Origin: Lycorma delicatula
Lineage: Eukaryota > Arthropoda > Insecta > Hemiptera > Fulgoridae
NCBI RefSeq assembly: GCF_047948215.1
Contig: NC_134456.1
Span: 203,124,034 to 203,188,033 of the forward strand
Direction of reading: 5' to 3'
Length of the DNA stretch: 64,000 nucleotides
The notes below the pieces were generated by a model. That model saw nothing but the letters and a program-made list of their open reading frames with translations, ran no database searches and was not told the origin of the DNA. How positions within the stretch are numbered: position 1 is the first letter of the stretch; each line of letters starts with the position of its first letter. Both the position numbers and the translations under genes were made by a program. This document shows, one piece after another, positions 1-64,000 of the stretch.

Positions 1-2550
1 AATGTAAAGTAAAAATTACAGATTGTATAAAATGGGATAGGTCACTGTACCTAATCCATTATTGCTTTTAATATACTATAATTTGTTTCATGAAAGCGTG
101 CAGCCAACCAAAACATAAAAGTATGATGATTATAATTTAATTTAGCATAATCCATCTAAGAAAAAAACAACACTTCTCTTTGCTTTTAACATAAAAATGA
201 AGTAAAAATAACTTGTAATAAAAAAATTAAAAAATTGTGATAAAATGATACATTTAACTTAAAAATAAATATTTTAAGAAAATTTTACTACATAAAAATT
301 TAATCAAATAAAACAGAAAAATTATTTGGGTATTTCTTCAATACCCAATAAGCTACTACTGTCTGTTGAACTGTCATCATTTCCCAAATTTATCATATCT
401 TCAGTATTTTCATACAAACTGTCTGCTCACTTCCCACGCTTTCTTTTTTTCTTTAATTGGATGTTGAATGCAATTTTTCTAACCATCTATCTACTAAACA
501 CCTATCAAAAAAATTTTTATATCATTTAACGTAATGTATTATTTCTCTCAATGTAGTCTTCGATTTTTGCTCATATCAATTCTGCCTGGTTAAAATGGCA
601 CTGATATGGAGGAAGGCTGAGCATGATAATTGAGATATTACTCATTCATTATGAATTCATATTTACATCTGCTGCACAGTTTCGGGAGACAAGGATTAGG
701 TCATGATTACAAACGCCACTAAACGAACTTGTAATTTACATTTTTACAGCGACAAAATTTGGTTAGAAAGTTAAGCAAACTGTTAATTTTTTAATAATGT
801 TTAAAAATTAAACATAATAGTGCTGTTTTAATTTAACCTATATATAACTGCTGGGCCAGCAAGCTCATTGGTGTACTACATTATTGTAGTGTACCAAAAG
901 TTGGTTTAGTTCAAAATGTTGCTTTAGTCTTAAATACTACACTAGTTTTCTATATATTTTTGATAAATTGCAATTTTGACTTATTTCTAAATTCCATTTA
1001 CATGAATCTTTTCCAAGTTCCTAGAAATAAGTTAAACTATCTGTTGTTATTATTAAAATATAAAAATAAAGAAATTTTTACTTTTTTTTTATAATCTTGT
1101 GCTAAAATTCTTGTCATAGTTTTGAAGTTACTCCTAGTAGAATTCATAACTACATTCTGAGTGAATTGCAAAATTCATGATTTGTATTGAATTAGAGTAA
1201 TAAATTAAACTTGCTCATAATTCAACGTTTTGAATGTCTAATTTAATGTTGAATGCACTTGCATTTAATGCATACAGGTAACAAAATGAAATAAAACATG
1301 TTTTAATGTTTATTTATTCATTTATGTTGTTGATTTTCGTAGTATATTAGTCAGTTTGTTAAATTATGTTCAATTCTATTAAATTATTTGATTTTCTTGC
1401 AAAGAACCCCCCCCCCCATTAAGAAAGATCTTTTAACTAGTAACTTTCTGTAATGATAAGATCTTAAAAAGAATGTCTATAGTTTATAGCAGTTTACAAG
1501 ACAGAAAAAAGTTATTATTAAATTACATTAAATATGCCAACTTTTTTATTTGAAAGTTGAGTAAATTAAAATTAATTCATTTTCCCAGTTTGGAGGAAGT
1601 GAACTAAATGTGTTAATATTCATTTTATATTGGTTGTGTTAATGCAAATACATTCCTAACTATTGGTTAAGTATAGACTGAAACTAAATGATGCTTAAAT
1701 TTATTTTTTACTAGAAATAAAACAAGAAAGGTTTGTATATATTGTGAGACGAGTAGTATCAAGTTGTAATGTGTAATGTATACACTACTTCACTCCATTA
1801 ATAAGTAGACATTTGCAATCTTTACACTCAACCATCTCACTGTGGATTTCTGGTTGTATGAATTTCAATAAGAAATTGTTCAAAAAATGGAAATTTAAAA
1901 TGCTGCTTTCTTTTTGTTTCCCAGAAACCATCATGTTTTCTTGAAGAATCTCCATAAATTTAAAATTATTTATATAATTTGTTAGCATTATGATGTATTT
2001 GAAAGGTGGTAGAATTACATATAAGGTTGATTGCAGGAGTTGAATATCATAAGCTCTTATTTTCTTATTCATGTACAAAGGATTTCACCCTGCTTATATT
2101 TATTTACTTTGAATGCTGCTTTTACATTCAAAAGAAAGCTTTTTGTTTATTTTCTCTTGTCTCATTGTCAAACCAAGGATTTATGCTTTATGAAGATTTT
2201 TTTAGTGGAATTTAAGTTTATGTAGTTACCATTAATTTTTACATATTTTTCTCCCTTATAATTTCTCATTTAATACACAATTCAATTTTTAATTTTATTT
2301 AAAATTCTTTTTTCTCTGCTATATTGTGCACATTAATTGTTTATTTATAAATAAATGGAAAAATTTTTTTGTAAAAAAAAAAAATATAGTTAAGAAAAGT
2401 AGTATTACTTTATTCACAGAAAAGAAAATGCTCTGTTTTAACATCTGTAATAAGTAATAAACCCATGATTCCATTGTTTAAAAAAAAAAAGAATAAGCGG
2501 GTACTTTTTATGTTGGTTTATATTAAAACTGTGTATGATGTTTGTTACAG
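1..2550. other. Non-coding AT-rich DNA left of the eIF4A last exon, presumably intron
   Basis: No exon of a recognisable gene was found here. The segment is AT-rich with short homopolymers, including 11 consecutive C at 1407-1417. Because the eIF4A exon at 2551 begins with a splice acceptor and continues an open codon, at least the right part should be eIF4A intron. I looked for the preceding conserved eIF4A segment (the NYDLPTNRENYIH region) and did not see it, so that exon is probably left of the window. Confidence 0.55.
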
Positions 2551-2695
2551 AATTGGTAGAGGTGGAAGATTTGGTCGTAAAGGTGTGGCAATTAATTTTG
2601 TTACGGAGGAAGATAGGCGTACACTTCATGATATTGAACAGTTCTACAATACCCATATAGATGAAATGCCTATGAATGTCGCCGACCTCATCTAA
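2551..2695 (+). CDS. eIF4A: eIF4A, last coding exon (C-terminus of the DEAD-box helicase)
   Basis: This is the terminal coding exon of the ATP-dependent RNA helicase of the eIF4F cap-binding complex, which unwinds mRNA 5' leaders before 40S scanning. The exon follows a clear acceptor (tttgttacag, ending at 2550). Its first base completes an Arg codon, so the upstream intron is phase 2. It encodes 47 further residues and ends with TAA at 2693-2695. Visible motifs are helicase motif VI ([12 protein letters not shown]; its preceding His is in the missing exon), [20 protein letters not shown], and the invariant C-terminus [11 protein letters not shown]. The ending and its spacing match metazoan eIF4A rather than eIF4A3. 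No stop or frameshift is present, so the exon looks functional. The upstream open frame back to 2465 is intronic read-through. Confidence 0.95.
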
Positions 2696-3840
2696 ATTGA
2701 ATTTGAGTTGGTGTGAGTATTTGATGAGACCCGCGCTCGTGATATTGTGACGTGCGTATTTTTTTGACTTTGTTAGCCGATCAATCTGCTTAAAATGTGC
2801 TCTTGATTCTACTGTCAGACAGCGGAGAAGTGGCTATTCTTTAATATTTTATATTGAGGACTTATAAAAGGTTGGGTTTTTATTAGCCTAACCAGTTTGT
2901 CAGGTTAACTGACAACGGGTCTCTTGTAAGGGACAGTTATTATTAAATTGATAATTGGATTTGGTGTATTGTTTATTTAACATTATTATTAATTATTATT
3001 AACCATTTACATATATTATATTTCTGTGCTAGATATTTATTAGGTACAATTTATATAAATATATAGTGAATGTTAATTGTGCATTTTGTAGGGGCTCAAG
3101 TAGTGTTGAGCAAACTGCTCCCAGCAGTTTCCTTGATAACACCTTACCATGAATATTATTATTATTCATTTATTACAGTATTTAGTGTTCCTTTTATGCT
3201 TCTCTTTATCTGTTTATTGTATGTTTTGTTATGTAATATATTATTGTGTTAATACAGGCTGGTTTAGTTTCCCAAGAGGTAGAGTGAGAATTTTTCAGGA
3301 AAAATATTTTTACTATATGGTTAATATAAAGACATTTTTTAGTTATATACCATCTCTTATATTTTGTTGTTTAGGTAAATGCTATGTGGGGTTATGGAGA
3401 GGTTTCTTTAATCAGAAGAGATGTAGGAGGAAAGAAATTGTTATCAAGCATTATTATTAATTATTCATTTGTACATTTATTTAGTAAAATAAAATTTAAT
3501 ATTTAAACATTAATGTATTCAACATTCTGTAAAATATAATTCTTCTTCTGTATTACAGGAATATCAACCAGTCCATTCATGGGGCGGACTTTTTAATTTT
3601 GGAGGAAATAAAGATCCAAATTCCAAAAAATTCTCAAGCTCATCAAAATATTATTGTTTACTCTTTTCTCCTTTGTACTACCTTTATTTCCTGTCCTAAA
3701 TTTAAAAAAAAAATATCTCGTCTTAAAAAATTTTTGTCTTTATTTATATTATTTAAACTTTTTATTCTTCTGAAACTGTATTTTAACCGCATATTTTTAT
3801 ACATGTAATAGCTAAAGGTTTTTATTTATTAATAAAACTT
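2696..3840 (+). other. eIF4A: Probable eIF4A 3' UTR and downstream DNA
   Basis: Sequence after the eIF4A stop. The first 250 bases are less AT-rich than the surroundings (for example gacccgcgctcgtg near 2729), as expected of a UTR. AATAAA hexamers occur at 3488-3493 and 3831-3836, so the 3' end could fall near either; the sequence alone does not decide. A short perfect hairpin lies at 3112-3129. Two acceptor-like sites near 3375 and 3559 precede short open frames of unknown meaning, described in the findings. Confidence 0.45.
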
Positions 3841-6800
3841 TAATAATATTTTGTTTGCAATTAATAACAGTCCCTTCACTGTTTTTAGCTTTATTTCTGG
3901 AAAAAGTTATAATTTTATTAAATGAATTAAGATAGTGCAAATTGCAATTTCAAACATTTAATCAATTATATTGATTCATAACCTTAAAATGTGAAAGATT
4001 TTAATGAGCCATTTTTGATGTTAAATAATTTATTTTTATGCCAGTAGATAAATTATTCTTTTCCAAATCATCATCTATAGTCTTCTCTATAGCACTTACT
4101 TCCTTTTGATTTGAGTTAATAAGTTTAGTTTCTGATAGCCTATTTTGTATATCGTGTTGACTGTTGTTTTTTTTTGTACATCATGTTGTTTTTTTTTCGT
4201 ACTTTTTTTCTTGTTAAAACAAAACTGTTAACATTGTTTTGCTTCTAAGTTTTTTTTCTAATTTGTAAAGAAGTTATTCTATAATTTTGAAGATATTAGA
4301 AGAAAACTAATAACCAAGGACCCATTTCAGGGCCATTGAACATAACATAGATCTCTTTTTTTTCTTTTTGTTTACTGTTACTTCCACTGTATTCTCACTG
4401 TAAAGCAGTTTTCAAGTCTGCTATGATTGTGTGATATTAAGTGCATCCTTAACAAATATGTTTTTATTTGCTTTTTTTTAAATTCCTAGATTAAACTGAA
4501 GTTGAGCTTGATAATATTCCCCCATCAATTAAAACCCCCATGGATGGATGGATTGAATTCTACAGTCTACTGGTTTCCTTCCTCATTAATCCTTTTTAAC
4601 TTTCCTGATGTTTGCTTAAATAACAATCATAACCTGTATATAGAATTAATTATAGTTATCTTTTTTTCTTTCATGTAAATTAGAAGAATAATTCTGTTAA
4701 CACTTATATTTTATAAAGCATTTTATTTCTTAAGAAATATTGTTTTTGATGATTTTGATTCTTTTTCATTGAAGATCAGTAAGCAATATTTAATAAACAG
4801 GACATGATTTTTTTTTTAACTTCATGCCCTAACCCATGTATTTATTATTTGTTTTAATAATTCCTTTACCATTTCATGAGAATGATTTTATTTGTATTGG
4901 AGTAGTCTGTAGATCAGAGTTACAAATATTTTTATTGTTATCTTTTTCTTTAGAATTTTGTAAACGCGTTTGGTTATTAATTTATTTATTTAATTTAAAA
5001 AAATTTTTAATACAGTAATGTTAATTAAAATTGTATTTGTGAGATGTACGTTAGCCTTTATAATTTTTATTAAATTATTTGGATTAAGTAATAGTTCATT
5101 TCATTTTAAACCTTAAAAAATGTATTTATCATCAATGGCTTATTAAAGTTAAATGTATCAGTATCAAAATTATTATTTAATATTATAGAGGGAATTTTAC
5201 TGATTTTATGAGATGTAAAAAATGAACGCTAAATGAAACAAAATATTGCAGTTTGCACATTCTTTTGTGATCTGATAATATTGGAATTAAAATTTGCCCA
5301 GAAAATTACTTCAGAAGGACTGTTATGAGTTGAACATTTGCTTTGTTTGAAATATTGTACTTTATCCAAAATTATGTTGTGATTTGTTTTGCCCGTAACT
5401 ATCACTTAACAAAATATTAATAACAGGTTTTGTAAATTATAATAAATATTTATATAACTTAAATTATTAATTCTTTTTGCCCATGAATTAATTGAATCGT
5501 TTTTCTCTTTAACTTACAGCCATTATATGATTAATTTTGTTGGTTGTGGCAGTTTTAAAATTTTTACTACATCGTGATAAATAATGACTCTGAATACATA
5601 TAATTATGTGAATTTAATGTGAGGATTAAGAGACCTAATTGTTTTTCTCCTTCATCAGTTTCATTTCCTTTTTTTTGTGTGCTCAAACTATCATTAAAAT
5701 TTCATATATAATTTAAATATAACTGAATGTTTAATTAATACTAGATCCCAGTAATATCTCCTAACTTAACTAGTGTTAGTTTTACAATTGTAGCTAATTA
5801 TTACATGATATATGAGATTTTAAACTGAACAGTAATGCATGTTTGGCAAGCCTATTGGACACAGTCTTATTTTTAGAAGCAATATTAAAAGTAGGATTGT
5901 TATTTTGTAACAAAAACTGGAACAGTGTTTTCACATAGCTTACTTAACTTTATTACTAAGCTATTAATACGTTTATCTCTGACTTTGAAAATCGTACAAG
6001 AAATCTATAGTGAGAAGAAGTAGCATTTCATATCCAAATTGTGATATCTTATAGGCAGTTAATTTTGTGTCATCTAACATTTTTTTTTATTGTAATAGCT
6101 TGATTTTAGCAACATAATTGCTGTGGACAGTACTATATTGGGTTTTCAGCAAGACATGCTATTCATGATTAAATATAATCTGCTGTGGCTATTCCTAACT
6201 TTAACAATAAAAGTGTATAGTTGACTTTCCATCAAGTCTATGTGTAATGTCATATTAAACATTAATCATTTGTCTCATTAAACATTATAAAATCAATATT
6301 TAAAAAACTTCACGTAATCAGCCAAATATGTTTTGAATTTAAAAAAGTATTTAATCTTTTATATTTTTATCCTGTTAGCTATTCTGTACATGTCATGTGA
6401 AATATAACTGAAGTGTACATCTAACTAAAACTTTAATAGTTTGCAAATGAAAAAAACATGTTTTTTATCCTTTAAGAATTTTAAAATATTCAGATTCAGG
6501 TCATCGTTGTCTACATTGGCTATTTGAACACATTTAAAACTGTATAACTTAAATTTTAAATTGCGTAAATGGAATTTAGTATATAATGAATGTTCACTGG
6601 TGGTGTTTTTAGTTACTGATGACAATTTTCTTCATTTAGTCAATACAGCAAATTGTTGTGTAACTGAAAACTGTTGTGTATTTCTTTTAAGAGTGTGTGT
6701 TTATTATAGTAAATATCAAAGTGATAATTATTTGAAATTTATTTTTATAGACATGATCGTCTCGCACCATGATTCATATTATATATCATATAGATACTTG

Positions 6801-7018
6801 ATTTTGGTGGACTATTATCTTTCACTGTATTTATATTCAAAACATTTTCTATAATTTCATTAACTAGTGCTTTTTTTTGTAAGTTTCTTGTGGAAAAAAG
6901 TTTTCCTATATATAACTGAACATTCTTAATAATAATAATAATGGGTTATCCAAATATTTATTATATAAAGTGATAATTAAAAAATATTTGGATAAATATT
7001 TTTTATGGGTACAAGTTA
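3841..7018. other. Intergenic AT-rich DNA, nothing recognised
   Basis: About 3.2 kb of low-complexity AT-rich sequence with no recognisable coding region or mobile element. The short ORFs (for example 4836-5018 and 6561-6854) are rich in Leu, Ile, Phe and Tyr, as expected from random AT-rich DNA. A 14-bp perfect inverted repeat (ttatccaaatattt) occurs at 6946-6959 and 6982-6995. Confidence 0.5.
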
Positions 7019-7020
7019 TA

Positions 7021-7662
7021 CAGTCAACTCCCAATTTTCTACAAGCGGCTTAACCATGATGGCCTTGGAAAAAATAAAGTTTTTAAAAATTTTAAGTTTT
7101 TGCATCGTTCTGTGATAGGTTTTATTCCTTCATTCATTTGCTACTTGAATTGTGCTTAGTTTTGAATATGATAATGATGTAATATAGTTCATTGTGCGAT
7201 TGCTAGGCAAATTATGAAGTTTAATTAAAAGAAAGTGTTTTCAGTCGTTAAAACAATAATCAGTATTCAATAAAACAGTAAAATGCATACAATTTATTAA
7301 ATCTTTTTTTTTTAATGTGTGCATTTTTTTCTGGTTAGCTACTGTAGTTTTAAGCGTTTGTTAATGCATTACTTAGTACGTACACTACTGTATGCACATT
7401 TATTTATGCACAGTAGTAGTGATAGTGAAAATTTGTTATATGTTAATGCATATTTTCAATAAACTTCTGGATATTACTTTTACCAGGTACGTTGTAGTAT
7501 AATGTACTAAATTTATTTTATTATTTACTGTTATACATTGATATAGTAGTCCACATGTATACTGTACTGTGTATTACAAATATTATTTTTGGATTGGCAA
7601 TAGTTTGTCTATAATTTTGGATTATCCACATCCCAGTTATCGGGAAAATCAGGAGTAGGCTG
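7021..7662. mobile_element. Non-autonomous pogo/Tigger-type element (MITE)
   Basis: The left end reads CAGTCAACTCCCAATTTTC. The reverse complement of the right end reads CAGCCTACTCCTGATTTTC, so about 15 of the first 19 bases match. Both ends are flanked by the dinucleotide TA (7019-7020 and 7663-7664), the target duplication expected of Tc1/mariner/pogo elements. The CAGTC-AACTCC-ATT start resembles pogo/Tigger termini. The 642-bp interior has no transposase-like frame, so it would depend on an autonomous relative for movement. The terminal match is imperfect, so the copy is old. Confidence 0.65.
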
Positions 7663-7664
7663 TA

Positions 7665-8869
7665 TTTACAAATAAATTGTGTATAGAATTGCCAATATTG
7701 GAAAAATAAACCATCTTTCAAAGTAGTTAAAAATTAGAATACTAAATATTGGGTAGTTTAGAGGTTTAAGGGAAAAAATAAATGGCAAACCGTATTTGAT
7801 CTTTACAAGTTAACCAAGAATAAAAAAAAGAAATATTTTATAAGATTGCAATGCATTTTAGATTTCGTATTTGAACTTTTGTGTCAAGAATACAGATTTA
7901 AAGCCCTTAAATCACAACATTATGTCTTGATGGAAAGTAAATAATCCACATTTACTCGTACTTGTATATCCACATACATATACTGGTTCCACTGTTATGT
8001 TAACATACCACAAGTAACTTTTTCTGGTAAGCAAGTGCTAAAATTACAATAAAGTTGCTTTGTAATGCATGTATTGGAAACAAATTTTCTACTGTATACT
8101 ATCTGAATATTATGAGCTTAAAATATGCTTTTCATAAACAGTATTCCTGGTAGCAGCTAATATCTTACATAGTTCATCTCTGTAGCAGTGCAGTCAAATT
8201 AAGTCTTTTACATCTCAACAATTTAATACACGACTGGCCAGCTGGTCATTTATTAATATGACAAAAATTTTTTTTCAAGTGGTGTCTGAAATTTTATATG
8301 CATTAAGAAATTTAAAGAAATAATGTTTCCTAAAATTACTTAAATATGAAATTTATACAGATTTTGATGATTTATATTTCTTGCATTTAACAAAGCCTGC
8401 AGAGAACTTGCAGTCCGCTTGCAACCATCGCTGTATGTCTTTTTTGTAACATATTCTGACAAGTTACACAACTAGTTTTTCTTGGATGCATGTGTTTTCT
8501 TACTCCCAGATTCATGTGTACAGTAGTATTTCCAGTGTAGCATTGGTTCTATACATAAGAGTTGTGATTATAATAGTAGTATTAAACAAGGCAAGGTGAT
8601 CGACCAACCATAATTCTTTAGGAATTATTACAGCTGCACCTGTTTTAGTGATATGTCTGTGTTATTAACTGTTGGGCATGAATTCAAAGAATAGAAATTC
8701 AATTAAAAAAAGATTTGGGATTTATTTCTCTCCACAAACCATATTTCCAAATTAAATGTTTGTAGACACAGTGGCTTTAAAGAATTTGGTGTTAAGACAT
8801 TATCAAATAATATGGAAGTGAGAAAATTGTAGTAGTTTTCCCAACAATGATTTAGAAGAAGCAATGGAT
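7665..8869. other. Intergenic AT-rich DNA, nothing recognised
   Basis: No coding region, RNA gene or mobile-element terminus was recognised between the MITE and the LINE fragment. Confidence 0.45.
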
Positions 8870-9380
8870 GAGGTCCTATATAAGAACAAAATGAAATGTG
8901 AAAAGACTGGATAAAACAGTAGATATAAAATGCGGAATAGCACAGGCGAAAAGAGCTTTCAGTAGGAAATATAATTTGCTTACATCAAAAATTACCTTAA
9001 ACACCAGGAAAATGTTTTTGAAAATATGTGTTAGGAGTATAATTTTATATGGAAGTGAAACTTGGACAATCTGAGAAGAAAAGTTTAGAAGCTTTTGATA
9101 ATGTGGTGCTGTATGAGAATATAAAAAATCAGATGTGTGGATAAAGTGACAAATGATGAAAAAAGAAGCATTTTGAAAAATATACCTAGAGACAGACTTA
9201 TAGGCCATATCTTATATGGCATCTTGAAATAGTTGCTTTGATACTGGGGGTAACGGGTAGATGGAAAAATTGTGCAGGCAGGCAATGTTTGAAAAACAAT
9301 TGTTAGGGATGTAGGGGTTGTACCGAGATGAAACTATTGGCACTTGACACAGAATGTATGAATATGTTCATAGAATCTTA
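8870..9380 (+). pseudogene. LINE reverse transcriptase, C-terminal fragment
   Basis: With frameshifts allowed, the + strand encodes the region after the RT catalytic core of an endonuclease-reverse transcriptase: IAQAKRAFSRKYNLLTSKI, then ICVRSIILYGSETWTI, a degenerate EEKFRSF segment, and later a DRLIGHIL segment and a GRVDGK segment. This order (AKKAF, LYGSETWT, WIGHILR, GKRGRGRP) is characteristic of RTE/Jockey-like non-LTR retrotransposons. The catalytic YADD box is absent, so only the 3' end of the element remains. At least three stops or frameshifts are present. An antisense ORF at 8876-9208 is a shadow of this relic. Confidence 0.75.
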
Positions 9381-9484
9381 ATTTGTCAGCGAATAACAAA
9401 AAAAAATATTACAAAATATGACTAATGTATAAAATTGCTTGCCAACGTAGTGTAGTTCCATAAATAATTTTTACTTTTCTTTTT

Positions 9485-9754
9485 CCTAGCCTCCGATAAT
9501 TACCATTCAGATAATACTTCAGAGGATATGTATGAGTGTAAATGAAGTGGTGTAGTCTTGTACAGTCTCAGTTTGACCATTCCTGAGATGTGTGGTTAAT
9601 TGAAACCCAACCACCAAAGAGCGCCAGTATCCATGACATAGTATTCAAATCCATGTAAAAATAACTGACTACTAGGACTTGAATGCTGGAACTCTCGACT
9701 TCCAAACAGCTGATTTGGGAAGACATGTTCACCACTAGACCAACCTGGTGGGTT
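9485..9754 (-). repeat. tRNA-derived SINE, copy 1
   Basis: About 270 bp closely matching 54849-55135 over its full length. Read on the minus strand it starts with a tRNA-like head: an A-box-like TGGTCTAGTGG, then a Ser/Gln-like core with a CAGCTG segment, then a B-box region. The head is followed by a body ending in CGGAGGCTAGG. The head implies RNA polymerase III transcription, and mobilisation would need a partner LINE. It begins about 100 bp right of the LINE relic. Confidence 0.8.
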
Positions 9755-9779
9755 TAGTCATTTTTAATAGACTATCTAA

Positions 9780-10800
9780 ACTTAACTCATCAGGAACACA
9801 CAACATTTAATTTCCACCCAAATTACACTATTTATCAAACTCCACTGAAATGAGTTTAATGTAATTTTACAATAAAATGATATGAAATTTCTTTCATCTC
9901 ACAATAACATTAAAGATTTAAATAATGTCTTAAGTTTTGCAAACTGTCTTTCAGAAGGTAGGTTACATTTATTTCTCTTAAACTTTTCTATCTCCAGTTC
10001 TGTTGTATCTTCTAAATTGAATATTAACATTCTTTGGGCAATGTAATTTTTAACACATGCCCAAACATTCTCAGTAACATTTAAGTTGGGATGATAAGGT
10101 GGTAATCAGACAACAGTATGTCATTTTTCAGCAAAGAATCTATTTTGTATGTTCGAAATTGTGACTTATGTATTTTTATCAGCGTATACTATTCAGGTTG
10201 AACTTTTCATGTGAAAGTTGAGGATGCATTGTTTTTTGGAATTTGAATTAGAAGCTGGATTTATTTGAACATTGTGATAAAAGTGCATCACTATAAGAGA
10301 TTCAATAGCAATTGAGAACCAATTTTTGAAAATTATTAAAATTCATATCGTCATAGTAATAGCCTGTTTTTTGACCCAATTTCTGAGCCTTTCTGAAGTC
10401 CATGCTTTACCATTTGTGTGGGAAGAATGTATATAGGTTTTATCTATATATATATATGTATGTATAGACTATTTTCATCTGTGTACTCCATTAAGGAGCA
10501 CAGATAATTTTAGCCTTTTATATAATTTTCATGACTATTGTTTTCTCTTTTACTAATGGCAAAAGTTAACTCAGGAAAGGGGGTATTCTTCATGCTGCGA
10601 ATGTAACTCATTCGCTGTACTTCAAAAAACTGTCCTTTGTTGAAATCGAGATCAGTTACTTCCTAGGTCATTTTTTTTTAGGAATACTGAATTCATTTCT
10701 TGTTTTTGTAAAATGTGCTGAAGGGATCTAATGGATACACAGGTCTGAATTTGTTTTAAATTTTTTACTGCTTCATTAAATTATAAATATTGAAAGTAAT
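9780..10800 (-). pseudogene. IS630/Tc1-like DDE transposase relic
   Basis: The minus strand, with several frameshifts, encodes in order YIHSSHTNGKAWTSERL, a NPASNSNSKKQ segment, YADKN, and LPPYHPNLNVTENVWACVKN followed by YIAQRM. This is the layout of a common arthropod IS630/Tc1-superfamily endonuclease, in which PPYHPxLNPIExxW carries the third acidic residue and precedes a helical tail. The middle segment with the second catalytic Asp (expected in an LDNAPYH motif) is badly damaged. The N-terminal DNA-binding part may extend to about 10790 (SIRSLQHILQKQEMN). No terminal inverted repeats were identified. Many stops make this a dead copy. Confidence 0.65.
10444..10470. repeat. TA/TG-rich microsatellite
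   Basis: A short run of alternating TA grading into tatgtatgta, inside the transposase relic. Confidence 0.7.
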
Positions 10801-11404
10801 TGCTTAAGTCTGACATAATCTCCCTCAATTTTAAATTACATTAAATTAAATTTACGAACAATTCAAATATGTCACAAAAAAATAATATTTTTTAACAAAT
10901 AACAGTTGCAAACAAAGGTCAATTATGTAAGTATAAAATCCAGTTATTGGTTATAAAAATAAAGTACTTAAACATGATGTTTTCATTCAGAGTTCTAATC
11001 TCAACTGATAAGTTGTTTGCCCCTTGTACAAATTATTGCTGCGAAGCTATAGCCCAAAAGTGTCAGTAGCCAACAAATCTGGAAAATCAGTTCAGGTGTG
11101 CAACTTCAACTATCAAAATAGATTTAGATAAAAGAAATGCAAATATCACACTAAAAGAAATAGCCATTGATGTTTGTTTTTTATTTGAAATATTTTTGAT
11201 TTATGTGACGACAAATTTAACACTGGTCAACAAAATTTAATTTGTTTGTTAAATGAGTGTGTGTACCTGATTCTTATATTTTTATGCTGATTTCATATAT
11301 CTTAATAGATTTTTTCAGGCTATTTTTTTTGTAATTGAAATTTCTTTTGAAACAAAAAGTGTATGGTGAATGTAATATGACAATACATTACATCCATTTT
11401 GTAC

Positions 11405-12540
11405 TCTCCTAAACCTGTTTATTTTGGATTTTTCCCTCTTCAGATTCTGACAGTAATTGGGTTCCATTTTCCCTGGTATGTTTCCATTGTAGATATCTCC
11501 TGGTGAAAGCGTTCTCCATGTTCATTGCTGATAGCACTGAAATTGTTAGGGAAAAATCCAAATGTGAATGTAAGCAATGAATTTTGAGTGACATGTTACA
11601 CCTAGCTCTCTGTAGTTACTGATCTTATAGTTTCCAAGGAAGTTGTTTATCACATTTTGAAATGATTTCCATGCAGCAACCTCCAAGTTATTCAAAAGTC
11701 ACTTATTAGTTTTCTTTTTTGTAGTCAAAACAAATATACCTTTATTTTAGATTCGCTTATTATATTAGGGAATTAGTTTATTTAGAAATTTAAACCATGA
11801 TCCATTGCTCTAGCAAAATTTTTGAATAAACCTAATTTAATGTGTAGTGGTGGAAGATAAACTTTTTCTGGTTTTACTAATGCCTGAGTAGCAACATTCT
11901 CCTATAGTCAGTATTTCTCTGGCTATTGTTCTTTTATGTAATGGTTTTTCCTAGCCCTGCTGTCCCACTAACACAAAAAGCAACAGAACTTAGTGTACCC
12001 AAGTAAAAGTGCTATTACTTAAGATCTCAATAAATATTTCCCACACTGAATCCTGCTCAATACAAGCTTCATATTTTCATAAGACTCCATGTGAACAACG
12101 TATGCTAATGGTACTGATGTGAAGTAGACCAGCTTTCAAACTAAGCTTTGATAAGTCAAAAGTCTGCATTTCTCCCAAAGCTTCCAGTAAAAAGTCCACA
12201 TCATTACACTATATTAAGTTTTCATAGTGAGAGAAGAAATGTTCTCTCAGAAGAAATTCTGACTCTGTCACGGAAAGAACTTATTTTAGTGTTTGGTTGT
12301 AAAAAATCTCATCCTTTCAGTCTTGATGCTAGTATTTTTGCTTGATTCTTTGATAAATTTAGATCACAAACCAGATCATTTAATTCTGACTTGATTAATT
12401 AAATGGGGTTCTAAGAATTTTGGTTCTCTTTCTTCGTCATCTGATTTGTCAGCACAAGATTCAACATTTTCATCTAAGTTCCATGTATCTGGTGGTGCTG
12501 GAATTGGAAGCTCTTGGCTATATGGTAGAGGGAATATTTA
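11405..12540 (-). pseudogene. Uncharacterised arthropod repeat-family protein, copy 1 (degenerate)
   Basis: The minus strand encodes, with frameshifts, an N-proximal acidic segment (LPIPAPPDTWNLDENVESC, near 12460-12520), then FLEPHLINQ, a central EALGE segment, then VAAWKSFQNVINNFLGNYK and MSLKIHCLHSHLDF near the end (11550-11595). The order and motifs match the copy at 37623-39150. I recognise this as a multicopy protein family seen in many arthropod assemblies, whose usual C-terminal signature is a histidine-rich SLKIHFLHSHLDFFP segment followed by an FHQDI segment. Its biochemical function is unknown to me. The high copy number suggests it travels with a transposable element, but no catalytic triad is obvious. 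Stops and frameshifts make this copy a pseudogene. Confidence 0.7.
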
Positions 12541-12812
12541 TGAACCTAGTTACGTTCACAAAATGCTATGCTGATTGAGTTCATGATGCTACCTGAAAAT
12601 AAGAATGGTAGTTATAAAAAACCTAAGCCTGATAGAAGAATTCTGATATCATATTTGCAACCAGCATGAAAAATACTATAAGAATCCGTTATTCACTCTC
12701 ATTTAATAAAATCAGTGTAATTTTTATTATTAAAACTATTTTTAATTTTATTAACCATGGCCCATTGGTATTGATATATAATAGTTTCCACTTACCAACA
12801 TTCTTTAATAGT

Positions 12813-12855
12813 ATGTTCAAGCGCTTTCAGATTAGTAAACCATCCCCAGGAACAT
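12813..12855 (-). ncRNA. Hammerhead-ribozyme-like motif, left arm (degenerate core)
   Basis: Read on the minus strand from 12855: stem I strand ATGTTC, core CTGGGGA, stem II GGTTT-ACT-AATCT (one non-pairing position), GAAA, a minimal self-complementary stem III AGCGCT, an unpaired T at the expected cleavage position 12819, and the second stem I strand GAACAT. All parts are in the order of a type I hammerhead. The core has CTGGGGA instead of the required CTGANGA, so this arm is probably inactive. Stem I pairs C with G where the other arm pairs A with T. Confidence 0.6.
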
Positions 12856-13137
12856 TGATATGTTATAATTATTTACTTCACATATCATTAATTATACTAA
12901 CTTGAATTTTAAAAACAAAAATTATAAATATATTGATCATCTAAAGGTCAATGTTATTTGTCATGTCAGTATGACGGTCTCTACTTTTACGTTAGCAATT
13001 GAGAACTTTATACTGACATGATGAATAACATTGACACTATTTTACCTTTTGACGATCAATTGTTATATTTATAATTTTTGTTTTTAAAATTCAAGTTAGA
13101 ATAATTAATATGTGAAGTAAATAATTAGAACACATTA

Positions 13138-13180
13138 ATGTTACTGAGGATGGATTGCTAATCCGAAAGCGCTTTAACAT
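13138..13180 (+). ncRNA. Hammerhead ribozyme motif, right arm (intact core)
   Basis: On the plus strand: stem I strand ATGTTA (13138-13143), core CTGAGGA (13144-13150, fits CUGANGA), one linker base, stem II GGATT-GCT-AATCC (13152-13164, perfect five pairs), GAAA (13165-13168), stem III AGCGCT (13168-13173), T at the cleavage position 13174, and stem I strand TAACAT (13175-13180, six perfect pairs). Stem III is only three palindromic pairs with no loop. This is the minimal form reported for Penelope-like elements, thought to work as a dimer. Cleavage after U at position 17 is allowed but less favoured than after C. Activity is not shown. Confidence 0.7.
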
Positions 13181-13212
13181 ACTATTAAAGATTGTAAGTG
13201 GAAACTATTATC

Positions 13213-16200
13213 TAAATAAAACTATTCTTATTTTATGGTTATTACCATATAAATACATTTTGTTAGTTAAGTGCGTGTTTCTTTTCATATATGATCTATT
13301 GGTTTTTTTCGCATTTAGAATGATTGAACTCTTTGTCTTTCTCTGCATTTAATCATTTCAACAAAAAAAATCATTAAGTATGAAATTCATTTTAGTCAGA
13401 TTTGAAAAAAAAATCCAATTCTTATTTATATGTGGCCTCTGGAAAATTTTACGTCATCAGTATAAACCATGGTACAATTTGGGTGGGCCAGGCCTGATTT
13501 ATACAGTATTTCTAGGTGAAAACATGAAATAACAAGTGCAGTAATCGGATGTTAGAAATTAACAATATAAGAGTTTTTAAAAAATATACCAGTTTTAGAA
13601 AATGTATAAAAACTTTATTTTGTAACAATCTGATTTATTTGAAATTTGCTAAACCTTCAAAAATTCTTGATTGTAGGATATTTGATATAACCTTGATTCT
13701 CTCTTTTACTACTACATTTCTTCTACTACTATTGTTGAAGTACATTTATCACTTCCTTAAAATGTACTGAAGTGAATTTTAACTTCTATTATATGAAACA
13801 TAGTGTACAATAAAATTATAAGACTGGGAAAAAAATTAATCATGTCAAATAAAAAAATTGTTTTTTGTATTTATCTAAAGTGAAGGTAAGTTTTCTTAAT
13901 GTTAAACGGTCACCCAACTTTTGAATAGTAAATTGTGACAGCTGAAGTTGAATTTTTTACTTTGTTCTTGGAGGAACATGGATGCACTTTGTATAAAGAT
14001 AGTGTACACAACTAAAATTGGAAAAAGGAAAAATGATTCCTTGATGGCCTGTAGGTGCAACACAGAATTTTATAATTTTTGTTGCACTTTCAATATTTAA
14101 TAACTTATTACAAAATAATCATATAAAACTATTAGGCAATAAAATTTTTGTAATGCTCAATTCACAAAAAGTTCTATTCTGGTCAAAATGTTGTTTTTTT
14201 TTTGTGTACTTAATGTAAAGTTACTATATTGCAAACATTTTAAAAATTGCATGAATTTGAAAAAAATATTAAAGTATTTTGAAAAACACAATTGCCCTTG
14301 GTAAATTAAAACTAAATGTAACCACTTTGTATGAAAAACATTAAAACACATTTTTCACACCCTAAGACAACACATCACAAACATTGTGAATAAAAATTTT
14401 TTTTTCTATGAATTGATTCAATGCATTTGTTTATTTGTGAGGGGCTGGGTCTATTGTCAGCATATTATCGCATTTTTGTTTGCGTAATGCCTGGTGTATG
14501 GATATTCCTGTAAATTGTATGTCTGTGTAAATTATCACACTAGTTTTTTTGAGTGTAAGCTGATTACTAATAGTTTCAAACTCCAATAGTATTTTGTCAT
14601 TCAATAGGTCCTGCCATATTTGTTGTTCACTTCTGTACCTAGTTGTCGATTTTGTAGGTTATTTTTGTATGGGTAGTGGTTAAAAAGTGGAACTTCCAAG
14701 AATTGGCAGTATTTTACTTTCAAAATATTAATGTAATTTCATAAACAATATTAGAAATTAATTAAATATTTAAAAGAAAAAATTCTGTAATTCGTAAAAG
14801 CATAACATTGTTTACTCAACCACATGAACAGATTGAAGTTTGCATTAAATTCAGAGTGATTATTTCAAGTTGCATTTTTACCAATTATTGAGATGGTTAT
14901 ACTTTGTAGCTGCCAGTAATTGAAAAACGTAGGAATACATTATGTAACTACTACCCATTCAAAAGATAAATTAGGTAGTTACACTATGTGATTCCTGCTC
15001 CTCAAAGAGTTAACCCTCCTTACCTTGCAGAATCCTTATTAATCTAAGAGACCAAAATTTCTATGCAAGTATAAACACAATTTGTTGCTTGTGGCTTTTA
15101 ATTTAATGCATACTTGTACTTTTATTAATCTTATTAAATTGCCTTAGATACTGGACACAAATTTATTCTTAAATCAAGACTCTATGACTGTTGTTTCATT
15201 TATAGTAACATTCTGTTAGTAGTATGCTTTATTGAGGTAGTATACATCAAGGTATTTTAACTGAAAAAATGAATACAGATACTTTATAAGCAGAAAAAAA
15301 GCTTTTTTCTTCATTAAATTTTTATCACCCTTCCTCCCAACACTGATGCACGACTCCAATTGATCGTAAAGGAAGAATAAATCTGTTCAGTCCTGCAAAG
15401 GGCTTTTTTTAGACATTAAAGATATAGTGTACTATCTCCTCTTAAATTCAATAACACTAATATATTCTAGCAAAACTTTTTGCCAAATTTCTGAGCAAAG
15501 TAGGTCAATTTTAAAACCTGTTTTCATAAAGTTATTGATCGAACATACAAATTTCTCAGTTTCAAGAAACTAGTGAAACTTTCAGAGTTTCTTGGCAGCA
15601 ATTTCAATGAAGTTACAAATAGCACTGTTGTTAATGGTACCCATCTTAAAGATGTTAGGAAGATCTCTGTAAGTACATAATTTAATAATACATTAAATCT
15701 GTGTTGTGGGTTTGTAAATGTTTTACTGTACAAGTTCATTGAAATTTTTGTTTTAATGCAGAGTGTAACACACCCATATGTACTTTTTATAGTAGGACAA
15801 CATGCCCTGTAAAACACCTGATGACAAAAAACATATCACTAATTGAATATACTAATAAATTTAACAGACTGATGTACATTCACCCATAGATACAAGAACA
15901 ACAGAATCAAATTTTGCCAATTTCACGTAAAAATTAAAAGATTTCGCACAGTGTGAAATTTAGATACAAAGATAACTGACTGGGTATGTTATTTGATTGC
16001 ATTCCTAATGTTTAAGATGAGTGTTGCTGACAACCTGCAGCAGAATGTGCTACTAATTAGCTACAAAGTTCATTTTGAAGAAAAAGAACCTGAAAGGTGT
16101 CTTGAAACAGAGTTTAACATTGTAGCTGCTCAATGCTTTTTATAAATATTTGTAACATTATCAAGATTTATTTCCTGTACTTTTCTAAGCTTATTCTTGA

Positions 16201-16299
16201 TTGCAATGATTTATTTATCTACAGTAAGTGCAGTTCTATGCCTAATGAAATATACTGTAATTATTTTTTCTGAGATAAATTAATTTTGTGTAGCATATG
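13213..16299. other. Intergenic AT-rich DNA with one small inverted-repeat hairpin
   Basis: No gene was recognised. The one structured item is an imperfect hairpin at 14931-14996 (left arm starts aggaatacattatgtaac, right arm ends actatgtgattcct). The ORF at 15524-15817 (-) matches no known family and has the composition of random AT-rich sequence. Confidence 0.45.
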
Positions 16300-17038
16300 A
16301 AAAGTGCCAAATCTGACTGGAAAGCAAAGCCCGATCCTTCCAAGTTCTGAAGCAACCTAGTCAGGAGTGATTGACAAAACATCCATCCCTTATGAGCTGA
16401 CCTCATAAGAGTTAAACCTCTGATCTCTTTTCAGAGATATAACAGACATTGTGTGGTATAAAGTCTTTTTCAGTGCTATTTTTGAGCTGGTGGTCAAGGG
16501 AGTACCTTCCCCAGTTTCACAATCTTGCTGTCTGAGAACTGTTACAACGGTTTTGCACCCTTACTATTTAGATGATTTGTATCCTTTTTGCAGGGATTCA
16601 GAGGATTAGGTGCATGATTTGTTCGAGCACCTGCCTCATCTTGGTGAAAAGAGCGGCAACGACTCCTGGTCGCAAGTCCCTGTTATAAACAAAGGGGCCT
16701 TTACCCTTAGTCCTGCTTGTGCTCTTTTAGAGTGAGGGCTGTAATCTGTAACTACGTGTTAATCTTTGATTTCACACATTTGATCCAGTAGCGGCAAAGA
16801 GTGACAGGAGAATACAAAAGGTCTCCAGCTGCCCATGGCTCACTGCAGGTAGTTGACACGCTTGTGGGCTTGTGCCCAATATCTAAGTAGAAGGAATACA
16901 GCGAGCATTTTCTGTTCGTATACTGTTAGGTCAGGGTATCTACGACCATGACAGATGTCAGTGAGATAGATAAGAAGCCTCATCCTTGACCTCCCCAAAC
17001 TCTGGTCCTGACAACAACAGTTCAGAGGTAGATTAGGA

Positions 17039-17272
17039 GTGACCACTCAGGAGGGTATGAACCCACTTACTGAAGAGTTTTTGCAAGCCGGGGGCAGCTC
17101 TGCTTTGGCTCGTGATGTTTTGGCAGAACTGGGTGGCTTGTCTTCCTATTTAGCAAACCCGAAGTGTACTAGTGCTGCTACCAAGAAAAGATTATTGGCC
17201 CTACTCGAATCCGAGCGGCTTTCACAGCCCTCGTCAAAGGGTTCGAAAATCTTGACTCACGGCCTGAAGTAA
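17039..17272 (+). pseudogene. LINE ORF1 (Gag-like) fragment
   Basis: An open frame with Met near 17057 encodes segments such as FLQAGGSSALARDVLAELGG and YLANPKCTSAATKKRLLALL, ending at TAA 17270-17272. An Ala/Leu-rich helical start with a conserved Asn-Pro-x-Cys-Thr motif resembles Gag-like ORF1 proteins of R1-type LINEs. From about 17205 another frame encodes RT C-terminal sequence, so the last 20 residues of this frame may be read-through past a deletion junction. The family assignment is tentative. Confidence 0.45.
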
Positions 17273-17690
17273 CAGTGTCGCGGCAGGCAGTCTGTGTTAT
17301 AGCCGGAGTCAAACCAATAGACATCTTGGCTGCTGAGCGTAGGAACGCTACATTTCCAAGGTAAACAATCTCTTGACATTAGAACGAAAGCAGGAGATTG
17401 AAGACCGGGTCCTTGCGTCTTGGCAGGTCAGGTGGGACGAATCCCACACAGATCGCTACACGCGTGGTATATTTCCTATAATGTCTGATTTAGGAGCGAT
17501 TGGATGGATCTCCCACAATCGGTATATCATACAGTTTCTCTCCGGGCATGTTGCCTTTCGGGCGAGTTTGGTGGATTTGAGTCAATACCCGTATTGTGGT
17601 TCATATGATACAGTAGATCACGTCCTCTACGTCTGTCCCCGATACGACGTAGAGAGAATACATTTCTTTCTGTATCTCCGTATTAACTGA
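17205..17690 (+). pseudogene. R1-type reverse transcriptase C-terminus with zinc-knuckle-like motif
   Basis: From 17205 one frame reads RIRAAFTALVKGFENLD and then SRQAVCVIAGVKPIDILAAE, the thumb/C-terminal region of R1/I-group reverse transcriptases. A frameshift near 17355 moves to a frame reading GWISHNRYIIQFLSGHVAF and then YPYCGSYDTVDHVLYVCP. The latter is the Cys-x(n)-His-x4-Cys segment (C, H, C) found at the end of many R1-type ORF2 proteins and thought to contact RNA. The stop is near 17688. The RT catalytic domain and endonuclease are missing. The minus-strand ORF at 17601-17861 is a shadow. Confidence 0.7.
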
Positions 17691-18530
17691 ATGATCCTCG
17701 AAGAGTGGTCTATAGTGGCTGGTTTCCTTCGCGCCCTTGCAGTGTGTAGGTCTGCAGAGGGAGTTTAATCGAGGTACTCGATCGTGGTAGGATCCCGGGT
17801 GGCTAGGGTTGTGGCTTAGGCATTGGATTGGTTGGAGGTAGGCGCATTGGCATCGTACCACGGTTATATTGGTATTGTTTGTGATTCGCTTTGGGACTTC
17901 CGCTGGCTGGGGTGACCGTGCCTCCGAGTTATGTTAACACGTGTGACCGGGGGTGTGGCTTCCCTCCGCCGGTGGCGGTCCTGATCGTGACTTCGTAATA
18001 ACACGCGAGACACCATAATCGTACCGGGTGGTGGTGCGGGGTTTAAACTGGTCGACTTATTTGTAGGTCTGAATTTCTATTTTTGTATATTTTAACTGTT
18101 GCGTAAAACATAATTTTGATTGGTATGAGTGTAGGACTGATTTAACTTTAAATTCGTTCGTTGACTGAGGCATTCACAGTCATGAACGGTGTTGTCAAAT
18201 TTGTACTAGGCGCGGGGTTCGCGCTTCTGCAGTTTCGGTTAGTTAGTTGAGGGAATCATGTTAGCGTGGATGGTAAGATGTCCATTTGAGGCCTACATGA
18301 AGGCAAAATTTGATATGTATTTACTGATGCAAATGTCTGGCAAGGCATTTACATTGGTGGAATCCCGACTGAAACCTGGCTGATTACTCAGATGTAATCA
18401 GTTAGAGGGTCTCGTCTAAAGACAACCTCTGGTAAAACCCCTCAGGGCTTAGAACAGAAGGGGTGGTGTGGTGACCGGTAAGATCACAAGGTGGGTGTCT
18501 TCCCCCTATGGGGTTGGGATGACTAAAAAA

Positions 18531-19111
18531 GTATGAGTATGACTATTTTCTTTGAGGAACAATATTGAATCTCAGCATTTCATCTGAAACAGATTGGTTT
18601 CACTTTTTAATTTATGAAGAATTCTATAGTACCAGTGATGACTCTTTACCGCTTTACATTTCAAAGAGGACAATTATGAAGTCGTAACATAATGGACTAT
18701 TAAAAAGAAACCAAATAGGATATCTTCAACAGACAAGTACCACAACTACCACACTCTGAGTTTCTAAAAAATGTGTAATGAACAGTACTACAGAATTCTT
18801 GATTAAATATCTATATTAAAGGTAAAGTAAAAAATAAATACCTTTATTAAAGGAAATACCAGTATGAGGATGATTATTTTCTTTGAGCAGTAATATTGAA
18901 TCTCAGCCTTTCATCTGAAACAGACTGGTTTCACTTTTTAGTTTTATCAAGAGTTCTGTAGTACTACTAATTAAAAGTTTCCTATTAAGAATGTGGTAAG
19001 TTGTGAAAACTTGTCTGTTGAAGATATTCTGTCTGGTTTCTTTTTAAGAGTCCATTATGTTACTACTTCATAATTGTCCTGTTTGAAATGTAGAATGGTA
19101 GTCATCACTGG
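18531..19111. mobile_element. Foldback element with extra direct repeat
   Basis: The left arm (18631-18806) and right arm (18944-19111) are inverted copies about 85-90% alike by eye; for example, the left has ccagtgatgac at 18632 and the right ends gtcatcactgg at 19111. Both contain the block ggacaattatgaagt or its complement. In addition, an 80-bp segment at 18531-18612 recurs directly at 18862-18943 (shared ttgaatctcagc and tttcatctgaaacaga). The layout is A-B-A'-B(inverted). No coding frame. It starts at the 3' end of the LINE. Confidence 0.7.
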
Positions 19112-20979
19112 TCAATTAAGAGTTAAGAAACTTTTCTCCTCTGAAAATTTTAATCATAGCTATGAAATATTTTTCCTTGTGCTCCCATGTAGCTAATACT
19201 GTTTCATACTTTAATTTCATGTGCAGTATTCAGTTGCCAATACAAACACCAGTTTCTGATATAGTTTGTAATATTAATTCACTAATTAGAACAATCTGAT
19301 GTCACATGTAAGAAGACATTCTCAGCTGCCAAGCATGAGGTTCATTTTCACACAATTTGTTATTTCATCTGATTTATACTCTCTTGCCTGTCATTAACAG
19401 AAAATATTCTTTTACATTCACTTTGACATTATTTCATTTCTTTAATGTATTTTAGCATTTTGTTATGAGTTAACCAAATATAGAGGATTCATGTTTATGT
19501 ACATTAAAATATGTTCTAAGTATTTGAAATGGACTATATATGCTACTAGTAAAAAAAAAAGTTGACCAACCTACAGAAGATGTATTTGTAGTTATGTAAA
19601 TGATTTCTGAAAACCATAATATTTTTCCTATATTTATAGACTTAAAAAAATTCAGTACACCTTATTTTATTACATTTTTAGTTGCAATGTAAAACTAATG
19701 AAATCCAAAACACGGTAGTGTGAGTTTAATGAATTAATCTTTCAGCCTTTTGAAGAGAATGGGAATCAGTCTCTTAAGAATACTATAAGCATAAAAATTA
19801 TTGCTTCTAATTTTTTAATCTATTTAGATATGTAAATAAAATTAAAAAAATTGAGACAATTCAGTCTAATTATCAGCTGGCCCTATTAGCTAAAACTTAC
19901 TAAAAGTAAATATTTTCATTAAAAATGGAAGCTTGCAATGTACGAGTAAACACAGTGAAAACATGAAACTCAGAAATATGCAGTAATACCTGTTCAATAG
20001 TATTGCACAGTTTTTAAACTTGTAATGTACTATCAGCTACACTAGCTTTTTTGCCATTCATACACATGTACATTTATTTAAATGTACATCATTATATTTA
20101 ATTTCAATTTAAACATTAAATTTTATACTGCTCTAATTTTTAAGAAAACCATACTTAAAATAGCAAAATTATTGATTATTATATCAGGAAATATATTTAC
20201 CAAGTCAGGACATTGTAATAATGCATTAAGTAAAAATTTAAAAAAATGGTTGTAATTAAAATGATTTGTATTTATTTTTAATGATTTAACTTATACTTAC
20301 TTATGAAGTACTGTTCTTGAGATGAGAATATAATTCTAAATGTTCATCATACCTGTTTTATGTTTATGAGTGTTAAGTATACACACACAAAGCATGAACA
20401 ATATCAGTTGAGGTTTTAATTTAATTAATATCTTATGTAAATAAAGCAAAACATTTCTTGATTTTTCTGTTACCTTTCTGATTTATTTTTATTTTTATTT
20501 TAGGAAGAACCAGTCTAACAATCTTTTTGTGAGATTTATAATTGTTTAATTAAGATACCTATTGCTTGTTGCAGTTAAGTATATATTAAAAAATTAAGAT
20601 TTTAGTGACCATTTATATTTGTTTCCTATCTCTCAAAAATTAACATCCTTTTATGATTCATGATATTAATACAAGAGGTAGAAAAATAGATTGTGCAAAG
20701 ATATTTTTATCACTACCATCTCAGCTAGTGTAGGGCGGTATCCCTTGTTCCACTACTTATCCAGCAATGAAATGGTTAAACATACTCTGCTATTAATGAA
20801 GTAGTGTATTTAACAAGACTATGGTAAATAATTACAATAGCTCAGTGACTTATAACCACATTACATTTTGACTGACCAGACATAAAATAATTTGATGCAA
20901 GTCAAATAAGTAAAGTATATGGAGTGTATTAGAGACAAGCACAAAATGCTAATGTAAAAAATACATCATCATTTTAAGG
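19112..20979. other. Intergenic AT-rich DNA, nothing recognised
   Basis: No coding or repeat structure beyond short homopolymers and a small palindrome near 20065-20090. Confidence 0.4.
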
Positions 20980-22690
20980 TAGGCTTACCATATTTTTTTT
21001 TGTATCCAACCCAGGACATATTTTTGAAATTACTTAAAAGTCTTAACAGTTTTCTGAAACATTAATCTTAATTTATTCAGTTGTATTTTTCACTAGACAT
21101 GACTTTTTTTAGAAATGGTTTGTTGTTTTAATTACATCATAAAATTCACAACAAGAAAGTTCTGAATTAATTTTAACATTTAACAGATGTCTAACAACTG
21201 ATACTGAAAGTCTACCCCTTAATATCCCAGGCAAAGACATCGGAAACTCAACCATTTTAGAAATATTGAAACACGAAACAACAGTCTTTTGAGACACCTT
21301 AAAAATTGCTTTCCACTTCTCTTCAATAATATCTGGTACTTTTTCAGAACTTGAACCACAACCTACCCTTTGGTTTTGAATTACCTGGTTTAACAATGTA
21401 CGTTCATCAAATAGGTCATCAATTTTTATGGAAATTTTATAATTTCATCAACAACTTGTGCACTCTCTTCTAAATCATCCAGGCAATTTCAATTCGTAAA
21501 TTTATCCACTGAAACTAACCATCTTTATCAAAACTGGTTCTCCACAACTCAACAATTATTGGATACGAGAATTATAAAAATTGTCTATGCTTGAGAATAA
21601 TTTCTGTTCCTAAACATCATTATTTTCTTTTCGACTGAATAGCAATTCTTTGGCAGAAGGTGGTATAAATTTGTGGGTTTTTCTTTCCTGAAATTGACAA
21701 ATTAATTCAGAATATGTCTGAAATGCTTCTGTTCCTTCAGAACTACATTATTAAATAACTAGACTACCAAAAATTTCAAAACTAGTTCACTTTCTACATT
21801 TTCAATAAAATCAATTAATAATTTTGGGCATTTGTCACAAATTATGAAGTATGATTTTAGGCAATCAAAAATGGAAATAATTCTTTCCATTGCAGGTAAC
21901 AAACTAAGGTACCTTCTGCTGTTATGAGATAATACTTTTTTGCAATCTGTTTCCTCAAATTCACAGAACTCTTTTAATTTTCGTTACTCTTGCTATATAT
22001 AAGTGAAAATATTTATTCATTTTTATAACAATAACTTCTATATCCAGGGGTAGAGAATCACATGCTTTTTGTACTGAATTGTGTACAATGTGGGCTGAAC
22101 AACCAATTCCTAAAATGGTCTATCTAAATCATTTTGAACATTTCTGAACACATTTCATTCCCCTTTCTCTTCACACCACCAAAATTACTGTTAGTGTTAT
22201 CAGTAGTTTGACTAACCAACTTTTCTTCAAGTTTGTATTTTTTCATACTGCAAAAGAAACAGTCAAAATTTGAGCAGTTCACCTGACACTTCATCAAAAT
22301 TTAAAAGTTTAACTTGAATTCTTTCCTCCAGACTATATCTTAACAGTAATCGGAACAAGTTTTACTCACTTCTGTTTGAGCGATAGCTCAAACGATCGAT
22401 AGATCGTTACTGTTATATAATTAATGTTGTTCAAAGAACACAACACATTATCAAATAAAAATGGTGAAATAATGTTAACAATAATTGCCTCAGTTTTGGT
22501 TCTAGCAATGAAAATTTTGTGTCATATAACTTTTTAATCGGTTTAGATGTGCAATCTGATGTTTTGAAACTGAGTTTGTGTATAGCAGTGTGGCATGAAA
22601 ATGTAGCTTCTTTAGCAGCACACTCCACACACACAGCTAATGTTGTTTTAGACTTTCTACATGAACCTTTTAACGTAAATGTCATTTCAA
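20980..22690 (-). pseudogene. hAT-type transposase relic, copy 1
   Basis: The minus strand, with many frameshifts, encodes a hAT-superfamily transposase related to BED-finger proteins that recur in arthropod genomes. Segments in order from 22650 downward: TLAVCVECAAKEATFSCHTA, EPKLRQLLLTLF and its shifted equivalent, a SNFGGVKRKGNE segment, HCTQFSTKS, and near the C-terminus ILRGRLSVSVVRHLLNVKIN followed by SELSCCEFYDVI (21109-21240). The left end carries TAGGCTTACCATAT (20980-20993), matching the inverse of the right end of copy 2 (32411-32424), so it is taken as the terminal inverted repeat. The 5' part has lost the BED finger. About 93% alike with copy 2 over 22021-22625 by eye. Confidence 0.7.
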
Positions 22691-23144
22691 ACCAATTTCT
22701 TAATCGTTTTGCGTTTGAACAGAATTGGCTTCTGAACTGTTCTAATTTGTGTTTATATAATAAACACGTTGTATTTTACTTTTCTGTATTGCAATTCAAA
22801 TAAATATTTTTTAACAAAACCAAATGTTGGATTATTTCGTGTGCCACTCTGTAGATGACAATAATAAATATAGCTGTATCATAGTGGATCCTTGAAAAAT
22901 TGCAAATTGGTTCTTATAAATTTCATTCTAGCAGTATAGGTACAATTTATTTTTCAATTTAGCTCATTTTCATTAACTTCATTAAGCATTTTCACAATGA
23001 TATCTGCTTCTTCAGAACAGACTTTTATGAAAAATATTTAAAAACTATAATAACTAATGTACAAATATTTGAAAAATAAATATCAGGGTATTTGATAAGT
23101 TGTTAATATAAGAAGATAAGGTATTGTGTAGGTATTTGATAAGA
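22691..23144. other. AT-rich spacer
   Basis: Between the hAT and mariner relics. The open frame at 22519-22803 (+) is largely antisense to the hAT relic and is not a gene. Confidence 0.4.
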
Positions 23145-23600
23145 TTATACTGCATATTTATCATTTTACCCTTTTACAGAAAGTCAATGAAGATTATCCC
23201 ACCAGCATCCCAAAAGATAGTGGCATATGCTGTTGGAATGGTTTTTGCCTTCTTTACAGCAGCTTCCCCAACAGCAACCCATTGTTTTAATTGTTTCTTG
23301 GTTTCAGATTGTTAGCAGTTGTCAGTTTCATGAACTGTTATAAAATAGCACAAAAATTCCTTTTGATTATGTTGAAAAAGTCCCAAACCTTGCTTAGAAA
23401 TTTATTCTTTCATGTATTTATCACTTTTGAACAAATATAGCACCCATTTTGCAATCATTTAAAATATGATGCACTTGTTCATTTGATTGATATCTCTCAA
23501 TCTCGTAGACTTTTAATCTCCTATTTTCCATCACCATATCATGTACTTTTTCAATATTCTCTGCAGTTGTAATATCAATAGACCGCTTGAAACATTAAGC
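23145..23600 (-). pseudogene. mariner transposase relic (middle part)
   Basis: The minus strand reads SIDITTAENIEKVHDMVMEN, then RRLKVYEIE, VHHIL, a degraded stretch, then SETKKQLKQWVAVGEAAVKK followed by AKTIPTAYATIFWDAGGIIF. These match the linker and first half of the catalytic domain of Mos1-like mariner transposases (xSETKQQSKQW, KAKT, ATVFWDxxGIIFIDYL). The segment that should carry the first catalytic Asp (VDETW) reads VHETD, so the acidic residue is changed. Everything after FIDFL is missing, including the DxxPxH and DYxLF motifs. No terminal repeats were seen. Confidence 0.75.
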
Positions 23601-26600
23601 GTAGTTTATGCGTATATAAGAACTCCAAAAATAACCAAAACATTTGTAAGGTGTTCTAATTGGTATAGCTAAGTTACCAATTACACTGACTTTTTGATTC
23701 CAAAAAAATAATGTTTGACCACTATACAAAATTCTCTTCCATCCATTTTTATAAATCACAATATTTGATCAACTCAAAAAACTGCCAACAACTGAATTGT
23801 GAATATATCTGATAATCTTGTATGCTCATAGTAGAGATGAGAAGAAATAAGAATTATCTCAACTATATATCTCAACCATCAGCTCTTGAACAGCATAAAC
23901 TTATCAAATACACCCCTGAATTAATTCTCAACTATTCATCCAGTTTCAATCATTCACAACTGGGTTATTGTGTGCATTTTGTTAGTATTCTGCATAATCA
24001 AGTGTACTTTGTTAACTTTGAAAGTGATACAATTAACTTCTTTCCTAAAAATTTTGACAATTTCATGAGACTGATAGTTAATAAGTTTAGGGTAACGTAT
24101 TTTCTGTCATTAGGTGTCTTTTTGGTTTTGTTCTGTACTTTGTGTAGGATATAGCTAATAAATGTTGGTATGTGAAACGTTATTAATTTGTTTATTTTCA
24201 GTGTCAAGTGACAAAGGAACATATGTATTAGATATAGTATATTTAAGAAAGCTGCATGTCTGTGCTATATGGTGTGGTGCAAATGTGTCAAGAGTAGCTT
24301 GTTTTTTATAAATTATAAATGTGTGTTTGTTATCAATTTTTGATGTGGTGAGGTCAAGAAAACTTAGTGATTTGTGTTCATATTTTGAAGTAAAATTTAG
24401 ATATCAGTGAAAATTGTGGATGGATCTGAGAAGTATTCGATATTATCTTATGTCTTTTGTGAGAGAATATGATGACATCTACATTGCAATGTCAGTGTAG
24501 TAATAATATTGTGTATAGGTAATATTTCTCAGTATTATATGAATGTATTCAAAGTGTTATAGAGAAATTTTAGACAAGAAACTGAAAATAAGTGTAGCTA
24601 TTGGTAAATCTGTTTAAATGTAGTACTTATACGTGAAGTAATTATATTATCTTATGGTTTATGTTAAGATTATTGTTTTGGTAATGTGTTACTGTTTTTT
24701 ATTGACTAATATTACATTAGTCAATATAATATAATAATATTATAATGTAATAATATTATATTAGTCAATTTATAAGTGTTAATATTGTTTTACAGTTTTT
24801 AAAAATGATGTCAAGTCTTACTTTACTGATCAATGCACTTAATATTATTGATGATAGCAAAGACCTCTTAAAATAATTAATTTCAAATTACAGAATGTTT
24901 CTTTTTAAGTTGTGGTTTATTTTCAAAGAAGTTAAATGTAACGTTTGGAATGACAATAGTTACATTAGAAATATTGTATTTTCTAATCTGTCTTTGCAAA
25001 ACAAAGTGGTCACTTAAAAACATGTATAACTAAAAGTGCAAACATCTTTAAAAATTGTTTATTTTAAATGTACAAAATTTAACCGGTGAGCAACCAATTG
25101 ACACATCATTTGGAAGTAGTATAACATTCTTAACATTGCTGATTATTTTTGTTTAGCTAATTTTGTTTCTTTTTACTTACGTTTTCATGATTTTTAAAAA
25201 CATTTACAAGTCTGTTACAGTGTTGTATAATGTTATTTTGTACTAATGAAGATTGAAGTATTTGTATGAAGAAACAGAAAAGATGTACAGAACATAACTT
25301 AGACATCTCTTTCTGATGTTAGTTCTGTTTATTTTGAATAAGTACTCATCTTGCTTTAGTCAGAGTACTTTTGTCTGAGGTCTTTATACATGCAGTTCCT
25401 GTAATGTATAAAGAATGTGAATTTCAGCAGGTATGGTATGCTTATATGCTACAGCATATCTGGCTTAGTGGATAAACAGTGGAAAACCACTTTACTTCTC
25501 ATTTATTGAAGTCTGGCACATGATTCTTGGGAATGGTAATGTAGTTTTCTGTAAGGGTATCACTTAGTTATAGCAATTAAAGTACTCAAAGTGAAGATGC
25601 AGAAATTGTTATATCTGTAGCACAGTTGCCGACAAATCAACATAAAAATTACATATTAAAAATATCTTTTCTGGAATTTGCATACAAATAGGTCATTGTA
25701 TTATATAAAGTAAAAATAATTTACATGGGCAGATAGTTTATTCATGGAGAAAGTAAGATATTAGACTATATTTTCTCAAACATCTCTGCAAACGTGTAAA
25801 ATATAACAAAAAATTAGAAATAAATTTAAACAATGAAGATTCTACTAAAGAAGGCTTTTAACAAGTTTTTTTTTTAAATATAAATTAAGTCTGTTGGTAT
25901 TAAATGCAATAAAATAGCTAAATGATTACAGTAATACTACCACACCCAACATGCCTTTAGTTACAGTCATATAGTTAGTTACTTTTATAATTTCCTAGTA
26001 ACTACAGACTTACACTTAGTTTTTGTCACATGTACGAATGACATTTTTTTTTATATATTAAAAATGCCAACCAAACTGAAATTTATTTTAGTAACCTTTT
26101 GGATTCAGAAACACGTGAAAGTAGTTCAATAAATAAATTTTTCAAATAGAGCTTATTAGAGATTTTTAAATAAATGGGGATGAATAAGCGATTAAAAATA
26201 TTTAATCAAAATTAAATGCTTAAGTAAGAAAAAAATGGGTACTATATACTTTTAGAATATTCAGTCTTTTTCATTGAGTGAGAAGAATTTGATTTTTTTA
26301 TGAATTTATGGTAAGCACTGTGTACATTCAAATAGGTTAAAAGCCCTCAGATCAGTGCCAGAGTGATCATGGATGCGATTTTGAAAATGATGGAACTAAT
26401 ATGAACATTTTGAAATTCACTACTAAGGTTATTTTTATTTCATCAAACTATATTTTAATTTAATAAAGGTACTCATAATAAGTTCTGTTTTGTAAACTTT
26501 AATTAATGCTTAACTTTTTTTTAGCTATTTGTTTCAGTTCCAAAGGTTGTTGATGACATGCAGCGCTACCTATTGCAGTGGGGATAACCGCTGTGAGATA
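23601..26600. other. Intergenic DNA upstream of profilin, nothing firmly recognised
   Basis: No recognisable gene. A 110-residue ORF at 23822-24154 (+) shows no family motif. An AT-rich palindromic cluster lies at 24701-24769. A short tRNA-like stretch (ggcttagtggataaac at 25463) could be a decayed SINE head but lacks a convincing B box. Confidence 0.4.
24701..24769. repeat. AT-rich hairpin with two alternative right arms
   Basis: attgactaat at 24701-24710 is the exact reverse complement of attagtcaat, which occurs at both 24716-24725 and 24760-24769. The DNA between is almost pure A/T and is itself palindromic. Confidence 0.75.
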
Positions 26601-26609
26601 CTACAGGAA

Positions 26610-26905
26610 GTTGACGTAGTATAAAACATAGTTCCACATTTATTATAAATATCTTGAGTCTTAAAGTGCTTATCCGAGAGTAACACCATTCATTAGTGCT
26701 GAAGAATACTATACTTTTTATATCTGTACTTTGTAAGAGCTTTAATAACTGTTTTTACTTTCATACATTTTTTTGTTTAAAGTTAATGTTATATTGCTCC
26801 GCAAGAACACAGCTCATCCGGCGGTGGTGAAGTAGAGTAGTGATCGCGATAGGTTGGTGTTGTTTCGTTTGTGTGTGGAGAGCAACTTTAAAGTGTTAGT
26901 GCAAA
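26610..26905 (+). promoter_or_regulatory. chic: Probable profilin promoter and 5' UTR
   Basis: The DNA just upstream of the profilin ATG becomes richer in C and G (gctccgcaagaacacag near 26797, tcatccggcggtggtgaag near 26813), as expected for a transcribed leader. A TATA-like tataaaac lies at 26620-26627. The real start site cannot be fixed from sequence; 26790-26820 is plausible. The ATG context is gcaaaATGag, with A at -3, a good initiation context. Confidence 0.45.
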
Positions 26906-27016
26906 ATGAGCTGGCAGGATTACGTTGATAAGCAATTGGTTGCGTCTAGGTGTGTAACAAAAGCAGCCATCGCAGGACATGATGGAAATGTCTGGGCAAA
27001 ATCGGAAGGATTCGAA
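26906..27016 (+). CDS. chic: Profilin, coding exon 1
   Basis: This exon encodes the first 37 residues of profilin, the small cytosolic protein that binds actin monomers, polyproline and PIP2 and feeds ATP-actin to formins. It starts [11 protein letters not shown], the conserved N-terminal helix with Trp3 and Tyr6 of the polyproline site, and contains [13 protein letters not shown], the strand after the first turn. It ends GAA|gtaagt at 27016/27017, a strong donor in phase 0. Joined to exon 2 at 47226 the reading continues EGFE-VSKEEL exactly as in insect profilins, so nothing is missing between them. Drosophila chickadee is the named orthologue. No damage is visible. Confidence 0.96.
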
Positions 27017-30000
27017 GTAAGTAGTTAACGGCTGAGTTTTGTCTCCATGCTTGGCCGATGTACGTAGGGTGGCGATGTGCTTTAACCGGTGACGTGTGTA
27101 TTATGTTGAAGTGTAAATTTTTAGTTTTGAGATTATGTTGATTAGATTTCCTTTTTAACATTTTTAATGCATGATTTGCCTGGGAATGTATTTTAATAGT
27201 TATCCACAAGTATATGCATATTCATTTGTCTATTTCTCAAAATGGCGTTTCTTGTGATAGGTCAGCTATTTGGAGGAGTTCTGTTACTGGGTTGATTTCT
27301 GACAAACACTCGTTTTTTAAGTGCTGAAAATTCATAATCCGTTTTTTAATTCATTATTAGTAGTTAAGTTTATAATAGCCTGAATTTAGTTAATAACGTC
27401 TATACAAAGCTGGGTGCGTTTAATTTACGCGTCGAATTTTAATTGTCGTTTGCACGTTTAATGTACGTTACTTGTTTGGGTAAACGTGCAATATATTCGG
27501 TTATTTTATGTTTGTTAATATTTTTATTGTATGCCCCCATTCTTTTTTTTCGGTAACTCGTTTCATTCGTAAGGTTCTATCTTTGACGCTAATTTGCACT
27601 TAATTCAATTTTTTTAATATTTCTCCTTAATCTATATGAAATTATATAAAATAAGTTATGTTCAGCGTATTACCGTACTAATTATTTGCCCATAAAATAT
27701 AGAAAGAAAAAAAACACGTGACTTAAATCGGATTTAAATTTATTGTTTTTTTCTAAGGTGTTGGTTTGTGAATGACTATTTTGTTGTTTTCCAGTCTTCA
27801 TAAATTTGTTGAATTACTTTTTTACGATAGGTTGCCCTTCGGTAATGCCCCAAGCTAAATTGAATTTTTTTGTATTAAAGAAAGTAATGATATAATTTTA
27901 TTTAGGGGCCACACAGGGATCAGTTGCATGTTAGAGAAAGCAAAAACAATTTATAGCTTCGAGGTAAAAAAAAAATAAAATAAAATATCAGCAACCAAGT
28001 TTATAGAAACACACATTTATAAAATAATTTTACTCAAATTTTAAAATCACATTATAAATTTTTAAATTGAATTTTTATAATAAATTTGAAGTTAGACTTT
28101 ATTCAGTAATAAATGCCAATGGAATGAATAAGATAGTAAGTAGATTTGCTTTTTGTTTTAGATCATACTTTACAACTGTTACATAGTATCTATATTGTGT
28201 GCAACTGATTTTATTGTTTTTGGTTTGACTACTGAGTAGAAAAAATAACTTAAGAACTATTATAAAATACACAGGTGTTCAATTATGTTAATCTATTTTG
28301 TTAATTTTAATAAATGTTCGATTTTGATAATTTATTGTATCTTCAGTAATTTCTCCAGTCCTTGATGTAAAATATTACTAGTGATGCATATTAAAAACTA
28401 TTTTATATTCTTTCTAAGAGTTCGTTTTTTTTGATATTAAAAAAAAATACATTTACGTATTTGGTTGAAGTGTGAATTAAATTCTTCTGACAAAGAAGCT
28501 GAAAAGAATAATATTTATATAACAATATGTTTAATTCAATTTGAAAGGTGATAATTAGAAATTAAAATATTTAATTAGATTTTCCTAATAGAACACTTGC
28601 TTTCGTATCCATTCATTTATGCAGTCTGTAATAATATTCTTGCACTCTTGATTTTTTTTCACCCTACATTTCGTTTTAAAGGATCATATGGTAACATAAG
28701 TTTATTTAAAATTGTCATTAAATGGATTTTTTGTTGTACATATATTCAAATTGTGAGTTCATTTACCTTTGTAATTAAATCTTTGGTCTTGACATGACCA
28801 GTTATAATTTGAAAGTAGGAGGTTCTGTTCATGTATACAGGTACATGATTATTCAAAATTCTAAAAACTTGACCACTTTATTTTACACAACATGAAAACA
28901 TTACGTGTTCATGTGTTTATAATAAAACTAAAAATTAATGATAGTTATTTGTAAATTTTGCAACAGACATATCTTTTAGAATTTAAAAGATTTGCTCTAA
29001 TGCATGCCCATAAATAAAAAATAAACCCCTTACATTTCTCTACTGTTAGAGGCAGTTTTTTCTTTGTGTTTTTTTAATTAAATGTCTGCTATTTTTGTAA
29101 TTTAGATTATTGTTCAAGTGTGAAATGTTTACAGATTGTTATGTAATTTATATAGTTAAAAAAATGTACTTCAAGTGAATTGCTAAAAATTTTTATTTCT
29201 TTTGTAGGAATCTTGATTGAATTTTCAGTAAATGTTTGTCAGATGTTGGTTTACTTATATTTCATTGTTTAAATCTGAATCATTTACTTCATCTATATAA
29301 TGAAGTTTTATTATTTTTTTATAGTACCACGATTTGATAAGCAAGCACTTTGGTATATTTATCTAGTTGATAAAATGATTGGCTATTTTGATAATTTAGC
29401 ATAATCTTCATGGAAGAATTTTGTAAATTAAGCTTTAGTTCTTAACAAAATGGATAGTTTAGGATTTTTTGGAACTGTTTATTTACTATCTGGTTCTAAT
29501 TCAATTTGTATTTCAAGAAATTTTATATTAGTGTAGGTTATTTAATGTTTAAATTGTATTTTTAATTTTTCTCCCTCTGGATATGCATTGCTTTTACAGT
29601 TTTCCCAACACTCATGATAGAATGGTAGGATTTTCATTCAGGATTGAATCCTGGTTAGGTATAGCATTTTTAAGACTATAAATTTACATACTTTGTTCTC
29701 TAGTAGGTTAATATTAGGAAGAGCATCTAGCCATAACCATGCTTAACACCAGGAAAAAGGTTACTTTTACAAATGGCGCAGAGCAATTGTGTTCATAACT
29801 GTTTTTATGGCTGCTTACAAGCAGGATTTTTGAAAAAGTAAAAAATTTTTTTTTGTGAAAGAAGTAGCTGCATGATGAATATCTCTGAATTCTTTCTCAC
29901 AGAAGTGGAAAAAAGAAGTAACCTTCTTCCCTTCAAATTTGTTTTTTGTACCTCGTCTCAGTTTTAACAAAGATGAAGAATTTATGCCATTTAGTCAAAT

Positions 30001-31554
30001 TTGTTTAAATATTGTGACAACGATATTGTTTTCATCTATATTGTGTATTATACAATACTCCCCACTCATGTTAGTTGATTTTTCGAAGAACATTTTTCGA
30101 AGAATTTTGCAAAATTCATTTTAATTTAGTTTCGTTGTATACTATTCCGTATGTTAAATAAATAATTGGTAGAACAACATGCCTACAAAACCAAGCGTAA
30201 TTGATTATTTTATTAAATTGTAGAATTTCTGGTAATATCCTGTGTTTATTTAATTTTTCGATGGTCTTTTCTGTTGAGTTTGATTGTAACTATTTTTAAT
30301 TATCTCTTAATATTATATTTCATATTTATGTTGTGTTTAATGATTGGAAAGTTTTTAATTTAGTTTTGGAAATTCTCTTTTCAACTTTATTATTTTTTAT
30401 TAACTTTTTTTTAATTCCAAATCTCATACATGACACTGATATGATGAATCATTTTACTGTATTAAATTAAAGCATTGCATCCTAAATTAGTTTCATAAAA
30501 AGAGGAATGATTATTGCATTTTTCTAATTTTTATTTATAACATTTCATATGAAATATAGCAGTTTTTTTGTTTTTTTTTCTCTTGAATAAATCATTGACA
30601 AATGGTGTTTCACCTAAAGAGTTTTTCTCTTTAATTGAAGTTTCTTGGAAGTATTAATTATTTATTTAGTCATGTGAATATTAATTATATAATATTAAAA
30701 TACTATATTATTATATTTTAAAAATTACGTTCTTGAAAATCATGCTGTGTAGAAATTATATTAACCAAACTAAAGTGTTCCCAAATCTCACTTTTTAATT
30801 ATCGGTAACTTTTCCCATTTAGAAAATCAATTTTTGATTCAACTCAGTTTTGCAGTTTAAGTATCCCATTGCTTATACACCACACTTATACAGTTTAAAC
30901 AGGGATTAGAAAAGATCTCATCACTTTCTGTAAAATATTCTACATGCTGCTTTGTTAATTCCTATCTAAGGATTATAAAGTTGAAATTAAGTTTATTTAT
31001 TTTCTGTGCAGTTTTAAGTTTAAATGCTGCTTTGATCTCCCGTGTTATCAGTTGTGTATAATGCACACACAGCATTAACTTCATAGAGTTTCTTGGGAGT
31101 GGTTTAATCCCTTTTGCCTTTGTTAGCATAAAATGAAATTGCTTACTTATTTGCTGTTGGTAAGTAATTGGGACAGAACAAATTCAAAAAAACTTTTGAA
31201 TTATGAATTGGTAAAACTTGTTTTACCAATAACTAACTTGCTTAAAAACGTTTCTATAAATATTTAATTAAATTTTGTGAACTTTATTTTTTATAATATC
31301 TAAAAAAAATTCTTTATAGATTATAAATTATAATTAAATTATAGATAATTAATTGTAGATTATAATTTAATATAAACTAATAAAAAGAAGTAGTAGTCTT
31401 TTTGCTAATTTTTAATTTTGTTAATGAATTACAAATTGCATACTTTAGCTGGTGATATTGAGGCAAATAGTAAGCCTTATTTCTTTTAGTCAGAAATAGA
31501 AGTTTTTAATACACCATGCATGTTTTTTGGAACTATTAAAGGTCCTACTTAAGA
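27017..31554 (+). other. chic: Profilin intron 1, left part
   Basis: Intronic sequence. The first kilobase after the donor is less AT-rich and may hold regulatory DNA, which is common in first introns, but no specific site is recognised. ORFs here (for example 26946-27209 minus, 28597-28797, 29939-30124) show no family motif. A decayed SINE head lies at 29618-29700. Confidence 0.55.
29618..29700 (+). repeat. Decayed tRNA-derived SINE head
   Basis: Reads agaatggtaggattttcatt, then ggattgaatcctgg (B-box-like), then a taggtatagcatttttaaga stretch. The same arrangement recurs at 43870-43965 (ggattcaaatcctagtcaga then a tttgcaagtttcatacatta stretch), suggesting a second SINE family with a common body after the B box. 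Confidence 0.45.
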
Positions 31555-32424
31555 AACAATATAACAATAACTTCTCTGTCCAGGGGTAGAGAGTCACATG
31601 CTGTTTGTACTGAATTGTGTACAATGTGGGCTGAACAACCAGTTGCTAAAATAGATCTATCTAAATAACTTGGAACTTTTCTGAACACATTTTCATTCCC
31701 CTTTCTCTTCACACCACCAAAATTACTGTTAGTGTTATCAGCAGTTTGACAAACCAACTTTTCTTCAAGTTTGTATTTTTTCATACTGCAAAAGATACAG
31801 TCAAAATTTGAGCAGTTCACCTGACACTTCATCAAAATTTAAAAGTTTAACTTGAATTCTTTCCTCCAGACTATATTTTAACAGCAATCGGAACATGTTT
31901 TACTCACTTCTGTTTGAGCTATCCATTGTTACTGTTACATAATTAATGTTGTTCAAAGAACACAACACATTATCAAATAAAAATGGTGAAATAACATTAA
32001 CAATAATTGCTTCAGTTTTGGTTCTAGTAGATGAAAATTTTGTGTTATATAACTTTTTAACCAGTTTAGATGTGCAGTCTTGTGTTTTGAAACGAAGTTC
32101 ATGTATAGCAGTGTGGAATGAAAATGTAGCTTCTTTAGCAGCACACTCCAGATTACTATTGTTATTCCCATCTTTGGCTTTAAAAAAATCTCATATGTTT
32201 GCTGAAGCAGTATCATTAATAGCACTCCTATGTTTAGCTGTTTTCACATGGTCTTCAATATCACCCTTTCCTTCATGTACAACAGAAAATTCTCCAGTAC
32301 AATGTGCAATAAACATGTTCATTGTTACCGTCATTTCACAATTTCAGTCATAAAATTCTCAAACCCCAGACAGCACTTAAACACCAGGACTGTCTAGGCT
32401 AACCCCATACATATGGTAAGCCTA
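31555..32424 (-). pseudogene. hAT-type transposase relic, copy 2 (5' half with BED-like finger)
   Basis: The minus strand encodes, from about 32335: an N-terminal finger CTGEFSVVHEGKGDIEDHVK continuing to TAKHRSA (Cys and His ligands of a BED-type finger), then LECAAKEATFSFHTAIHELR, FKTQDCTSKLVKKLYNTKF, and after a frameshift MMKCQVNCSNFDCIFC, ADNTNSNFGGVKRKGNENVF and GCSAHIVHNSVQTACDSLPL (31560-31835). This is the same family as the copy at 20980-22690. The right end carries ATATGGTAAGCCTA (32411-32424), the inverted repeat partner of the other copy's left end. The 3' half, including the C-terminal dimerisation region, is missing. It lies in profilin intron 1, antisense to profilin. Confidence 0.75.
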
Positions 32425-33190
32425 TCCAAAACATATCTAAATCTTCAGATGTGAATTGTAGTTGTAACCTTTTATTGGCAGACATTTCGATAAGCTGGTC
32501 ATGAATCGTAACTGGTAACTTCGGAGATGCAACAACATTTTCATTAAACAGATTCAGTGACCATATCTTTGAGAAATCATTTTTATTTTCCGGGAAATAC
32601 TACTCTGAATTTTTAGCTCATGGAAATACATCTTGATGCTATCCAAACTGTGATGAATAATAAAAACAATTCATCATCAAATTTTTCTCAATATAGTCAG
32701 TAGTGAGTGGAAACACAACAAAACTTTTGCTCTGAAGGTAAATAATCCAGATATCAAAACTTCTTTGTTTAATCATGAACTTTGTCATTCATTAATAAAC
32801 TGTTTTTATCAAATCTTGTAAATTCACATTCAAGTTGTTTAAATGCGAAAATACATCAGCTTTAGTAAGCCAATAGCAACATATTCTCATTATTCTGTAA
32901 AAACATTGAGAATGGTGTTTGTTTATCCTGGAAAAATATTATTAATTCATTTCACAATTCTAATAAAGCAGAGGTGTACACTTCCCTCTGTGATAACCAT
33001 CTGACCTCTGTATGGAAAAGAAAAAATTCTTCTCACAGTTTTTCAAATAGCCTATTCTTACTGGTCAAAACTAAACTGTAGTTCTGCAGCAATCTCTTCT
33101 GCCTCTTTTATACTGTTGCACAATGTTTTTTAAACTTATCATATGCATGTTCGAACATGACACTTTCATAGCGAATATTGTGCAAGCACA
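32425..33190 (-). pseudogene. hAT-type transposase relic of another family (C-terminal region)
   Basis: On the minus strand: KNRLFEKLCEEFFLFHTEVR continuing WLSQREVYTSALLELCNELI (33010-33060), then FFQDKQTPF, LTKADVFSHLNNLNVNLQDL after a frameshift, and finally a PVTIHDQLIEMSANKRLQLQ segment and DLDMFWIG. These match the region after the catalytic core in transposases related to GTF2IRD2 and SCAND3 (HTEVRWLSRGKVLxR, ADIFxxLNxLNxxLQG, LIEIxxDxxLK, FWI). The coding stops just after FWIG, exactly where the terminal repeat of the neighbouring hAT copy begins. The expected end with STYLCE was not found on the far side. Confidence 0.75.
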
Positions 33191-33449
33191 CCACGTTACA
33201 AGGAGCACGTACAAATCAAGTTGGAACCTGTAAATTACTCATGTTTGTACGCTTCATACATGCATAATTATAACCGTTTCTATCAATTTAGCAAAATAAT
33301 TTTAACTAAGATACATTGGGATGGGGTTGAGGGTCATAAAATATTCATTATATATTATTTTTTTACCTTTTGGGGGATTATGGAACTAAAAATATTGAGA
33401 ATCACTGCTCTAAGGTATTGAAATTGAGTTCTTTGATTTCCTCAGTTTA

Positions 33450-35110
33450 AAAAAAAAAACAAACTAATTCCCTTAACATTTTCTTTACAAAATTTAAACA
33501 TTTCCTTAGTTGTCAAGATTTGATCCTTATAAGGTTGCTGTAAACGAAGACTTTACAGATCGTTTCATACTACTCTATGCTGTTACAGGGATTTTTCCTA
33601 TGACATGATGCAAAACATTGCTATTCTATATCCTATCCAAAATCTACTTTGCGGTAGCAAATATTTGTAAAATTATTTATATTTTTATGTTGGCTTGCAG
33701 CCCTTTCAGAGAAACAGATAATTTTTTATACTAGTATGGTGTTAATGTAATTTGTTAATTGAAGTTGAAATACATGGACTGTTGTGGTATTATGTTCTAG
33801 ATGATCGCTTATGACATAAAAGCTAAGGCTCTTTACTTGCTCTTGATGTAAAACACAAATTGATGTACTGTAGCCTGCTTGTTTATCCTTTGGTGCCCTT
33901 GTGCTTTTTCTTATACAACAAAGGAATAATTTTCTGAAAAGTTAGCCAGAACAACGCATTCATCATCTGACAAGATTTTTTTTATCTTTAAAAAATTTTG
34001 CTTGTGATTTCGCAAGAAAATGATGAATCTTTAGATTTTAAAGTTAAGCAATCAATATTTCAAAGAATTCTCATAATTTCATTTAAATGTCAAGCCATTG
34101 TTTGAATTCTATATTGTCTGGCATTGAATCTTCTTCAGATTCTTCAAACATGTCAACCAAGGCCTATTTGCTTGGACATTCCTGAAATTTTTCCATCATA
34201 CAATCATAATTATCTGTTTGGCAGTCCAGTATTTCCAAAAGATTTGTATAATAAACTTAGAGATTGGCACCAACAATCACCAACTTTACATCCTGGTGGT
34301 ATAGACTGACACATACATTATGAATACTAGCAGATGCTCCTGCAAAAACACACAATTTTGGTCTCAACTCAGAATTTTGATCTTCTAATTTTAATGTTAG
34401 GATTCTTTTTTGAACTCAAAAAAAGCTTTATTTAAATAACAAAGCACTAACCATTTTTGTCATTTAGTACTGTTTTCCTTCACTGAAATGCCATCCTTTT
34501 TCCCCAAGCATCAAACAACTGTTTTTATTGTCATAATAATTTCTAACTTTTTGTATTTTCTCTTCATTTAGTACATTTGATGCTCTCCTTTTTTGTAATT
34601 TAGGTAAAATACCTGTTCTTTTACTAGTTTTCTTGTTAAATAACCATATGTTCTGATACTTAAATTCATTGCTAATGTTTGCTTGGCTCTAAGAATTCGG
34701 AAGTAAACTGATAATTTTAATTTTATTCTCTCTGTAGGAAATATGACATTTTAGTTTTTAGTTCTGCTAGATCATATTTGGTTTGTAGCTTTGAGGATGT
34801 CATCTGGATGAGAAGTAGGAATTTTCTTTTGAAATAAAACTTCCAAATTTTTTCAATTTTTGTTTTCAAGGCTACAGTTTTTCCTTGACAAAATTTCCTC
34901 CTAATTTTACAAGCAGACGATAAACCTAGAATAGCACAAGCTAAAATTCTAAGTTTTTTACAGTTTCTGATAAGTCATAAAATTATTTATCTTTACTTTC
35001 ACCGTCCCTTTCTTTGACTACAACAAATATTTTAGAATAACATGTTGGACACAATTATTTTCCTGGTATAAGATTGACAAGAACACTTATATTCATAGAA
35101 CAATCCAAAG
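33450..35110 (-). pseudogene. Second uncharacterised arthropod repeat-family protein (degenerate)
   Basis: The minus strand, with many frameshifts, carries in order KIPTSHPDDILKATNQI, NISNEFKYQ, KRTGILPKLQKRRASNVLNE continuing EKIQKVRNYY, LRPKLCVFAGASASIHNVCV, DECVVLANFSENYSFVVQEK (near 33930), FATAK, and HHVIGKIPVTA. I recognise this order as a protein family present in many copies in arthropod genomes (C-terminal hallmarks DFSENYSFVVQ, HFFATSHGK and a GTxKR segment). To my knowledge it is unnamed. The spaced acidic residues and a His-rich end would suit a nuclease or transposase-like fold, but that is conjecture. An open frame at 35132-35371 just upstream (MECPCSTGDFTNEAWH) may belong to it. 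Confidence 0.55.
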
Positions 35111-35119
35111 TTAACTCTC

Positions 35120-35802
35120 TTAAGCCTCTTGTTACAGGCTTTTTATGTTTTTTGAAAGGATCTGAACAAGACTGGCCGTAGAGATGATGAGACTTTCAAG
35201 CATTTTAATTTCATGATATTTGCAAGTTAAAGTGACTGCAAGATCATTCTTAAAGAAAACACTTTTTTCACTATAATCTTTAATTGATTTAATGTCTTTC
35301 TGAAAAACTCCATACACAGTTGTATGCCAAGCTTCATTAGTAAAATCACCAGTGGAACATGGACACTCCATTTTGATAAAAGGTCACACAACTGTATACT
35401 TCAAGAGTCCGGAGCACTGATCTCTATGTAATTGGGTAGGGGAACCCATGTATTGGAATTGGTAAAATTTGAAGCATAAACTAGCACCAGTAAGTGAGTG
35501 GTAAACTGGTAGAACTAAATAAAATGAAATGGCGCATGCACAGTGGTAAGTGTAAGAGTAGGGATAAAGCACTGCTCTACCATCATGATTAGTCATGCAA
35601 GTGTACAGTGGTTTTATTTAGTTCCCAGCATCTTATTCTGCAGCGCTGGAGTATGCTTCAGTATTGCATTTTACACCATAGGGATTCCCTTTCCAGTTAT
35701 GTAGAGATCAATGGTACAGAGTAAAGTGAGACGAATATTGATGGAGGGGAAGACATCACACAGTGCAGGCACAGGCTTGCAGATGCTTGAGCTTGTACAA
35801 TT
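35120..35802. other. Unassigned intronic DNA between repeats
   Basis: Contains two minus-strand open frames (35132-35371 and 35384-35596) without recognised motifs. The stretch 35390-35780 is richer in G and C than its surroundings and may be part of an unrecognised repeat. Confidence 0.35.
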
Positions 35803-35835
35803 CTGAGCCTATGTACGAAGACTACATAGGCTCAG
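35803..35835. repeat. Perfect 13-bp hairpin at a SINE junction
   Basis: ctgagcctatgta (35803-35815) pairs perfectly with tacataggctcag (35823-35835) around a 7-nt loop. It ends exactly where SINE-like sequence starts at 35836. Confidence 0.85.
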
Positions 35836-35940
35836 ACTACACTTCATTTACACTCATACATATCATCGTCATTCAGTTTCTGAAGTGTTATCTGAATGGT
35901 AATTACCGGAGGCTAAACAGGAAAAAGAAAGAAAGGAACC
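35836..35940 (+). repeat. SINE 3' tail, 5'-truncated copy 3
   Basis: actacacttcatttacactc through ggaggctaaacagg matches the 3' half of the SINE copies at 9485-9754 and 54849-55135 in opposite orientation, followed by an A-rich tail. The tRNA-like head is absent; it is replaced by the hairpin at 35803-35835. Confidence 0.7.
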
Positions 35941-36193
35941 TATGTTCAGAGAATTGTGACTCTTGAGAATTGTTATGAGAATTCTGACCTTTAACTAACA
36001 AATAACTACTAATAATATAAATTGTGCATTTGATAATATATAATTATCTTTTATAAACAATTTTAGTATAATACCTGATACAGTTCCTGACTTCAGGATA
36101 ACATTATTTTGATAAAGAGAAACTTTGTATTTAAGTTATCAGAATTATATATTGGGCAGTCTACATGGTTAATTTCTAAGGGTTATTTTTTCC

Positions 36194-36907
36194 AAGGTCC
36201 AATCTGCCATGAAATTAAAACCACAGTAAAAATAAAAAATTTTTTATTTGTAAGGAGTACTTACATAGTTACGCTATTTCTCTACATAGTCGCCATTCCG
36301 ATTTAGACATTTTTCGTAGCGTAGTACCAACTTTCCAATACCCTCGTCATAGAACGGAGCCGCATGTGTTCCCAAGCATCTTGGGAACCCATCTCGCACA
36401 CAGTTTGCGGTACTGAAGACTCTCACTCACAATGGTGTAGAGAGCTAACCTTGAAATTTCAGAAAACGAATAGCTCAATACAGAAATTGTGAACCGACGA
36501 TTTTCTCGAATTGCCTCATCCACTTGCTCAACGAGATCTTCGGTTGACACTCGCTTCCTTCCCTGACCGCCTGTATCATGAACATCTGTACGTCCTGCTT
36601 TAAAGTTCCTTCACCATTGTCGCACGTTGCTGTCACTCATTGAAGTTTCACCGTACATATTACTTATTCGTCGATGAATTTCAGCTGCATTACACCCTCA
36701 GCCTGAAGAAATCGAATTACCGCACGCACTTTACACTTGGCGGGAGATGCTATTGTTGTGGACATGTTCACGTGCTAGCTGCGTGTTCAGAACTAATCGA
36801 AGTGACGCGGCGTGATTGAAGACCATACCAGAGACGCTGCGCAACACATATGCGCAAAGGTTCATCCTATTTTAGCGTGGGTTTTTATTTCGCGACGATC
36901 GGACCTT
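36194..36907 (-). mobile_element. mariner element with internal deletion
   Basis: About 714 bp bounded by imperfect inverted repeats: left aaggtccaatc with gaaatt and aaaaccac; right, inverted, aaggtccgatc with gaaata and aaaaccc. The ends enclose a transposase relic in which the catalytic domain has been removed. Such deletion derivatives behave like MITEs and rely on transposase from intact copies. It lies in profilin intron 1, antisense to profilin. A TA target duplication is not clear. Confidence 0.75.
36274..36765 (-). pseudogene. mariner transposase, catalytic core deleted
   Basis: Starts MSTTIASPAKCKVRAVIRFL (ATG at 36763-36765), continues IHRRISNMYGETSMSD (first HTH), GRKRVSTEDLVEQVDEAI, RENRRFTISVLSYSFSEISR (second HTH) and LCARWVPKML, then jumps to FYDEGIGKLVLRYEKCL and NRNGDYVEK with stop at 36274-36276. 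In complete mariners about 170 residues lie between RWVPKML and the FYxEGIxKL end, including all three catalytic Asp. They are gone here, and the junction also shifts frame. One base is missing near 36695 and a Trp-Stop-Arg replaces Trp-Cys-Arg near 36610. Confidence 0.85.
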
Positions 36908-37622
36908 AAAAAGAAAATAACCTTTGTACATAGAGATCTTTTACGTGTGCAATTTTCAGATTTTATCTGGTCACCCAACAGAGATATTACGTCTGAAAAG
37001 GTTTTGAAGGATAAGCTGAAAATTGATATTTTATATACTCTTATATTTAAAAGAGCAAAAAAAAAAAAATTGTGACTCAGAAATTGTAACTTCGAGAAAT
37101 TACCCTATCAAAATTGAATTTTATTCATTCACATTTTAAGCTACAAAGCATACATGAACAAAATAATATTAGTTAGGTAAATATGGCTCTGATTTGTAGG
37201 TCAGAATGTACTGAACATTTGAAAATCTTAGGACAACCCAGTGGTGAGTAATTTAGAAAATTGCAGATGTCTGTGAATGTGAATAAAAGCAAAAGGCTTA
37301 AAACAAAAATTGCCGTCATTTTTGAACCGGATACAATAAACATTTTTAAAATTAGTTTTGAATTATCAAAACATAAGGAAAAATATGAATTTATCAAAAA
37401 CCTACAAAATATGAATTTTTTCTGAGATGGTCAAGCAATCAGTTATTTTTTTTTATGGACTACTTGGAGTGGATTAACTGTGATGTAAGTGTGTCTGGTT
37501 ACACTGATAGACTAAAAAAAATTTTTTTATGTTTCTAAAAATTGAATTTTCTTTAATTGCTTTTATGTGTACATTACAGATTTGTAAATACAATATTTCT
37601 ATTACCTTTAGTTTTAAATAAA
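36908..37622. other. Intronic AT-rich DNA, nothing recognised
   Basis: No coding or structural signal recognised between the mariner and the next repeat-family copy. Confidence 0.4.
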
Positions 37623-39150
37623 TTATGCTTCAAAAAAAAATTGAGGGAAAATATAGTAAAAATCTGTGAAATTTATAATATTGCATCGCCATACCTGTGT
37701 TAGAGTGATAATTGCTGATGCTTTTCTTTTATAATTAGCCTCAGGCACATCCCAAATTAATGTCCAACAGTAATCTGTTAGTATGTTATTATTCCATTTC
37801 CCTTTATAGCGGTTTTCCATCACTGAAATGTTTTCGTGGAAACATTCACTGTGTTCGTCACTTACGTCTCAGAGGTTGTCCGGGAAAAATCCAGATGAGA
37901 GTGGAGGAAATGTATTTTCAAAGACATATTACATCCCATAGCTCGGTACTAAGTAAGAAGTTTATTAACAATATCATGGTAATTGTCGGATTTTTAAAAG
38001 TGTCTAAATGAAACCCCAAGCTGCACTTTCTACATTATTTAACATTCAGTTAAATACATCATCTTTGACCAACTCTCTTATTTGAGGACCAACAAATATT
38101 CCTTTAATTTTTCCTTCACTTGCATTTGGAAATTTCTGCCCGATGTACTAAAGTCGTTCATGGCTTTAACAAAATTTTTCATTAGTTCTAGCTTGATATT
38201 GAGTGGGGGTAAAAATATTTTTTTGGGTTCAACTAAGGAGTCATGAATAATATTTTTCCCATTTGGAATTAAGTTGTCTCATTTCTTCCACAGTTTGGTA
38301 ACATATTTATCCCTAGCTTGGCAGTCCCATTCGCAAAGAAAACACATGCACTTAGTATAACCTAACTGCATGCCTAGCAAATTAGCTATAACTTTCAAAT
38401 CACCACATATGTTCCAGCTGTGGGATTTTATAAGCAATTTTTTCAACATCTTTTACACCGTATGTCTCTTTCAAAAGTAATTTGTATTGAAGGGTATTTG
38501 TTATCATTGTGTAGTAGAACCACTTTTAAACTATACTTGGATGAATCTATGAAAAGGCGCCCCAGTCTTCCCTCAGGTTTATGAACTTGTCCTAAGTGCA
38601 ATATAAGCTCATCAATATTTGTGTAATAAACCAAATTATTTTCATCAATAAATTACTGAGAAAGTTCTTTTTGTCGGCTTTGAAAGCCCAACTGAAGTAA
38701 ATAAAGTAAATTCTAACCTTGCAGTCTTGAGCCAATAGTTCAGCTTGAGTTTTTGATAAATTTAAATCCTTAACCAAGTCATTTTTTTCACCTTTTGATA
38801 TAAGATGTGGTTTATTGGAAAATAATTCAAAATCAAAATAATTGTTTTATTCAGTATTGCCTGATTCTTCATCACTGCTTTTGAAACATACATTCACAGG
38901 TGGCTCAGGAATTTGAATAATTCACTGTGAGGTACAGGCCTGATTGCAGATTACAGTGAAGGATATTTTACAGTAAGTTTAGGTTTTTTAGAAATTCCAC
39001 TCACACTGAAACAGAAGTAACAGTCTGTTACATGATCTTTTGATTTTCGCCAAACCATAGGTATACCAAATGGCAAACCTTCCATATACCTTTCAGCCAT
39101 CCTCTTAAATAAACAGAACAGTTAGTGCAAACTATATGAGTAGCCCACGT
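37623..39150 (-). pseudogene. Uncharacterised arthropod repeat-family protein, copy 2 (degenerate)
   Basis: On the minus strand: an N-proximal EPPVNVCFKSSDEESGN segment, then LVKDLNLSKTQAELLAQDCK (38640-38780), GRLGRLFIDSSKYSLKVVLL continuing HNDNKYPSI (38480-38570), KIKGIFVGPQIRELVKDDVF, LNNVESAAWGF, and finally VSDEHSECFHENISVMENRY followed by KGKW, DYCWTLIWDVPEANYKRK and a stop at 37623-37625. The order matches copy 1 at 11405-12540 but this copy is better preserved at the C-terminus. The family is widespread and multicopy in arthropods by my recollection, and its function is unknown. Frameshifts and stops (for example between 38300 and 38460) make it non-functional. Confidence 0.75.
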
Positions 39151-39602
39151 AGTATTCTGATCAATTTTACACTGAAATTACAAATGGTATGCTTTTTTAA
39201 TTAAAGGTGTAATGTTTTTTTTCTATTTGATTTTACAATAAACTTACCACATATGTAACAAAAGGCATCCACATCATTTACACAGTTTCGAGGTATTATG
39301 ACACAGCACTGTTAACAAACTTAGCAATGTTAACTGTTGACAGCAATAAGACTGAACAAAATTAATTCATTCCTAAATCCAGTGCTTAATACATACAACA
39401 CAGCTGTGTTTTTAGCTACATGTTCTGACCTGCACAGACATGATTAATCTCATCCATGAAGGCTCACTCTTCAGTATTAGATATGATATCATAATATGTG
39501 ACTATGATACGATTTAATTCTTTGTCTAGTATTGTTTAATTATAGCTTACAAATTACATTAACAAAGTTAAACAATAAAAAATGAGCTAACAAAATACAG
39601 TT

Positions 39603-40929
39603 TGATTCAAAGAAACGGGCAATTTTAAAAATTAAATAACGTTAATGAAAATTTTTTTTTAGAAAATGAATTTTATTTCATGTAATTGTACAAATGTTGC
39701 TATTTTAGGATACATACAGTATAGTTTATTTTTTAAAGATGACATCTTGCAGGTGACCTCCTCTTCTACATAAAGACTCACGAAGTCTCTTCGTTAAATT
39801 GTTCATGGTTTGACGTAACATCTCAACTGGAATTTCCGCAGATGCTTCTCGGATGTTTGCCTTCAGTTTTTCCGTTGTAGCAGGTGTACTGTGGAACACT
39901 TTGCTTTTAAGGTGACCCCACAAAAAGTAATCGCAAGATGAGAGATCAGGCGATCTGGGAGGCTATCTAATGTCACCATTTCGTGAAACGACACGTTGTC
40001 CAAACAATCGGCGTACAGCTGCCATCGATATTTGTGCAGTATGTGACGTTGCTCCGTCTTGTTGAAACCAGGCTGTGTTAAGAATCGGTGGAAATCTATT
40101 TTGTTGTTCAACAACAAAGGTTTCAAGCATGGCTACGTAACAGAGCCGACGTCACTGTAATCGCAAGACCGTTGTCATCCTCAAAAAAATAAGGGCCTAT
40201 AACACCGTAAGATGACATATCACACCACACTGTCACTTTCTGGCTGTGCAACGGACGCTGGTGTAGCTGCGTAGGAATTTCTTGTGCCCAGTATCTGAAA
40301 TTTTTCTTGTTATCCACTGAGGTGGAAATGCGCTTCGTCTGACATCCACAGTTCGTGAACAAACTCTTCGTTATCATATCTTCTGAAGCATTACATTACA
40401 GAATTATGCTCGCACAACTGCATCGCTTGGTTTCAGTTCCTGGACGATCTGCAACTTGTATGGATGGTATTGCAAGTCCTTCACTAACATTTTTCGAACA
40501 CTTGAATTATGCGATTGTAAAGATGCTGAGAGACGACGGATTGACCGATGTGGACTTAGTGTGACAGCATCTTGTAAAGCTTGAACATTCTGTGGTGTAC
40601 GGACGGTTCGCTCATGGCCTGGAGGTTTCTTTTTCATTGCCAAACCGGTTTCCTCAAAATTAGATATCCATGCTTTAATTGCACGTGCTGATGGAACACG
40701 GTCGTGCCGTCCCAGATTAAAATGACGGCGAAGTTCTCTACGCGCTCCCTCCACACTGTCATTGTTTTTGTAAAACGCTTTGATAGCAAATGCACGTTGC
40801 GCACCACTCCAAGGATCCATGACAACTAAATGGTAGGTTAGGTTAGAGAGGCTGGCGCCACTTATCAAGTGGTACCAATCGCCCACGGCTACTAACACAA
40901 CATTCAAAATTTCCCGTTTCTTTGAATCA
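39603..40929 (-). mobile_element. Complete mariner-like (DD34D group) element with terminal inverted repeats
   Basis: The left end TGATTCAAAGAAACGGG is followed by caatttt; the inverted right end reads TGATTCAAAGAAACGGG followed by aaatttt. The 24-bp terminal inverted repeats (39603-39626 and 40906-40929) therefore differ at one base. The element is 1327 bp, the usual size for a single-gene Tc1/mariner transposon, and contains one transposase frame between 40820 and 39726. The flanking TA duplication is not evident. It lies in profilin intron 1, antisense to profilin. Confidence 0.85.
39726..40820 (-). pseudogene. mariner-like transposase, frameshifted
   Basis: Begins MDPWSGAQRAFAIKAFYKNN (ATG at 40818-40820). 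It continues with an HTH region (VPSARAIKAWISNFEETGLA), the linker KKKPPGHERTVRTPQNV, a second HTH (HRSIRRLSASLQSHNSSVRK), and HPYKLQIVQELKPSD. A stop and frameshifts follow near 40404-40320. The catalytic part is still legible: WMSDEAHFHLSG (first Asp), RYWAQEIPTQLHQRPLHSQK, VTVWCDMSSYGVIGPYFFED, WFQQDGATSHTAQ (second Asp), and PPRSPDLSSCDYFLWGHLKS (third Asp). The C-terminus GGHLQDVIFKK ends at TAA 39726-39728. All three catalytic Asp survive in separate frames, about 365 codons overall. The upstream open frame to 41207 is not part of the protein. Confidence 0.85.
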
Positions 40930-43869
40930 CCCTTTACAATATAGGAGCTTAAAATGAAAAAAAATTCTTTAATTAAAATTAAAGATTTTTCCAAAATTGG
41001 TGGATGATAGAAAGATTCTGAGTTCATATTCATTTTCAGTATCAAAAAAACAGATTTTTTATTGTTTTTTAATGTTGGAATATTTTGTAAAATATCAGGG
41101 ATAATGTCTAAGACTAGACATACTCTTAAATATCCTGATATTCCCTCTGCCAGAAGACCAGTTGTCTCACAGTCCACACTTACCAATTTTAGTACCATCA
41201 AAAACATGGGAATTAGATGAAAATGAAGCTATTTATATTGAAAGTTGTACACTTTTATCAGGTGATAAACAAAGGAGAGACCTAGACTTTTTAAAAAATA
41301 CAAATACTGAACCATGCTTAATTAATTATCAGTATTAAATGATCTTGTTCCTCTTTCGTGATCTAAATTTAAAGTTCAAATCTAAACTACCTATTTGGAT
41401 AATATAATCCAAGTCTTGTTTAAGGAAAACATTTACAATTTTTGGTACAAATTGATATGGTCACATTTATATATTTAGGTTGTAGGTCCTAAATGGAAGA
41501 AACCTTTAAAGTCATAATGGGAAAGCCAAAAAACAAATTTTCTAAGGGAACTTCTGAAAAATATCTTGAAACTATTTTGCAGGCCCAGTTGTAAGTTTTA
41601 TAATACAAGATTATTTTACAATTCTTTCTCCATAGTATTGTGTTTAGTTAGCTTTATTTACTGGATTGAGAAATAGGCACCATTGTATTCTAAGTTAGTT
41701 TGGCAAAGAAGTACATCAGAAACGTTTTTGAGCATAGTTATATAAGAAACATGAATTTGTATTTAAGGGAGAGGGATAGTAAAATTCATTCTTCCCACTA
41801 AATAACCAAGAGAAAAAAATTTTAATTAAGTAAAAAAGATAATAAATATGAATGCATAGATTTTTATTAATTTAAGAGTAATCGGAAATAAAATGTAAGT
41901 GGTTGTTTGCTTGTTAATCATTACTTTTTTCTACTATTTGTACATTTAATTTTATTTAATTAAAGCACTTATCATAAATTCATTATATTTTGTTTGATAT
42001 TAATTAAAATAAAATATGAAAGTTCAAATTTTAACCTCTATTTGAATAATGTATTAGTATCTCATTTAAGGAAAAATGTACCATTTTTTGTGCAAAAGTG
42101 GATTGGCTACAATCCATTAATATTATTATGGAGGAAATTCTTATATATAAAATAAAAAAGCATAAAATGAAATAAAAAATTGTGATTCTAATAAAAAGAA
42201 GATTATCTTAAAAGAAGTTGTATTTTATTAGTAAACATTGTAAACATATTTAGATGACTTAAATGAAAGTAAAGATCATTGTAGAGACCTAGAGAGAATG
42301 AAGTGCAGGTTCCTGGGTGAAAGATGTATAGTTATTAGAAATTTTTTTTATAGATTATAGATGTATTGTAAACTGAAATTTAACATCGTTATTAATTGTA
42401 AACATTCTTTGTTTTTAAAAATTACGTAAAATTTGTTTGTTAAATAAATGTATAGTGCAGCAGCAGGCTGTTCTTAAAACTTTCATTGAAGTTAATTAAC
42501 TTTTGTAACGGATTACTCCTTAAGTAAGCTGCCTTCAATGTCTATTATTTTACTTCTTAATACTCATATAAGTTAAAATTTATTTTGATTTTTTAAAGTA
42601 GATTTGTTACTGAATTGTGATTATCGGTTGTGTGTATTCATCCACTTAATTTATTAATTTTTATTATTTTCTCGCAGTCCAAGCCATAAAGTAAATTGTC
42701 AAATTGCTGCCTATTGTCTTGTTTTTGGTGATGTTAGCCTGTTGGACCTTATGTTGGTTATTTTGGGAGGGATGTAACAATGCCATTGGTTATTACACCA
42801 TTTATGTTATTGTGATTTTTTTTTTGTTAAGAGGAATTTTTAAAAATTCATTTTAGTTGATGTATACATTGAACTAAATAAACAAAATTCTGATATCTGA
42901 AAACAGTCCTTATGTGTCAATATCTGTTCCTACTGTGAATATGTGATGTGCTTATAGAATAAAATAAGATTCCAGTCTTAGGAAAAAAATAGATTAAAAA
43001 AAATAAACATGATGAAAATATTTATCGCTATCATAAGGAAAAATTCAGGATCAACAGTTGAGCAAGTTATGATTTTTAATCCATTTCTTCACTCATAATG
43101 AAAGTGGTAATTTTGGATATTTATGTTTTCTTCCTTCCAGGCACCATTTCCTTCAACACTGACCTCTGTTGATAATTTTAAGTACTTTTGTTTTCAGCAA
43201 GTCACCTAATGTTAAAGCATGAAACATGAATCACTTAAAAATTGGTTGTATAATGGTTTTTTCTTAAAATCTTTTCTAAAGTGATAAAATTACGTCTTTT
43301 GGTTTGTTTACTATTTTCATTGCCAAAAAATTTATATTTTCATTAAAATTTATAAATTCATTAAAAAAATATTTATTTTTTCTGATGGTTCCATAGCACC
43401 TTGATGTTTCTAGCTTTAATAACCTGAAAATTGAAGGTAAAATACAGACAACCGAAGTCATATTCAATGAGTAGATTCCCATACATTATCAAAGTTAAGA
43501 ATATTCTACACACTTCACTCCATGCTGTTGACATTTACTAATGGTTAAAAATTATATTATAGATAATATCCAGAAAAAAGGAAATTTTGGAGATTTTTTG
43601 ACAAAAGATAGAAACAGAAACATAAAAATATGAATTTCTCCTTTTGTACAACAATAAAAATGTTTATGGAAATTAATAAAATTCATAAACATTTCTAAAA
43701 GATTGACTCTAGCATGAAGTAGAAAGTTTTATAATTTTATTTAAGTTTGGCTTCTAAATTTAATTAACCTATATAACATCTTGTTAGGAAGTTCGAATTT
43801 TAATATAAAAATTAACTTGATCATGATTATAGGTGTCGAGTTTTGCCCTAAATCATTTAAACAATTGCA

Positions 43870-43965
43870 TGTCAGAATGCTAGCTAGCATCTTTGTTTTT
43901 CATCTAAAAAAGGTCCTGGATTCAAATCCTAGTCAGATTTTGCAAGTTTCATACATTACAAGATT
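43870..43965 (+). repeat. Decayed tRNA-derived SINE head, second family
   Basis: tcagaatgctagctagcatc followed by ggattcaaatcctagtcaga (B-box-like) and a tttcatacattac body segment. Similar layout to 29618-29700. Confidence 0.45.
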
Positions 43966-44237
43966 TTTTTCATGTCAAACTCTGATTTGCAAGGATTGAG
44001 CTTTATGTAGTAGTGAATGTAATTAAAAAAAGATAAATTATTTATGGCGTATACCAAATTATCATGAAATAATTTAAAAGGTTAAAAAGTGTTATTTTCC
44101 TAAATGGCACTACGATAATAATCGTTTAGATGAAATATCCTTATTTTAGTGTATCATCTGCAAAATGAATTGTTATTTTGGTGGAAGAATTTTTAATGGA
44201 TCTAAACAGTTTAGAAATTGCTATTGTGCCTAGTCAT

Positions 44238-44262
44238 GTTTATATATATATATATATATATA
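44238..44262. repeat. (TA)n microsatellite
   Basis: About a dozen consecutive TA units. Confidence 0.85.
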
Positions 44263-47225
44263 AAGATAAGATTTTTCATCCTCTACTGGACACACCACAG
44301 TGATTTTGATGAAACGTGGTGGGGTGATATAAACATATTGGGAATAAAGCCATATTGGTTTTTAAGCAATTTGGTTCTCAGGAATTGGGAGTTAGAGTCT
44401 TAAGACTTACTTTTTGTAATTTTATTTGGATTTCCGTTATCTATCATTACTAAATTAAATCATGCACGTAAACCTAGTGCTTAAAAATTATAACATCATT
44501 ATTTTTACAATTATAACAGTAATACATTCAAAAAACAAAATAATTAGCTTAATAAAAAATTTTAAAAGTAGTAAAGAAATTTTAGAAAAAGTTTTGGTAA
44601 AATGTACTTCAATAATTCTGTATATGCTGTGATCTGTTGTATTTGCCTCAGGGTTTTGCTTCCCTGATTAGTAAAACAGCCATTCTAACCACTAGTCCTT
44701 TCCTTATCTTTAATCCTTTGTTTGCCATTCACAGTTCTGTTAGTATTGGTCTGACCTCTGACCCCTGGTATTTGTGGATGCCAGGAACTAAAGATCTTTA
44801 TGCATCCTTTATATCCAGTAGAGGGCATAGTAAACATAAAAAACTTGTAAAAAAAAGAAGTGAAATCTTAATTTGTGGTACTGCGTTAAAACAATGTCTG
44901 TTTTATATATAGTGGTTTTATTTAAACTTAACAAAAAAAAGTTGTTACAAATATAGTCACTGATTATGGAAATCTTAGAAAAATTATAAATAAAAAATAT
45001 TTATTTTAAGTGGAAGGTGAAATAAATAATCCAAAGTTCAAAGTTCAAGATTATAATATTTTTATTGCATTATAACATTAAAAAGTATAAATTGTAAAAT
45101 ATTAATTAAGTCTCCAGAATATACTCATCTTCAATTTCATTGGGCATTTACATTATCATGAGTAAAAGTTTATTACAACATATTCTGCTCTATCGTAATC
45201 ATCATTTACCTTACCATGTCTTCGTATTTTAAACAGTCATCACATAAGTTTGTTTTAGATGTCAAGCCAAAATTATATATGGGTTAAAAACAGGTTTTTA
45301 TACCTTGTAGGACATTGTTTGCTGGTTTTATTTTTTGAAACTGTTCAAATATGTCAGAATGATTTTTGGTGTTAAGACGGGGGTTTTTTTAAGTACATTA
45401 AATTCACTGAAAAAGTAGTGAATTTTTTAAAATTGTAAATAGATAAACATGATAAATTAATGTCTGGGTATCAGATTTAAGTTTTAATTGAGTAATTAAT
45501 ACACAACCTACATATTTTATGGAATGAACTATTAAGAAGTTCATTCCATAATTTTTTTCACCTGATGCAAACTTCTTTTTTTTTATATGTCCTGACAATT
45601 TTTTAAAACAATTGACACCATTACAACTTATATAAGAAGGAACTTATATTGATAGGAAGTATCAGTAATTATTTTGAGTAAAAAGTGTAAAATAGTTTTG
45701 CTCCTAAAATGTACAAAGACTTGGGATGGATATACAGCCTTGTATTTACAATGCCCTTAAAACTCTTTCTCTGAAAAAATGTGTGGAAATGACAAACTGT
45801 TCTTAAGTGTAATAGCTTGTTCATTCATATTTCCTTCATGATCTTTTACATTCTTAAATACAAGTCTAAGAGTCCATTTATTTTTTTCTGCTGCTTAATC
45901 TTCATGTAATTTCTATTTTATTCTTAATATTAGGTAATGAATAAATACCTGACAACTTAGAAAAAATGTATTGTTAATTGGTGATCTCTTTTTTTACAAT
46001 ATTTGGGTAATATTAAATCACTGTATAAATAAAGTTTTTAGCTTTAATTTTTTCTGTTAAATATTTTGTTAGTCAAATTAATATTACATAGTTCAACCTA
46101 ATGTAATATTATTTATAATTTGCATTGTGTTTGATATTTAAATGTTACTGTTAGCATAAATGTGTATTTTATTACATTCTTTGAAGAACTTTAGAATTAA
46201 AAAAATTTTTCATATAAAATTTCTTCTTGTTAATAAAGGACTGATAATAATAAATAGGCATGAAAATTTTTAACTTATAAAAAGAATAGCAATGAACTCT
46301 ACTGCTAACCAGTTTAAAAGAGAACAGATTTATTTTTAAAATTAAGATAATTTAATTTTTTTATCATGCTAAACTTGTCCTTATTAGTGTTTGAAATGAA
46401 TTGTAATTATATCTAATAATTTAAAACATAAATTAAATCTTGAAAATTAAAATTTTGCTTTTTACTCTCTTATTCCATTATCTTCTGGGGATTTAATTTG
46501 CTGAATAATCTGATAGTAACAACATTGTCTTTAGTTGTAATTATTGTTCAGGTACATTTTTGAGCATTGCCAAAAACAGTCAGTTACAGATAACGCTTGT
46601 AAAATGTCTTTAGTTTGAATGTTAGTTTCCATTCTGTCATTATATATAATAGATTAGTAATATGTAATTGTCAATCAAAGGAACTTAGGGGTAGTAATTG
46701 CCATATGGTAGAGGCATGCTGAGATGGATTTGATTATTTATGTTGCACAGCATAGTTTGTGTGTTGTAAGTTTTTCAGAATTAGAGTTATAAGATCTTAA
46801 AAAGTCGTATAGCTAGCCTCAAAACTCGCACATGTTATAACAGTTACATAAGTTTACAAATAATTGAATTACTTAAGTAGTTGGATAATAATAGAGAGCT
46901 TACTTTCAGTTGACTGAATAGTGTAGGTATGTTATATTAGTTTATATTTGAAGTGAATTTCTCGGTACTTAATTTAATTGTGCTTAAGTATACAATAAAT
47001 AAAATTTAAATTGTTAAAAACCAGTAAGCAAGTTTTGTAATCAACAGAACAAATGCTGACAACTTATTGGTTCCGTAAACAGTTTTCTTAGTAGGCATTT
47101 TTACACAATTTATATCTTTAGAAAATTCAAACATTGCCACTGAAATATCCTTTTTATTACACATTTATATCTTAAAAGTGTGACATGTTAACATGTTTGA
47201 CAGTATTTTATGTTTTTTGTTGTAG

Positions 47226-47397
47226 GTGTCAAAAGAAGAACTTGCGAAATTGGTACATGGTTTTGAAAAACAAGATCTCTTAACGTCTTCAGGTGTTACA
47301 CTTGCAGGCTCCAGATACATTTACCTTTCTGGAACAGATAAAGTTATAAGGGCAAAATTGGGCAAAGTGGGTGTACACTGTGTGAAAACACAACAAG
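47226..47397 (+). CDS. chic: Profilin, coding exon 2
   Basis: This exon follows acceptor ttgttgtag and encodes 57 residues plus one base: [37 protein letters not shown], and [20 protein letters not shown]. This is the central sheet of profilin with the actin-binding face ([12 protein letters not shown] is the conserved Lys/Gly-rich strand pair). It ends CAACAAG|gtatgt, a good donor in phase 1, so the next exon must supply the last two bases of a codon starting with G. Insect profilins usually continue with Ala-Val-Val here. Exons 1 and 2 give 94 complete codons of the usual 126 or so. No damage is visible. Confidence 0.96.
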
Positions 47398-47859
47398 GTA
47401 TGTAAAATGTTTTATTTTATCCCAGTGTTAGTATTAAATGATTATCTTTGTTGATTTAGTTTATACTTTTCCTTGTATCTATTACTGTGCCTTTGGAAAG
47501 TTAAGGAATACAACTAACTTTTTTAATATCTCACTTCAATACATCTGATCAATGTCAGTTATCCAATATATTTGGCTTATTAATAAAATTCTTTTATAAA
47601 ATTGATCATCAATATTTTTACTTAAAAAAGATTTCCTCTATGTGGTAATACAATACTGTATTACAAAAAGAAAGCATTGTAGTTTTTTCTTTTAGGTGGT
47701 TATGTTTTTCAGCTGTCTTGTCAGGAATTTACCTCTTGGTTCTATTTGTCAATAGTTTTTCAGTTAATTTGTTCTTTATTAGTGTTACTTGGCATTTTTG
47801 AACAATTATGACACTGTTTTGGTTAGCATTCTGCTGTGTGTGTACAAAGCAGTAGTGCA
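47398..47859 (+). other. chic: Profilin intron 2, first part
   Basis: AT-rich intron start; nothing recognised. Confidence 0.5.
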
Positions 47860-48851
47860 CTTTTGTGCTTGAGTAGTTATATTGAGAGTCACCTGATGCA
47901 AAATGTGGTCAGTGCCATCGATTTCTTGTTAAATGATTTCCATAACATAATCATTCATATATAATCTCTATGAGGATTTGATTCATTAACCTCTGCCCTT
48001 GAAATAGCCCCAAAGAAAAAATTCACAACTTGACAAATCTGGAACACACAGGTCACCACTCTCTGCTGAAAGTTTATTTTGTAAAAGTATGGAAAACATA
48101 TACATGTCTGTCAGTCAGTTTGTTTGATGTGTAATACATTGTTCCATCTTGTTGAAAGAAATCAATTTTTTTCATAATGTGTTAACTGAGGGTAGAATTC
48201 TAAAAAAAAAAATAGCACAGTACATATCTGTATTTGACGGTCCAGTCAAAAAACATTGGCCTGGACTATATGATAACTAAAAACAGGACACGATACTCTG
48301 ATTTTCTCATCATGAAGAGAATGCTCATTCGTGAGTTTAGGATTTTTAATCATCCAATACTTGGTTGTGTGTGATTTAACATACTAGAAAAATGAAACCA
48401 TGCTCCATCTCAAACGAAATATAACATTGGGTTAATCTGTGACCATCAACAATGTTATTGAGAGAAGCTAGTTGCAATAATTGAGATATTTCGGTTTGTC
48501 TGTTCTCTTAAGTTTTGCATAGTTGTTACATAATGCAGTTTAAAAATTTAAATGATGAAGAATCTTATTGCAAGATAATGTATTTTACACCACTTTTTTT
48601 TTAGATAACTATATAGATTTGTTTGGATTGACAGAAATTCTTCTGCTGGCTAGTTCTAACAGAGTTATCTATTTTGTTTTGTGTTTGAAACTGATCCCAT
48701 TGTATGTATGCCTTTTTTTAACCCAATTGTATATGTTACTTTTTGCTGGGATACTGGAATTCAGAAATTTTCTTTGTAATATGTGTAGAAAGCATCCAGA
48801 ATGCATATAAGCTTCCACTAAAGCAACCCTTTCCTCAATCGAATAAGACAT
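47860..48851 (-). pseudogene. mariner-like transposase relic (strongly decayed)
   Basis: Starts MSYSIEERVALVEAYMHSGC (ATG at 48849-48851) and SIPAKSNIYNWVKK, the first HTH typical of DD34D transposases. Long damaged stretches follow. Farther on one reads FFQQDGTMYYTSN (degenerate version of FQQDGAxxHT, second catalytic Asp), VPDLSSCEFFLWGYFKGRG (third position changed from Asp to Glu in DFFLWG), and YVMEIIQEI-like remains. Many stops and frameshifts. No clear terminal repeats. It lies in profilin intron 2, antisense to profilin, and is more decayed than the element at 39603-40929. Confidence 0.7.
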
Positions 48852-48962
48852 TAAATAAAAGTACAACTGCAAAGAATGAAACTATACTGCACTGGTGCAT
48901 GAACATCTTACAACTGAACAATAGACAAGAATAGTAACATACCCCCCAACCCTTAGTGATGC

Positions 48963-49003
<41 letters not shown>

Positions 49004-49022
49004 ACAGCAGCGGCAGTAGTAT
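48963..49022. repeat. (TAG)n trinucleotide microsatellite
   Basis: About 13 uninterrupted TAG units (48963-49003), then imperfect repeats. The minus-strand Thr-rich ORF over it is an artefact. Confidence 0.95.
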
Positions 49023-49496
49023 TAAAGGTTACGCTCAGATAACTGCAGTTCAACCGGATTTGTTTGATTTTAAGTTTCTCACCTGATATTTGATTATTCA
49101 ATAATAAATAGCAGTATCTTAAGAGCTAATTTGGGTCATTAATAGAAGTAAGAATGTTCCTATAAACATATATCCAGGAAACATAGGTCTTCCTTTTTAC
49201 ACACTAGTGTATACACTGTTATACGCCTGCTGTATAATTTTCTTGTATGCTTTCATATTAGATTTTTGCAGACATAAAATGTCAAACCCCTGTATTGCTC
49301 ATCACAACTGGTACTTATGCATTGTTGGCTTACTTTGTCAGATGCATGTATGTACATCCCTTTAGAGGGCCAGTCTTTTCACAATTTGTTTCATCCATTG
49401 CATGCCATAAAGTAAATTTAAACCCACTCTTTCTTGACTAGCCATTGTAAAAACTGCTTTTTTTATAGTAAAAATTGTGTTGTTTCTTATGTACGG
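49023..49496. other. Intronic DNA, nothing recognised
   Basis: No motif recognised between the microsatellite and the LINE tail. Confidence 0.4.
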
Positions 49497-50810
49497 CTAG
49501 TCTAGACTGCTGTCCATCAACTGTCTGGCACTCCAGTATAGTTGGCTGATCTCTTTCTGCATTCTGAGGTTTGTGTCCAGCTGTTGGCAATGAAGAATGT
49601 GTTCCTCGTTCATTCTCGACTTGGCTTTATGACATAGGTTGCACTCCTCAGAGGTATATATCTTCATACTGTTAAGGTGAGCAGCAAGGCAGTCATGTCC
49701 TATGTTGAGGCAAAAGTGGGCAACCACTGCCTTCTGGGTTTATCCTTGTTTTCCTCCCAGCAAGTATCTATATCTCCAGATTTTGTTGTTATTACTGCTT
49801 TTAATTATTTCTGTCTCTGCACCTTCATTGCTTTCTTGATGATGGATTTTGCTATATTAATAGTAGCGACATTTCTGGGTTGTGTTGAAGGGTAGTATCC
49901 ATTTTTTCCAGATTATTTACTGCTTTGTTCTCAAAAACTCCAATGTGCGAGGGATTCCATTTTATGATTAAAGCTTTGGTAGTGTTCTTTTCATCAACAG
50001 GATGTCCTTAAAGATTTTGTTGTCAGCAGATTTGTTTGAAGATGCCTTGGAGTCGATATGACGACACTGGCAAAATTGAGCATGAGATGTGGCTTCAGAT
50101 TCTGTATCAAAGGTTATTTTATTTCTGCCTTCTAGGAAATAATGTGAAAAGAGTTGAGAAGAAGCCTCCCCCTGTTGCCATTGTCATTTTTTGATTCATC
50201 AGTATATACCCAAAGCCAGTAAGATTGGTACCAATCTTCAGTGATAGAAGTGACTATTTTTTTTGAGGATTCTGGGAACCATTTCTTCCTGTTTATATCC
50301 TCCAACAGTGACAGATGAGTTGATTGAAGGGAATTCTATTGGTCTGGATGGCAAGGTGTATGGGTGGAGAGAGGAGATTGTTAGTCGCTGAGATGTTCCA
50401 ATATGGGCGAGATAAAGAGTTTCATAGTGTTTTAAGCAGATTGATTTTTGATGGTTTGGCCCATGATTTCTGTGGCAATCCTTGTAGCCCTATGTATTTA
50501 GTTACCGTGCGGAGTTTCATTTCTCTCTCAGTGGACTGATTACATCTGTACAGTTGCATAACTGCTGTATGCAACTGAGGTAGTTTTGACAGCTCCACAG
50601 ATGATCCACAATGCGTTACTCGGACATCTCTAGTTGTTAGAGGTTGGCCGTTTTGTGGTGATCGCTACATGACATATGGTATTTCACTTCTGTATGTCAC
50701 TATTGGGTTGATTATAAGTGTGGTAGGTTTGTTTTAATGTGTTTTGGGTGCATCCCGAAGTAACCCCAGAGAGCCTCTATCTGATTTCCTGTCGCATTTC
50801 CTGTTCAGGT
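49497..50810 (-). pseudogene. LINE ORF2 tail with RNase H domain (I/Jockey-like)
   Basis: On the minus strand, with frameshifts: SDRGSLGLLRDAPKTH and NPIVTYRSEIPYV (end of the RT region, like WGCSxxTLxxTYxTYIxPxLxYGSE), then CGAVKTTSVAA, then LWVYTDESKNDNGNRG, which carries the first catalytic Asp of an RNase H domain (YTDGSK). The end reads GHDCLAAHLNSMKIYTSEEC, NLCHKAKSRMNEEHILHC and YWSARQLMDSS (49497-49727), the Cys-x2-Cys...His...Cys terminal segment of I- and Jockey-like ORF2 proteins. The 5' bulk of the element is missing. It lies in profilin intron 2, antisense to profilin. Confidence 0.75.
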
Positions 50811-52284
50811 TATTTATATAAAAGATAATAATTGAAGAAGGGAATCGACGATTTGTGAATACATCGATATGTATACGATTTATAAGTATGACGATTTTGT
50901 GAATATATGTACATCATGGACGAAGTGGTTGTAGGCGATCATGAAATTCGATTATGAAGGGCTGTTCCCATTATGGTTGGAAAATTAACTTTAAGCCATT
51001 TGTTTAGGCCTAATTGGTCTTACTTTTTTTTGCAATAATTCAAGAAAAATTCTACTGCTCTATAAAATTTAAAAAAAATTCAATTTAAACGAAAATATTA
51101 AAATTTTTTCAAGCTAACCACACACCCGGTCCCTCGAAAGAAAGTGTAAATTTTCTAATAAAGTTTAAACTAACGTTTTTAACGAAATTCAATAAAAGTC
51201 ATGTCCTATTCATTCAGACTCAAATGCGATGGGACGAAGAGACAAACGGGCAGGCAGATGAAAGAAAGATATACATAGATAGGGAAACATTCACTCTAGC
51301 ATTGCCTTTATAGAAATTTGTTGAGACAGCACCGATGGACTCCTACAGCTGCTTCCGATCGGCAAAAAAAGATATATTTTTACCCGACTACGGAAGTAGT
51401 CTTGACAGTTTGGAATGAATATATTTCTGTTGTGTCGCTGAAACACGAGAACTCCTGAACAAATGTTCACAAAATTTTATCAAATATTCATTTAATTCCA
51501 AACATGACAGTAAATATGTAAGGGGTAAAATAAATTTAATAAATAATCTGAAGATTAAAATAGACACTTAACTTATAATAATTTTAAACCGATTTATTGA
51601 ACAAAATGTTTTAAAAAAAATAGTTCGAAATTTTACAGAAAAATATTTAAAAAATGTTATAAACTAAAAACATCTAAGTTATTATCTGGTTTGAGAGTAA
51701 ACTGGTTTTATAAAAATTAAAAAAAAGAAAGTTTTTCATGAATAAATTAGTAAAAGTTTATAAAAAGATTATTTTTGTAAAATATTGATTCGAAGAATCC
51801 TGAATTTATTATCTAAGTTTATTCCTTTTACTGATTGGGAGATCTTGAAAGTTCAGAGAACTTCTGATCTCGAAAAATCCAGATTCTTGCGATGGAACCC
51901 GGGATCTCGGTTCAGCAATCGCAGTAACTGATGATAGAGGAAGTCTCAGTATATTAATTATTTCTGCTGACGACATATTATTTTTTTTATAAAATATTTT
52001 ATTTATTTATTTCATAAATGTATTGATTGCAGCCAGTATTGTAGGTCTATAAACAAAGTTGGTAAATATTTTACGAAGACTAAACTAATTTGTTATTGTA
52101 TTGAACTTTTATTAAAATGACATTCAAGCGAAAAAGTAGGGAGAATTAGGTTTTGACCAGGATAGGATGGAGTCCCTCCCTTCTCGGTATATTTTTGGAA
52201 TACCCTTTAGCCTAAGCTTTAATTAAGGCCAGCTGGCGAATTTCTTTAAAAAAAAACGAGTATTCGTTCAAGATTAATTTCGGC
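50811..52284. other. Intronic DNA, possibly an unclassified repeat
   Basis: From about 50840 to 52260 the sequence has more CG dinucleotides than the intron average and contains repeat-like phrases (cccgactacggaagtagtct, aactcctgaacaaatgttca). No coding frame or terminal repeats were identified, so no class is assigned. Confidence 0.35.
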
Positions 52285-52520
52285 AGACTTTCATTTTCAT
52301 ATTGCATAGATGTATTTCCAACAGATTTTCTTTACGGTATAAAGTTGATAATTGACTACTTCTAGGCAGTTATAACTGCATAGAAAGCAGCCTGCCTATA
52401 ATTCCATTACTCTATTTACTTAACTGAAGTAAATAACTGCCTATAACTTTATATCGTAAAGAAAATCTGTTTAAAAAATACTGAAATACATCTGTGCAGT
52501 AAGAAAATGAAAATGACTAA
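52285..52520. repeat. Small inverted-repeat element (MITE-like)
   Basis: The left arm (52285-52372) and right arm (52432-52520) are inverted copies: agattttctttacggtataa on the left versus ttatatcgtaaagaaaatct on the right, with tttcattttc and agatgtattt shared outside and aggcagttat shared inside. The right arm has a small insertion. Total about 235 bp, no coding potential. Confidence 0.75.
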
Positions 52521-54848
52521 AAAAACCACTCTTCACTCGACATGTAAGCTGTTAATTTTTTTTCCTAATCTCCAACATATTGCTGAATTGGGTTTTTTGT
52601 TTTATTTTAATTGAAAAATATCTTTTGAGTGTAACTGTAGATTTTTACATACGTAGATCGCCTAATCAGAATGGTTCTAAATTTTACTAATTATAACCTA
52701 ACAAGACGTGTTGGCAATAGTTAATACCATTTGAAAGTATCATTAGATTTTTGGAAAAAATTTATAAAATCATTCCTACAAAAAATTAATTTTTTGATCG
52801 CTTTAACGTTTAACTTGAAATTTAAAAAAAAAATTTTCCGTTTGAGATATTGTCAAATTGTTAAATGATAATATACTCGTACCTCCAACAGTAGATCTAT
52901 CAAATTTTTTTCTTCCAAGGTAGCGAGCGACTTGAATTTTTTTTCCTTTAATTGACTGATGATTTATTTAAGTCATCATAGTGAGAAAAATTTTCAAGTG
53001 TTACCGAAGACTTAGAGGAAGAACAAAACCGAAAAAACTAAAATACGATATTAATTTTTAATTTCTGTTTACCGTTTGTATTTAACGACTTTATTTTTTG
53101 TACATATTTTTCTTAATCAGGCTTTATTAGAGTAGGATTAGATTAGAGAAATCTTTAAGATACAGGTATACTAATCCTTTTTATTGTATTTTGAGGTTTT
53201 TCTAATTACATTTATGTGATTCTTAAATAAAGTACAACAATGAATTTATGCTAATTTTTTTGGTTTTACTAATTTAATAAATCACGCTAGTGCCTCTTTT
53301 TTTAGTTTGAAAACTTATTTACTTGCAGTTTCTGAAGCATATTTTAATATCTTTCTAAATAAAGCGTTATTAACTGTTTCTAACAAACAATATATATATT
53401 TTTTCAAATAGCCTAAAATATTATTACTTGAAGTGGTTTATTATGCAATGAAACCTTACGGCTGAATACTTAATTAAGGTTAGATGAATTCGTGCTAATT
53501 TATATAAACTTTACTAATTCAATTTTAATTCACCTATACAGTTTTTTAATTTATCTTTTTTTAGATTATAAAATAAGTAAGATTGGAAGGATAACAATAA
53601 TGTTAAGCCTTATCCTTGGAGAGGAAGCGTATAATCATCTTAAGCTTCATCTAAATACCTTTTTTTATTATTTTAGAAGTATATTTTTACGTATACAAAT
53701 GCAACAGTGTAATGATGTGCGGTATCCAAAGAAGGAAGAACTATGAACTATTATGTTCTTCCAGAATTCAGACCGGATGCTCTTGCTAGAGCAACCAACC
53801 GAAGACGTGGCAAATCGAACTTCGTCTATCAACAGTCACGACTGAACAGTTTCAGAATTTTGTTACCTTCATTCCCTTTTGATTAAGATATATTTTATCA
53901 TGTAGTAGCCTGTGATCTGCGAAGTGTTTTTAGTATTTTAATATTTCCTACAGAAACTAAAAGAAGGCTAATCAAGTATTATATTTATTTGAATTGCTCA
54001 ATCGTTGTAACTAATACTAAACTTAGCACACGTCTAAAAATATGTTGCTCATCGGCAAGCCAAGCCTGACGAAATGCCGATGTATTCAGTCATTAATACG
54101 ACTCTTTTAACTACAATAGAAAATGATAACCGACTAGTGAATGTAGTGAAGCATGCTGACTTCAGAAACTGGAATTTTTCATTTACCTCTTAATCATCTT
54201 CGCAAAAATATGTGTTTAACACATTCGAGGTTGTAATAATTAAATAAAGATTTACTGTTTCCATAAATTTCAGTACATAATTTATTGCGAAAAACTGTAA
54301 CAAAGTATTACATTTAATAATGTATAAAATTAAAAAAAAATAATTCCTCCATTTATTAATGCATAATTAACTAGATTTTATCGTTCTTTAATCTCCAAAA
54401 ATTTTATTATTAGATGTAATATTTCGATAACTGGGCCCATTAATGAGGTTTTGGTGCATTTCGTGGTCTTTTGTCATCTTCATCAACTTCAAACCTGTTA
54501 TCTCATCTTCCGATCTAATATTTTGTTTTTAAATCTATTTTGATCTTCAATTTGGCTCTTAATTAGTTACCTCTTCTACCTACAATCTTCTTTTTGTCAA
54601 AATAACCGACCCACTTCACTGTAATTTTTTTATTGTTTCTGTTTGATCAATTTTGTTTTTTGCCTTAACGATTGTATTGTTTGTTTTTTGTTCTGTATTA
54701 ATAATGTCTAGACCCACTCATTAATGTCTAGTAAAGGTAAGTTACTTTTATACGAGTTTGATTACTAGGGAATGGATATTGGTGTACTTTAGTTGTTCGG
54801 GTTCAATTAACTATACATATCAGGAACGGTCGGCCTCTCTCTTTTTCC
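52521..54848. other. Profilin intron 2, AT-rich, nothing recognised
   Basis: No recognisable gene. ORF 53492-53746 shows no family motif. The segment 53760-53860 is locally less AT-rich without a recognisable identity. Confidence 0.4.
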
Positions 54849-55135
54849 CTGTTTAGCCTCCGGTACTCTACCGTTTAGATAATTCTTCAGAAGATGAGTG
54901 AGGATGATATGTATGAGTGTGAATGAAGTGTAGTCTTGTACATTCTCAGTTCGACCATACCTGAGATGTGTGGTTATTTGAAACCCAACCACCAAAGAAC
55001 ACCGGTATCCACGATCTAGTATTCAAGTCCATGTAAAAATAGCTGGCTTTACTAGGGCTTGAACGCTGGAACTCTCGACTTCCAAATCAGCTGATTTGGG
55101 AAGACGCATTCACCACTAGACCAACCCGGTGGGTT
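54849..55135 (-). repeat. tRNA-derived SINE, copy 2 (best preserved)
   Basis: On the minus strand the head reads AACCCACCGGG, then TGGTCTAGTGG (A box), CAGCTGATTTGG, and GTTCAAGCCC (B box), all at tRNA spacing, followed by a body with TTTGGTGGTTGGGTTTCAAA and ending CGGAGGCTAAACAG then AAAAAGAGAGAGG. It matches copy 1 (9485-9754) along its length, with an extra short segment (agatgagtgagg) near the 3' end. Confidence 0.85.
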
Positions 55136-55475
55136 GTTAAGAAAGGTTAATCAGGTCCAAGTACACAAGTGTTAGAATTAGGTTGGTGGTTGAGTCCAAG
55201 TAGTGTGTATAGGTTCCAGGATCTTCAAACCTTTTGCCAGATATATTAGTGTAATTGTTGTAACCCCATGCTGATAAGGCTGTGTTAAAATTTCTCATTA
55301 TGATTGTAAATTTTGGAAGATTCAGTATATGTGTTTCAGGTTTTTTATTGGTTTTTGTGAGCTGTATTAACAGAAAATTTTAAACTCTGTTATTATCCAT
55401 ACATGCATTCTGCTATCTCTGAAATATACTGAGCTTTATAAATTATCATATTGTGCTTTATTTACATTTTCTTAG

Positions 55476-55507
55476 GTGAAAAGCCACCACCTGGTTCTAT
55501 TGCATAA
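55476..55507 (+). CDS. chic: Candidate alternative last exon of profilin
   Basis: After a strong acceptor (tttacattttcttag, ending 55475) the sequence gtgaaaagccaccacctgg continues to TAA at 55505-55507. Spliced to exon 2 (phase 1) it gives Gly-Glu-Lys-Pro-Pro-Pro-Gly-Ser-Ile-Ala-stop, in frame. The product would have 104 residues and lack the usual last strand and C-terminal helix that build the polyproline-binding groove. The canonical ending (Ala-Val-Val-...-Gly-Tyr) was not found between 47398 and 64000, so the normal exon may lie beyond the window and this one may be a minor isoform or chance. Phase, acceptor and stop all fit; conservation is unknown. Confidence 0.35.
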
Positions 55508-55845
55508 TTCTTAGTATTGCTTTTGGTCCTTTAGCTCTGAAAAGACAGTTTTCTTCATACTAGAGTGCCTAGTGCCTGCCAGTGGTGTTGCTCATTTTCC
55601 ATTACCCAAGGGACACTTACAGCTTAAAGTATGCTGCTAAACACTAGCAGTGTTGTTCCCTAGTTAAGATTGTACATTCTCATCAACTTCCTACATCAAT
55701 TAAGTTAATTGTGATATTTGTAATATTGAGAATGTAGACAGATGTATCTTGTCAATATGATATAATTTTTTAATCTGATCAACTGCTTATTACAATCAAA
55801 TAAGAAAGTACTGATTTTAATTACATAATTGTGTAGGTTTTTGTC

Positions 55846-55900
<55 letters not shown>

Positions 55901-56089
55901 GCATTGCATTTGGAAAGTTACTGTGCAGTATAGCTTAGAACTATGTGGTGCATTCGGCTGCCGTGTGGGTTTGTTAGGTGTTTATTCAGACGTACATTTG
56001 TTTATTAATCAGTAATAAACAAAGATGTCAGTTGTAACATAAATGTTTTGAAAGTTTATTAAAAAAGAAGCATTAGAATTGATTCAAGG
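55508..56089. other. DNA after the candidate exon, with a long poly-T run
   Basis: If the candidate exon is real, the first part would be 3' UTR. The only strong feature is the T run at 55848-55897. Confidence 0.4.
55848..55897. repeat. Homopolymer of 50 T
   Basis: Fifty consecutive T. It could be the poly(A) tail of a retrocopy on the minus strand whose body lies to the right, but no body was recognised. Confidence 0.95.
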
Positions 56090-56314
56090 GACTGCTTCAC
56101 AAGATATGGAACTATTGATTGAATTGAACAGTTCAGTATATGGGTTAAAATTTACCCAATGCAGAAATCTCAATGATGAATTTATCATTCATCTGTTAAG
56201 AGCATGCAAGATACAGGAGATGAAAATGACAATGACATAGAGGAGGAAGAGCCAGACAGAGAAGTGATAAACACAAAGACCCAGGATTCCTTAAAGACAT
56301 TTGAAGAACTTTAG
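56090..56314 (+). pseudogene. Tigger/pogo transposase, C-terminal tail fragment
   Basis: The + frame ending at TAG 56312-56314 reads HSSVKSMQDTGDENDNDIEE, then EEPDREVINTKTQDSLKTFE and EL. An acidic Asp/Glu-rich stretch followed by a short helical segment is typical of the C-terminus of Tigger (TIGD-like) transposases. It sits 1.3 kb left of the larger Tigger, whose own C-terminal region is elsewhere, so this is a separate fragment. No catalytic residues are included. Confidence 0.5.
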
Positions 56315-57577
56315 AGGGGAAAAAGAAGGATATAGACATAACATAGAAATATTTTAATAAAAATGTTTTTCATAGCTCATAACTTAGAAAGAAAAAATGA
56401 GATATTTCCATGAATGTAAACGAATATGAATACTAAAATAAAAAAATTATCTTTCTGTAAAAATGGAAAATATATAATTTTTTTGGGGGTTTTGTAATTT
56501 TAAATTACTTTACACAAGTATATAGAAATCTTGTATATCAATGTGTATTGTATTACACATTGATAAAAGTTTGAAAGATTTAGATGAATAAAAGACGCCT
56601 GCATATGAAAAACAAGCTTTTCAGTGCAAAGTGTCTTGAAAACATATTTGATGCATGGTTTATCAAAGGCTAACTCAACTTTCAGATATATGCTTACCAC
56701 TTATGATCAAAACGTGAAATCCTGACTTAATAATAACTAGTAGCTACTGTATTTTTAAATAAATAATTTACAGATCTAACTGAATTCAAAACAGTTATAT
56801 AAGCAGTTCTCAAAAGTTATTCTATAAGTTATACCAGTCCTACTGAGTTTTTTTTAACATATTGTCATGATTTTGAAACTGGTAACTAAGAACTGGACAA
56901 ACATTCAGAGAAGGCAAAAATGCCTTAATAGGCATGAATTGGTTGTTAAAGATGGAAACTGCTTATAAATATGCTCTATCTAACAGAGGAATGTTAAATG
57001 GCTTCTAGTAGTTTATTGCTAGAGAATTCTGATAGAATTCATTCAAAATGATATCTTCAAAACTGCAATTAGCATTATTTTCACTTGATTTTTGTTATTT
57101 TTACAATCTCTATTACATTTCTGCATACTCATTCAAGTGGGACTGTGCAACTTGAAGCATTAAGTTTCATCACCCATAACAGACAGTCCAGTCAAAAAGA
57201 TTTACATTTCAGTTAATTCTAATTGCCGTTTTTCTTAATATTGCACATAATTTAATCATTGTTCTTTGTTAAATCTTGACATTTTTAAATACTAAACGAC
57301 CTCATATATTGATTATAATTATAGGGGATAAGGGATTATATAAAGAATTATATATATATATATATATAAGGGATTATCATTAATCACTTAAAGTAAACTA
57401 ATAATTGTTTGATAAACAGACATCTAACAAATTAAAAATTGTTCATTCAAAAAACACTAACTAGTACCACTATTCCAGGGTAGTAGCATCAGTTATATAG
57501 TTGTACAATAATGTAAGTGTATACAAAGTAAATTTGAAGTTGATTTTAATGAAAACATCTTATGCCATTTATATACA
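56315..57577. other. AT-rich DNA, nothing recognised
   Basis: No coding or repeat structure apart from a (TA)n run near 57348-57369. Confidence 0.4.
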
Positions 57578-57949
57578 TACATTCGAACCCCTGTGTACCA
57601 GACTTATCAGGTACCTTGAATATTCATTAGAAAAACAGTATCTGTATATGGAATTAAATTTGTATACATCAAACAAAGATTTTTACATAAGAAAAAATTA
57701 AGTATGCCCATTGCAGTGAAAAAGCGCTTATGGATTTTCTTAATAAGAAGGATATATAAATTAAATAAGCAAAAGACTGTTTGACAGATTCTTACTGCAA
57801 TAGAAATTCATGAAAGACCAGAAGGTTATTTACCAAAAAATAATAAACACTTGCTGGTGAGGTTATATGTTATTCTTACCTTCTGTTCTACGAATCTTTC
57901 CTAAATTGTAGCAACCTTTTTACTTCAGTTTAGCTTTAGATTTCTTATA

Positions 57950-59100
57950 CTGAACATGGTCCCTAAATGGGAATCTTTTAAGTGTGAAAGAGAAGTTCAG
58001 CTTAATAAAAGACATTGAAAACAGGTTGAAAAGTAGACGTGGCAATAAAGTACATATTTTCAATCAGTATGGTACCAAAAATGTTGAACCATTATGATTT
58101 GAGTTATTAAAGCCTTTTAAAGTGTAGAAGGCGATTGGAAATTATTTAAATCCTTAAAATTTGACACGATCAATGAAGCAGTATTGAAATGTGTAAAAAT
58201 GATACGAAACAAGAATATGCCTGCGGCTGGGCTGCTCATTAAGGATAAAGCGACTGAATATACTGTAAATTTGGGAATTTCCAACTTCCAAGCTAGCTCT
58301 GGGTATCTCAGTAAATTCAAAAAGGAACACGGCATTCAAGAAAATGTAATATCAGATGAAAGTGCTTTTGTTTTGGGTATGCAATGCTCTCAACGGTGAA
58401 ACACATTCTGAAAACAGTTTTAAAAGTATATGACAGCGTGTTTCATGGAAGAAACAGGGTTTCTTCCATGTAAAAACCAGGGGTTTTTAAGTGTGCTCAT
58501 TAAAACTCTTGCTTTCAAAGACAAAAAATGTTTTGGAGGAAAGCATAGTAAGGACGAATCATGGCTGTTATTTGTATAAACATGACCAGTAAGGAGAAAT
58601 TAAAAACTCCTTGTGAAGGAAAAGTAAACAGTGTGCATTGTTTCAAAGACATGAATTCACTTGAAGTTGACTGTGACTTTTAACAAAAAATCATCTTGGC
58701 TGTTCGGAGAAATTGATAAATGAATGATCAAACAAAATGTGCTTCTTTTTGTGCTCAATAGCTTGGCTCATCCTAGTTCAGTTGAATGAAAATTGACTAA
58801 TGTTAAGCTTGTTTTCTTCTCTCCTAATACAACACCAAATTACAACCTGTGGACCAAGGGGTAATTAAAAATTTTCAAGTAGATGAATCTAGCTTGAATC
58901 TAGATGAATCTAGCTTTTTTTTTTATAGAAGCTGGTTTTGTAGAAAAGATTTCCTAAGATAAAGGGTAAACAGATACCAAAAATACAAAAGAAACATGAA
59001 AACAACTCATTTCATTAGGACAAATAAATGACTGTTTTGAATTAGTGCAAATTTTACATGTGAAACAGAACTTGATTGTGACTGATTACCCCACTGATCT
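57950..59100 (+). pseudogene. Tigger transposase relic (CENP-B/TIGD-like)
   Basis: With frameshifts: LLSVKEKFSLIKDIENRLKS (first CENP-B-type HTH, about 57975-58035), AVLKCVKMIRNKNMPAAGLL continuing IKDKATE and LGISNFQASSGYLSKFKKEH (second HTH, 58170-58330), FKDKKCFGGKHSKDESW, MTSKEKLKTPCEGKV, CFKDMNSLEVDCDF, and QNVLLFVLNSLAHPSSVE continuing to TNVKLVFFSPNTT. The second catalytic Asp, expected in the V-D-N-x-x-A-H-P motif, is replaced by Leu (VLNSLAHP). The acidic tail occurs near 59135-59180 (DNCDNEDELIEKPP). The ORF at 58184-58399 is the longest intact piece. Confidence 0.8.
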
Positions 59101-59437
59101 GTGCATACTAGACTACTGTTTTGATCAATATTGACCCAAAGATAACTGTGACAATGAAGATGAATTAATTGAAAAACCACCTAGAAACAAGGAAAGGAAA
59201 CATTCCAAACTGTCCAACACAGCTTGAGATTTATTCCTAACATTCTTGAAGAAAGTTTTACATCTGTATAAACATGAACATTATTTTGAAATTGCTTTGG
59301 TAAAAATTTATGTCCAAAAAGACATTAGGGACTACTTTGTCCAAAATAAATAAAAATTTCATTTTTTATTTATGAACATAACATTTTTTAGTACATTCTA
59401 AGAAAATTTTCAGTTGCATACATATTTGTACTGGGTG

Positions 59438-60610
59438 ACAGAGATGTATACCCATTTTGGAATAAACACGACATAGGTAAATTTTTACTAAACTTTATTA
59501 TGTGGCTAGAACATGTGGAGAAACAGATGCCATTTATGTTAGGTAGAAAAAATTACATTTGGAAAGTGATGACCATCTTCTCTGATTCATGTTTCAAGTC
59601 GAGAAATGGAGCTGACCCTGTTCATTGTCTCCTGCATGATCTGTACCTGTCTTCAGTCGCTGTAATATATGGGGTTTCTTGATATACACTTGCTCCTTTT
59701 AAGTTCTCCCACAGGAAGAAGTCGCACATACTCTGGTCGGGAGATCGAGGGGGCCAAGGAACATCTCCGAACCTGGAAATCACATGACCAGGAAACAATT
59801 GTTGCATTGAATGAGTGGCAGTGTGTGCTGTTGCCACATCTTGTTGGAACCACACTTTGGGACCCATGTCCAAGAGCTGTAATGCTGGCTGTATAAAGGT
59901 GGTAATCATGTTCGTGTACCAATGAGAATTCACAGTCACCGCTACACCTTCCTTTTCAAAAAAGTAGAGGCCAATAACATAATGCCTAGATATCGTGTAC
60001 CATACTGTCACAAGGAACAAATGCAGAGGTCATTCATACACTTGTTTTGGGTTTTTTTGATTACCAGTACTTACATTTTGCTGGTTGTCGTACCAGTTAT
60101 GGAAATGCGCCTCATTGCAACAAAATCTTTCCGCTGTTCATAATTTCTTGGAGTAATTGCTGCTTGCAGATCATCTTGTATGGATGAAATTTAGGATTGG
60201 TTTTCAAAATTATATTTACAGATTCCCTTCCCAATTGTAACGCTATTGCGTGGCACCTTGCCGAACGTCGGAAGACTGTGGAGAGAACTGCTGCTCTCAC
60301 TCCATACGTGCTTTTCACCATACGTTCAACTCCTGGTGGTGTTTTGGAAATGTTTCAATATGGTTTGCCAGTTTGGGCCTGCTCTGTGTCAGCCGACATT
60401 GAAATGACAACGGAATGACCTCTGAGCTGTCACAACTGAATCACTGCCTCTCGCATATGCATCGTACGTGAAAATGCAATGGTTCTGGCTACTCAAACAT
60501 GGCAACTGAAATAACGGCATTAGTTCACATACATGTAACTACAAGCAAATTGCAGGTTGTAGTAATAGTAACAGTGTTCAGTTCATTACAAAATGGGTAC
60601 ACATCTCTGT
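59438..60610 (-). mobile_element. mariner-like element nested in the Tigger
   Basis: The left end ACAGAGATGTATACCCATTT and the inverted right end ACAGAGATGTGTACCCATTT form 26-bp terminal inverted repeats (59438-59463 and 60585-60610) with two mismatches. Size 1173 bp. TA follows the right end (60611 onward as ac after GT-A); on the left the dinucleotide is TG, so the duplication may have mutated. Its position inside the Tigger's 3' region shows that it inserted later. Confidence 0.85.
59490..60420 (-). pseudogene. mariner-like transposase relic (nested element)
   Basis: The N-terminal half is damaged: MSADTEQAQTGKPY, MVKSTYGVRAAVLSTVFRRS, LGRESVNIILKTNPKFHPYK. The catalytic half is clearer: YVIGLYFFEKEGVAVTVNSH (59950-59990), LLDMGPKVWFQQDVATAHTA (second catalytic Asp), HVISRFGDVPWPPRSPDQSM followed by CDFFLWENLKG (third Asp). 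The ORF at 59622-60020 covers this part. The C-terminus is decayed and no first-Asp motif (SDEAHFH) could be read. It belongs to the same broad DD34D group as 39603-40929, but the terminal repeats differ. Confidence 0.8.
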
Positions 60611-60763
60611 ACTTTTTTTTTTTACATTCTTCTTTAATCCTAAAAATTAACTATACATAATTGCTTTTAATCAGAAAATTATGAAAAATTTACAATATGC
60701 ATTTCTGTATATCAAAATTTTTTCAAGGAAACTGTAAGTTCAATATGTAGAGGTTCAACTGTA

Positions 60764-61774
60764 ATTTCTGTATACAATAAGTATTAAAAAGTTTTAAATG
60801 GTTTTCATTATTTTTTATTCTATTAGAATAAGATAGTTTGAGAAAATTGGCACAGATATCTGGATGTATCCCTAATTAAAAAATATATGTTTAAAAATTA
60901 TTTTGTAATAATAATTTTATAATGGTTAGATTTGAGTTGTTTTAAGAATGATGTGGGTAGCGTAGTGCATTAGTATTTACTTTCCTTCCTGTGCAAGAAA
61001 TTTTTGGTTTGAGGCCAGAGGGATTATTTTTGTTAACACTATCAGGATACCATTTAAAAATGAATGTCTTTAACTATTAAGATTAAAATACTTTTTAACT
61101 AAGATATTATTATTAATTATTACAAGATTTAGATCAACACTAATACATTAATTTGAAACCACATTAAAAAATGTAGATTAAATTTAAAATTGCCATTAGG
61201 ATTATTATCTGCCTGTTATTGTATGCCATTGCTTTTTTTCTCTACTATTCAAATACTATTTTAATGTAAACTTTCCTTATTGTAGTTTTAAAGACGCATT
61301 TTTTATCATATTTTTCTGCAGTTTTGCAGTGTTTGTTAGAAATAACAGAACTATTTAAAGTCAGTATTTGAACTTAAAATGGATTGATAATAAATTTATA
61401 CTTTTTAGAGTAAATAATATGTCATATTTTTATGTTTTGTTGTAATTTTTATCTTATAGTTTTTAATGCAGTTTAGTTTTGTTCTGAGAATCATTATTAT
61501 GTGAATTTTTCCATGAATTGTACTTTATCATATCATCCTGGGCTCCTTAAGCAGCAATCTGTTTTAATGTTTTGATTTTTATTTTTATGTTTTTTAATAT
61601 GCAAAACAAATACGAGTATGTAACAGATTTTTTTTTGCCAGCTGGCCACTTGCAGAAGGCATTAGTTGCAGTCGGTGGTTTTATTTTAATTCTAAGAAGA
61701 AAGTCTATATTAAATTATGGTCTTTACGTATAGGTGAAGTTTGAAAATAATATTGGATTATTTTTTATACTGGT
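60764..61774. other. AT-rich DNA, nothing firmly recognised
   Basis: A stretch at 60955-61020 (gtagcgtagtgcatta and ggtttgaggcc) has tRNA-like A and B box resemblance and could be a SINE head, but no body match was found. Confidence 0.4.
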
Positions 61775-62880
61775 TGGTTCAAAAAGGAATGCAGTTTTAA
61801 AAGCATATAAAGATTTATTGAAACACATTACGAATTTGGTTGAGTTCTCATTTTGTAGAAAAACACATCATTTGTCACCGAACATTCACTTGGGTCGATA
61901 TGAATTCCATTTGTAAACACATCCCACGTAAATCGATTTCATTACAGACTGTAACCTGCAAGTTGGACATTTATTTGAAGTCTTAACCCAACAAGAACAG
62001 CAGGCAAAGGAAGTACATTAACCTGATCTTTTAATGAAACCCCCACCACAAGAAAAAATTTAGCTAGGTAAAATCTGGGGAGGAGGTGGCCATGTAATTG
62101 GACCTTCATGACCAATCCACCAACCTGGAAGTCAAGAATCAAGAAAATCTGACTTATAGGCAGTAATGAGGTGGTGCCCTTCCTTGCCAATAGTAATGGC
62201 ATCCATCTTGGTTGTTATCCTCTAACTGAGGAATTTAGAAAACTTTGAAGCATTTCCTGATAAACTATACCATTTACGGTTGCGTACCTGGAAAAAGAAC
62301 AGACCATACAGTCTTTGCTTAGGGCACAATAAAAATTGACCTTACAGCTACCATGAATGAGCTGCAAAGTTTCATGAGGGTGTTTGCTACTCCATATTCA
62401 GCAGTTACTGGTGTTTACCTTGCCACTGATATGAAACATTGACTTGTCATTGAAATTGTATTGTTATCTGCAATTCTATCCATTTCCACACATAATTCCA
62501 GCCGAGCAACATTATGTCATCTGTAATTTGTTGAACCATGGTTAGTTTGTATAGCTTGAAGTGCAGTCATTTATGTATAAGTTTGTGGAATGCCAGTTTC
62601 ACATGAAGCATGTATATTTGATTTCTTCAGACTACATGCAAAGCTTTCTCTGAGTTGTTCCACAGCAGCGTCAGGAAAGCGTGGCATCCTGATGATTTTG
62701 TATGTTTACAGAACAACCTGTCTCAACAAAGGTTTGGTGCCAAGAGTAAATTTTATGCCTACTAGGAGGAAGCTTCCTACTGTACACTCTACGAAAATTA
62801 CGTTGAATCATGAAAACACTGTGAGCACGTTCCGCACCAGTAAATGTCTATTTTTAACACCGCTGGTGGCCGAATTTGAT
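61775..62880 (-). pseudogene. mariner-like transposase relic (another lineage)
   Basis: With frameshifts on the minus strand: IQRNFRRVYSRKLPPSRHKI followed by YSWHQTFVETGCSV (first HTH and linker, about 62745-62840), RESFACSLKKSNIHAS and LHFKLYKLTMVQQIT, DKSMFHISGKVNTSNC (first catalytic Asp present, next Glu changed to Lys), SKHPHETLQLIHGSCKVNFY, TVNGIVYQEMLQSFL, QGRAPPHY (second catalytic Asp lost), and FFLWGFIKDQVNVLPLPAVL followed by VGLRLQINVQLAG (61950-62080). This matches an arthropod DD34D lineage whose C-terminal region reads DFFLWGFIKDxVYxPPLP. Terminal repeats were not identified, so the borders are approximate. Confidence 0.75.
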
Positions 62881-64000
62881 ACTAACAAACTACATAAATC
62901 AAAAAGTCAAAACTTCATGTGTTTTGCTATGAAATGAGACTTGAATTGAATCTGCAAGTTATCTAAAATTTTTATATACTTTAAAGTTGCACTTCTTGAA
63001 TCGGTCTGTATATTACAAACTTTTAACACACTGATTTTTCTATTCTTTTAAAAAATAATATATTTTTTTAATTTAATATATTGGACACCAAATTTCTGTT
63101 GGGTAAAATGCCCTTCTAAATTTTTGTTCAGTTTCAGTTTGTATAATAAATTTTAAGTTTCAAACAAAAGGTAAGTAAAGGCATCCAGTAAAGTAAATAT
63201 GAAAAAGTTGTGTATATTTAATCAATTCCTAGTTAAGGTTTCTTCGCTGATCTTTTACCATCGGTTACACTTCTTTTATAGACCTTAGAATGGTGTAAAA
63301 TATTTTATTATAGCGTTGGTCACTTTATTTGACATAGTTGGAATATCACTGGAAAATTTCCCCTGAAATAGTTTCTGGTATTGATTACAGTTTATCTCAA
63401 ATATTGATTGATGATATCTATCTTGATCAAAATAATTAATTCAAGAGTGTGTGATCTTAACCATTCATCAGTAGTGATGAATGAACTGCTGCTGCTCCTA
63501 ATCCTACATTTTGGCAATTTCATTTTTAGTTAATTGGTCCCATAATGTGTACTAAAAATTGTTTTGATTCCATTTTATTCTGCTGATAATATGATATCCA
63601 CCACTAACATTCTCTAATTAAATAATAATTATTTATATGATCACCTTTTGAGTAGTCCCTATGTGGACATTAGATTACGAAACTAGTTTAGTTAAGAAGA
63701 TGCTGTTTATTCTTGCTATAAGATATTAAGAATAAGATCTTGAAGGTGATTCCATTTCTTAGGTTTTGTCTATTTTCCAAGGATTATATTTTTTCAGAAA
63801 CTAAAACAGTAGATTTATCATCTTCATGCAAGTGGTATTAAATTCTAACTATTACATATTTTTGGCTGTCTGACAATCAGCCGTCGGCATATATATTAAA
63901 TTCTTTGGGTTCCATTGGACGAATCATACATGCTTGTATTTTGATAAAATTAATGTTGTCCAAATAGTAAAGACTGGCTTAAAATTCCTTTTTAGTCTTG
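62881..64000. other. AT-rich DNA to the window end, nothing recognised
   Basis: No canonical profilin last exon, no other gene and no mobile-element terminus was found here. Confidence 0.45.

What the first reader, a model, noticed from the sequence alone, without database searches (positions are those of the whole stretch)
12813..13180. Paired hammerhead-ribozyme motifs with a compensatory base-pair change
Seen: both arms of the palindrome hold, in hammerhead order, stem I, CUGANGA-type core, stem II, GAAA, a three-pair palindromic stem III and a UH cleavage position. The right copy (13138-13180, +) has a perfect core and perfect stems. The left copy (12813-12855, -) has a damaged core, but its stem I pair changes from A-T to C-G, so pairing is kept although the bases changed. 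Known: minimal hammerheads with tiny stem III occur in Penelope-like retroelement terminal repeats. Inference: this is a Penelope-derived remnant, and the right copy could still self-cleave.
Basis: partly seen in the sequence, partly recalled or inferred. Interest (0 to 1): 0.85.

Follow-up and report, generated by a model that had tools for sequence, protein, structure and literature searches.

The report
Penelope-derived inverted repeats carrying hammerhead ribozymes
This is a gene-less remnant of a Penelope-type jumping gene, inserted as two mirror-image copies that each carry a small self-cutting RNA motif, and comparing 40 copies suggests how such mirror-image insertions form.

Summary
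The hammerhead motif is inherited, not a chance match. The window element (12741-13216, minus strand, 10-bp target duplication) is one copy of a repeat family in a 2.2-Gb genome. The consensus of 80 arms from 40 copies is a complete minimal type I hammerhead. Each copy is two inverted arms; 38 of 40 have a ~40-nt tail on one side. The tail, variable target duplications (clear in about a third of copies) and head-to-head pseudo-LTRs fit Penelope-like elements (PLEs). A model built from these motifs hits 15 of 30 GIY-YIG (PLE endonuclease) loci of the same genome at E<=0.01 (4 supplied training sequences); in 100,783 control bases it hits only the two window arms, also training. Corrections: the left arm is the sense arm; A-U in stem I is the derived state; the compensatory change is weak evidence (chance P about 0.08); cleavage in cis is unlikely (zero-loop stem III, long duplex). 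New: the palindrome centre differs in nearly every copy, as if two cDNAs of one RNA were joined afresh at each insertion. No PLE gene joined to this pseudo-LTR was found.

The parts
12731..12740 (.). target site duplication, left copy (TAAAACTATT)
   Evidence: identical to 13217-13226
12741..13216 (-). whole inserted element (PLE-derived inverted pLTR pair plus tail), 5' end at 13216, tail at 12741
   Evidence: boundaries from the family copies and the target duplication
12741..12777 (-). 3' tail (TATATCAATACCAATGGGCCATGGTTAATAAAATTAAA type)
   Evidence: blast-detected in 38 of 40 copies
12778..12981 (-). sense pLTR arm, the arm that runs into the tail (inner limit approximate)
   Evidence: arm alignments
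12813..12855 (-). hammerhead motif of the sense arm, damaged (A6 to G, one stem II pair lost); predicted cut 12819/12818
   Evidence: model R1 55.2 bits, E 3.8e-11 (a training sequence of the model)
12982..12996 (.). centre of the palindrome (approximate), copy-specific junction of the two arms
   Evidence: the window copy's own centre scored too low to be counted
12997..13216 (+). inverted pLTR arm without tail (inner limit approximate)
13138..13180 (+). hammerhead motif of the inverted arm, intact core and stems; predicted cut 13174/13175
   Evidence: model R1 59.9 bits, E 2.3e-12 (a training sequence of the model)
13217..13226 (.). target site duplication, right copy (TAAAACTATT)

Best explanation
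The palindrome is a retro-inserted, ORF-less, head-to-head pair of pseudo-LTRs of a Penelope-like element, with the PLE 'tail' on one side and a minimal type I hammerhead in each arm. Likely working (inferred): an RNA whose 5' end lies at the inner end of the arm (GAUAACAAUUGAG...) was copied by a PLE reverse transcriptase from internal start sites about 77 and 110-120 nt after the A9-U-G10.1 triplet. One cDNA was primed from each strand of a staggered cut in AT-rich DNA. Both cDNAs ran to about the RNA 5' end and were joined there with filler, giving a palindrome flanked by a short target duplication. In an intact tandem PLE the ribozyme would act as a dimer through the AGCGCU palindrome. In this solo palindrome it is probably inert. 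Shown: motif, family, tail, target duplications in part of the copies, variable centres, matching ribozymes at GIY-YIG loci. Inferred: enzymes, priming, RNA 5' end, cleavage.
For: Repeat family: 40 places scored of 1670 first-look candidates. Consensus of 80 arms is a complete hammerhead; core intact in 57 of 80; mean divergence core 0.041, stems 0.078, two flanks 0.083 and 0.063. Tail in 38 of 40. Target duplications: 13 of 38 own flank pairs score >=10 (cut-off chosen by me) against 1.6% of mispaired flanks; 2 of the 13 are TA simple repeats; window 10 bp. GIY-YIG: 31 matches over cut-off, 150 of 857 candidates scored; model R1 hits 15 of 30 fetched loci at E<=0.01, 11 of them not used in training, and 15 have none; 100,783 control bases give only the window's own two arms at that level. 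In 12 of the 15 the ribozyme lies downstream of and on the strand of GIY-YIG, 242-435 nt away in 11 (by hand). At one locus an RT-like frame lies upstream of GIY-YIG. Stem covariation. Spacing: cut at +25, arm end +77, tail end by +120, against cut 26 bp, RT start 111-118 and tail 30-40 bp in the lizard PLE PAc (PMC11167929, main text). Centres: 31 copies with a gap have 31 different fillers and 3 copies overlap; at least one arm ends within 3 nt of one common point in 29 of 34.
Against: No PLE ORF was found joined to this very pLTR: blastn of the element consensus against the 30 GIY-YIG loci gave nothing at E<=0.01. RT evidence is weak and from one locus: NCBIfam RT models 0.00098 and 0.0038, PDB RT 0.068, Pfam RVT_1 0.12 behind a glycosyl hydrolase at 0.048; a protein search found no relative. 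A target duplication is clear in about a third of copies. Changes at stem pairs within the family look mostly like neutral decay; of 9 double changes 6 keep pairing. Arms of one copy are only slightly closer to each other than to other copies (0.121 against 0.131; own partner nearest in 3 of 40), although 33 shared derived substitutions exceed all 1000 shuffles (mean 14.3, max 29). Palindrome centres can also be altered after insertion, which could add to their variety (not tested). No RNA data.
Confidence: 0.86

Rival explanations
1. Foldback MITE of a Tc1/mariner-type transposon with TA target duplications; the hammerhead likeness is accidental.
For: Long inverted arms, TA beside the symmetrical part (read), transposase remnants in the window.
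Against: The family extends past the TA on one side as a conserved tail; the duplications seen are about 8-13 bp and variable; 15 of 30 GIY-YIG loci carry a matching motif.
Confidence: 0.03
2. Self-priming: a cDNA made on an antisense template snaps back and primes its own second strand, giving the head-to-head palindrome, as proposed for rotifer Penelope.
For: Proposed in PMC3846280 for inverted pLTR junctions (passages read).
Against: Snap-back predicts a loop made of template sequence; here both arms reach the same end within 3 nt in 12 of 34 copies, with different filler between them.
Confidence: 0.3
3. A fixed palindromic non-autonomous element (SINE-like, retrozyme-like) that is itself transcribed and copied whole, its centre being altered later.
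For: Similar outer ends, derived variants shared by both arms, many copies. Palindrome centres are prone to deletion after insertion (general knowledge).
Against: Copies should then share centres at least in part; 31 fillers in 31 gapped copies are all different, while the arms stay about 87-88% alike.
Confidence: 0.18
4. Chance hammerhead-like sequence in an AT-rich repeat.
Against: Random rate 93 in 906 Mb; the family consensus has the complete site; similar motifs at GIY-YIG loci, 4 seen against 0.13 expected by the relaxed descriptor.
Confidence: 0.02

Closest known systems
Penelope-like elements (Penelope/Poseidon clade; PAc of Anolis, Pen2a of Adineta vaga)
   Same: pLTRs of about 200 bp, adjacent inverted pLTR, 30-40 bp tail, target duplications of 8-10 bp where present (PMC3846280 passages); minimal hammerhead at the ORF start with the cut 26 bp in (PMC11167929 main text)
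   Different: no ORF; the whole insert is the inverted pLTR pair, in many copies, with a copy-specific centre
Metazoan retrozymes (non-LTR, type I hammerhead)
   Same: short, AT-rich, non-coding, hammerhead-bearing (PMC7229834 passages); may rely on PLEs (PMC8969392 passages)
   Different: retrozymes are direct tandem repeats, in invertebrates with a stable helix III; this is a single inverted pair with a zero-loop stem III
Small PLE hammerheads that act as dimers (Lunse et al. 2017; paper not held, known only from citing papers)
   Same: nearly absent, palindromic stem III
   Different: no tandem partner in cis in this element

Membership tests
Hammerhead ribozyme, minimal type I (PLE form) | CUGANGA and GAAA core, stems I and II, A15.1-U16.1, H17 | tested here: met
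   right arm and family consensus; the left window arm has A6 to G
Hammerhead ribozyme, minimal type I (PLE form) | compensatory changes in the stems across separate families | tested here: met
   four sequences of A2 were chosen by a pairing descriptor and A3 was fitted to the model, so the counts lean towards the structure
Hammerhead ribozyme, minimal type I (PLE form) | Rfam covariance-model hit | tested here: not met
   copies L016 and L030 with the exact consensus motif give no hammerhead hit either, so not diagnostic
Hammerhead ribozyme, minimal type I (PLE form) | self-cleavage | not testable with these tools
   needs an RNA assay
Penelope-like element (autonomous) | RT plus GIY-YIG ORF | tested here: not met
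   the element is 476 bp; its longest stop-to-stop frames are under 90 aa and match no Pfam family where tested. GIY-YIG frames occur elsewhere in the genome. Filed as PLE-derived, not as a PLE
PLE-derived pLTR insertion | tail on one side, inverted pLTRs, short variable target duplication | tested here: met
   duplication clear in 13 of 38
PLE-derived pLTR insertion | same pLTR joined to a PLE ORF in the genome | tested here: inconclusive
   no match in 30 GIY-YIG loci; of 1670 candidate places only 40 were scored
Metazoan retrozyme | tandem direct repeats | tested here: not met
   single inverted pair in the window and the fetched copies with about 150 bp of flank
TA-duplicating MITE | TA duplication at the end of symmetric TIRs | tested here: not met

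The most novel reading that the evidence does not exclude
Palindromic solo pLTR insertions are 'strong-stop' products of PLE insertion: both strands of one cut prime reverse transcription of the 5' part of the same RNA, the tail side from an outer start site and the other side from an inner one, and the two cDNAs are joined at the RNA 5' end by end joining. This would explain inverted pLTRs and the one-sided tail together, and would make every such palindrome a footprint of the RNA 5' end.
Probability: 0.42. Interest if true: 0.66.

Novelty: new variant of a known kind. Interest (0 to 1): 0.52.

Why it matters
How PLEs come to have inverted pLTRs and a one-sided tail is not settled in what I read: the 2013 rotifer paper proposed self-priming (passages) and the 2024 lizard paper showed that both target strands are cut and extended from internal start sites (main text). 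A family of ORF-less palindromes with similar outer ends and copy-specific centres lets these models be told apart from sequence. The alignment of 80 arms shows no common break at the predicted ribozyme cut site (one arm, L025_R, loses similarity inside the motif), which agrees with the lizard finding that unprocessed RNA is the main template.

Tried and rejected
TA-duplicating MITE (my first reading from the window alone) was dropped after the family alignment. Rfam searches found no hammerhead and were shown to be blind to this form. Scans of viral contigs and prokaryote genomes for pieces of the element gave four phage-type contigs matching a 17-mer, or nothing; phage records gave nothing. 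Covariation within the family was too weak to use by itself. The first alignment of motifs used wrong coordinates for L016 and was replaced. Pfam on 20 window ORFs found only DUF4817, a sub-threshold HTH_32 and a Tc5 transposase domain. A protein search with the RT-like frame found no relatives, nor did a viral-contig search with the window's transposase-like frame. Rows dropped before counts: 2 of 40 copies without a blast-detected tail were left out of the full alignment (L035, L045); 4 of 38 copies were left out of the centre count for a low arm score (window copy, L033, L038, L044). Arm ends are approximate: in a few copies (for example L022, L037, L039) the filler contains arm-like letters, so an indel ended the alignment early. 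On checking, the odds of the novel reading were lowered from 0.45 to 0.42, because I had not weighed later changes at palindrome centres.

Full report
What is in the window. The region 12775-13214 is an inverted repeat. The right arm holds a hammerhead-like site with intact core and stems and the left arm a damaged one. A broad minimal descriptor finds one site in the window and 93 in 906 Mb of order-2 random sequence; with stem I of at least 6 and a three-pair stem III it finds 2. The two arms differ at 6 of 43 sites in the motif against 13 of the other 154 aligned sites of the arm (19 substitutions in 197), so the motif is not better kept than its surroundings. The compensatory change has a chance probability of 0.08.

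The family. A search with the element scored 40 places out of 1670 first-look candidates. I fetched the 39 others and aligned 80 arms. The arm consensus is AUGUUC CUGAGGA U GGAUU ACU AAUCC GAA AGCGCU C GAACAU, a complete minimal type I hammerhead with C17. The core is intact in 57 of 80 arms; mean divergence is 0.041 at core sites, 0.078 in stems, and 0.083 and 0.063 in two flanks. The extra U is in 78 of 80. At the innermost stem I pair the consensus is C-G in 55 of 80; the window's right arm is the only arm with A-U there.

Outer ends. One side of the elements runs on into a conserved tail, ATATATCAATACCAACGGGCCATGATTAATAAAATTAA, detected in 38 of 40 copies; the other side stops. Flanking duplications are of variable length: 13 of 38 copies score 10 or more against 1.6% of mispaired flanks, two of the 13 being TA simple repeats; the cut-off was mine, and 25 copies show no clear duplication. 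The window copy has TAAAACTATT at 12731-12740 and 13217-13226. The element is therefore 12741-13216 on the minus strand. This is a retro-type insertion, not a TA-duplicating MITE.

Comparison with Penelope. In rotifer Penelope a typical pLTR is 218 bp, an inverted pLTR completes the insert, a 31-bp tail is optionally present on one inverted pLTR, and the duplication is 9 bp; some copies lack one (PMC3846280, passages read). [quoted passage not shown] Counting from the A9-U-G10.1 triplet, here the cut is at +25, the arm ends at +77, and the tail ends by +120, the last bases of that count possibly belonging to the target. The triplet is not a working start here: it is followed by GAT TAC TAA.

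PLEs of the same genome. GIY-YIG (PF01541) gives 31 matches over the curated cut-off, 150 of 857 candidates having been scored; 30 loci were given. My relaxed descriptor found a hammerhead in 4 of the 30 where 0.13 are expected; 0.0007 are expected with CUGANGAUG and a 6-nt stem III, which all 4 have. Four sequences from these loci, two window arms and one consensus-like copy made a covariance model. It hits 16 places in 15 of 30 loci at E<=0.01, 11 of these loci new and 15 loci without such a hit; in 100,783 control bases (window and four viral contigs) it hits only the window's two arms, which are training sequences. E-values of this model are rough. The best new form, in four loci, ends GAAAGCGCUU, like the window motif. 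Several of the loci are related copies, so they are not 15 independent cases. In 12 of 15 loci the ribozyme is downstream of and on the same strand as GIY-YIG, 242-435 nt away in 11 and 904 in L063; in L060, L066 and L078 it is on the other strand (by hand; that the loci are not turned round was checked for L071 against L083 only). In L083 an RT-like frame precedes GIY-YIG, and the hammerhead follows about 440 nt after it; the RT matches are weak, and in Pfam a glycosyl hydrolase model ranks above RVT_1. Stem pairs covary across these forms: 9 of 12 pairs with changes on both sides in A2 and 8 of 12 in A3, slid controls at most 3; A2 was partly selected by pairing and A3 fitted to the model.

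The centre. Arms are alike up to about GATAACAATTGAG on each side, but what lies between differs: the central segment is 34-78 nt long in 38 copies. Of 34 copies that could be scored, 31 have a filler and all 31 are different, and 3 have overlapping ends; both arms end within 3 nt of the common point in 12 and at least one in 29. These ends are approximate, because indels can stop the alignment early. Arms of one copy share 33 derived substitutions against a mean of 14.3 and a maximum of 29 in 1000 shuffles, yet are only a little closer to each other overall than to other copies (0.121 against 0.131). I read this as two cDNAs of one RNA, or of closely related RNAs, joined near the RNA 5' end at each insertion (inference). 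Later deletions at an unstable palindrome centre could contribute and were not separated. PAc extends both target strands, with no difference in start site between them; here the two sides would use different start sites, which that paper does not show.

Working of the ribozyme. In an RNA of the whole element the arms pair (-219.4 kcal/mol) against -7.5 for the right motif with short flanks, and stem III cannot close fully in cis. I expect no cleavage from this copy in its own context; this is a prediction. That PLE hammerheads cut as dimers with palindromic stem III is taken from reviews (PMC6466107, PMC7761336, passages). That an extra base after A9 is tolerated is recalled from work on a viroid hammerhead; I saw only its title in a reference list.

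Limits. The parent PLE of this pLTR was not found, the genome-wide count did not complete, and there is no RNA evidence here. None of the listings and passages that I saw in the searches describes an ORF-less inverted pLTR family; they cover an open-licence library only, and I read few of the listed papers.

Noticed in passing
window 40404-41207 (-) and 59622-60029 (-): Frames that look like Tc1/mariner transposase remnants by eye; the first matches DUF4817 at 7.6e-13, the second matched no Pfam family.
   Followed up: partly
window 58121-58396 (+): Tc5-type transposase DNA-binding domain, 3.5e-09.
   Followed up: no
window 22024-22627 and 31560-32150: Two 91% identical repeats of about 600 bp in the window, with short minus-strand frames that look hAT-like by eye; two such frames matched no Pfam family.
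   Followed up: no
window 18530-19112: Nested direct and inverted repeats of about 100-180 bp at 81-88% identity, in the most GC-rich 4-kb bin of the window.
   Followed up: no
L084 (whole locus): A GIY-YIG/hammerhead element in long inverted repeats lies among frames with PCNPSPCGPNAQCR-type repeats, EGF-like by recall, perhaps an intron of a large host gene.
   Followed up: no
L067 2902-2942 (-): Second, different hammerhead match upstream of the first one in the same GIY-YIG locus (UUACAACUGAAGAUG...), as a tandem or nested PLE could give.
   Followed up: no
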